The notes beneath the pieces were generated by a model. The model was not told the origin of the DNA. It worked only from the letters and a program-made list of their open reading frames with translations, and searched no databases. Source: Cryomorphaceae bacterium (GTDB taxonomy: Bacteria > Bacteroidota > Bacteroidia > Flavobacteriales > Schleiferiaceae). From it: 38,556 nt of DNA. Position 1 is the stretch's first letter; each line of letters opens with the position of its first letter. This document shows positions 1 to 38,556 of the stretch, one piece after another. The stretch is taken from positions 1 through 38,556 of the forward strand of contig PXCF01000056.1 in NCBI GenBank assembly GCA_003566715.1, read 5' to 3'. The position numbers were made by a program, and so were the translations under genes.

Positions 1-61
1 GGGTATAGCCAGTGTAAAACCGATTCAGTTTCTCAGAGTAAAGAATATATACAGTGTGCAT
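1..61 (-). CDS. GIY-YIG endonuclease, 5' part only (cut by window start)
   Basis: The minus strand from 61 encodes the first 20 residues of a GIY-YIG protein (begins MHTVYILYSEK, then FYTGYT). It is base-for-base identical to the start of the complete copy at 196-480, and the identity continues upstream through the leader as far as about position 113. The rest lies beyond the window, so it is unknown whether this copy is intact. It is the next unit of the tandem tRNA-Asn/GIY-YIG array. Perfect identity over 113 bases suggests a recent duplication or gene conversion. Confidence 0.75.
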   Translation of the reverse strand, partial: MHTVYILYSEKLNRFYTGYT

Positions 62-98
62 ATTATTTTTTGTAGAAAAAAACCAAAGTGTTTTCAAC

Positions 99-129
99 AA
101 AAAAAGCCGAAGATCTCTCTCCGGCTTTT
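99..129 (-). terminator. Hairpin terminator after tRNA remnant A
   Basis: On the minus strand a GC-centred hairpin (arms around AAAGCCG and CGGCTTT, GAGA-type loop) is followed by a run of seven T. It is the same terminator that follows the intact tRNA-Asn at 652-681, with a changed loop and a one-base length difference. It also sits in the leader of the GIY-YIG copy that starts at 61. Confidence 0.7.
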
Positions 130-131
130 CG

Positions 132-200
132 CTCCTCCTCTTGGGCTCGAACCAACCCCGATAGCTATCGGGGCTCTGATTAACAGTCAGATGCTCTAAC
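132..200 (-). pseudogene. tRNA-Asn 3' fragment A (remnant with palindrome insertion)
   Basis: Read on the minus strand, the sequence from GTTAGAGCATCTGACTG onward matches the intact tRNA-Asn at 683-756: D-loop end, anticodon arm with GTT, T-arm and 3' acceptor strand. The 5' acceptor strand and most of the D-arm are missing, so it cannot fold as a tRNA. In the variable region, five bases (GGTCC) of the intact gene are replaced by an 18-base perfect palindrome at 156-173. The stop codon of the GIY-YIG gene (196-198) falls inside the D-loop part of this remnant. Confidence 0.85.
156..173. repeat. 18-base palindrome in tRNA remnant A
   Basis: CCCCGATAGCTATCGGGG is a perfect inverted repeat. It occurs here and at 574-591, at the same place in both tRNA-Asn remnants, and is absent from the intact tRNA-Asn. 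I did not see it elsewhere in the window. It could be a small palindromic insertion, a folding stem or a recognition site. Confidence 0.9.
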
Positions 201-480
201 GATATTTTTCAAGAAGTTTTTCAGATATTTCAGGATAATTCTTGAGATTTCGTACGTATTTACTGCTTTTCATAGACTTTATGTGTTTTTCAATACTTTC
301 TGCTTGGTTCTTTGTTTCACATGCAATCTTATAAAAAACTACCCAGTCTTTTGCCTTTGAAGTAAATTTTCTAGACTCGTTTTTTTCAATGTGGAAATCT
401 AATCTCTCTTCAAGATTTTGGGTATAGCCAGTGTAAAACCGATTCAGTTTCTCAGAGTAAAGAATATATACAGTGTGCAT
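196..480 (-). CDS. Small GIY-YIG endonuclease inside a tRNA-Asn remnant array
   Basis: A 94-residue single-domain GIY-YIG nuclease of the UPF0213/YhbQ-like type. Visible motifs are VYIL (Tyr5) near the N-terminus, YTGYT at 17-20 in place of YIG, Arg26 (expected catalytic), His30, Trp46, and Glu64 before HIK (expected metal ligand). The family cuts DNA with one metal ion; its cellular role is poorly known. The start is taken at ATG 480. An upstream in-frame start at 573 would translate the tRNA remnant and terminator as MVRAQEEEQK and so on, which is artefactual. The stop codon TAG lies within tRNA-Asn remnant A. Upstream is a terminator hairpin (518-548) and tRNA remnant B. Inference: it is the nuclease gene of a small tRNA-targeting element. 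Family confidence is high; mobility is inferred from the layout only. Confidence 0.85.
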   Translation of the reverse strand: MHTVYILYSEKLNRFYTGYTQNLEERLDFHIEKNESRKFTSKAKDWVVFYKIACETKNQAESIEKHIKSMKSSKYVRNLKNYPEISEKLLEKYR

Positions 481-517
481 ATTATTTTTTGTAGAAAAAA
501 ACCAAAGTGTTTTCAAC

Positions 518-548
518 AAAAAAAGCCGAAGACTGCTCTTCGGCTTTT
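518..548 (-). terminator. Hairpin terminator after tRNA remnant B
   Basis: On the minus strand AAAGCCGAAGA, a GCAG loop and TCTTCGGCTTT form a strong stem followed by a T run. The stem and loop match the terminator of the intact tRNA-Asn (652-681). It lies between tRNA remnant B and the GIY-YIG start at 480, so the nuclease gene would need read-through or a promoter inside its roughly 35-base leader. Confidence 0.8.
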
Positions 549-549
549 G

Positions 550-622
550 CTCCTCCTCTTGGGCTCGAACCAACCCCGATAGCTATCGGGGCTCTGATTA
601 ACAGTCGTGTGCTCAAACCAAC
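550..622 (-). pseudogene. tRNA-Asn 3' fragment B (remnant with palindrome insertion)
   Basis: The minus strand carries TTGGTTTGAGCACACGACTG and then the anticodon arm, palindrome (574-591), T-arm and 3' acceptor strand of tRNA-Asn. Compared with the intact gene it lacks the 5' acceptor strand and D-stem and has several substitutions in the D-loop/anticodon 5' arm, so the anticodon stem no longer pairs well. It is more diverged than remnant A in its 5' part. The first T-stem base also differs (G in place of C), which breaks one pair. Confidence 0.85.
574..591. repeat. 18-base palindrome in tRNA remnant B
   Basis: It is identical to the palindrome at 156-173 and sits at the same point of the tRNA variable region. 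Confidence 0.9.
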
Positions 623-651
623 AAAATTAAAAAAACCGAAGTGTCATCAAT

Positions 652-681
652 AAAAAAGCCGAAGACTGCTCTTCGGCTTTT
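652..681 (-). terminator. Rho-independent terminator of tRNA-Asn
   Basis: Directly after the tRNA 3' end, the minus strand has an 11-base stem (AAAGCCGAAGA / TCTTCGGCTTT) with a GCAG loop and a T run. It is the founder of the copies at 518-548 and 99-129. Confidence 0.85.
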
Positions 682-682
682 G

Positions 683-756
683 CTCCTCCTCTTGGGCTCG
701 AACCAAGGACCCTCTGATTAACAGTCAGATGCTCTAACCAACTGAGCTAAGGAGGA
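683..756 (-). tRNA. tRNA-Asn(GTT)
   Basis: The minus strand folds as a complete 74-base tRNA. The acceptor stem TCCTCCT pairs with AGGAGGA and the discriminator is G. The D-arm is AGCTC/GAGC with a TTGGTTA-type loop. The anticodon stem TCTGA/TCAGA holds the loop CTGTTAA, giving anticodon GTT (Asn). The T-arm CTTGG/CCAAG has the loop TTCGAGC. The 3' CCA is not encoded. A TTG-N20-TACTTTTG promoter lies about 25 bases upstream and a strong terminator follows. Its 3' half is repeated downstream at least twice as remnants. Confidence 0.97.
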
Positions 757-780
757 AGGTGTTTCCCTTTTTTGGGACGG

Positions 781-811
781 CAAAAGTAATTTGAATTTTT
801 TTACTGAACAA
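781..811 (-). promoter_or_regulatory. Promoter of tRNA-Asn (Bacteroidota type)
   Basis: On the minus strand TTG (809-811), 20 bases, then TACTTTTG (781-788) matches the Bacteroidota consensus TTG / TAnnTTTG exactly. The predicted transcription start is about 20 bases before the tRNA 5' end at 756. Confidence 0.7.
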
Positions 812-863
812 GAAAAAAATATTCTTGAGGTGTATTTTTTTTCATTTGCCAAAAACAATCAAT

Positions 864-889
864 TGTGGTTAAAACCACAGCCAGTGGTT
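864..889. promoter_or_regulatory. Palindrome TGTGGTT-AA-AACCACA with a third half-site
   Basis: A perfect 16-base inverted repeat at 864-879 is followed by a further GTGGTTAA half-site (within 880-889), all within 50 bases of the lipoprotein start at 914. The arrangement of one dyad plus an extra half resembles an operator for a dimeric regulator. No clear promoter match was found, so this is only a candidate. Confidence 0.4.
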
Positions 890-913
890 AACTTGCGCAA
901 AAATTCACTTTAT

Positions 914-1672
914 ATGAGATTACTTATTATCCTCGTTGCAGCCGTGTTTACCGGATGCGTTGGTTCACAAGTATATAATCCGTCTTTGATGGTGCCCGGA
1001 CAAGATTTGGAGCCGGGACAAGCAAAGATTTCGCTCTCGGGTGGTCCGGCGCCACTGTCGCACAAAGACGATGTAACGACGTTTCAAACGCCGGAATTTG
1101 AAGTGAATACAGGTGAGCCTTCTGCGGCATCTTTCGCTTTTATTGGCGATGCAGCGCTGCAAGTTGGCCTGCAAAAAAATCACACATTAACCATTAGAGG
1201 ATGGACAGAGCTCGCCGTTCCTGTCAACCGTTGGGGGGCTGCCATTAGCGATTTGTACTGGATCAAACGAGAAAAGAGCTACGGTGGCTTTGACTTTGGT
1301 GTGCAGCCCGCCGTGGCCGTGGTTGGCGATCAGTGGTCGGCGCAAGGGTGGGGTGCCCAGTTGGCCGGTGTGGCTCGTTACCGACACAGTGAAACGCTGG
1401 GTGTTTACGGTGGTTTTGGTCCGCTCTATGGCCGTATGCCGGAATTGCCCATCAATTATTTTGACCGCGCCGAAGCACTCGGCATCGACAATCCGCGCCC
1501 GGATGGATGGGGTATTGGTCTGCACATTGGCGCCGAATACGAGTTTATGCCACGGTTGACTGGGCGTGTGGATATCAATTTTATTGCTCAACGCGATAAT
1601 TATTACCGAGAGTTTAGTTATATACCGTGCTTTACACTTGGCGTGGGTTTTTTGTTGTTCCCCGAAAAATAA
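914..1672 (+). CDS. Lipoprotein of unknown function, possibly beta-rich
   Basis: A protein of 252 residues. I chose ATG 914 because it gives a classic lipoprotein signal: MRLLIILVAAVFTGC, with the lipobox Cys at residue 15. The reading frame continues upstream to 791 but that part has no signal and lies in promoter-like DNA. The mature part is rich in Gly, aromatic residues and alternating polar/hydrophobic strands, and ends in LGVGFLLFPEK. This recalls small outer-membrane barrel-like proteins of Bacteroidota, but no family is recognised. It sits 49 bases ahead of a sensor kinase on the same strand, so the two may be co-transcribed. Confidence 0.75.
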   Translation: MRLLIILVAAVFTGCVGSQVYNPSLMVPGQDLEPGQAKISLSGGPAPLSHKDDVTTFQTPEFEVNTGEPSAASFAFIGDAALQVGLQKNHTLTIRGWTELAVPVNRWGAAISDLYWIKREKSYGGFDFGVQPAVAVVGDQWSAQGWGAQLAGVARYRHSETLGVYGGFGPLYGRMPELPINYFDRAEALGIDNPRPDGWGIGLHIGAEYEFMPRLTGRVDINFIAQRDNYYREFSYIPCFTLGVGFLLFPEK

Positions 1673-1721
1673 GCGCTTTAGGGCATGATTTATGCCTCAT
1701 AATTGCAAATAAATCTCCGTT

Positions 1722-3158
1722 ATGCGCTCAGGTTTTCCCTTGCGAACCAGGATGTTCCTTGCAATGCTTGGACTCATCGTCTTGTCGTTTTTAATGACAG
1801 GGACCATTTCTTTTTACTTTTTTAAAAAAGAAAACGATGAGTACAATGTCGAACGCCTTAAGCGAAAGGAATATGCCATTCGTGCCTCGGTCGATTACTT
1901 CGTGAGAAGTCACCACCAAGATTTATATCTCAATGCAACGATGCTTGTGGAGGTGTTTGACGACCGCATTTGCGAATTGGCCGAGATTCACCAACAAGAC
2001 ATTGGATTTTACGACTTTGATGGTACGTATATCATCAGCTCCAAAACCGAAGACAGCGAAACATCTCTTTTTCCCGCACAAATCCCCGATATGTTAATGG
2101 ATCAGCTAAAAGAATCGGGCGAGGGAACGATGAATTATCGCTCAGAAAATAATCAGAAGTACATTTTTTCTTCAACAGTGGTATACGACGACAGCGATCG
2201 CCCTTTAGCCATTCTCAATTTTCCTTATCTCACCGACGAACGATATGAAGAAGACGAGCTGAGAGAGTTCTTTGCGCGCTTATTTGGCATCTTTGCTTTG
2301 GTGTTTTTCATCGCCGTGATGTTTGCCTTGTTTTTGTCCAACAGCATCGCGCGTCCGTTGACCATTTTGCGACAAAAAATTGCCGAGACCAGGCTGGGGG
2401 ACAACAAACCCATCGAAGGGAACTATCCGCCCGAAATACAACGTCTCGCTTCGGAATACAACCAAATGCTGAAAGAGCTTCACGAGAGCGCAGTGCTACT
2501 TGCGCAACGCGAGCGACAAACCGCTTGGCGCGACATGGCACGACAAGTGGCGCACGAAATCAAAAATCCGCTGACGCCCATGAAGTTACAAATGCAAATG
2601 CTGGCCATGAGTCCGGATACACCGCAAAAAATCAAGGATAAGTTAGAAGGGCTGGTGGCCCAAGTCGACGCCATGGCAGAAATTGCCGATGCCTTTTCGC
2701 GCTACGCCAACTTGCCGGAATTGAAACGCGAACCGGTGCATGTGCAAAATATGCTGCTGAAGACCATCAGTATTTTTGATGCCAGTCAGGTGACGTTGAT
2801 TGATAAAACCAATGGTAAAACCACAATAAAAGGCGATGCAGAGCAGTTGACCAGAGCCATGAATAATCTGATTAAAAATGCCTTGCAAGCCGAACAGCCG
2901 GATGTTCCCGTTGAGGTGCGCATCAAACTGACGGCAACCAAAGATGCGGTACGTATAGATGTGGTTGACAACGGAACCGGTATTCCCCACAATGAGCTGG
3001 AGGAGATATTTGAGCCCCGCTTTACCACAAAAAATTCGGGGATGGGCTTGGGGTTGTCCATCGTCAAGCGGGTCATTGAAGGTTTGGATGGAAAAATTAC
3101 TGTGCAGTCGACCCCGGGAAAAGGTTCTGTTTTTTCAGTACATTTGCCCAATACATAA
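1722..3158 (+). CDS. NtrY-like membrane sensor histidine kinase
   Basis: 478 residues. Transmembrane helices at about 11-33 and 186-206 flank a periplasmic sensor region. A HAMP-like linker follows (about 207-260), then a HisKA domain with the H-box AHEIKNPLTPMKLQMQML (His278) and an HATPase domain with N-box NNLIKNALQA (381-390), G1 DNGTGIP (416-422), F-box FEPRFTTK and G2 GMGLGLSIV (440-448). The HEIKNPLTP form of the H-box is typical of NtrY-like kinases. All motifs needed for ATP binding and autophosphorylation are present. No response regulator is adjacent, so the partner must be encoded elsewhere. An enoyl-CoA hydratase starts 15 bases downstream and is probably in the same transcript. 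The signal is unknown. Confidence 0.92.
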   Translation: MRSGFPLRTRMFLAMLGLIVLSFLMTGTISFYFFKKENDEYNVERLKRKEYAIRASVDYFVRSHHQDLYLNATMLVEVFDDRICELAEIHQQDIGFYDFDGTYIISSKTEDSETSLFPAQIPDMLMDQLKESGEGTMNYRSENNQKYIFSSTVVYDDSDRPLAILNFPYLTDERYEEDELREFFARLFGIFALVFFIAVMFALFLSNSIARPLTILRQKIAETRLGDNKPIEGNYPPEIQRLASEYNQMLKELHESAVLLAQRERQTAWRDMARQVAHEIKNPLTPMKLQMQMLAMSPDTPQKIKDKLEGLVAQVDAMAEIADAFSRYANLPELKREPVHVQNMLLKTISIFDASQVTLIDKTNGKTTIKGDAEQLTRAMNNLIKNALQAEQPDVPVEVRIKLTATKDAVRIDVVDNGTGIPHNELEEIFEPRFTTKNSGMGLGLSIVKRVIEGLDGKITVQSTPGKGSVFSVHLPNT

Positions 3159-3173
3159 CAAAAAAAACAAATC

Positions 3174-3950
3174 ATGCAAAGTATATTGGAGAAAGAAGGA
3201 CACTTGGCCATTCTCACGGTCAATCGTCCGGATAAATTAAACGCTCTCAATGCGGAAACCATTCAATCGCTGCACGGCCATTTGGTGGATGTACGCGACG
3301 ATAAGAATATTCGCGTGCTAATCATCACCGGAAGCGGGACCAAGGCCTTTGTTGCCGGAGCCGATATTGCGGAGTTGGCACCGCTATCCGTTACCGAAGG
3401 TCAAGCATTGGCCAAACGCGGTCAGGACCTGTTGTTTAACGTAGTCGAGCAAATGCCAAAGCCGGTTATTGCAGCAGTCAATGGATTTGCATTGGGCGGT
3501 GGACTGGAGCTGGCCATGAGCTGTCATATGCGCATTGCTTCCGATAACGCCAAATTGGGTTTGCCGGAAGTTAGCTTGGGTCTGATACCCGGATATGGTG
3601 GAACGCAGCGTCTGGCTCAGCTTGTAGGCAAGGGCAAAGCCATGGAGATCATAACCACTGCCGGAATGATGACGGCGGAAGAAGCATTGGCCTGGGGGTT
3701 GGTAAACCACGTGGTGCCGCAAGACGCACTTCTGAAAGAAGCCAAGGGTATTGCCGAAAAGATGATGCGTCAATCGCCCATCGCCATTGGTCATGCCATC
3801 CAAGCCGTGCAAGCCGGCTATGAAATGAGTCAAGAAGAAGCGTTGAAACAAGAAATCGCTCATTTCGGCCAGTGTTTTGGTAGCGAAGATTTTAAAGAAG
3901 GGACGTCCGCGTTTTTAAATAAACGCAAACCAAATTTTAATGGTTTGTAG
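3174..3950 (+). CDS. Enoyl-CoA hydratase (crotonase family)
   Basis: 258 residues, full length for the crotonase family. It hydrates 2-trans-enoyl-CoA to 3-hydroxyacyl-CoA in beta-oxidation. The oxyanion-hole segments are AFVAGADIAEL (about 59-69) and NGFALGGGLELAMSC (103-117). Both catalytic glutamates of true hydratases appear present, Glu112 (GLEL) and Glu132 (GLPEVSLGL), at the expected 20-residue spacing. The GYGGTQRL signature follows at 140-147. The start ATG 3174 lies 15 bases after the kinase stop, suggesting one transcript. A terminator at 4092-4129 is the first strong stop downstream. Substrate chain length cannot be read from the sequence. Confidence 0.93.
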   Translation: MQSILEKEGHLAILTVNRPDKLNALNAETIQSLHGHLVDVRDDKNIRVLIITGSGTKAFVAGADIAELAPLSVTEGQALAKRGQDLLFNVVEQMPKPVIAAVNGFALGGGLELAMSCHMRIASDNAKLGLPEVSLGLIPGYGGTQRLAQLVGKGKAMEIITTAGMMTAEEALAWGLVNHVVPQDALLKEAKGIAEKMMRQSPIAIGHAIQAVQAGYEMSQEEALKQEIAHFGQCFGSEDFKEGTSAFLNKRKPNFNGL

Positions 3951-4091
3951 GTGCCTATCGCATACGATCCACCCGAATGGACGTGAACGTATAGCCCCAA
4001 ATTATATCATCGAAAAAAATATTTAATCATAGACGAACAAAAATCAAATCGATGGCGTTAATAATTCGGTTTGGTTAATTGGTTTGATGGT

Positions 4092-4129
4092 AAGGTGCAG
4101 ACAGTTCTTGTCTGCACCTTTCTTTTTTG
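4092..4129 (+). terminator. Strong Rho-independent terminator
   Basis: AAGGTGCAGACA, a GTTCT loop and TGTCTGCACCTT form a 12-base perfect stem, followed by TTCTTTTTT. It ends the transcript of the kinase and enoyl-CoA hydratase. The rest of 3951-4218 shows no gene. Confidence 0.9.
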
Positions 4130-4218
4130 TGCGCAGAGAAAGTTTCTTAAATTTGACATGTGGCGATCATGGTTTTGAAAACACCGAGAATTTAGGTTAA
4201 AACAACAAAAAATTTATG

Positions 4219-4226
4219 TAGTTTTG
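4219..4226 (+). promoter_or_regulatory. -7 box TAGTTTTG abutting the kinase start
   Basis: TAGTTTTG fits the Bacteroidota -7 consensus TAnnTTTG and ends four bases before ATG 4230. No clear TTG was found 19-20 bases upstream. If used, the transcript would start at or next to the ATG and be leaderless, or translation would begin at ATG 4251. Confidence 0.4.
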
Positions 4227-4229
4227 ACC

Positions 4230-7200
4230 ATGCGATCAAAGCTTGTACAAATGGGGCGTTTGTTGAAAATAAATCTTTACCTGATAAAAGCAAGCGCTCT
4301 TTATTGTTCCATGTTTTTGCTTTCTGTTCCGATTCTTGTTGAAGCCCAGCATGACAGTCGGTATATAACAACCTTTTATACCGATGAGGGGACTTTGCCT
4401 CAAAACAATGTTCGTGCAGTTGCTAAAGACAATTACGGGTTTTTATGGGTGTGTACCGAAAATGGTTTGAGTCGATTTGATGGAGAGTTGTTTGCCACCA
4501 TCAATGCCGAAGAGTTGGGGTTAAGCTCAAATAGATTTAGGTATTTTGCTCGCTCCGGAGATGCACTCTATGCCAGTAACGCATCGGGTGACTTCATAGA
4601 GATAAAAGATTTAAACGTTAGATTGGTCGATGACCTGCCCCTCGGCATTAAAAAGAACTGGCAAGACCTTACCTACAGAAATAAACTGTTTTATCAGGAT
4701 ACTAAATTTCCCGAAAAAGGCGAAAATTGGCGATTGGTAAGTGAAGATTACTCGTGGGAAGCTGGCGATGGCTTTGTTCGTCAAGTTGCTAATGGCGATA
4801 CGGTTTTGCATCACACACAACCAGGAATGCCTAAACTGATGGTGTTATCTATGGGAGCGGTGTATGTTTTTTACCAACATGAATATTATGTAGTTAATGG
4901 GGGGCAACCATCAGTGTTTCCCCTTAGCTTCGATTTTAATTTTGCCAGAGTGTTTTGGAACCGTGCAGAAAATCAGTTGTTTTTCATTAAAAACGAGCGT
5001 ATTTATTTGGTTAAAAATGACGGTGAAAATCAGCTTCAAGCTCAAGAAGTTGGTCGTGAACTAGAAGAAGCTTCATTTGCCATTAACAGTATGTTTTATG
5101 ACGAAGGTGTTTCGACCTTATACCAAGCAACCAATTCATTTGGTCTTATCAAACAGCAAAAGTCTCATTTTGATTTTTTGTATAATGACCTAGGTGTAAG
5201 AAACGTCTTTTATGGTTTGGGTATGGGTGCAGGCGGAATGATTCACACGTCATCCGGAATGCGCATTGATGCTGGTGGTAAGGCAGATACGCTTAACTAT
5301 CAATTGTGGTTTAATGCGTTAGAAGCATCACCGGACGGTCGTTTTTTCCGCGTTTTCGACAATTTACTCTTGTGCAAAAACGAAAACAACCGTTATGATA
5401 CGGCGCACATATTTCCTGGTAGGCTTTTGAGCTTAAATATGGATACGCAGAGAAATATTCTGTGGGTAGGAACGGATAGCCTGGGCGACGATCCTTTTAA
5501 GTTGTATGCTTTTGATTTGACGGACAATGACGTTGTGAAGTCATACGAGACTAAAGGAACGGTAAGAACCATGCACTTTAGCGAGGGTTCCACGGTATAT
5601 ATTGGCACCTACAACGGAATCATTCGCTGGGATGTGACGTCAGAGGTTTTTGAAAAGATTGGGGGTAAAGCGCTAGGAGAAGTAAGATACATTCACCGTC
5701 TTGACAATGATCTTTATTTGATCAACACCTACGGAAGGGGGCTCTTTTTTCTAAATCAAGATAAGTTGCGTCCTTTGCCTTTGGACGTGGGTGCGTTTTT
5801 GAGGTTTTCACATTATGTGATCGAAGACGAAAGAAAGATGATATGGATTCCCACCAACCGGGGTTTGTTCCAATTCAAGAAGTCCGATTTGATCAACTTT
5901 GCTCAATCAACACAAGAGCACTTGCCTTTTTACCAGTATTTTGATAGAACGTCCGGGCTTATTACCAACGAGTTTAATGGGGGATGTAATTTATGTGCGG
6001 CCAAGGCTTCCGACGGTCAATGGTATTTGCCCACCATGAACGGGCTGGTTGTCTTTCATCCGGAATCGATTCCTCTGCATGCCATCAATCCATATATCTT
6101 TATTACCAAGGCCGTTTCCGATGAGGGACAATTTTCGCACAACGCATCGCTATCACACAAGACATCCTTGGTGGAGTTTACCATTGCTGCCACACAGATG
6201 GGCTTTAGTCTTGGGCACAACATCAAAGCGAAATTAAACAATCAAAGTCAGTGGTTTGATGTGGCGCAAAATAAAGCCATTCGTTACATAGGATTGCCTC
6301 CGGGAAACTATAGCCTTCAATTGCAACGACCAATAAATTTTAATGGTGAGACGTCAACGATAACTTTTTCCTTCACTATAATGCCCCCGATTTGGAAAAC
6401 GAAACCTTTCTTCGTTCTGGTTTTTGTAGGTTTTCTGGGGCTGGTTTTTATGGTGGTAAAAATTAGAACGAGGCTTTTCCGAGTAAAAAGTGAAACCTTG
6501 GAAAGAATGGTTGATGACCAAACAATGCATTTAAGAGGGTTGGTCAAAGATTTAAAAAATTTAATTAGGCAAGAAAAAGGCCTGTCTAAAGAGCGCGAAC
6601 GCGTGGTGTCTATTCTTGCACATGATGTGCGTTCGCCTTTGAGGTTTTTGACGTTTTTGTTTAACGAGATCAGGTTGGGTAAGACAGATCGACTGAAGGA
6701 AGATATCGACATTGCCCACGATACCTGTGCCAACTTACATAAATATGTAGAAGACATATTGACAACCGGAAAGCATCCCGGCGAAGAGCAAATAGAATTG
6801 CTGCAACAGGTTAAACTCAACCATTTGGTGATGCAAAAGGTCAATCTTTTCCGTGGACTGGCTCAGCAAAAATCAATTGATATGAGCGTGGAGGTGCCCA
6901 AGCAGGTATCGGTGTTTACCAATCGAAACATTCTTTCTATTGTGGTACATAACCTAATTGATAATGCCATAAAGTATACACCCGATGGAGGTCAGATAGC
7001 CATTGGTTGGAACGAAGCGATGAATCAGCTTGAGGTAAGAGATACAGGAAGGGGGTTCAGTGAAAAAGAATTGGCAGACATCAATCAAGTGCTTTCGGGT
7101 GACTTGACGGCCTCGCCACAACTCAATATTGGCGGAGGCATGAAGATGATCTCAGAACTTAGTCAGATTGCCGAAATCAAGGTGTTTGTGAAGGGAAATG

Positions 7201-7238
7201 CCAAAAAGGGGGTTACATTCGTTGTCGAGTGGCTTTAG
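4230..7238 (+). CDS. Propeller-domain sensor histidine kinase
   Basis: 1002 residues. The N-terminal hydrophobic segment (about 14-38, ending VEAQ) looks like a signal peptide or anchor. About 45-640 is a repeated beta-propeller of the two-component regulator type (for example YGFLWVCTENGLSRF, NILWVGTDSLG, KMIWIPTNRGLFQF). A Y_Y_Y-like domain follows (about 650-720), then a transmembrane helix (about 725-748), a coiled linker, HisKA with LAHDVRSPL (His798) and HATPase with N-box HNLIDNAIKYTP and G1 DTGRGF. The G2 region (IGGGMKM) is short and no clear F-box is seen. It lacks the receiver and AraC domains of hybrid kinases and has no neighbouring response regulator. ATG 4230 was preferred to the TTG at 4224; ATG 4251 is also possible. 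The gene is convergent with tolC, leaving one base between the stops. Confidence 0.88.
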   Translation: MRSKLVQMGRLLKINLYLIKASALYCSMFLLSVPILVEAQHDSRYITTFYTDEGTLPQNNVRAVAKDNYGFLWVCTENGLSRFDGELFATINAEELGLSSNRFRYFARSGDALYASNASGDFIEIKDLNVRLVDDLPLGIKKNWQDLTYRNKLFYQDTKFPEKGENWRLVSEDYSWEAGDGFVRQVANGDTVLHHTQPGMPKLMVLSMGAVYVFYQHEYYVVNGGQPSVFPLSFDFNFARVFWNRAENQLFFIKNERIYLVKNDGENQLQAQEVGRELEEASFAINSMFYDEGVSTLYQATNSFGLIKQQKSHFDFLYNDLGVRNVFYGLGMGAGGMIHTSSGMRIDAGGKADTLNYQLWFNALEASPDGRFFRVFDNLLLCKNENNRYDTAHIFPGRLLSLNMDTQRNILWVGTDSLGDDPFKLYAFDLTDNDVVKSYETKGTVRTMHFSEGSTVYIGTYNGIIRWDVTSEVFEKIGGKALGEVRYIHRLDNDLYLINTYGRGLFFLNQDKLRPLPLDVGAFLRFSHYVIEDERKMIWIPTNRGLFQFKKSDLINFAQSTQEHLPFYQYFDRTSGLITNEFNGGCNLCAAKASDGQWYLPTMNGLVVFHPESIPLHAINPYIFITKAVSDEGQFSHNASLSHKTSLVEFTIAATQMGFSLGHNIKAKLNNQSQWFDVAQNKAIRYIGLPPGNYSLQLQRPINFNGETSTITFSFTIMPPIWKTKPFFVLVFVGFLGLVFMVVKIRTRLFRVKSETLERMVDDQTMHLRGLVKDLKNLIRQEKGLSKERERVVSILAHDVRSPLRFLTFLFNEIRLGKTDRLKEDIDIAHDTCANLHKYVEDILTTGKHPGEEQIELLQQVKLNHLVMQKVNLFRGLAQQKSIDMSVEVPKQVSVFTNRNILSIVVHNLIDNAIKYTPDGGQIAIGWNEAMNQLEVRDTGRGFSEKELADINQVLSGDLTASPQLNIGGGMKMISELSQIAEIKVFVKGNAKKGVTFVVEWL

Positions 7239-7239
7239 G

Positions 7240-8559
7240 TTACTCTAAGATGCTGCGCCCTTTCCCGGTTAACTTCAGTATCTCAGCTGTGGCGTTGTAT
7301 TGCTCTGATTTGGCTTGAAGCATTCTTAGCTGGGTTTCGGTGAGGTTCCTTCTGGCCTCGCGAACGTCGATGTCCTCGGCAATGCCTCTTTCAAACCGAT
7401 CGACGGAAAGGCTTAGATTCTCTTCAGCCAATACATTGCTCTTTTCTTCCAGTCGCCCAATCTGCTCGGCAGATAAATATTCCTTCCACAAAGCAATGGC
7501 TTCAGATTTCACCTTTCTTTCCAAATCTTCTTGTTCCCATTCCATAGTTTGGGCGGCAATGTGCGCCTGCTGAACGTAACGGCGGTTTCTGTTTCCGTCA
7601 AATAAGTTCCATTGTAAGCGCAAGCCGTAATTAAACCCGTTGGTAAAGTTACGTTCAAGAATGCCCACTTCGTTGATCTGACGAACATCTTGGTACACGC
7701 CGTAGGTGCCAAGCGTTGGTAAAAAGGCCGAGCGTTCTTCACGAATGGTTTGCTTGGCAATGGCCTGACGATACTTATTGATGAGAAGTTCGGGGTTACC
7801 GGTTTGTGTGTTTTCAAGAATGTCATTGAGTGAAAAGTCCATCATTCGATCGGGCAAATCGGTCAGTTCAAAATTGTCGGTGGGGTTAATGCCAAGTAGG
7901 TAACAAAAGCGATGTTTTTGAATGGATACGTCGTTTTCCTGACGAATCACCATACTGCTATCGGCATAATAGTCGGCCGCTAGGCGCAGGGATTCCGTGC
8001 GGTTTCCAATACCTTTTTCCAATTTGTCTTCGGCAATTTCGTAAAGGCGACGAGAATAGGCCAAGTTGCTGCGGTTGAATTCCAACATTTTTTCCGCCAC
8101 CAAAATATCGCCATATCGATGAACTACTTCGGCAATGGTGTTTTCCACCTGCCACTGAAACTGTTGACGGGTCATTTCTTCGATGGCATTCAATCGGTCG
8201 CGGGTGGCAAACATTCTCATACCGTCAAATAGCGTCCATTCTAATCTGGCGAGTCCACTTAGCGACTGGCTGCGGGCGTTTTCTTGGTTGACAGACTCTC
8301 CCGAGAAAAACGTAAGGTTGATGTCTTGGTCGGACTGGTTGGCGTCGAAGTCCAGATTGAGTTCCGGTAGAAAGCCGGCCTCACCGGCATGGTTATTTAG
8401 TGCCGCAATGTCGGCATCTGCGCGCGCAAGTTTTACTTGAAAGTTGTGTTCAATGGCCAGGGCAACGGCTTGCTGTAATTCAAGCGTTTCGGGCAATTGT
8501 GCGAAAAGCCCAATGCCCAATAGCTGAAATACGATGAGTATGACCTTACTCCGATTCAT
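7240..8559 (-). CDS. TolC-family outer-membrane efflux channel
   Basis: 439 residues from ATG 8559. The start is chosen because it gives a signal peptide (NRSKVILIVFQLLGIGLFAQ). A longer reading to 8685 only overlaps the pump gene. The mature protein has two similar long helical halves of the outer-membrane-factor family: LELQQAVALAIEHNFQVKLA near the start and LRLQWNLFDGNRNRRYVQQA in the second half. It forms the trimeric channel for the pump and adaptor encoded just upstream. Its first 14 bases overlap the end of the RND gene (ATGAATCGGAGTAA holds both the start and the TAA stop), which implies translational coupling. No terminator is seen before the convergent kinase gene. Confidence 0.93.
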   Translation of the reverse strand: MNRSKVILIVFQLLGIGLFAQLPETLELQQAVALAIEHNFQVKLARADADIAALNNHAGEAGFLPELNLDFDANQSDQDINLTFFSGESVNQENARSQSLSGLARLEWTLFDGMRMFATRDRLNAIEEMTRQQFQWQVENTIAEVVHRYGDILVAEKMLEFNRSNLAYSRRLYEIAEDKLEKGIGNRTESLRLAADYYADSSMVIRQENDVSIQKHRFCYLLGINPTDNFELTDLPDRMMDFSLNDILENTQTGNPELLINKYRQAIAKQTIREERSAFLPTLGTYGVYQDVRQINEVGILERNFTNGFNYGLRLQWNLFDGNRNRRYVQQAHIAAQTMEWEQEDLERKVKSEAIALWKEYLSAEQIGRLEEKSNVLAEENLSLSVDRFERGIAEDIDVREARRNLTETQLRMLQAKSEQYNATAEILKLTGKGRSILE

Positions 8560-11500
8560 TGGCTTTGGTTTTGGGGGTAATATACGTGTATAGTGCCGGA
8601 ATGACATAGAGGGTAAGTCCAAGAGAAAAAAGGAGTCCGCCAATAATGGCAACCCCCATGGGGATGCGGCTGGTTGATCCGCCACCCAGAGCTACGGCAA
8701 TGGGTATGGCGCCTAAAACGGTAGCCATACTGGTCATTAAAATGGGTCTGAAGCGTTCTCTGGCAGCATCGATAGCGGCTTCCATGGCGCTTAGTCCGTC
8801 GCGTTTTCTTTGGTTGGCAAATTCTACGATGAGGATGCCGTTTTTGGTCACAATTCCTATGAGAACGATGATGCCGATTTGACTAAAGATATTTAACGTG
8901 TGACCAAACAACCAAAGCGCTAAAAGCGCACCGGCAATGGCCAAAGGAACCGTGAGCATAATGGTGAGTGGATCTCGGAAACTTTCAAACTGTGCCGCTA
9001 AGGTTAGGTAAATAAGCACCAAGGCCAATAAAAAGGCAAAGTACAAGCTTGAAGCGCTTTCTTCAAATTCTTTTGATGGCCCGTCTAAAGCAGAAGAGAA
9101 GCTGTCGTCAAACACTTCGGCAGCTATGCGGCGCATTTCTTCAATCCCATCGCCCAAGCTATAGCCGTTGGCCGGGTTGGCAGAAACGGTAGCGGAATTA
9201 TACCGATTAAAGCGATAAAGAATGGGGGAGCTGATGCGGTTTTCGATGTTGATCAGATTTTCCATGGGAACAATTTCTCCGTATTTATTGGGTACCGTGA
9301 GTTTTCTGATGTCCGATGTTTTATTTCGAGAATTGCGTTCGGCTTGTCCAATCACTTCGTACTGCTTTCCATCACGAATAAAATATCCGTAGCGCAGCCC
9401 GGAATAGTAGAGTTGCAGCGTTTCGGATATATCGCTCACAGATACCCCAAGCTCATTGGCTGTTTTGCGGTCAATGGTGACATGCAGTTCGGGTTTGTTA
9501 AATTTTAGATTGAGATCTGCGACATCAAACACCTCACTCTCATTCACTTTGTCCATAAACACCGGTAATGCTTCTTCTAGCTTTTCAAAGTTGGGTGCTT
9601 GTATCACAAATTGCACGGGTAGGGAGGTCATGCGGTTTCCGCCAATGGTTTGCTGCTGAACCACAAAGGCTCGAGCAAAGTTGTAGGAGGGAAGCAGCTT
9701 GGATAGTTCTGCTGCCAATTGCTGTTGCGACTTATCTCTATCTTGAGGTCGCTTTAGGCGCAGTCTTAAAAATCCTGAGTTGACACTAACCGAGGCTCCA
9801 AAGCCGGGGGAGGTGACCGACAAGAGGTTTTCTTTTTCCGGGAGGGTATCTGTTAGCTCAATTAGTTCGCTCATAAAGTCATTCATGCGCTCGTAAGACG
9901 TTCCTTCTGGTGCTGTAGCAATGATGCGTAAATTGCTTTTATCTTCAAGTGGCGCCAACTCTGAGGGAATGATTCTCCCCATTAAAACCACCACGACAGC
10001 AATCACTCCCATGGAAATAATGCCCAGATATCGCCTTTGCATGAAGGCTTCTAGTGTGCGAGCATACCACTTGTTTAGCTTGTGAAAAAAGATTTCAGTT
10101 CTTTTGTAAAATACGCCTTTATTGGCTTTTTGTCTAAGCAACTTGGTGCTCAACATGGGGGTAAGCGACAACGATATAAAGGTTGAAATAATAACGGCCC
10201 CACTCACGACTACCCCAAACTCCCTAAATAACCGACCAGTTAAGCCCTGTAAAAAGATGATGGGTAAAAACACACAAATCAGAGTAATGGTGGTGGCGAT
10301 GATGGCAAAGTAGATTTCTTTAGCGCCTTTGTGTCCAGCTTCTTTGGGTTTGGTGCCGCGTTCAATTTTGGCGTAGATATTCTCCATCATTACAATGGCG
10401 TCGTCGACCACCAACCCAGTGGCTAATACAATTCCCAGTAAGGTGAGTATATTGATGGAGTACCCGGCGATGTACAGGACAAAGAACGCCCCAACCAAAG
10501 AAATGGGGATGGCAATGATGGGGATGAGCGTGGTGCGCCAATTGCGCAAAAACATAAATATGATAATCAATACCAAAAAGAAAGCAATGATGATGGTGTT
10601 TTTTACTTCTGAAATGGCCTGGCGAATAGGCTCGGTACTGTCGAGAGCCACGCCGAGTTCAAGGTCGTCGGGTATCTCATTTTTGATTTGCTCCAGGCGC
10701 TTGTTGACGTCGTCGACGATTTCAATGTAATTGGTTCCCGGTTGTGGCGTAATAGCAATGCCAATCATGGGAATCCCGTTGTTGCCGCGAAGAAGTGAAC
10801 GTTCATTTTCTGGTAATATACGCGCTTCGCCAATGTCTTTAAAACGCACGAGTTGCCCGTCTTCCTCTTTGATGATTAGATTGTTGAACTCCTCTTCAGT
10901 GCTCAGTCGGCCAAAGGTGCGAATGGTAAGCTCCATGCGGTTTCCTTCAATGCGGCCGCTGGGGAGTTCTACATTTTCGTTGTTTAACGCCTGACGAACA
11001 TCCATTGGCGTGAGGCCGTATCCATTGATTTTTAATGGATCCATGAGGAGTTTCATGGCGTATTTCTTCTCTCCCCATATACGTATTTCGCTAACCCCCT
11101 GGATGGTTTGCAAGCGCTCTTTAAAAATTTGGTCGCCAATTTCTGATAACTCAAGGAGACTGCGCTTTTTACTCTGCACGGTGATGGAAATAATCACATC
11201 GGAATCTGCATCGGATTTAACGACGATGGGCGGTTCGCTATCGGGAGGAAGCAATCGGGTAGCGCGACCAACTTTATCTCGCACGTCGTTGGCAGCGGCT
11301 TCCATATCGACCCCGAGTTCAAATTCTACCTTGACCGTACTTCGTCCATCGCTGCTGGTGGAAATGATGGATCGAACACCGGCAATGCCACTGATATTTT
11401 CTTCAATGGGGTCGGTGATTTGCGTTTCCACAATACCGGCGTTGGCTCCCGGGTAGTCGGTGGTAACGGTAACGATTGGCGGGTCAACGTTGGGAAATTC

Positions 11501-11605
11501 TCGCACACCGAGATAGGTCATACCGATGATGCCGAAGAGCAGAATGACGATAGAAAAAACGGTGGTAAGAACCGGCCGCTCGATGGAAAGCGATGGGAGG
11601 TTCAT
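8546..11605 (-). CDS. RND multidrug efflux pump (AcrB/HAE1-like)
   Basis: 1019 residues, the usual length for hydrophobe/amphiphile efflux RND pumps. The N-terminal helix IERPVLTTVFSIVILLFGII, the porter domain start REFPNVDPPIVTVTTDYPGA and the TM4 motif GLVVDDAIVMMENI with the proton-relay pair Asp401/Asp402 are clear. A second half-repeat has the matching VPLAIAGALLAL and IGIVTKNGILIVEFANQ segments. It exports amphiphilic compounds across the envelope using the proton gradient, with the adaptor (11609-12649) and TolC (7240-8559). It starts three bases after the adaptor stop and overlaps tolC by 14 bases, so the three form one operon. The substrate is unknown; the upstream MarR gene suggests drug- or phenolic-responsive control. 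Confidence 0.96.
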   Translation of the reverse strand: MNLPSLSIERPVLTTVFSIVILLFGIIGMTYLGVREFPNVDPPIVTVTTDYPGANAGIVETQITDPIEENISGIAGVRSIISTSSDGRSTVKVEFELGVDMEAAANDVRDKVGRATRLLPPDSEPPIVVKSDADSDVIISITVQSKKRSLLELSEIGDQIFKERLQTIQGVSEIRIWGEKKYAMKLLMDPLKINGYGLTPMDVRQALNNENVELPSGRIEGNRMELTIRTFGRLSTEEEFNNLIIKEEDGQLVRFKDIGEARILPENERSLLRGNNGIPMIGIAITPQPGTNYIEIVDDVNKRLEQIKNEIPDDLELGVALDSTEPIRQAISEVKNTIIIAFFLVLIIIFMFLRNWRTTLIPIIAIPISLVGAFFVLYIAGYSINILTLLGIVLATGLVVDDAIVMMENIYAKIERGTKPKEAGHKGAKEIYFAIIATTITLICVFLPIIFLQGLTGRLFREFGVVVSGAVIISTFISLSLTPMLSTKLLRQKANKGVFYKRTEIFFHKLNKWYARTLEAFMQRRYLGIISMGVIAVVVVLMGRIIPSELAPLEDKSNLRIIATAPEGTSYERMNDFMSELIELTDTLPEKENLLSVTSPGFGASVSVNSGFLRLRLKRPQDRDKSQQQLAAELSKLLPSYNFARAFVVQQQTIGGNRMTSLPVQFVIQAPNFEKLEEALPVFMDKVNESEVFDVADLNLKFNKPELHVTIDRKTANELGVSVSDISETLQLYYSGLRYGYFIRDGKQYEVIGQAERNSRNKTSDIRKLTVPNKYGEIVPMENLINIENRISSPILYRFNRYNSATVSANPANGYSLGDGIEEMRRIAAEVFDDSFSSALDGPSKEFEESASSLYFAFLLALVLIYLTLAAQFESFRDPLTIMLTVPLAIAGALLALWLFGHTLNIFSQIGIIVLIGIVTKNGILIVEFANQRKRDGLSAMEAAIDAARERFRPILMTSMATVLGAIPIAVALGGGSTSRIPMGVAIIGGLLFSLGLTLYVIPALYTYITPKTKANESE

Positions 11606-11608
11606 ACG

Positions 11609-12649
11609 TTAGGGCTTTTCTTGTAGGGTTACGGGCATGTCTTTGCGAAGGTATAGCAGCCCGGTAAGGGCAATGGTGTCTCCCGATGACAATCCGCGTA
11701 CTATTTGCACATCGTCGGCGGTGCGCTCACCCGTTTCTACCAGGGTGGGCTGCGCTTTGCCTCGGTGGATTTTCATTACCCGCTGACCGTCAGATGCGGA
11801 TACCAATGCGTCGGTGGGAATTAAGATGGCATCATCAAATACTTCTAAGGGATAAATGACTGTGGCGTAAGCGCCGGGTATAAGTTTCTCTCTTTGGTTG
11901 TTGTAAATGGCCCGCACGCGAAGGGATCGAGTGGTAGGTGATATTCGTCCATCGATTGCAAAAACTCTGGCAGAAAGGGTGTCGCTGCTGTTGCGCAGAG
12001 TAAAATGGATGGTGTCGTTGCGTTTGACAAGTTGCGCGTACTGCTCGGGAACGGAGAATTCAAGCTTGAGCGGATGGGTCATGGTTAGTGTTGCGATGGC
12101 CTCGCCCGCGCTTAACATGGTTCCACTTGAAATGCTTCTCAATCCGGCAATGCCTGCAAAAGGCGCATTGATGTGGTACTGATCAATTCGAGCTTCCAGT
12201 TGATTGATTTCTGCGTTTAATTCTTTCTTTCGGTTCGAAAATGTATCAAACTCCTCCTGCGAGATGGCTTTGGTTTTTAGCAAACTTTCCCTTCTTTCTA
12301 CGTCAATTTTTGCTTGACTGTAGAGTATTTTGGTCTTCTCTAATTCCGCAACCAAGTCTCGGTTGTCTAGTTGTACCAGTAGCTGTCCCTTTTTTACGTC
12401 ATCACCCTCTTCAAACAAGATGCGAACGACCCGCCCACTCACTTCACTTCTCATAGTGATTTCTTCGTTGGGAAGCAATGTTCCATTAAGGGTCAGTGAT
12501 TTATTAAACGGTTGACCTTCAACAATCATGTAGCGTACATCTAGAGCAGAGCCTTTGCTTATTTGTTTGTCGTCATCTTTGCTTGAACTGCACGCCGAAA
12601 TAATCAGTGTGAAGATGATGGTGGCATTAAAAAATGGATGTGCTTTCAA
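11609..12649 (-). CDS. RND efflux periplasmic adaptor (membrane fusion lipoprotein)
   Basis: 346 residues. The signal MKAHPFFNATIIFTLIISAC ends in a lipobox Cys at residue 20, so it is anchored to the inner membrane. A lipoyl/barrel-sandwich hybrid half-motif (SGRVVRILFEEGDDVKKGQL) precedes a helical hairpin (about 100-140) and the second lipoyl half INAPFAGIAGLRSISSGTML. The beta-barrel and membrane-proximal domains follow. It bridges the RND pump and TolC. The only start fitting the signal peptide is TTG at 12649; no in-frame ATG is nearby, so the unusual start codon is probably real. The gene lies downstream of a hairpin at 12674-12714 that separates it from marR. Confidence 0.93.
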   Translation of the reverse strand: MKAHPFFNATIIFTLIISACSSSKDDDKQISKGSALDVRYMIVEGQPFNKSLTLNGTLLPNEEITMRSEVSGRVVRILFEEGDDVKKGQLLVQLDNRDLVAELEKTKILYSQAKIDVERRESLLKTKAISQEEFDTFSNRKKELNAEINQLEARIDQYHINAPFAGIAGLRSISSGTMLSAGEAIATLTMTHPLKLEFSVPEQYAQLVKRNDTIHFTLRNSSDTLSARVFAIDGRISPTTRSLRVRAIYNNQREKLIPGAYATVIYPLEVFDDAILIPTDALVSASDGQRVMKIHRGKAQPTLVETGERTADDVQIVRGLSSGDTIALTGLLYLRKDMPVTLQEKP

Positions 12650-12673
12650 TACAATGATAAATAGTGTGTTTTT

Positions 12674-12714
12674 GAAAAAATAAAACCGTCTGCGAAAATA
12701 CTAATCACAGACGG
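12674..12714 (-). terminator. Hairpin between marR and the efflux operon
   Basis: On the minus strand CCGTCTG, 15 bases, CAGACGG is followed by GTTTTATTTTTT. It is a likely terminator or attenuator after marR and before the adaptor start at 12649. No good promoter was found between it and the adaptor, so partial read-through may feed the efflux genes. Confidence 0.6.
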
Positions 12715-12743
12715 CTTAAAAAGTTCAGGTAAATTAAAATAAT

Positions 12744-13250
12744 CTAAGAGGAAAGGACTTTTCTCGGTTTGGCTGATCCAAGTTCTTTGAGATCAATCTT
12801 TACGTCGCTATTGGGTGCTGCTTCCAAATTGGCAGACATTTTTCCTAAAACTTTGAAGAATGCAGCTTTTTCTTCCTTGCTGATGCCTTCAAATGCGATG
12901 TTGTTAATATCACGATAAATCTTCCGTATGAGGGGGGTTAATTTCTTCCCGCGCTCGGTGAGTTGCAAGTACTGTGAACGTCGATCTTCGATATTTACTT
13001 TTCTTTCTAGGATGTCATACTTGCAGAAATAGTCAACCATTCTAAATACACTCACTTTGTCGATCTTCATCATGTCGGCCAACATTTGTTGCGTAATATC
13101 CGGTTGTTCTTCCTCAATTATTAGAAGCGCATAGTAGTAGCGCTTAATTTCTAATTTGGAAAGTTTTTTTGATGCCACGCCCACATACTGCTTGCTGATA
13201 AAGGCCAGTATCTTAGCTAAAGGCTCGTTGTTAAATTGTTCAGGCTTCAT
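12744..13250 (-). CDS. MarR-family transcriptional regulator
   Basis: 168 residues, typical MarR length. The winged-helix region is clear: helices around ITQQMLADMMKIDKVSVFRMVDYFCKY (about 52-78) and the wing ILERKVNIEDRRSQYLQLTERG, with the conserved D-R-R-S/Y pattern, followed by a C-terminal dimerisation helix. MarR proteins usually bind palindromes as dimers and repress nearby efflux genes until a small ligand binds. Here the efflux adaptor, pump and channel follow directly downstream, so this is the likely local regulator. Inverted repeats at 13272-13296 and 13307-13345 upstream of its start are candidate sites for autoregulation. Confidence 0.92.
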   Translation of the reverse strand: MKPEQFNNEPLAKILAFISKQYVGVASKKLSKLEIKRYYYALLIIEEEQPDITQQMLADMMKIDKVSVFRMVDYFCKYDILERKVNIEDRRSQYLQLTERGKKLTPLIRKIYRDINNIAFEGISKEEKAAFFKVLGKMSANLEAAPNSDVKIDLKELGSAKPRKVLSS

Positions 13251-13271
13251 AAGGTTGTGAATTTCGTTGTA

Positions 13272-13296
13272 AATGTAAAAAATAAATGGTTACATT
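13272..13296. promoter_or_regulatory. Inverted repeat AATGTAA-N11-TTACATT upstream of marR
   Basis: The dyad lies 22 bases upstream of the marR start (13250). A second dyad, TTTGTAAA-N23-TTTACAAA, lies at 13307-13345 and reaches nearly to the end of the intergenic space; both share a GTAAA core. A MarR dimer site would fit the location, but MarR operators normally have closer half-sites, so this remains a candidate. Confidence 0.35.
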
Positions 13297-13348
13297 AACA
13301 CCGGACTTTGTAAAAAATGCGTTAATACCAAAAATTATTTACAAAACG

Positions 13349-15478
13349 CTAAAGAGAATCGTTTATTGCGCGGGAAACATCAATAACAAAAGCATACTTC
13401 ATGGCAACTTCTTTAAGTGCGGAAAATCGTCCGGAAGCACCCCCATGTCCGGTCGTCATATCACAATACAATAGCAAGGGTTCGCCGTTGGTTCGCTTTT
13501 CTCTTAACTTGGCTATCCATTTGGCAGGTTCCCAATACTGAACTTGTGAGTCGTGTAGCCCCGTGGTGATGAGCATGGCCGGGTAGTCTTGCGCCACCGT
13601 ATTATCGTAAGGGGAGTAAGACATCATGTATTCATAGAATCGTTTGTCATTGGGGTTTCCCCACTCGTCATACTCTCCGGTGGTCAGTGGAATACTTTCG
13701 TCCAGCATGGTCGTCACCACATCAACAAAGGGAACTTCGGCTACAATCCCCTTAAACAGTTCGGGTCTCATGTTTGCCACCGCGCCTACCAATAAACCAC
13801 CAGCGCTGCCGCCCCAAGCAAAGATTCTGTTTTTGTTGGTGTAGCGCTGGGCAATCAGGTGTTCGGCACAGGCGATAAAGTCGGTAAATGTATTTTTTTT
13901 GTTGAGCAACTTCCCGTCTTCGTACCAGTGACGTCCCATTTCAGACCCACCGCGAACGTGGGCAATGGCGTACACAAAACCACGCTGTAGTAGGCTCAAT
14001 CTGGCCACGCTAAATGTGGCGTCTAAGCTGTAGCCATAACTTCCGTACCCATAAAGTACCAATGGCGCTGTCCCGTTCATGGGGGTATCTTTGTGGCGTA
14101 CCAAACTGATAGGGACTTTTGTGCCGTCTTTGGCTTCTGCCCACAGGCGCTCGGATATGTATTCCGACTTGTCGTAGCCGCCCATCACTTCAGTCTCTTT
14201 GAGGATTTCCGTGGTTTGCTTGTCGATGTCGTACTCGCGCACCGATGCCGGCTGGTTTAACGAGCTGTAACCAAATCGGATGCGTCTTTGACTTGGTTCT
14301 GGGTTATTGCCCAATCCCAATCCGTAGGTGGGGTCGTCCATGTCAATATAGATGGTGTTTGAGAACTTGTCCCACATGCGTATACCCAATCGAGTCAGTC
14401 CGTTGAATTTTTCTTCAATCACCAAAAAGTCGTCAAACAATTCTACATCTTCCAAAAGGACATCGCTTCGGTGTGAAATAAGGTCTTTCCAGTGTGCCAA
14501 CTCGGTTTGGCTTCTTTCGGTGGTCATCAACTTGAAGTTGGTGGCGTTTTGTGCGTTGGTAACAATATACCAGCGGTCGTTAAAACCATCGATGTTGTAT
14601 TCCAAGCCTCTTACTCTGGGTTGGAAAATTTCAAAAGTTCCTTGGGGTTCATCGGCGTTTAATATGCGGTACTCATCCGAAACGGTTGAGCTGGAATGGA
14701 TCAGTAGGTGTTGTTTGTCGCGTGTTTTACCAACGGAACAAACAAACGTTTCGTCGGTTTCTTCGAATACCAATGTGGGGTCTTCGCCGCCCAATGTGTA
14801 GCGAAAGATCTGATTGGAGCGCAGGGTTTGCGGATCGCGCTTGCTGAAGAACAAGGTTTGATTGTCGGCGGCCCAACTGCAGTTGCCGGTGGTGCCTTCC
14901 ATTTTATATGGCAGAATCTCTCCGCTTTCAAGGTCTTTAACGTAAATGGTGTAAATGCGACGGCTTACGGTGTCGACAGCGAAGGCAACTTTTTGGTTGT
15001 CGGGGCTGATGCGCATACCGCCCAGCTGGTAGTAATCATGGTCTTTGGCCATTTCATTGACGTCAAAAAGCACGATTTCAGCCGCGCCTTTTTCGTTGGC
15101 TTTGCGACAGTATACGGGGTATTCTTTGCCGGTTTCGTAACGGGTGTAGTACCAATACCCATCGAGTAGATAAGGAACCGATTCGTCGTCTTCTTTGATT
15201 CGCCCTTTGATTTCTTGGTAAAGACTGTCTTGTAAATCTTTGGTCCCGCCCATGATGTGTTCACGGTAAGCGTTTTCCTCATTTAAGTAATCGATGACCT
15301 TGGCGTTTTCTCTTTCGTTTAACCAATAATAATGATCAATGCGTTGGTTGTTGTGAATCTCGAGAACTTTGGGAATTTTCTTTGCTTTGGGTTCTTGCAT
15401 AATACTGCTATTTTTATCAAGGTTACAGGCCACGAATGTGACACAAGCCAAAATAGATGGGATGATGATACGTGTCAT
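13349..15478 (-). CDS. Oligopeptidase B-like prolyl oligopeptidase family lipoprotein
   Basis: 709 residues from ATG 15478, chosen because it gives a lipoprotein signal (TRIIIPSILACVTFVAC). The N-terminal beta-propeller (about 60-400) carries the family start PKVLEIHNNQRIDHYYWLNE. The C-terminal alpha/beta hydrolase has the nucleophile motif FAWGGSAGG (Ser558), an Asp in TTGLHDSQVQYWEPAKW (Asp643) and His678 in TGHGGASGRF, the triad order of S9 peptidases. The wording of these motifs is closest to oligopeptidase B (PtrB), which cuts after basic residues in short peptides. E. coli PtrB is cytosolic, whereas this copy is predicted to be exported and lipid-anchored, probably for peptide scavenging in the periplasm. 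It is transcribed toward marR; 98 bases separate them and no terminator was found. Confidence 0.93.
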   Translation of the reverse strand: MTRIIIPSILACVTFVACNLDKNSSIMQEPKAKKIPKVLEIHNNQRIDHYYWLNERENAKVIDYLNEENAYREHIMGGTKDLQDSLYQEIKGRIKEDDESVPYLLDGYWYYTRYETGKEYPVYCRKANEKGAAEIVLFDVNEMAKDHDYYQLGGMRISPDNQKVAFAVDTVSRRIYTIYVKDLESGEILPYKMEGTTGNCSWAADNQTLFFSKRDPQTLRSNQIFRYTLGGEDPTLVFEETDETFVCSVGKTRDKQHLLIHSSSTVSDEYRILNADEPQGTFEIFQPRVRGLEYNIDGFNDRWYIVTNAQNATNFKLMTTERSQTELAHWKDLISHRSDVLLEDVELFDDFLVIEEKFNGLTRLGIRMWDKFSNTIYIDMDDPTYGLGLGNNPEPSQRRIRFGYSSLNQPASVREYDIDKQTTEILKETEVMGGYDKSEYISERLWAEAKDGTKVPISLVRHKDTPMNGTAPLVLYGYGSYGYSLDATFSVARLSLLQRGFVYAIAHVRGGSEMGRHWYEDGKLLNKKNTFTDFIACAEHLIAQRYTNKNRIFAWGGSAGGLLVGAVANMRPELFKGIVAEVPFVDVVTTMLDESIPLTTGEYDEWGNPNDKRFYEYMMSYSPYDNTVAQDYPAMLITTGLHDSQVQYWEPAKWIAKLREKRTNGEPLLLYCDMTTGHGGASGRFSALKEVAMKYAFVIDVSRAINDSL

Positions 15479-15540
15479 GATTTTTTTATGTGGTGCAAAA
15501 GTGCGAATTAATTTCAAAAGATAACCCCAGATTTCGTGCT

Positions 15541-15571
15541 TTGTTGATTTGTCGAGTTCCGATAACTTTTG
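15541..15571 (+). promoter_or_regulatory. Possible promoter of the dienoyl-CoA reductase gene
   Basis: TTG (15541-15543), 19 bases, then TAACTTTTG (15563-15571) resembles the Bacteroidota promoter, but with one extra base inside the -7 box. It would give a leader of about 130 bases before the ATG at 15705. Confidence 0.3.
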
Positions 15572-15704
15572 GTTTATGTGAAATATTTTACAAGTTTCAA
15601 GAACAGTGCAAACATATCTTTCGTTATTAATTTGTTTTTGTATGATTTTTTCAAGTACCTTGTGCTGTTAATTATCAACTCATTTTTCAATCAATTTCAA
15701 AGTT

Positions 15705-16577
15705 ATGAATATACCTCAGCCAATCAAAAGCCCCATGCTGCCCAAAGATACCTTCAAGGGCAAAACTGTACTTATCACTGGTGGAGCAACCGGCTTGGGG
15801 TTTTCTATGGGGCGAATGTTGTTGGAATTGGGTGCGAACCTCTGTATAATGAGCAGGAAGATGGAGGCCTTGGAAGCGGCGAAAGAATCGTTGCAGAAAT
15901 GTGGTGATGGACATATTTGGATTCACCCCTGTGACGTGCGAAACGCGGAAGAGGTGGAAAAAGCCATTGGTTATTTTATCAAGGAATCCGGTGATGTAGA
16001 TGCCTTGATAAACAACGCGGCGGGAAATTTCATCGCACCCACCGCTTCATTGAGCCATAATGGATTTGATACGGTTTTAGACATTGTTTTAAAAGGAAGT
16101 AAAAATTGCACGCTTACGCTAGGTAAACATTGGATAGCATCGGGTAAAGGAAGTAAAACGGTATTGAATATAGTAACCACCTACGCATCCACAGGTTCGG
16201 CCTTTGTCGTTCCGTCGGCGATGGCAAAAGCGGGCGTATTGGCCATGACGCGGAGTTTGGCTGTGGAGTGGGCAAAGTACGGTATTCGTCAGGTAGCCAT
16301 TGCTCCCGGCCCATTCCCAACGGAGGGTGCTTGGGAACGGTTGTTTCCCGGAGGTTTAGACAAAAAATTAGGCGTAATCAATCAGATTCCGTTAAAGCGC
16401 GTGGGTGATCACCGTGAATTGGCTAATTTGGCTAGTTACTTGTTGAGTGATTTTGCCGCCTATATCAACGGGGAAGTGATAACCATTGATGGAGGTGAGT
16501 GGTTAAAAGGCGCGGGTGAAATGAATTTCTTACTCCAGCTCACCGATGAGCAGTGGGCGTCTCTTAAGCGTTCCTAA
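15705..16577 (+). CDS. 2,4-dienoyl-CoA reductase-like SDR
   Basis: 290 residues. The NADPH-binding Rossmann motif is TGGATGLGFSMG (25-36), followed by NNAAGNFI (103-110), which is characteristic of 2,4-dienoyl-CoA reductases. The segment TYASTGSAFVVPSAMAKAGV closely follows animal DECR1. Tyr160, Ser171 and Lys175 keep the DECR1 spacing (+11, +15), which explains why the usual YxxxK motif is absent. PGPFPTEGAW and NGEVITIDGGEW follow. The enzyme reduces 2,4-dienoyl-CoA so that unsaturated fatty acids can pass through beta-oxidation. This is the SDR type, not the flavin/iron-sulfur FadH type of E. coli. It is divergent from the peptidase gene and convergent with the TPR gene, with five bases between the stops. 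Confidence 0.9.
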   Translation: MNIPQPIKSPMLPKDTFKGKTVLITGGATGLGFSMGRMLLELGANLCIMSRKMEALEAAKESLQKCGDGHIWIHPCDVRNAEEVEKAIGYFIKESGDVDALINNAAGNFIAPTASLSHNGFDTVLDIVLKGSKNCTLTLGKHWIASGKGSKTVLNIVTTYASTGSAFVVPSAMAKAGVLAMTRSLAVEWAKYGIRQVAIAPGPFPTEGAWERLFPGGLDKKLGVINQIPLKRVGDHRELANLASYLLSDFAAYINGEVITIDGGEWLKGAGEMNFLLQLTDEQWASLKRS

Positions 16578-16582
16578 AAAGC

Positions 16583-17668
16583 TTACTCGGGCATTTGGAT
16601 GTTTTCCCCTTGCGTCATTCTTTGTATGCGTTGCAAGCCGATTTTTGCTGGTTCGTAATCGGGAAACATGCCCAAGCACGTTTGGTAATCTTTGGCTGCA
16701 TTCATCACGTCGCCACGCATTTCGTAAGCAAATGCTCGACCGTAAATCGCTTTGACGTTCATTTCTTTCAGGTCAATCGCCTTGTTGAAATTGTCGATGG
16801 CCAAGTCGTAGTTCTGCAGTGAAATATTGATGAATCCAATATTGAAGTGGACTTCATCGTTTCTCGGATTCAACTGTAAAGCTTTTTCGTAGGCTTCAAG
16901 GGCGGCGTTGTATTCTTCAATATTGGCGTAAGAAAGTCCGAGCTTTAAATACAGGTCATCTCTGTTGGGGTTTAGGGCGATGGCGTTTTTGAAGTACTGA
17001 ATGGCCATCGGATCGTTTTTCCACGACAGTATGGTTCCCATCATATCGAGGGCTTCGATATAGTTGCCATCCTTTACATCAATGGCGCGCTGAATGTATT
17101 GTAAAGCCAAAGTTGTGTCTTGGTTGCGGTCTCTGATGACCACGCCTTTCATAAATAGAGCATTGGCATTTCTTTCGTCGATGTCCAGCACCTCGTTCAG
17201 GTATTTTAATGCATTGTCTAGATCTTTAATGGCCATGTATAACTCAGCAATTCTGAGTCTACACTCGGTGTCCTTGGGGAATAGGGCACTACATTTTTCC
17301 CACATGTCTCTCGAGCGACGCGTTTGGTTTAGAACATAATTGACGTCCCCTCTAAGCAGAAGGACATCTTTACGCGTTGAGTCTAAAAAAAATGCGGCAT
17401 CGGCATCGGCTCTTGCGTAAGCCGGGTTTTTATTGTCGATGTAGGCGTTGCCTCGGGAAACCAGTGCGTCGATGTTCTTTGGTTCCTCAGCTATAAGCAA
17501 GGAAAGGGAGTCAATTCTTTGGGCTACGGGTGAAGCTTCGCGGGTTGATTCGGTAGCGCCTTTCTGATTGGAGGTGGATGTGTCGGTGCTTTTGTCTCTG
17601 TTGTCACAAGCGGTGGTCAATATGATTGCTGCGACAATGGACAAGAATGAAATTTGTTTTTTCACCAT
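16583..17668 (-). CDS. TPR-repeat lipoprotein
   Basis: 361 residues. The signal KKQISFLSIVAAIILTTAC has a lipobox Cys at about residue 21, followed by a Ser/Thr-rich linker. From about 60 to 345 there are roughly eight tetratricopeptide repeats, the clearest being NRDDLYLKLGLSYANIEEYN, then AALEAYEKALQLNPRNDEVH and NVKAIYGRAFAYEMRGDVMN. TPR arrays bind other proteins; the partner here is unknown. It lies 52 bases downstream of the SPOR-domain gene and is probably co-transcribed with it, which hints at an envelope or cell-wall role. Confidence 0.88.
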   Translation of the reverse strand: MVKKQISFLSIVAAIILTTACDNRDKSTDTSTSNQKGATESTREASPVAQRIDSLSLLIAEEPKNIDALVSRGNAYIDNKNPAYARADADAAFFLDSTRKDVLLLRGDVNYVLNQTRRSRDMWEKCSALFPKDTECRLRIAELYMAIKDLDNALKYLNEVLDIDERNANALFMKGVVIRDRNQDTTLALQYIQRAIDVKDGNYIEALDMMGTILSWKNDPMAIQYFKNAIALNPNRDDLYLKLGLSYANIEEYNAALEAYEKALQLNPRNDEVHFNIGFINISLQNYDLAIDNFNKAIDLKEMNVKAIYGRAFAYEMRGDVMNAAKDYQTCLGMFPDYEPAKIGLQRIQRMTQGENIQMPE

Positions 17669-17720
17669 CTTTAAGGGGGCAATTTTATTTGTATTTAAAA
17701 AATTGTTGGGTATGGAAGAC

Positions 17721-18182
17721 CTATTTTTTTGCTTTATCCGAAACCTTGATTTCGCCGTCTAGGGGGGCACTGTTTTTAAAGCGTTTTTCTGCGGTTTTTT
17801 CTTCCCAACTAGGCGCTTCTATGTTGGTAGTAATAACGAATGCGCTAGAGAAGTTTTCCTTGAGTAATTGTGCTACGTGATGGGCATGGATGCGGTCTAA
17901 GAAGTCGCCAACTTGAACGCGGTATTCCGGAGCGTCATAGGTGAGGTACACCGGAAGGTTCTGCTCGTGATAGTTGCGCAAGAACTCCGCCCTTCTCTTT
18001 TCTGCATCTTTTCGTGAACCATTGAAAATTTGTACGCGAAAGCCCTGCTGAGAAAATTGAGCATTGCTGTAAAAAGTGGTGAGTTCTTGAAATGCGGGAG
18101 AAGCGTATACTTTTACGCCTTCGTTGTTTGGTTCAGGCGCAACAAAGTGAAGGGCTATAAAAAGTTGGATGAGCTGCAACAT
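17721..18182 (-). CDS. SPOR-domain exported protein
   Basis: 153 residues. A short hydrophobic N-terminus (LQLIQLFIALHFVA) serves as signal peptide or anchor. About 48-125 has the SPOR pattern: GFRVQIFNGSRKDAEKRRAE, a central LPVYLTYDAPEYRVQVGDF, then a helix and a final strand AFVITTNIE. SPOR domains bind denuded peptidoglycan glycan strands and place proteins at the septum or wall. The protein is little more than the domain itself, which is common in Bacteroidota. A TAGCTTTG -7 box lies at 18205-18212, giving a leader of about 15-20 bases. Confidence 0.8.
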   Translation of the reverse strand: MLQLIQLFIALHFVAPEPNNEGVKVYASPAFQELTTFYSNAQFSQQGFRVQIFNGSRKDAEKRRAEFLRNYHEQNLPVYLTYDAPEYRVQVGDFLDRIHAHHVAQLLKENFSSAFVITTNIEAPSWEEKTAEKRFKNSAPLDGEIKVSDKAKK

Positions 18183-18204
18183 AATTCCTTTGAATTTCTA
18201 ACGA

Positions 18205-18212
18205 CAAAGCTA
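18205..18212 (-). promoter_or_regulatory. -7 box of the SPOR/TPR transcript
   Basis: TAGCTTTG on the minus strand matches TAnnTTTG and lies 22 bases upstream of the ATG at 18182. No clear TTG occurs at the expected distance, so support is moderate. Confidence 0.45.
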
Positions 18213-18250
18213 CTACATTATTTTCTACATTGATTGGGGATTTTTTAAAG

Positions 18251-18269
18251 GGTCTATAAATCTAAGACC
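18251..18269 (-). terminator. Weak hairpin after the metal-efflux operon
   Basis: On the minus strand GGTCT, 9 bases, AGACC is followed by CTTTAAAAAAT. The stem has only five pairs and the tail is a mixed A/T run. It is the only terminator-like structure between the CzcB stop and the SPOR gene. Confidence 0.3.
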
Positions 18270-18312
18270 AATGACCATATTATAGCCTTAGGATTTTACA
18301 GACAACCACTAC

Positions 18313-19428
18313 TCAATGGTCGTGGTCGTCTTCATCCAATTCAACCAAATGATAGGCCCCTTCAACAATGACTTCCATGTCTAGGTCTTGCTGCAATTCA
18401 ACGAGATCATCGGCATGTCTGCCAACCCGCACGGGAATGCGTCGATAGCCATTTTCTTCGACCACGAAGACAAAATACTTGCCTTCTTCTATTTGAAAGG
18501 CCGTTTCCGGCAAACTCCATGCTTTTTGGCTTTCCACTTCTATTTCGGCAGTGACAAAGGTTCCCGGGCGCAACGCTATGGTTTCATCATCCGGGTGCGC
18601 GTGAACGCGAACGGTGCGCATGTCGGGGTGAACTGCGCCGCCAATTTGCACAATGTGTCCCGGGTGCCAATGGGTGCTTCCCTGTACCTTAAAGCGAATT
18701 CGCTGCCCTACTTTAACCCTTTCCAAATCGCGGGGAAATACTTGTAATTCTATGTGCATGTGATTGGGCTCATACATTTGATAAAGCACCTCTTCAGGGC
18801 CAACTTGTTTGCCCAAGCTCACCGATTCCGTGCTAATGATTCCCGAAAAAGGAGCGCGGAGGTATATCATTTCACTTATGTTGAGTGCTTCCAGTTCGCT
18901 GATATTTATGCCCATTAAGCGCAGCTGAGCTTCTAAGCCTTTCACGCGTGCTCGGATGGTCGAATAAGAGGCCTTAATTTCTTGCACCCTCTTCGTCGAG
19001 GCGGCCTCCCCCTCCTGTAGCGTTTTCTGTCTTTCTAGGTCAGCTTCCAAAAAGTCGAGTTGACTTTTGGCTTCTAAGTAATCTTGTTGAAGGCGAATGT
19101 AGTCGGGGTGAACGAGGCCTACGAGAATCTCCCCTTTTTTGACTTTTGCGCCTTCGTAGTGCGGGGCCTTGCGTACAAAGCCACCTAAAGGCGCGCTGAT
19201 TTCCGCTCTACTCTCCGGTGGTACATCGATCATCCCCGAGCAGGTTAGTCGCGTGGCAATAACACGCATTTCCGGCCTGCCCGTTACAATACCGGCCAGG
19301 GCTTTTTGTTTTTCGTTCACTTCAAAAAAGTCGTGGTCGTGCTCATGCTCGTCTTCATGCTGATTGTTCCCGGAGCACGAAACGAAAAAAAGTGTGGAGA
19401 AAGCGAGGGTTTTAAAGAAAATATTCAT
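18313..19428 (-). CDS. czcB: CzcB-like heavy-metal efflux periplasmic adaptor
   Basis: 371 residues from ATG 19428, which yields a lipoprotein signal (NIFFKTLAFSTLFFVSC). The mature N-terminus is His/acid rich (HEDEHEHDHD), and so is the extreme C-terminus (DEDDHDH); both could bind metal. The adaptor core has SAPLGGFVRKAPHYEGAKVK (first lipoyl half), a helical hairpin (about 115-165), LRAPFSGIISTESVSLGKQV (second lipoyl half), a beta-barrel and a membrane-proximal domain. It links the RND pump to its outer-membrane channel. It starts 40 bases after the CzcA-TolC stop, in the same operon. The metal specificity is taken from the pump. Confidence 0.9.
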   Translation of the reverse strand: MNIFFKTLAFSTLFFVSCSGNNQHEDEHEHDHDFFEVNEKQKALAGIVTGRPEMRVIATRLTCSGMIDVPPESRAEISAPLGGFVRKAPHYEGAKVKKGEILVGLVHPDYIRLQQDYLEAKSQLDFLEADLERQKTLQEGEAASTKRVQEIKASYSTIRARVKGLEAQLRLMGINISELEALNISEMIYLRAPFSGIISTESVSLGKQVGPEEVLYQMYEPNHMHIELQVFPRDLERVKVGQRIRFKVQGSTHWHPGHIVQIGGAVHPDMRTVRVHAHPDDETIALRPGTFVTAEIEVESQKAWSLPETAFQIEEGKYFVFVVEENGYRRIPVRVGRHADDLVELQQDLDMEVIVEGAYHLVELDEDDHDH

Positions 19429-19468
19429 GAGTGATAAGTTTTGTGTGATTTGACGTTTAATCCTCGGA

Positions 19469-22400
19469 TCAATCAAGATTTGCAGAATAAAAATTAAATA
19501 GAATTACCGATTGATTGTAGCGGTTGAGAATTTCTAAGGTCTCAATATTGAGTTCGAGAGAGGTGCGCAGACTTTCTGCGAATTGAAAAAAATCAATTTC
19601 CCCCGAATCATAACTTAAATAGGCTGTTTTGGTGATTTTTTTCGATTGCTCAAGTGCCAACACGCCGTAGTTTTTCCACTGATTGTATTGGGCTAGAACA
19701 TCGGCTACCGCATTCAGGCGCTCGGCTTCCCGGTTGCGTTGAGCAAATTCGAAATCGTTTTGTGCAATTTCTAGTTGCAATCTCGATTGTTGAATTCTGG
19801 CTCGCTGAGGCCTAAACCATAAAGGAAACTGCAAGCCCACCATAATACCTTGAAAATTAGGGATGGCTTCAATTTCTTGGTTAAAATATCCGGCAGTAAG
19901 GTCGGGAAATAAAGCGGCTTGCTCCACTTGCATTGTGCGGCGCTCCACCTCAACCATGCTTTTTTCTACGGCGATAAGGTCATCGTGAATGGGTTGCTCT
20001 ACCTCTGGTAGAGGCAATGGATCCAGCGTTTGTGAAACAGTCATCTCGCCTTCAAAGCCGGTGAGTAAACGCAGATTGTTGGTGGCTTTGGTCAGCAACG
20101 CGTTTTGTTGCTCAAAGAAATTGCGGAAGCTGGCCAATCGGGCGCGAAAAATTTGTTGTTCCAATGGGCTTATTTCTCCGGCTTGCGCAAGTTTGTCAAC
20201 CCGCCCCAGAAAACTCTCCAACTGTTCTAGCTCCTTTTCTACTTGTTCACTCGCCGTTTTTCTGGTTAGCCATTCATACCAAGCCGATTCCACCAGTAAA
20301 CTCAACTGTCGCTTCGATAAGATCGACTCATTTTTGCGCATGTCTTGTAGTTCACGCGCAAAGGCACCTCGACGGATGTGCTGTAAAATGCTGCCAAAAT
20401 TCTGATTGGCTTCAATGTAGTAATCGTATAGTCTGGTGTTAAACTGTCCGTACTGATAGCTAACATCAAAGTTGTCCATTTGCACGGCCCGTTTTCGCTC
20501 TTCTGCGGCTTGTAGTTCCCTCAGTCGAGCGTTCTGCGTCATGGGGTGTGCGTCGTAGGCCAATTGCTTGGCAAATTCTAAATTCCACTCACCTTGTGAT
20601 TGGGCCTTTGACGAGAAGGGCAATAGTAATATTAATACCGCCATCGTCTTCACTACATTAATTATATGTCGCTTGGGAAAACGCAAGTAAAAAATGGGTA
20701 GGAGTAAAAGCGTGAGAATGGTGTCGGAAACAATTCCGCCAATAACCACCGTAGCCAAAGGCTTTTGTACTTCTTCGCCGGCGGAGGTACTCAACGCCAT
20801 CGGTATAAAGCCAAGCGCGGCAACCAATCCGGTCATGAGCACCGGACGAAGTCGGGTGCGCGCACCTAAAAGTACGGCGTCTTTTACCGGCATGCCTTTG
20901 TCGTCTCGCAGTTGATTAATGGCGGAAATCAAAACAATTCCGTTTAAAACGGCCACGCCAAAAAGCGCGACGAAGCCTATTCCCGCAGATATGGAAAATG
21001 GCATGCCGCGGAGATAAAGGGCAGCCACGCCTCCGATGGCTGAAAAGGGTACAGACGTTCCAATCATAAGCATGTATTTAAATTTACCAAAAGCGAAATA
21101 CAACAGAAGAAAAATCATGGCCAGTGCAATGGGGATGGCCACTTTAAGTCGCGAGGTGGCCTTTTGCAAGTTTTCAAATTGACCACCAAAAGACAAGTGA
21201 TATCCCGGAGGAAGCACGAGTTTATCAATCAATTGCTCTTCAATATCCGCCACCAAGCTGGCGACATCGCGGTTGCGAACATTAACCCCAATGTTGATGC
21301 GTCGCTTGGTGTCGTCCCGACTGATTTGCATGGGGCCATCCTCGTAGTACACGTCTACCAATTCGCGCAACAATATGCGCTGGCCATTTGCCGTATTGAC
21401 AAAGAGCTCTCCTATGTCCATTTTTTCACGCGAAGCTTCGTTGAGACGAACAGCCAAATCAAACCTTCGTTGGCCTTCATATACCAAGCCGCTGACTGTG
21501 CCAGCAAAGGCGGTGCGTACCACCATATTCACTTCCTCAACGGTTACGCCGTATCGGCCAAGGGCTTCTCGATCAAAGCGCAAAAGCATTTGGGGGAGCC
21601 CGTCTGTTTGCTCCACTTTGATGTCATCCGCACCAGGTATGTTCTGAATCAAGCGGGCAGCCTCATTGGCTTTGTCAAATAATATGTCCAAATCTTCACC
21701 GTAAATTTTTACGGCGATGTCGGTTTTAGCACCCGTCATCAATTCATTGAATCGCAGTTGAATGGGCTGTGAAAATTCGACAAATACCCCGAGTATGTCG
21801 TCGAGTTTGTCTTTCATTTTATCGACCAATTCTTCTCGGCTCTGCGCGGAAACCCATTTTTCTTTCTCCTTGAGAACAATCATAATGTCCATGTCTTCCA
21901 TGGCCATAGGGTCGGTGGGGATTTCTGCGGTACCAATTTTCGAAACCACGTGAATGACTTCGGGAAAGTTTTCCTTGAGAATTTTTTCTACCTTGGTGGC
22001 GGTTGCAATACTTTCTTTTAGTGAGCTGCCCGGTTGAATGGCTACTTGTACGGCCAGGTCCCCTTCTTCTAGGTCGGGGATAAACTCTGCTCCCAACCGA
22101 TTAAATCCAAAAAAAGCGGTAATAAGCAGTAGTGTGGCGACCGCCAATACCTTAACATCATGCGCAATGGCTAGTTTGAGCAGCTTTTCGTAAAAACGCT
22201 CTGCAGTCTGGGTAATTTTATAAGGTAAACCACCTTCTGCTTTAACGGTTTTTTTCATCATTAGAGAAGAAATTACCGGTATGTAGGTGAGTGATAAAAG
22301 GAGCGTGCCGATAAGGGCAAAGGTCAAGGTTTGCGCCATTGGGCGAAACATCTTTCCTTCTATGCCGGATAAGGTCATTACAGGGATGAATACCACGATG

Positions 22401-23764
22401 GTGGTAAGAACGCCAAAAGCTGCCGACTTGTATATGTTGGTAGCAGATTTTGATATGACACGGTCCATTTGCTGTTGACTAAGGGTCTTCCCTACGAATC
22501 CTGCCGTGAGAACGGCCACTAAGTTTTCCACGATAACAACCGCGCTGTCTACTACAATGCCGAAGTCAATGGCGCCGAGCGACATCAAATTAGCGGAAAC
22601 GCCGAGGTGATACATCAGGATAAGGGCAAAAAGCATGGAGAGAGGGATGATGGAGGCCACGATCAGGCCTGCGCGAAAGTTTCCCAAAAGAAGTACCAGA
22701 ACTAGAATAACGATGGCGCCACCTTCGAGAAGGTTGTTGCGCACCGTCTCTATGGTGCGATTGATTAATCCTGAACGTTCCAAGTACGGGTAAATGCTTA
22801 TGCCTTTTGGAAGAGATCGTTGGATGTTTTTCACACGCTCAATGACTGCCTTGTTGACCTTATAAGCGTTCTCACCTTTCAACATCAGCGTAATTCCTCC
22901 AACGGTCTCTCCTTCGCCGTCCATGGTCATGGCGCCAAACCTTGGAGGGGCGCCGAATCTTACTTCAGCAATATCTTCGATGCGTACGGGAACACCTCCG
23001 GATGTTTTAATGTGAATCTTGCGTACCTCGTCGAGGTTATTAATGAGTCCTTCCGTACGAATGTAGGTGGCGTATGATCCTTTTTCAATGTAGCTGCCGC
23101 CGGTGTTTTGGTTATTGGCGGCCAATGCGTTAAACACATCCGTGAGGGTGAGATTCATTGAGGAAAGCAGGTAGGGGTCAACGGCTACTTCATACTGCTT
23201 GAGATACCCGCCAAAACTACTTACATCAACGATGCCCGGAATGCCGGCCAGTTGGCGTTTGACGATCCAGTCTTGAATGGTTCTTAAATCCATGATATCG
23301 TATACATCACGATAGGCTGAATCCACCTTGAGGACGTACTGGAAGATTTCGCCCAGGCCAGTGGTGATAGGCATAAGTTCAGGACTGCCAAAAGTTTCGG
23401 GGATATCCGAACGTACTTCGTCGATTTTTTCCTTCACATACTGTCGGGCATCAAGGGTGGGCACATTTTCGTTAAAAACAATGGTAACCACGGAAAGGCC
23501 ATATCGTGAAATGGAGCGGATTTCTTCTACCTCCGGTAAATTGGCCATGGCAATTTCCAGTGGATAGGTGATAAATTTCTCTACTTCTTGAGGAGCGAGC
23601 GAAGGAGAGGTAGTAACCACCTGAACTTGGTTGTTGGTGATGTCCGGCACCGCATCGATGGAGATGTTCATCAAGGCGTGTATGCCGAGAATAACCATAG
23701 CAAAGGTGGCCAATAAAACAATCAGTTTGTTTTTGAGCGAGTGTTCAATTAAATAGGTAAACAT
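19469..23764 (-). CDS. czcA: CzcA-type metal RND pump fused to a TolC-family domain
   Basis: 1431 residues from ATG 23764; the frame also has an upstream TTG at 23770. Residues 1 to about 1035 are a complete heavy-metal RND pump: IEHSLKNKLIVLLATFAMVI, IDAVPDITNNQVQV, and TM4 with IDFGIVVDSAVVIVEN (Asp400, Asp406, Glu413), the DFG...D...E form of divalent-cation (Zn/Co/Cd/Ni) pumps rather than the Cu/Ag CusA form. After the last pump helix (ILTLLLLPIFYLRFPKR) comes KTMAVLILLLPFSSKAQ (about 1039-1055), which looks like a signal peptide, and then a roughly 375-residue outer-membrane-factor domain (LEFAKQLAYDAHPMTQNARL onward). The normal czcC, czcA pair is thus one reading frame. Signal peptidase cleavage could release the channel. 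Such fusions are known from Bacteroidota annotations. Confidence 0.93.
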   Translation of the reverse strand: MFTYLIEHSLKNKLIVLLATFAMVILGIHALMNISIDAVPDITNNQVQVVTTSPSLAPQEVEKFITYPLEIAMANLPEVEEIRSISRYGLSVVTIVFNENVPTLDARQYVKEKIDEVRSDIPETFGSPELMPITTGLGEIFQYVLKVDSAYRDVYDIMDLRTIQDWIVKRQLAGIPGIVDVSSFGGYLKQYEVAVDPYLLSSMNLTLTDVFNALAANNQNTGGSYIEKGSYATYIRTEGLINNLDEVRKIHIKTSGGVPVRIEDIAEVRFGAPPRFGAMTMDGEGETVGGITLMLKGENAYKVNKAVIERVKNIQRSLPKGISIYPYLERSGLINRTIETVRNNLLEGGAIVILVLVLLLGNFRAGLIVASIIPLSMLFALILMYHLGVSANLMSLGAIDFGIVVDSAVVIVENLVAVLTAGFVGKTLSQQQMDRVISKSATNIYKSAAFGVLTTIVVFIPVMTLSGIEGKMFRPMAQTLTFALIGTLLLSLTYIPVISSLMMKKTVKAEGGLPYKITQTAERFYEKLLKLAIAHDVKVLAVATLLLITAFFGFNRLGAEFIPDLEEGDLAVQVAIQPGSSLKESIATATKVEKILKENFPEVIHVVSKIGTAEIPTDPMAMEDMDIMIVLKEKEKWVSAQSREELVDKMKDKLDDILGVFVEFSQPIQLRFNELMTGAKTDIAVKIYGEDLDILFDKANEAARLIQNIPGADDIKVEQTDGLPQMLLRFDREALGRYGVTVEEVNMVVRTAFAGTVSGLVYEGQRRFDLAVRLNEASREKMDIGELFVNTANGQRILLRELVDVYYEDGPMQISRDDTKRRINIGVNVRNRDVASLVADIEEQLIDKLVLPPGYHLSFGGQFENLQKATSRLKVAIPIALAMIFLLLYFAFGKFKYMLMIGTSVPFSAIGGVAALYLRGMPFSISAGIGFVALFGVAVLNGIVLISAINQLRDDKGMPVKDAVLLGARTRLRPVLMTGLVAALGFIPMALSTSAGEEVQKPLATVVIGGIVSDTILTLLLLPIFYLRFPKRHIINVVKTMAVLILLLPFSSKAQSQGEWNLEFAKQLAYDAHPMTQNARLRELQAAEERKRAVQMDNFDVSYQYGQFNTRLYDYYIEANQNFGSILQHIRRGAFARELQDMRKNESILSKRQLSLLVESAWYEWLTRKTASEQVEKELEQLESFLGRVDKLAQAGEISPLEQQIFRARLASFRNFFEQQNALLTKATNNLRLLTGFEGEMTVSQTLDPLPLPEVEQPIHDDLIAVEKSMVEVERRTMQVEQAALFPDLTAGYFNQEIEAIPNFQGIMVGLQFPLWFRPQRARIQQSRLQLEIAQNDFEFAQRNREAERLNAVADVLAQYNQWKNYGVLALEQSKKITKTAYLSYDSGEIDFFQFAESLRTSLELNIETLEILNRYNQSVILFNFYSANLD

Positions 23765-23838
23765 GAGCAAATTTTCACGATAACAAGAATTTTAGTGAAG
23801 CAATTTGGAGGTGTCCAAAGTTGCAGGCAAAAGCATTG

Positions 23839-24195
23839 TTACGCGAAAACGGGGGGAGCTCGAAGACTATTTGAACCGATTAAAGGAGGGGGAATGGCGT
23901 TTTCTTCTAAAGGAAAAAACCAGTAGGGAAGAGCAAGTGCCGTGGTATTTGTCGACGCGAACTCTAATTGGCAAACATAGGTGATTTTGAACGAAGGAGA
24001 AAGTTTAAAGACCTCAAGGTGGTCTTCGCCCAAATCAATATGCCGTAAATCATCAAAAGGTGAGGAAGGTGTTTTTTCGGCTGAAACGGAGATGTCGTGG
24101 TAACTTTCAACATGCGTATGAGGAATGATGGCGTGGAGGTTAAGAACCATCACGGCCATCGTCAAAAATAGAAAGGGAATGGATTTCCAACGCAT
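23839..24195 (-). CDS. Small exported protein with His motif at head of metal-efflux operon
   Basis: 118 residues. The signal peptide is RWKSIPFLFLTMAVMVLNLHA. It is followed at once by IIPHTHVESYHD, a short His cluster able to bind metal, an acidic segment (DLGEDHLE) and a C-terminus LRAPPVFA. No catalytic motif is seen and I do not recognise a named family. It is the first gene before the CzcA-TolC fusion (74 bases away), so a role in metal sensing or delivery in the periplasm is a reasonable guess. A TAACTTTG box ends four bases before its ATG, so the operon transcript may be leaderless. Confidence 0.7.
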   Translation of the reverse strand: MRWKSIPFLFLTMAVMVLNLHAIIPHTHVESYHDISVSAEKTPSSPFDDLRHIDLGEDHLEVFKLSPSFKITYVCQLEFASTNTTALALPYWFFPLEENAIPPPLIGSNSLRAPPVFA

Positions 24196-24199
24196 GGTA

Positions 24200-24207
24200 C
24201 AAAGTTA
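24200..24207 (-). promoter_or_regulatory. -7 box of the metal-efflux operon
   Basis: TAACTTTG on the minus strand is a perfect TAnnTTTG. It ends four bases before ATG 24195, so the start of transcription would fall at or beside the start codon. A TTG lies 16 bases upstream of it, closer than the usual 19-20. Confidence 0.5.
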
Positions 24208-24518
24208 CACGTATTATTTTTTGCAACAGAAAAAAATCTGGAAAAAAGAAAAAAACATACCGAAATAAAAAATAATAATCTACATAATGCGATGACTCCA
24301 GCATTTGTTCGCATATTGCAAACGATTTTGTTCTTTAGGTGACGCTGAAAAAGTTAAAATTGATTGATTTGATGAACCGTTGCACATTTTCAAAAATCAT
24401 TAACCATCAACTAAAATTTATCAATGATACCTGAGTACAAAGTTATTAATAGTCCATTATGAATAAAGTTTATATGACCACGACCACAAAGGTATTTAGA
24501 ATGATTTTAAATTGATTT
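24208..24518. other. AT-rich intergenic region between metal-efflux and respiratory operons
   Basis: About 310 bases without a convincing gene, between divergent operons. The only open frame noted is 18 codons (24459-24515) whose second methionine begins ATGACCACGACCACA, similar to the actA start, but it ends before the proposed actA promoter. No RNA gene or terminator was seen. Confidence 0.6.
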
Positions 24519-24549
24519 TTGGGTGGTTGGTTATATCGAGCTAATCTTG
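24519..24549 (+). promoter_or_regulatory. Promoter of the act-cox operon
   Basis: TTG (24519-24521), exactly 20 bases, then TAATCTTG (24542-24549), seven of eight matches to TAnnTTTG. The predicted start is near 24554, giving a leader of about 50 bases before the actA ATG at 24608. Confidence 0.6.
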
Positions 24550-24607
24550 CCTTGTGTTTTAAATTTGCCACCGTTTACCACCACAGAAACCCTGTGATAA
24601 CTTTTTT

Positions 24608-25873
24608 ATGACTACGACATCAATGAACAAGCAACGCTTTTTTTACCGTCTCCTAATCGGACTGTTTTTCGCGTCTTCTGTCGTTTTTGCACAAGATGAG
24701 GGTGATTTGCCCGGCGATCCTGACAACGGAAAGAAAATTTTTAACGCTCAATGTGGGGCTTGTCACAAGCTCGACAAGAAAATGGTTGGTCCGGCTTTAG
24801 GCGGAGTTGCTGACAAGTACTCCATGGATTGGATTATTGCTTGGACGCAAGACAACGCTGCTCTTCGCGCAAGTGGAGATAAAGACGCCATTGCCATCTT
24901 CGAAGAGTATAATGGCGCCATCATGCCGGCTTTTCCCAACTTAAGTGAGCAAGACATTAAAGACATTGTCGCTTACACCATTGCTGGTGATAAAAAGAAA
25001 GCCCCTGCTGGCGATCTCGCTGATGGGGGAGGCGCTGCGGCGGCAAGTGACGGCGGGTCTTCCGGTGGCAATATTTGGGTAACCTTAGGTTTGTCGGTTT
25101 TCCTAATCGTATTAATCGCCATCCTAGCCAAGGTTAAAAACACCTTGAAAGTGATTAAAGGTGAGCCTACAAGTACGCTATTGGACGACGCCAGTGTGTT
25201 TACGCGCGTGGCGGTTCGCAATCAAAAGGTCATTGCGGTGGTTACCCTAGTGGTTGCCGTATTCCTGTTGCAGCAATTGTATTGGGGATTGATGAGTATT
25301 GGGTTAGAAGAAGGTTATGAGCCTGAGCAGCCAATAGCGTTCTCTCATGCACTACACGCCGGAGAAAACCAAATAGATTGCCAGTATTGTCACTACGGTG
25401 CGGAAAAAGGCAAGCACTCCAATATCCCTTCGGTAAACGTGTGTATGAACTGTCATACCTACGTTCAAGAGGGACCTAAGTACGGAGAAAAAGAAATTGA
25501 TAAGATTTACGCGGCGGTTGGTTTTGACCGTGAAACCAGCTCATACATTGAAGATTACGAGCAAAAACCTGTAAAGTGGGTGCGTATTCACAATCTTCCC
25601 GACTTAGCATACTTTAGTCATGCACAGCACGTCAATGCCGGAAACATTGAGTGTCAGACTTGTCATGGACCTGTTGAGGAAATGGAAGTTCTTTACCAGT
25701 ATTCTCCTTTGACTATGGGGTGGTGTATCAACTGCCACCGCGAGTCCGAAGTAGACGTTGAAAACAATGGATACTACGAAGAGGTCCACGCAAAGATGAA
25801 AGAAAAACACAATACAGACAAAGTTACCGTCGATATGATTGGTGGTCTTGAGTGTGGAAAATGTCACTATTAA
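24608..25873 (+). CDS. actA: Alternative complex III subunit ActA, with extra N-terminal cytochrome c domain
   Basis: 421 residues. A signal peptide (about 9-28, ending FAQ) precedes a monoheme cytochrome c domain (about 35-128) with CGACH (49-53) and a likely Met106 ligand in AIMPAFP. A Gly/Ala/Ser linker, two transmembrane helices (about 155-175 and 207-226) and the pentaheme ActA part follow, with CQYCH 258, CMNCH 279, CQTCH 349, CINCH 373 and CGKCH 416. That makes six CXXCH motifs, where the ActA core has five. ActA passes electrons from the complex toward cytochrome c or the oxidase. The extra heme domain may be a tethered electron carrier. The start ATG 24608 is kept; ATG 24623 is also possible. 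First gene of the act-cox operon. Confidence 0.93.
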   Translation: MTTTSMNKQRFFYRLLIGLFFASSVVFAQDEGDLPGDPDNGKKIFNAQCGACHKLDKKMVGPALGGVADKYSMDWIIAWTQDNAALRASGDKDAIAIFEEYNGAIMPAFPNLSEQDIKDIVAYTIAGDKKKAPAGDLADGGGAAAASDGGSSGGNIWVTLGLSVFLIVLIAILAKVKNTLKVIKGEPTSTLLDDASVFTRVAVRNQKVIAVVTLVVAVFLLQQLYWGLMSIGLEEGYEPEQPIAFSHALHAGENQIDCQYCHYGAEKGKHSNIPSVNVCMNCHTYVQEGPKYGEKEIDKIYAAVGFDRETSSYIEDYEQKPVKWVRIHNLPDLAYFSHAQHVNAGNIECQTCHGPVEEMEVLYQYSPLTMGWCINCHRESEVDVENNGYYEEVHAKMKEKHNTDKVTVDMIGGLECGKCHY

Positions 25874-25893
25874 AATAAACCCATCACAACGAT

Positions 25894-28800
25894 ATGGCAT
25901 CAGAAAAAACCTATTGGAAGGGTATCGGGGAATTAGAAAACCCTGAGTTGGCTGAGCAATTAAAGTCCAATGAATTCGCAGAAGAAATTCCTGTTGAAGA
26001 CTTTCTCACTCAACAAGAGTCCAATTCTTCAAATACAACCCGCCGTGACTTTTTGAAGTTTCTCGGGTTTTCAACAGCAGCAGCAACTTTAGCAGCTTGT
26101 GAGGCACCGGTTGTTGAGTCCATTCCTTATGTAGTGGCGCCCGACAAATTGGTTCCGGGTATCGCCAGTTACTATGCTTCTGTATATGACGACGGTTATG
26201 ATTTTGCTTCGTTGTTGGTTAAAACACGCGAGGGTCGTCCCATTAAAGTAGATCCCAACAGAGATGCTGCTTACAGAGGTGACGTGAACGCTCGTGTTCA
26301 AGCATCGGTTCTCAATCTGTATGATGCTACCCGCCTACAGTCACCATTGAAAAATGGTGAAGCTACAGATTGGGCCACGCTCGATTCAGAAGTTAAAAGT
26401 GCCTTAGACAAAGCACAAGCCTCCGGTAAGCGCATAGTCGTTTTGACGGGGTCGGTAAATAGTCCGGCCACCAAACGTGCTTTCGCCTCCTTTTCTGAAA
26501 AATATACCAACGCATCCCATGTCAGCGCTGATGCTTTTTCTTACAGCAATGCCTTAGATGCAAGTGAAAAGGTATTCGGAAAGCGTCAGTTCCCATTCTT
26601 TGATCTGACAAAAGCCGATAAAATTGTTTCTGTAGGCGCCGATTTCTTGGGCCAATGGATAGGTCAAGGTGTTTCCTCGGCATATGCTGAAAGACGCAAA
26701 CCCGGAAAGGATATGTCACGCCATATTCAAATCGAGGCCAATATGTCTTTGACCGGTTCTAATGCCGATACCCGTTATCGCGTAAAGCCATCAGAATACA
26801 CAGCGATTCTGGCAGGAATTTACAATAGAATTGCAAAAGCTGCCGGCGAGTCAACCATCAATGCTGGTAAGACTTCCATCGATAATCAGTTAGACAACAT
26901 TGCCAAGGATTTGATCAACAGCCGTGGCAAATCGTTGGTTCTTTGTGGAACCAATGACGTCAACAACTGGATGTTGACTTATGCCATCAATCAATTGTTG
27001 GGGAATTTTGGATCAACGGTAAGCACGACCGTTTTCTCTAACTTACGTCAAGGAAATGATGCGGCTTTTGCCCAGTTGTTGAGTGATATGAAGTCGGGTA
27101 AAGTAGGTGTTCTTCTTATGGCGCAAACCAACCCGGTTTATAATAACGCACGCGGATCAGAATTTGCCGATGCACTTGCAAAAGTTGACTGCAGTGTTGC
27201 TTGTTCAGACAAGAACGACGAATCAGCTTCACTCGTCACTTACGTATGTGCTACGCCGCATGCACTTGAAAGCTGGACCGATGCAGAACCGTTTACAGGA
27301 CATTATGCTTTCGGACAACCGACCATTCGTCCACTTTTCGATACCCGTCAATGGCAGCACTGTTTGTTGTCTTGGGCTGGCGTTGAAACCGATTACCACA
27401 GCTTCATTAAGTCTTACTGGGAAGGTAAAGGTCTTGACGTAGACAAGCTACTTCACGATGGTTTCTATACCAAGTTGAAAGAAATTAGCGAAGAAAATAC
27501 ACCTGATGCTTTATCACACGTAGCATCAGTAAAGGTGGCCAAACCAAGTGAAAACCTTGAGTTGGCACTATACGAAAAAACCGGTATGGGTGTCGGTAAC
27601 TTAGCCAATAACCCTTGGTTACAGGAATTCCCCGATCCCATTACCCGTGTTAGTTGGGATAACTATTTAACCATCTCTGCGGCACAAGCCAACGAGTTGG
27701 GTTTAAAAAACAAAACCCGTTCAAACGGTGCCCTCGACGGAAATTACGTAACCATTACCGCCGGTGATGTACGTATCGAAAATGTTCCCGTACTCATTCA
27801 GCCCGGACAAGCATACAATACTGTAGGTTTGGCAGTTGGTTACGGAAGAACTGGTATTGGTCGTGCGGCAGAGGATGTAGGTGTAAATGCCTTCCCGCTA
27901 TTACTCAATGGTGCACATAGTGTTTCCAACATTGAAATTGAAAAGCAAGACGGATGGCATGGATTTGCATGTACGCAACTTCACCATACGATGATGGGAC
28001 GCCGTATTGTTCAGGAGATCACACTTGATACCTTCATTAATGAGCCGGCAACAACCGAAAACCACAAAGGATGGAACGAGCGCACGATGTTCGAAACGGT
28101 TGGTCAAAAGTTAACGGCGGACAAAGCAAACCTTTGGGCCGATTTTGATAAAGAAACAGGTCATTTCTGGAACATGTCTATTGACTTGAACATGTGTACC
28201 GGTTGCGGAGCGTGTGTCATTGCTTGTCATGCAGAAAATAACGTTCCTGTCGTAGGTAAGGAAGAGGTTCGCAAGAGCCGCGATATGCACTGGTTGCGTA
28301 TCGACCGCTACTACAGCAGCGATATGACCAAAGAACGCGCTAAAGAAGAAGGTGTTGGTGCCATCAAGATGTACTTAGATATGGAAGTGCCTTCAGAAAG
28401 TCCTGAAGTTGTATTCCAGCCCATCATGTGCCAGCACTGTAATCACGCACCATGTGAGACAGTATGTCCGGTGGCTGCAACTGTGCACTCTTCAGAGGGG
28501 CTAAATCACATGGCCTATAACCGTTGTATTGGTACGCGTTATTGCGCTAATAACTGTCCTTACAAAGTACGTCGTTTTAACTGGTTCCGCTACAGCGATA
28601 ATGCGGAGAAGTTTGGTGTCAACTACGCCATGAACGATGATTTGGGTAAAATGGTACTCAACCCTGATGTAGCGGTACGCTCACGCGGGGTTATGGAAAA
28701 ATGTAGTTTCTGTATCCAACGTATCCAATTAGGAAAATTAGAAGCCAAGAAAGATGGTCGTAAGGTTAAAGACGGTGAGGTACAGACAGCCTGTATGCAA

Positions 28801-28959
28801 GCGTGTGATACCGGAGCCATTCAGTTTGGAGATGTCAATGATTCCAACAGTAAAGTTGCTGCGCTTAAAGAAGACAAGCGTATGTATCACTTGTTGGAAG
28901 ATATCGGAACACAACCTTCGGTATTCTATCAGACCAAAGTAAGAAATAAAAACGCCTAA
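25894..28959 (+). CDS. actB: Alternative complex III subunit ActB (molybdopterin-like and iron-sulfur protein)
   Basis: 1021 residues. A twin-arginine-like motif TTRRDFLKFLGFS starts at about residue 48, ending at Cys69 (TLAAC), so it is probably a Tat-exported lipoprotein. About 75-740 resembles the molybdopterin oxidoreductase fold; ActB proteins are known to lack the cofactor. The C-terminal part (about 755-1015) is a ferredoxin-like unit: MCTGCGACVIACH (about 767), CQHCNHAPCETVCP (about 846), CIGTRYCANNCPYK (about 878), CSFCIQ (about 936) and ACMQACDTGAI (about 966). These are ligands for the expected three 4Fe-4S and one 3Fe-4S clusters. It accepts electrons from quinol at the membrane face formed with ActC and passes them to ActA. 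It starts 20 bases after actA. Confidence 0.95.
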   Translation: MASEKTYWKGIGELENPELAEQLKSNEFAEEIPVEDFLTQQESNSSNTTRRDFLKFLGFSTAAATLAACEAPVVESIPYVVAPDKLVPGIASYYASVYDDGYDFASLLVKTREGRPIKVDPNRDAAYRGDVNARVQASVLNLYDATRLQSPLKNGEATDWATLDSEVKSALDKAQASGKRIVVLTGSVNSPATKRAFASFSEKYTNASHVSADAFSYSNALDASEKVFGKRQFPFFDLTKADKIVSVGADFLGQWIGQGVSSAYAERRKPGKDMSRHIQIEANMSLTGSNADTRYRVKPSEYTAILAGIYNRIAKAAGESTINAGKTSIDNQLDNIAKDLINSRGKSLVLCGTNDVNNWMLTYAINQLLGNFGSTVSTTVFSNLRQGNDAAFAQLLSDMKSGKVGVLLMAQTNPVYNNARGSEFADALAKVDCSVACSDKNDESASLVTYVCATPHALESWTDAEPFTGHYAFGQPTIRPLFDTRQWQHCLLSWAGVETDYHSFIKSYWEGKGLDVDKLLHDGFYTKLKEISEENTPDALSHVASVKVAKPSENLELALYEKTGMGVGNLANNPWLQEFPDPITRVSWDNYLTISAAQANELGLKNKTRSNGALDGNYVTITAGDVRIENVPVLIQPGQAYNTVGLAVGYGRTGIGRAAEDVGVNAFPLLLNGAHSVSNIEIEKQDGWHGFACTQLHHTMMGRRIVQEITLDTFINEPATTENHKGWNERTMFETVGQKLTADKANLWADFDKETGHFWNMSIDLNMCTGCGACVIACHAENNVPVVGKEEVRKSRDMHWLRIDRYYSSDMTKERAKEEGVGAIKMYLDMEVPSESPEVVFQPIMCQHCNHAPCETVCPVAATVHSSEGLNHMAYNRCIGTRYCANNCPYKVRRFNWFRYSDNAEKFGVNYAMNDDLGKMVLNPDVAVRSRGVMEKCSFCIQRIQLGKLEAKKDGRKVKDGEVQTACMQACDTGAIQFGDVNDSNSKVAALKEDKRMYHLLEDIGTQPSVFYQTKVRNKNA

Positions 28960-28979
28960 CCCCTTTAATAAAAGCTAAG

Positions 28980-30356
28980 ATGCATTACGAATCTCCCGTA
29001 CGTGAACCGCTTATCACCGGTGATAAGTCGTATCACGACATTACAGTAGATGTTGCTAAGCCCATTGAAACCAACGCTCCACGCTCGTGGTGGATCGCGT
29101 TTGGAGTTGCCCTTATTGCATTCCTTTGGGGTATTGGGTGTATCCTTTATACCATAGGTACTGGTATTGGAACATGGGGTTTGAACAAAACCGTTAACTG
29201 GGCTTGGGACATCACCAATTTTGTTTGGTGGGTAGGTATTGGTCACGCCGGTACACTTATTTCTGCCGTTTTACTATTATTCCGTCAAAAATGGCGTATG
29301 TCTATCAACAGATCGGCAGAGGCGATGACCATCTTTGCGGTTGTTCAGGCAGCATTGTTCCCGCTTATTCACATGGGTCGTCCTTGGTTGGCCTATTACG
29401 TTTTCCCAATCCCTAACCAGTTTGGTTCACTATGGGTAAACTTTAATTCTCCGCTTCTTTGGGACGTATTTGCGATTTCAACCTACTTCTCAGTATCGTT
29501 GGTGTTCTGGTATGTAGGTTTGATTCCCGACTTTGCCATGTTGCGCGATAGAGCCATCAATCCAATTCAAAAGCACATCTACAAGATTTTGTCTTTCGGT
29601 TGGGGAGGTAAAGCTAAGCACTGGCAGCGTTTTGAGGAAGTTTCTTTGGTTTTAGCAGGTTTGGCTACACCACTTGTACTTTCAGTACACACCATTGTAT
29701 CCATGGACTTCGCCACTTCGGTCATACCCGGCTGGCACACCACCATCTTCCCACCTTATTTTGTTGCGGGTGCGATTTTCTCCGGTTTTGCTATGGTACA
29801 AACCTTACTCATCATCATGCGAAAGATGTTTAAGATGGAAGATTATATCACCATCCAACACATCGAGATGATGAACATCATTATTATGGTTACCGGTTCT
29901 ATCGTTGGTATTGCTTACATCACTGAGTTGTTTATGGCTTGGTATTCCGGTGTAGAATACGAACAGTATGCCTTCTTAAATCGTGCAACCGGTCCTTATT
30001 GGTGGGCATACTGGTCTATGATGACTTGTAACGTATTCTCGCCGCAGTTTATGTGGTTTAAGAAATTACGCACCAGCATCATGTTCACCTTTATCATATC
30101 CATCGTGGTAAACATTGGGATGTGGTTTGAGCGTTTTGTGATTATTGTAACCTCACTTCACAGAGACTACTTACCATCATCTTGGACCATGTTTAGTCCA
30201 TCATTCGTAGATATTGGTATTTTCATTGGAACCATTGGATTCTTCTTTGTTCTATTCTTGCTTTATGCGCGTTCTTTCCCTGTCATTGCGCAAGCAGAAC
30301 TCAAGACCATTTTGAAATCCTCCGGTGAGAACTACAAAAAAATTCAAGAGAAATAA
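28980..30356 (+). CDS. actC: Alternative complex III subunit ActC (NrfD/PsrC-like quinol-binding membrane protein)
   Basis: 458 residues and very hydrophobic, with about nine or ten transmembrane helices, for example WWIAFGVALIAFLWGIGCIL, MTIFAVVQAALFPLIHMGRP and SFVDIGIFIGTIGFFFVLFL. NrfD/PsrC-family features include VGIGHAGTLISAVLLLF and the HMGRPWLAYY loop. The protein forms the quinol site near the periplasmic face next to the ActB iron-sulfur domain. It follows actB by 20 bases and precedes actD by two. Confidence 0.95.
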   Translation: MHYESPVREPLITGDKSYHDITVDVAKPIETNAPRSWWIAFGVALIAFLWGIGCILYTIGTGIGTWGLNKTVNWAWDITNFVWWVGIGHAGTLISAVLLLFRQKWRMSINRSAEAMTIFAVVQAALFPLIHMGRPWLAYYVFPIPNQFGSLWVNFNSPLLWDVFAISTYFSVSLVFWYVGLIPDFAMLRDRAINPIQKHIYKILSFGWGGKAKHWQRFEEVSLVLAGLATPLVLSVHTIVSMDFATSVIPGWHTTIFPPYFVAGAIFSGFAMVQTLLIIMRKMFKMEDYITIQHIEMMNIIIMVTGSIVGIAYITELFMAWYSGVEYEQYAFLNRATGPYWWAYWSMMTCNVFSPQFMWFKKLRTSIMFTFIISIVVNIGMWFERFVIIVTSLHRDYLPSSWTMFSPSFVDIGIFIGTIGFFFVLFLLYARSFPVIAQAELKTILKSSGENYKKIQEK

Positions 30357-30358
30357 TC

Positions 30359-30928
30359 ATGGCAAATAAGAATAAATCAGTTATTTCTGTCCTTTTCAAT
30401 GACGACGATGTCATGTTGAAAAGCATCAAACCCATTCGTGAGAAAGGCTACAACATTCGTGAAGCTTACACGCCATTTCCCGTACATGGACTTGACCACG
30501 AACTAGGTCTGGCGAGAACGCGAATGGCCATCACGGCGTTCATTTATGGCGCCATTGGACTATCCGTAGCCATTGCTTTGACCTATTACACAATGATTGT
30601 CGATTGGCCACAAAACATCGGAGGAAAACCTTCCTTCACTTGGGGTGAAAACATGCCGGCTTTTGTTCCCATTCTTTTTGAAATGACTGTGTTTTTTGCT
30701 GCTCACTTGATGGTTTGGACCTATTTTGTGAGAAATGGCATGTATCCTGGTCGTAAGGCAATGAATCCAGATCCGCGTACAACGGATGACATGTTTATGT
30801 TGGAAATTGAGTTTGACGGTGGCGAAGATGAGCTTCGTCAATTGTTGAAGGACCATGGTGCCGTTGAAATCAATCTGGTTGAAAAAGCTGACGAGGAAGC
30901 ACCCGAACTAGAAGAAGCACACGCATAA
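30359..30928 (+). CDS. actD: Alternative complex III subunit ActD (DUF3341)
   Basis: 189 residues. A soluble N-terminal part (VISVLFNDDDVMLKSIKPIR, YTPFPVHGLDHELGL) is followed by two transmembrane helices (about 57-80 and 99-122) and a C-terminal soluble part with PRTTDDMFMLEIEFD and an acidic tail. This is the DUF3341 layout of ActD, a structural membrane subunit without cofactors. The start lies two bases after the actC stop, so translation is probably coupled. Confidence 0.93.
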   Translation: MANKNKSVISVLFNDDDVMLKSIKPIREKGYNIREAYTPFPVHGLDHELGLARTRMAITAFIYGAIGLSVAIALTYYTMIVDWPQNIGGKPSFTWGENMPAFVPILFEMTVFFAAHLMVWTYFVRNGMYPGRKAMNPDPRTTDDMFMLEIEFDGGEDELRQLLKDHGAVEINLVEKADEEAPELEEAHA

Positions 30929-30951
30929 GACAAAGAAATAAAACAAAGATT

Positions 30952-31611
30952 ATGAATCGTTCAACAAACGTTATTTTTGTGATGATTGCCCTCACCGCTA
31001 TGGTTATTTCCTCGGCGTGTAGTCGAGATAAATCTAAGCCCGGAAGAGAGTATATGGCCGACACGGATATGTATCGCAATCCAAAAGTAAAAACATATCA
31101 AGCCTCTGATTTATTTTCGGATGGTTCATCAGCTCGTTTGCCAGAAGAGGGTACTGTGCCTCGCGGCTATACGACTTACAATAAGCCGAATACTGTTGAA
31201 GCCTATTTTGCTTCTCAAGAGAAAAAGGGCTATCCAACTTCTGCTCCAGAGAAAAGTGAAGCCAATTTGCAAGAGGGAGAACGTTTGTATATTCGCTTTT
31301 GTAACAACTGTCATGGTGTAAAGGGCGATGGAAACGGAAATCTCGTCGAACAGGGTAAGTTTGCCGGTGTTCCTTCTTACGACTCACAACGCTTACCGGA
31401 CATTACGCCACAAAGTATCTTCCACGTGATTACCCACGGGAAAGGCGTGATGGGATCTCATGCCGCTCAGATAGAGACCAGCGATCGTTGGAGAATTACT
31501 CAGTATGTGCTCAAATTACGCGCTGAATTAGACGGCGTTAATACCGATGATAATGCACAAGATGATGCTGAAGCAGATTCAGAAGACACCACCGACGAGT
31601 CAGAAGCGTAG
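30952..31611 (+). CDS. actE: Alternative complex III subunit ActE (monoheme cytochrome c lipoprotein)
   Basis: 219 residues. The signal STNVIFVMIALTAMVISSAC has a lipobox Cys at about residue 23. One heme site, CNNCH (117-121), lies in RFCNNCHGVKGDGNGNL, and HGKGVMGSHAAQIETSDRWR holds the expected distal Met in GVMGSH. The motifs PGREYMADTDMYRNPKVKTY and TVPRGY are typical of ActE. The C-terminus is a strongly acidic, probably flexible tail. It is the second heme-carrying subunit and a likely exit point for electrons. Confidence 0.94.
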   Translation: MNRSTNVIFVMIALTAMVISSACSRDKSKPGREYMADTDMYRNPKVKTYQASDLFSDGSSARLPEEGTVPRGYTTYNKPNTVEAYFASQEKKGYPTSAPEKSEANLQEGERLYIRFCNNCHGVKGDGNGNLVEQGKFAGVPSYDSQRLPDITPQSIFHVITHGKGVMGSHAAQIETSDRWRITQYVLKLRAELDGVNTDDNAQDDAEADSEDTTDESEA

Positions 31612-31656
31612 TTTAAAAAGTTTCCAATAAATCCATACCGATATAATTTGAATAAC

Positions 31657-32871
31657 ATGTTTCAATTTCCAGCCAAATTAAAAACATTGTCATACGTACT
31701 CATCGCAATTGGTGTAGTGGCAATGGTATACGGTTTCCTTTCAGGAGGAGGTCACGAAGCCGCAGATCACGGTCATGGCCACGAAAACCGTCCATGGGCA
31801 TCACTGCTCATCAACAACTTCTTTTTCCTGGGCATATCACTTGGTGCTCTTTTCTTCTTGGCTGTGCAATACGCTGCAAATGTGGGTTGGTCAGCCGGCA
31901 TCCTGAGACTACTAGAGGGTGTGAGTGGGTTTTTGCCCTTTGCCGGAATAATCATGATCGTTATCGTCCTCGCCGGAATGTTTCATATGAATCACCTCTA
32001 TCACTGGACTGCGGAAGGTATCATGGATCCGGAAAGTGATTACTTCGATAGCATCATTTATGGTAAAAAGGCTTATCTCAACGAGCCTTTCTTCATCATC
32101 CGCACGTTGGTTTACGTCCTTGGTTGGGTTTGGGCGATGGCGACACTTCGAAAGCTTAGTCTACGTGGTGATCAATCATCAGACTTGGCTTGGTATAAAA
32201 AATCAATTACCGTATCTGCTATTTTCTTGGTGTTTTTTGCCATCACTTCTTCAACTGCTGCATGGGACTGGATTATGTCCATCGACACCCACTGGTTTAG
32301 CACCTTGTTCGGATGGTATGTGTTCGCCGGAATTTTTGTCAGTGCGTTAACTACCACGGCTCTAATTGCCATTTATCTCAAGAACAACGGATACTTGGAA
32401 TGGTTAAATAATAGCCATATCCACGACCTTGGTAAGTTTATGTTTGCCTTCAGTATATTCTGGACATACCTATGGTTTAGCCAATTTATGTTGATTTGGT
32501 ATAGCAACATACCGGAAGAAGTCACGTATTATATGCCTCGTTTTGGTGAATTTAAAGGTTTGTTTATTACCATGTTGGTGATGAATTTCTTGTTCCCATT
32601 ACTCATTCTCATGAGTCGTGATTCAAAGCGTAATTTTGGGTTCCTAGCGACCATTGGTGTTGTTCTAATCATGGGACATTGGTTAAATGTTTACATCATG
32701 GTAACGCCCGGTACGGTTGGGTTAGATTACTCTATCGGCTTTACCGAAATTGGTGTATTTTTGGGCTTCCTTGGAGGATTCATCCTGGTTGTGTTTAGCC
32801 GTTTGGCAAAAGCACCACTACGTATCACCAATCACCCTATGAATAAGGAAAGTGAATATTTTCACATTTAA
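31657..32871 (+). CDS. actF: Alternative complex III subunit ActF
   Basis: 404 residues from ATG 31657; the frame also has a TTG at 31648. About ten transmembrane helices, with a His-rich loop after the first (HEAADHGHGHENRPW). Conserved-looking segments are NNFFFLGISLGALFFLAVQY, FHMNHLYHWTAEGIMDPESD and FWTYLWFSQFMLIWYSNIPE. ActF is a membrane subunit related to ActC that was proposed to carry part of the proton path. It is followed after 22 bases by coxB, linking the complex to the oxidase. Confidence 0.93.
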   Translation: MFQFPAKLKTLSYVLIAIGVVAMVYGFLSGGGHEAADHGHGHENRPWASLLINNFFFLGISLGALFFLAVQYAANVGWSAGILRLLEGVSGFLPFAGIIMIVIVLAGMFHMNHLYHWTAEGIMDPESDYFDSIIYGKKAYLNEPFFIIRTLVYVLGWVWAMATLRKLSLRGDQSSDLAWYKKSITVSAIFLVFFAITSSTAAWDWIMSIDTHWFSTLFGWYVFAGIFVSALTTTALIAIYLKNNGYLEWLNNSHIHDLGKFMFAFSIFWTYLWFSQFMLIWYSNIPEEVTYYMPRFGEFKGLFITMLVMNFLFPLLILMSRDSKRNFGFLATIGVVLIMGHWLNVYIMVTPGTVGLDYSIGFTEIGVFLGFLGGFILVVFSRLAKAPLRITNHPMNKESEYFHI

Positions 32872-32893
32872 TCAATAAAAAGGAATAGAAGAT

Positions 32894-33937
32894 ATGACGA
32901 CTCTTTTAACAGTCATTGTTGTTGTTCTCGCCGTAGTTGCTCTGGTGCAAATTGTGAGAATCTTTGAGATTGCCAATGTTCTCAATAAAAAAGATGAAGA
33001 ACCAAAAGACGGTGTAGGTCAACCTTCATACAAGGAAAACGACATATTTGGTAAAGTGATGCTTTTCTTAGGTGTTGCTTTGGTTGTGTTTTCCATTTGG
33101 AGTGCGTTTAAGTGGGGTGCATACATTTTACCGCAATCCGCCAGTGAACACGGGGTAGAAACCGATCGCTTACTCTGGATTACCATGGCCGTTATCGGTT
33201 TGGTATATTTAATTACCCAGCCTCTATTGTTTTGGTTTGCGTATAAGTTCCGTGGAACCAAAGGAAAAAAGGCTTCCTACATGGAGCACAACAACAAGCT
33301 CGAATTGCTATGGACCGGTGTCCCTACCATTGTCCTAGCCATTATAATTACCTACGGTATTATAACTTGGGGTAACATCATGAACCCGGAGTTTGATGAA
33401 GAACCCATTGTTGTGGAACTTTATGCCAAACAATTTGGCTGGACTGCGCGTTTAGCAGGTGAAGATAATGTTCTTGGAAATGCTAATGTTCGATTTATAG
33501 GTGGAACCAATTCTTTGGGAATAGACGAAAACGATTTTAATGGTTTGGACGATATCGTGGTTAATGAATTACATTTACCTGTAGGTAAACCCGTGCTGTT
33601 TAAGATGCGTTCACAAGATGTCATCCACTCTGCTTACATCCCTCACTTTAGACTACAAATGAACTGTGTTCCCGGTGAGGTTACTCAGTTTGCTTTTACG
33701 CCTAGGAAAACAACGGAGGAGATGCGTAGAGATCCTAAGGTCATTCGTCAGATAAATCAAATTAACAACATTCGAGAGAATATCGGAGAAGACCCATACG
33801 ATTTTGATTATGTGCTTCTGTGTAACAAAATTTGCGGAGCGGCTCACTACAACATGCAATTGAAAATTGTGGTAGAGACGGAGGAAGAATATAAACAATG
33901 GCTGAAAGAACAAACCACATTTGCCGAATCCCTTTAA
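32894..33937 (+). CDS. coxB: Cytochrome c oxidase subunit II
   Basis: 347 residues. The N-terminal half has four hydrophobic helices (about 2-24, 51-72, 93-116, 137-160), more than the usual two. The CuA domain keeps its ligands: His245 in VIHSAYIPHFR, and Cys310, Cys314, His318 and Met321 in CNKICGAAHYNM. An insertion of about 35 residues (RKTTEEMRRDPKVIRQINQI onward) lies between the CuA strands. There is no fused cytochrome c domain, so electrons must come from ActA, ActE or a separate carrier. AGGA-like bases precede the ATG. Confidence 0.95.
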   Translation: MTTLLTVIVVVLAVVALVQIVRIFEIANVLNKKDEEPKDGVGQPSYKENDIFGKVMLFLGVALVVFSIWSAFKWGAYILPQSASEHGVETDRLLWITMAVIGLVYLITQPLLFWFAYKFRGTKGKKASYMEHNNKLELLWTGVPTIVLAIIITYGIITWGNIMNPEFDEEPIVVELYAKQFGWTARLAGEDNVLGNANVRFIGGTNSLGIDENDFNGLDDIVVNELHLPVGKPVLFKMRSQDVIHSAYIPHFRLQMNCVPGEVTQFAFTPRKTTEEMRRDPKVIRQINQINNIRENIGEDPYDFDYVLLCNKICGAAHYNMQLKIVVETEEEYKQWLKEQTTFAESL

Positions 33938-33967
33938 TTGCTAACCAGTAAATAATCGTATTGCCCT

Positions 33968-35740
33968 ATGGCTGCAGAAACTCATTCACACGACCACCAC
34001 GAAGAAACTTTTATCACAAAGTATATCTTCTCTCAAGATCATAAGATGATAGGGAAGCAATTTCTTATCACCGGGATGATTATGGGAATCATTGGTGTTA
34101 TGATGTCCATCTTGTTTCGCCTTCAGTTGGCGTGGCCTGATAAATCATTTCCCATATTAGATACCTTTTTAGGCAAGTGGTCCGATAACGGTGTCATGGA
34201 TCCCAACATTTATTTGGCGTTGGTGACCATACACGGTACCATCATGGTATTTTTTGTCTTGACTGCCGGACTTTCTGGTACCTTTTCAAATTTACTCATT
34301 CCATTGCAGATTGGTGCCCGCGACATGGCCTCGGGTTTTATTAATATGTTGTCGTATTGGTTCTTTTTTGCCTCGAGTTTGATCATGGTGCTTTCATTGT
34401 TCGTGCCAGATGGACCGGCTGCTGCCGGTTGGACCATCTATCCGCCTTTGAGTGCTTTGCCTCAAGCAATGCCGGGGTCCGGTATGGGTATGACGCTATG
34501 GTTGATTAGTATGACGTTGTTTATCGCTTCTTCATTGCTTGGAGCATTGAACTACATCGTAACGGTATTGAATCTTCGTACCAAGGGTATGTCCATGACC
34601 CGCCTACCTCTAACCATCTGGGCGTTCTTTGTAACGGCCATTCTAGGGGTATTATCTTTCCCGGTACTTTTCTCAGCTTCGTTGTTGTTGCTATTTGACC
34701 GTTCTTTTGGTACCAGTTTTTATCTTTCCGATATTATGGTTGGAGGGGAAGTATTGGGATATACCGGTGGTAGTCCAATTCTCTTTGAACACCTCTTCTG
34801 GTTCCTAGGTCACCCCGAGGTATATATCATTTTATTACCAGCATTGGGTATTACTTCCGAGGTTATTGCCACCAATTCACGTAAGCCCATTTTTGGTTAC
34901 CGTGCGATGGTAGGTTCCATTTTGATGATCGCCTTCTTGTCCTTCATCGTATGGGGTCACCACATGTTTGTAACTGGTATGAACCCATTCCTGGGTACGG
35001 TATTTACCTTTACCACCCTATTGATAGCCATTCCTTCAGCGGTAAAGGCCTTTAACTACTTAACCACATTGTGGAAGGGTAATTTACAGCTCACACCTGC
35101 AATGCTTTTCAGTATTGGTTTGGTTTCAACGTTTATCACCGGTGGTTTAACGGGTATCATCCTTGGAGACTCAGCATTGGATATCAATGTCCACGACACT
35201 TATTTTGTGGTAGCCCACTTCCACATTGTTATGGGTTTATCAGCCATCTTTGGTTTATTTGCCGGTGTTTACCATTGGTTCCCTAAAATGTTTGGACGAA
35301 TGTTAAGTAGACCACTGGGCTACGTTCACTTTGTTATGACCTTTATTGCGGCCTACGGTGTGTTCTATCCTATGCACTTCTTAGGTTTGGCTGGTCTACC
35401 TCGTCGTTATTACACCAATACATCCTTGCCGATGTTTGATAACTTAGCTGATATTAACGTTATTATTAGCGTTTTCGCCATCATCGGTGGATTGGCACAG
35501 TTGGTATTCATTTTCAACTTTTTCTACAGTGCCTTTAGAGGGCCACGTGCGCCACAAAACCCTTGGCGTTCGAATACGCTGGAGTGGACAACCCCTGTAG
35601 AGCATATTCACGGCAACTGGCCCGGAGAAATTCCTGAAGTTCACCGTTGGGCATACGACTACAGTAAGCCTGGTGCAGATGAAGACTACGTGCCACAAAT
35701 TGTCCCCATCTCCGAAAAGGAGGAAGCAACGGGCCACTAA
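33968..35740 (+). CDS. coxA: Cytochrome c oxidase subunit I
   Basis: 590 residues, twelve transmembrane helices expected. Heme-copper motifs: IHGTIMVFFVLTAGL (heme a His), HPEVYIILLPALGI with His282, Glu284 and cross-linking Tyr286, WGHHMF with the CuB ligands His331/His332, and VAHFHIVMG (heme ligands). The Glu before VY and the Lys in IAIPSAVKAFNYL are those of A-type proton channels. It reduces oxygen to water and pumps protons. It is the last gene of the operon; a terminator lies at 35761-35797. Subunits III and IV are not in the window. Confidence 0.97.
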   Translation: MAAETHSHDHHEETFITKYIFSQDHKMIGKQFLITGMIMGIIGVMMSILFRLQLAWPDKSFPILDTFLGKWSDNGVMDPNIYLALVTIHGTIMVFFVLTAGLSGTFSNLLIPLQIGARDMASGFINMLSYWFFFASSLIMVLSLFVPDGPAAAGWTIYPPLSALPQAMPGSGMGMTLWLISMTLFIASSLLGALNYIVTVLNLRTKGMSMTRLPLTIWAFFVTAILGVLSFPVLFSASLLLLFDRSFGTSFYLSDIMVGGEVLGYTGGSPILFEHLFWFLGHPEVYIILLPALGITSEVIATNSRKPIFGYRAMVGSILMIAFLSFIVWGHHMFVTGMNPFLGTVFTFTTLLIAIPSAVKAFNYLTTLWKGNLQLTPAMLFSIGLVSTFITGGLTGIILGDSALDINVHDTYFVVAHFHIVMGLSAIFGLFAGVYHWFPKMFGRMLSRPLGYVHFVMTFIAAYGVFYPMHFLGLAGLPRRYYTNTSLPMFDNLADINVIISVFAIIGGLAQLVFIFNFFYSAFRGPRAPQNPWRSNTLEWTTPVEHIHGNWPGEIPEVHRWAYDYSKPGADEDYVPQIVPISEKEEATGH

Positions 35741-35760
35741 GGCTTGTTAAAAGATTGAAT

Positions 35761-35797
35761 AAACCCCCGTTCTGAATGTACGGGGGTTTGTTGTTTT
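35761..35797 (+). terminator. Terminator of the act-cox operon
   Basis: AAACCCCCGT, TCTGAATGT and ACGGGGGTTT form a 10-base stem followed by GTTGTTTTAT. It lies 20 bases after the coxA stop and 38 bases before the metG start. Confidence 0.85.
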
Positions 35798-35834
35798 ATT
35801 TGCATATTTGCACCAAACTTCATTCAAGAATCTC

Positions 35835-37859
35835 ATGTCAAAACGTACACTTGTTACAGCAGCTTTGCCTTATGCTAATGGGCCTATTCATATCGGCCAT
35901 ATTGCCGGTTGCTATCTGCCTGCAGATATTTATACCCGTTTTTTGAGATGTAAAGATGAAGATGTAAAGTTTGTGTGTGGCAGTGACGAACACGGGGTTC
36001 CTATCACCATTAAAGCGCGAAATGAATCCATCACCCCTCAGCAAGTGGTCGATCGCTACCACAGTATGATGGACAACGCTTTTAAAGGGTTGGGTATTTC
36101 CTTTGATGTGTATAGTAGAACATCCTCCGAAGAACACCACCGCACGGCTTCGGATTTCTTTCAAACACTTTACGACAAAGGTGTTTTTGAAGAGCGTGAA
36201 ACCGAGCAGTATTTTGACGAAGAAGCCAAGCAATTTTTGGCCGATCGATACATCATCGGAACCTGTCCTAAATGCGGTCATGACGGTGCATATGGCGATC
36301 AGTGTGAATCCTGCGGCGCTTCGTTAAACCCAACCGATTTAATTAATCCGGTTAGTAAGTTAAGCGGAAATAAACCGGTGATGCGCTCTACCAAAAATTG
36401 GTTTTTGCCGCTACAAGATTATCAGCAAAGGTTGGAATCTTTTATTGGAGAAAAGAAGGGCTATTGGAAATCCAACGTTTTTGGACAGTGTATGTCGTGG
36501 CTTAGTCAGGGACTTCAGTCGCGAGCAATGACCAGAGATTTGAATTGGGGTGTTCCCGTACCACTTAAAGATGCCGAAGGCAAAGTGCTGTATGTTTGGT
36601 TTGATGCGCCCATTGGCTATATAACGGCTACTAAGCAACTTCTAGCGAACGAATGGGAATCGTACTGGAAAGATTCCGATTCGCAGATTGTACACTTTAT
36701 CGGAAAGGATAATATCGTATTTCACTGTATCATCTTCCCGGCCATGTTGATGGCCCATGGTGGGTATAATTTACCCCACAATGTACCCGCTAATGAGTTT
36801 CTAAACTTAGAAGGACAGAAAATATCAACTTCAAGAAATTGGGCTGTTTGGTTGCATGAGTATCTAGAAGATTTGCCCAACAGACAAGACGAGTTGCGAT
36901 ATGTATTGACATCCATTGCCCCGGAAACGGGTGATAGTGAGTTTACCTGGAGCGACTACCAAGCACGAGTCAACAACGAATTGGTTGCCATATTTGGCAA
37001 TTTTGTCAACCGTGTTTTGGTCTTGTATCAAAAGTATTACGATGGCGTCATTGATACGGAAGTTACTGATTTTGCTGACGAACGACACGCGTATGTGGTA
37101 GAACAAGCAACAAGAAATATCGAGTCGGCCATTTTAAATCACCGCTACAAACAAGCATTAACAGCGACTATGGAGGTAGCGCGTCACGGAAATCGCTATC
37201 TCACGGAGACCGAGCCGTGGAAAGTTTTTAAAACCGACCCCAATACAGCCCGTGTCATTTTGAACGACTGTTTGTTGTTGATGGGTTATTTGAGGAAGTT
37301 TGTGCAGCCGTTTATGCCTCACACTTCTTCTCGCTTAAGTGCATTATTGGGCTTGCCTTTACAAAATGTCATACCATGGACTGAGACCATTTCATTTTCC
37401 AAGGGCATGGTATTACCAAAACCCAGTCTCTTATTTTCCAAAGTAGAAGATGAGCAAGTGTCTGCTCAGTTGGAAAAGTTGACCTCTGTTGCCGCTGATG
37501 TTATTAATGAGCCTGAATATGAGCCTGAAAAAGACGCGGTATCATTTGATGATTTTACCCGTATGGATCTACGGGTAGGTGAAATTATATCCGCGGAGAA
37601 AGTGAAGAAAGCCGATAAGCTGCTGCATTTAAAAGTAGATGTTGGATTCAAGACCATTTCATTGGTTTCCGGAATAGCCGAGCACCATAAGCCAGAGGAA
37701 GTTGTGGGCAAACAGGTGATGGTGCTTTTAAATTTAGAGCCACGCAAAATTCGCGGTGTGCTTTCTCAAGGTATGATCCTGATGACCGAATCCGCCGATG
37801 GGCGCTTGGTTTTTATGACACCTTATGAAAAGGTTGAGCCGGGTGTGTCCATCCGTTGA
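35835..37859 (+). CDS. metG: Methionyl-tRNA synthetase
   Basis: 674 residues from ATG 35835; the frame also has a TTG at 35808 in the promoter region. The class I motif HIGH is at 19-22 (GPIHIGHIAG). A zinc knuckle CPKCGHDGAYGDQCESCG lies at about 144-161. The second signature reads KISTS (329-333, GQKISTSRNWAVW) in place of KMSKS, a variant that keeps the first Lys and the Ser residues. The C-terminal region (about 570-674; FTRMDLRVGEI, VSGIAEHH, KIRGVLSQGM) is the EMAPII/Trbp111-like tRNA-binding domain used for dimerisation. It charges tRNA-Met. A near-consensus -7 box CATATTTG lies at 35803-35810. Confidence 0.97.
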   Translation: MSKRTLVTAALPYANGPIHIGHIAGCYLPADIYTRFLRCKDEDVKFVCGSDEHGVPITIKARNESITPQQVVDRYHSMMDNAFKGLGISFDVYSRTSSEEHHRTASDFFQTLYDKGVFEERETEQYFDEEAKQFLADRYIIGTCPKCGHDGAYGDQCESCGASLNPTDLINPVSKLSGNKPVMRSTKNWFLPLQDYQQRLESFIGEKKGYWKSNVFGQCMSWLSQGLQSRAMTRDLNWGVPVPLKDAEGKVLYVWFDAPIGYITATKQLLANEWESYWKDSDSQIVHFIGKDNIVFHCIIFPAMLMAHGGYNLPHNVPANEFLNLEGQKISTSRNWAVWLHEYLEDLPNRQDELRYVLTSIAPETGDSEFTWSDYQARVNNELVAIFGNFVNRVLVLYQKYYDGVIDTEVTDFADERHAYVVEQATRNIESAILNHRYKQALTATMEVARHGNRYLTETEPWKVFKTDPNTARVILNDCLLLMGYLRKFVQPFMPHTSSRLSALLGLPLQNVIPWTETISFSKGMVLPKPSLLFSKVEDEQVSAQLEKLTSVAADVINEPEYEPEKDAVSFDDFTRMDLRVGEIISAEKVKKADKLLHLKVDVGFKTISLVSGIAEHHKPEEVVGKQVMVLLNLEPRKIRGVLSQGMILMTESADGRLVFMTPYEKVEPGVSIR

Positions 37860-38354
37860 GGCGAACGACAAAGGTTTCGCTCAATATTCTTTAGATATAG
37901 TCCACGAAGCTTTTTATCATTGAAAGCATTAACCTTTGTAGATTGTCTTTTCGTAAAGACTTGTTTTATGACTGCCTTAAGTCTTCATCTTACTGTTTTT
38001 TTAATTTATATAGATGGTTGAGCAAGCGTTAAATGTTGGTTTTTTATTTTGCGTAGAATAAATGCGACATAAAAAGATTTCTAAAAAATTGAAATATATT
38101 CAATATTAATTTATAGTGTTTTCGCCGTCTCTTAAATTCGAAAATTATCTAAATTTAGTTTTTTTCATTTTCAAGTACATGTAAAACAAATATTTAGAGT
38201 GTTTTTTATTCGTTTAACCCTGTATTAATACGTAATGTAAACAGTTAAAATATATAAAAGATTACAAAGTAAACTAATATATTGATATCTTAGCGTGGTC
38301 ATAAAAGGGGCGTTTAAAAGCGCTTTATACTACATTAACTTAAAATCAATTTTT
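37860..38354. other. AT-rich intergenic region upstream of a secreted protein
   Basis: About 495 bases with no credible gene on either strand. There is a small bulged hairpin at the metG stop (37858-37882), without a T tail. An AAGACTT...AAGTCTT dyad lies around 37956-37986 with T-rich sequence after it, and may end the metG transcript. A short palindrome TTGAAATATATTCAA lies near 38089. No RNA family or clear promoter was recognised. Confidence 0.6.
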
Positions 38355-38556
38355 ATGAAAGTGAGAACTATTCCATCTCGTTGGCAATGGCTGTTTGGCT
38401 TGTTGCTTTCGATTTCGTTTATGAACGCTCAATTTACGGTAACGACCTCGCCACCGTTGGTGGCTAACAATGGTCAGTCGGGTGTTACTTTTGAACTGTC
38501 TACAACGGCGTCCATCATTGTTACCGGTATTTCGAATACCTTCAATACGGGAGCAC
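38355..38556 (+). CDS. Secreted protein, N-terminal part only (cut by window end)
   Basis: The 67 codons from ATG 38355 begin with a signal peptide (KVRTIPSRWQWLFGLLLSIS, ending FMNAQ), followed by FTVTTSPPLVANNGQSGVTF and a Thr/Ser/Asn-rich, strand-like stretch. This is the style of large cell-surface or type IX-secreted proteins of Bacteroidota, but the C-terminal sorting domain that would show this is outside the window. The frame is open to the last base. Confidence 0.75.
   Translation, partial: MKVRTIPSRWQWLFGLLLSISFMNAQFTVTTSPPLVANNGQSGVTFELSTTASIIVTGISNTFNTGA

Follow-up and report, generated by a model that had tools for sequence, protein, structure and literature searches.

What kind of locus places a small nuclease gene so that it ends inside a piece of a tRNA gene, and does so repeatedly? 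The question is raised by one end of the stretch of DNA analysed here (38,556 nt, hereafter the window), where an intact tRNA-Asn gene is followed by tandem copies of its own 3′ end and by genes encoding a GIY-YIG nuclease. We compared this locus with related loci across the Bacteroidota. The arrangement is probably a minimal mobile element of tRNA genes, of the free-standing GIY-YIG homing type, that replaces the 3′ end of the tRNA.

Organisation of the tRNA-Asn locus

Read on the minus strand from position 756 downwards, the locus consists of the tRNA, a terminator, a leader, remnant 1, a terminator, a leader, the GIY-YIG gene, remnant 2, a variant terminator, a leader and a second GIY-YIG gene (Table 1). 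The first-pass annotation, made from the sequence alone, had described an intact tRNA-Asn followed by two 3′ remnants, with a complete GIY-YIG gene between them and the start of another at the edge; ARAGORN, repeat analysis and Pfam confirmed all of this. The stop codon of the nuclease gene does lie in the D-loop of a tRNA remnant, as it had stated: the D-loop sequence GGTTAGAGC of remnant 2 supplies the TAG. Each remnant had been credited with a copy of the tRNA terminator, which is correct for the identical copy after remnant 1, but the copy after remnant 2 is a variant. The proposed tandem units were recovered as a direct repeat of 129 nt (97% identity, spacing 419 nt, far above chance), but the tRNA-proximal unit keeps its leader and remnant without a nuclease gene, and the palindromes in the variable loops had been overlooked. 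The expected count of this 18-nt palindrome in the window is 0.00.

Table 1. Features of the tRNA-Asn locus in the window, in minus-strand order.
Feature	Position	Strand	Basis and remarks
TACTTTTG, −7 box-like, upstream of the tRNA	781..788	-	Read from the sequence
Intact tRNA-Asn(GTT)	682..756	-	ARAGORN; presumed target gene, which the element's own 3′ half would restore
Terminator hairpin directly 3′ of the intact tRNA	654..681	-	Repeat D2, 100% identical to 521-548
Residual leader of the first unit (nuclease gene lost)	623..653	-	Repeat D4, 86% to the leader preceding the GIY-YIG gene
tRNA-Asn 3′ remnant 1, D-loop to discriminator	549..622	-	Repeats D2, D3, D5
18-nt palindrome CCCCGATAGCTATCGGGG in place of variable loop GGTCC, remnant 1	574..591	.	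Repeat analysis and chance count
Terminator copy, identical to 654-681	521..548	-	Repeat analysis
Leader, terminator to GIY-YIG start	481..520	-	Sequence; repeat D4
GIY-YIG nuclease gene, 94 aa; ATG 480-478, TAG 198-196 within the tRNA D-loop	196..480	-	Pfam GIY-YIG (PF01541), E=2.3e-14; AlphaFold2 pLDDT 91.5
tRNA-Asn 3′ remnant 2, begins in the D-loop	131..200	-	Alignment to tRNA positions 19-75
Palindrome CCCCGATAGCTATCGGGG in place of variable loop GGTCC, remnant 2	156..173	.	Repeat analysis and chance count
Variant terminator after remnant 2	102..129	-	Repeat analysis
Second GIY-YIG copy, truncated at the contig edge after the ATG and first 20 codons	1..61	-	129-nt repeat, 97%; contig edge

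The motif upstream of the tRNA resembles TAnnTTTG, which we take to be the consensus of the Bacteroidota promoter −7 box. The terminator next to the intact tRNA is presumed to be element-borne, by its likeness to the Flavobacterium loci described below. Contig C19 of a 153-contig assembly ends at position 1, and the number of copies at this locus is therefore not countable. The GIY-YIG gene was the only ORF found in the unit of the window, which has no Y1 transposase gene.

The nuclease

The GIY-YIG fold and catalytic-type residues are present in the nuclease, as judged by the Pfam match, the alignment and the AlphaFold2 model (Table 1). Residues Y5, Y16, G18, R26 and E64, which correspond to the usual GIY-YIG active site residues, were invariant or nearly so in an alignment of 20 relatives, and the family motif EKHIKSMKS was also conserved across them. 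The closest solved structures (UPF0213, SLX1 and I-TevI) were all weak matches; UPF0213/SLX1-type proteins (PDB 1zg2, 7cq2) were closest by both sequence and fold.

Distribution and tRNA linkage

An initial set of 38 named genome loci was found by protein alone, using peptide words such as EKHIKSMK, and most had a tRNA directly upstream; this set is biased to close relatives. Wider sets came from a profile search (E ≤ 1e-10), which detected the family in 59/296 genomes of the order and in 109/296 phylum-wide genomes (67/140 genera), approximately a third of the sampled Bacteroidota. The order- and phylum-wide samples together gave 100 distinct arrays, the phylum share being 20 loci chosen as best matches.

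A same-strand tRNA adjoined 77 of the 100 arrays: 69 were located at most 300 nt downstream of it, with a median gap of 53 nt and 58 of them no further than 100 nt away, and 8 abutted an intact tRNA on the 3′ side. From tRNA density, a random gene is expected beside a tRNA in well under 1% of cases. Five arrays were cut by a contig edge and 18 had no tRNA, several of these still holding tRNA remnants (e.g. L094, L105; L259, L265). Alternative RNA targets for the seemingly unlinked arrays were discarded, as Rfam gave tRNAs only and exposed the mirror-image type described below. Two arrays at distant sites of genome G163 (L094, L095) have a common upstream IS-like sequence that cuts off the tRNA-proximal end.

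The tRNA link is not universal, because a minority, well-supported nuclease clade (L168, L188, L194, L196-L199) has none; the flanks of most of its members bear the palindromic repeat CTTCGACAAGCTCAG / CTGAGCTTGTCGAAG. Elsewhere the target tRNAs were those for Asn, Arg, Met, Ala, Val, Phe, Leu, Asp, Pro, His, Thr and Lys (about 12 amino-acid families). For tRNA-Ser neighbours, which were single cases, a convincing remnant was not found. Along the tree of the nuclease there are 18 changes of tRNA label; 300 shuffles gave 45.9 on average and never fewer than 40. Different host families share the labels Met, Ala, Asp and Phe, and genome G124 by itself carries units at Met, Phe and Ala tRNAs; the label therefore tracks the nuclease and not simply the host.

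Occupied and empty loci

In Flavobacterium there is a conserved tRNA-Asn pair. Loci without the element (L150, L159) have a native terminator immediately after the second tRNA. The occupied loci (L144, L148) have the intact tRNA, a foreign terminator (TTATTAAATACCACTTAC...), the GIY-YIG gene, a 3′ remnant with a palindrome and then the native terminator. Upstream of and up to the tRNA pair, occupied L148 (genome G411) and empty L159 (G393) match at 85.5% over 2611 nt; the native terminator is at +1..41 in L159 and at +400..441 in L148 (97.6%), and the match continues beyond it (84.8% over 1386 nt). Occupied L144 and empty L150 match at 95% over 1542 nt upstream, and the native terminator is displaced from +1 to +395. 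At tRNA-Ala(GGC), empty in G335, G002 and G345 and occupied in G124 and G365, the insert has approximately 350 nt and is flanked by two copies of the tRNA 3′ end.

The element is thus optional, orthologous loci being empty or occupied at both tRNA-Asn and tRNA-Ala, although some empty loci could be losses. The inserts (about 350-402 nt) are clean and have the nuclease as their sole ORF; no site-specific integrase was found in them. In occupied loci the terminator is foreign, while the inserted tRNA end is identical or near-identical to the native one. In Flavobacterium the restored end matches that of the host itself, so the tRNA sequence gives no sign of transfer from a distant host. As read from these alignments, insertion joins the 5′ part of the tRNA to the 3′ end and terminator of the element, and displaces the native 3′ end and native terminator behind the nuclease gene. 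The predicted unit is a tRNA 3′ end, a terminator and a GIY-YIG nuclease gene, about 350-420 nt in all.

Within the genus of the window, G169 is occupied (L206; array ends L023 and L026), and G486, G098 and G485 hold a remnant without nuclease. At two loci (L153, L156), tRNA-Asn and an element-type terminator are followed by a small two-gene unit with a zeta-toxin-like ATPase and no nuclease, which is possibly other cargo at the same site.

These comparisons bear on the central proposal of the first-pass annotation, a stacked element made of a nuclease, a tRNA 3′ half and a terminator and directed to tRNA-Asn. Its composition agrees with the clean insertions and its stacking with the tandem arrays, but the restriction to Asn does not hold, many tRNAs being targeted. 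It was right that there is no visible integrase, and the loci with none, one or several units that it suggested looking for were all encountered in related genomes. An association of the nuclease with tRNA genes, the subject of its other suggested search, was found in most arrays but not in the unlinked minority clade.

Remnants and hairpins

In 68 of the 83 units of tRNA-linked arrays, the stretch following the nuclease stop codon outscored every one of 100 shuffles in its match to the 3′ end of the tRNA. The tRNA sequence often supplies the stop codon (TTAGCTCAG, GGTTAGAGC or the anticodon loop GTTAATC), and the junction between element and tRNA ranges from the D-loop to the anticodon loop. 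Hairpins (at least 6 bp, loop of at most 4) were present in 86 of 96 distinct remnants, compared to 17 of the matching intact tRNAs and 8 shuffled remnants under the same criterion. Hairpin position in the remnant is clade-specific: the anticodon arm is replaced in the Ala, Arg and Val types and in some Met types, whereas the Asn types have the hairpin in the variable loop, the T-loop or the acceptor. The hairpin shortens the stretch over which remnant and tRNA match exactly, leaving a median length of 19 nt. This interruption of the match is inherited as part of the element.

Hairpins alter the remnants, but no consistent change is seen in the intact tRNA that occupied alleles carry: between occupied and empty alleles, tRNA-Asn was identical and anticodon-stem variants of tRNA-Ala occurred in both. 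A recoded, cleavage-resistant rescue copy was considered, since occupied tRNA-Ala loci (L221, L222) differ in the anticodon stem from empty ones (L225, L234, L235), and was ruled out with more genomes (stem CTACG in 6/14 empty and 5/21 occupied). Several fully compensated versions of the tRNA-Ala(GGC) anticodon stem exist in one genus regardless of the element (L221-L245, L075-L098, L192, L251).

Palindromes also occur outside the arrays. The genome of the window contains a MITE-like repeat, approximately 140-190 bp long and bounded by imperfect inverted repeats with about 42 matches (e.g. L013:1410-1600, L266-L295); a subset of copies has CCCGATAGCTATCGGG at one internal site and the other copies have no palindrome there. 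Palindrome counts per genome showed no tight link with nuclease presence, in exact searches that miss lineage variants.

Tandem arrays and mirror-image forms

Arrays of 2-8 units were common. An assembly artefact was ruled out, as arrays are present in single-contig genomes (G163, 7 copies with a spacing of approximately 381 nt; G124, 5 copies beside tRNA-Met). Tandem nuclease-less units composed of a tRNA piece, a palindrome and a terminator were found at L147, L152 and L158. These three loci include near-full-length pseudo-tRNA-Asn copies with hairpins.

A mirror-image layout was found in eight arrays (L090, L167, L174, L180, L183, L184, L186, L195), plus L034/L035. Here a tRNA 5′ part and a palindrome are upstream of the nuclease gene and the intact tRNA is downstream, and the stop codon of the nuclease usually falls within the intact tRNA. 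Replacement by the element is therefore not confined to the 3′ end of a tRNA but extends to the 5′ end.

Alternative explanations

At the level of sequence comparison, the loci establish precise insertion, a supplied tRNA end and terminator, a remnant, occupancy polymorphism, isoacceptor-linked clades and tandem arrays. Three other explanations were weighed against a tRNA-gene element. Replication slippage around a fixed neighbouring gene, duplicating tRNA 3′ ends with no mobility, could yield tandem repeats with tRNA ends. However, the unit is located at unrelated tRNA loci in many families, the same nuclease clade is found at the same tRNA across host families, and empty and occupied loci differ by exactly one foreign block including a different terminator; we consider slippage highly improbable. 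A nuclease domesticated by the host for a tRNA-related job (RNA processing, tRNA cleavage under stress or defence), with the remnants as by-products of local duplication, would agree with its wide occurrence, the correspondence between nuclease clade and isoacceptor and the lack of an integrase. Patchy presence with clean empty sites looks selfish rather than domesticated, as do the element-borne terminator, the broken and GIY-less copies, the arrays of up to 8 units and the mirror-image insertions. Domestication is therefore unlikely.

Only slightly more probable, and still doubtful, is that the GIY-YIG nuclease mobilises the palindromes, which would then be the actual (REP-like) mobile unit, with tRNA sites as one of several landing contexts. 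Clean insertion of the whole unit counts against mobility of the palindrome only, and many palindrome-bearing genomes have no nuclease (e.g. G186, 21 copies), while some element-bearing genomes confine the palindrome to the array (G064). Nearly all nuclease genes do have palindromes alongside, including the tRNA-unlinked clade with its CTTCGACAAGCTCAG-type flanking repeats, and the CCCGATAGCTATCGGG palindrome is dispersed in the genome of the window, also within a MITE. However, the variation of the palindrome sequence by lineage and its clade-specific position in the remnant fit vertical descent with the element.

Proposed mechanism

In the tRNA-gene element that we favour, the nuclease would act in homing, as an endonuclease whose cutting target is an empty tRNA gene of its own isoacceptor. 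The break would be repaired from the occupied donor allele, the intact tRNA and the remnant serving as two homology arms, so that donor and recipient would need to share the tRNA only. The hairpin probably blocks re-cutting of the remnant, or lowers the rate of deletion by recombination with the intact tRNA. Units may be stacked in tandem by repeated cutting or by unequal exchange at the tRNA ends, which are present in several copies; for phage T6, such stacking has been reported with SegB.

Comparison with known systems

We know of no association of UPF0213/SLX1-type proteins with tRNA genes. SegB of phages T4/T6 is a free-standing GIY-YIG homing endonuclease encoded in a tRNA cluster (PMC2988022, PMC13096335); it cleaves inside tRNA genes and, in T6, is the driver of tandem tRNA/segB repeats (PMC13096335). 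Both systems have a GIY-YIG nuclease beside tRNA genes and tandem repeats of tRNA and nuclease, and the SegB motif RAWTSGAAC resembles the T-loop. However, SegB is located between phage tRNA genes without a replacement tRNA end, while the element occupies bacterial chromosomes, supplies a tRNA 3′ end and terminator and has a hairpin-marked remnant. A phage vector was sought and discarded, with no tblastn match in 50,697 phage records, none in viral contigs and one weak plasmid hit (Legionella); in the same phage records and viral contigs, no sequence relationship of the nuclease to SegB-type phage homologues was detected.

The architecture of the element is that of the fungal mitochondrial mORFs, endonuclease ORFs which bring a replacement 3′ end of a gene and displace the native one downstream; examples are Allomyces atp6 and Glomus atp6/atp9/cox2/nad3, with a GIY-YIG in Glomus atp9 (PMC3630166). 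The mORFs differ in affecting mitochondrial protein genes, and neither a hairpin-marked remnant nor a wide isoacceptor-specific family is described there. Islands and satellites that integrate into tRNA genes also restore the tRNA 3′ end and leave a 3′ fragment at their far end; unlike them, the element has no integrase or att-site recombinase, measures approximately 400 nt, exchanges the terminator too and has a variable junction. REP sequences with Y1 transposases (RAYT) likewise combine short palindromes with a single-domain nuclease, but the element has no Y1 transposase and its palindrome is embedded in tRNA remnants.

Searches of an open-access library turned up nothing relevant, either on the palindrome or on GIY-YIG proteins and tRNAs in Bacteroidota. 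To that extent, the suggestion of the first-pass annotation that the element is perhaps undescribed stands. The strategy has a precedent in fungal mitochondria and the enzyme class has one in phages; the bacterial, tRNA-directed, hairpin-marked and two-sided form appears to be new.

Significance

We see even chances of a broader generalisation: a single small GIY-YIG nuclease, whose clades are each specialised for a tRNA isoacceptor, would define a phylum-wide class of minimal elements that parasitise essential tRNA genes by replacing either end (the 3′ end or, in mirror image, the 5′ end), with the hairpin making the discarded end immune to the nuclease or to recombination. If true, these would rank with the smallest known autonomous mobile elements, inserted in essential genes and yet restoring them. 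Bacterial chromosomes would then harbour a cut-and-restore strategy, with cutting as its presumed step, previously known from fungal mitochondria. Such elements would account for many tRNA pseudogenes and for many small 'GIY-YIG nuclease' annotations near tRNAs. They also provide a set of nucleases whose specificity has apparently switched among tRNA genes, which makes target recognition by GIY-YIG enzymes testable. In its presumed cutting of an essential gene for which it carries a rescue copy, the element resembles engineered drives.
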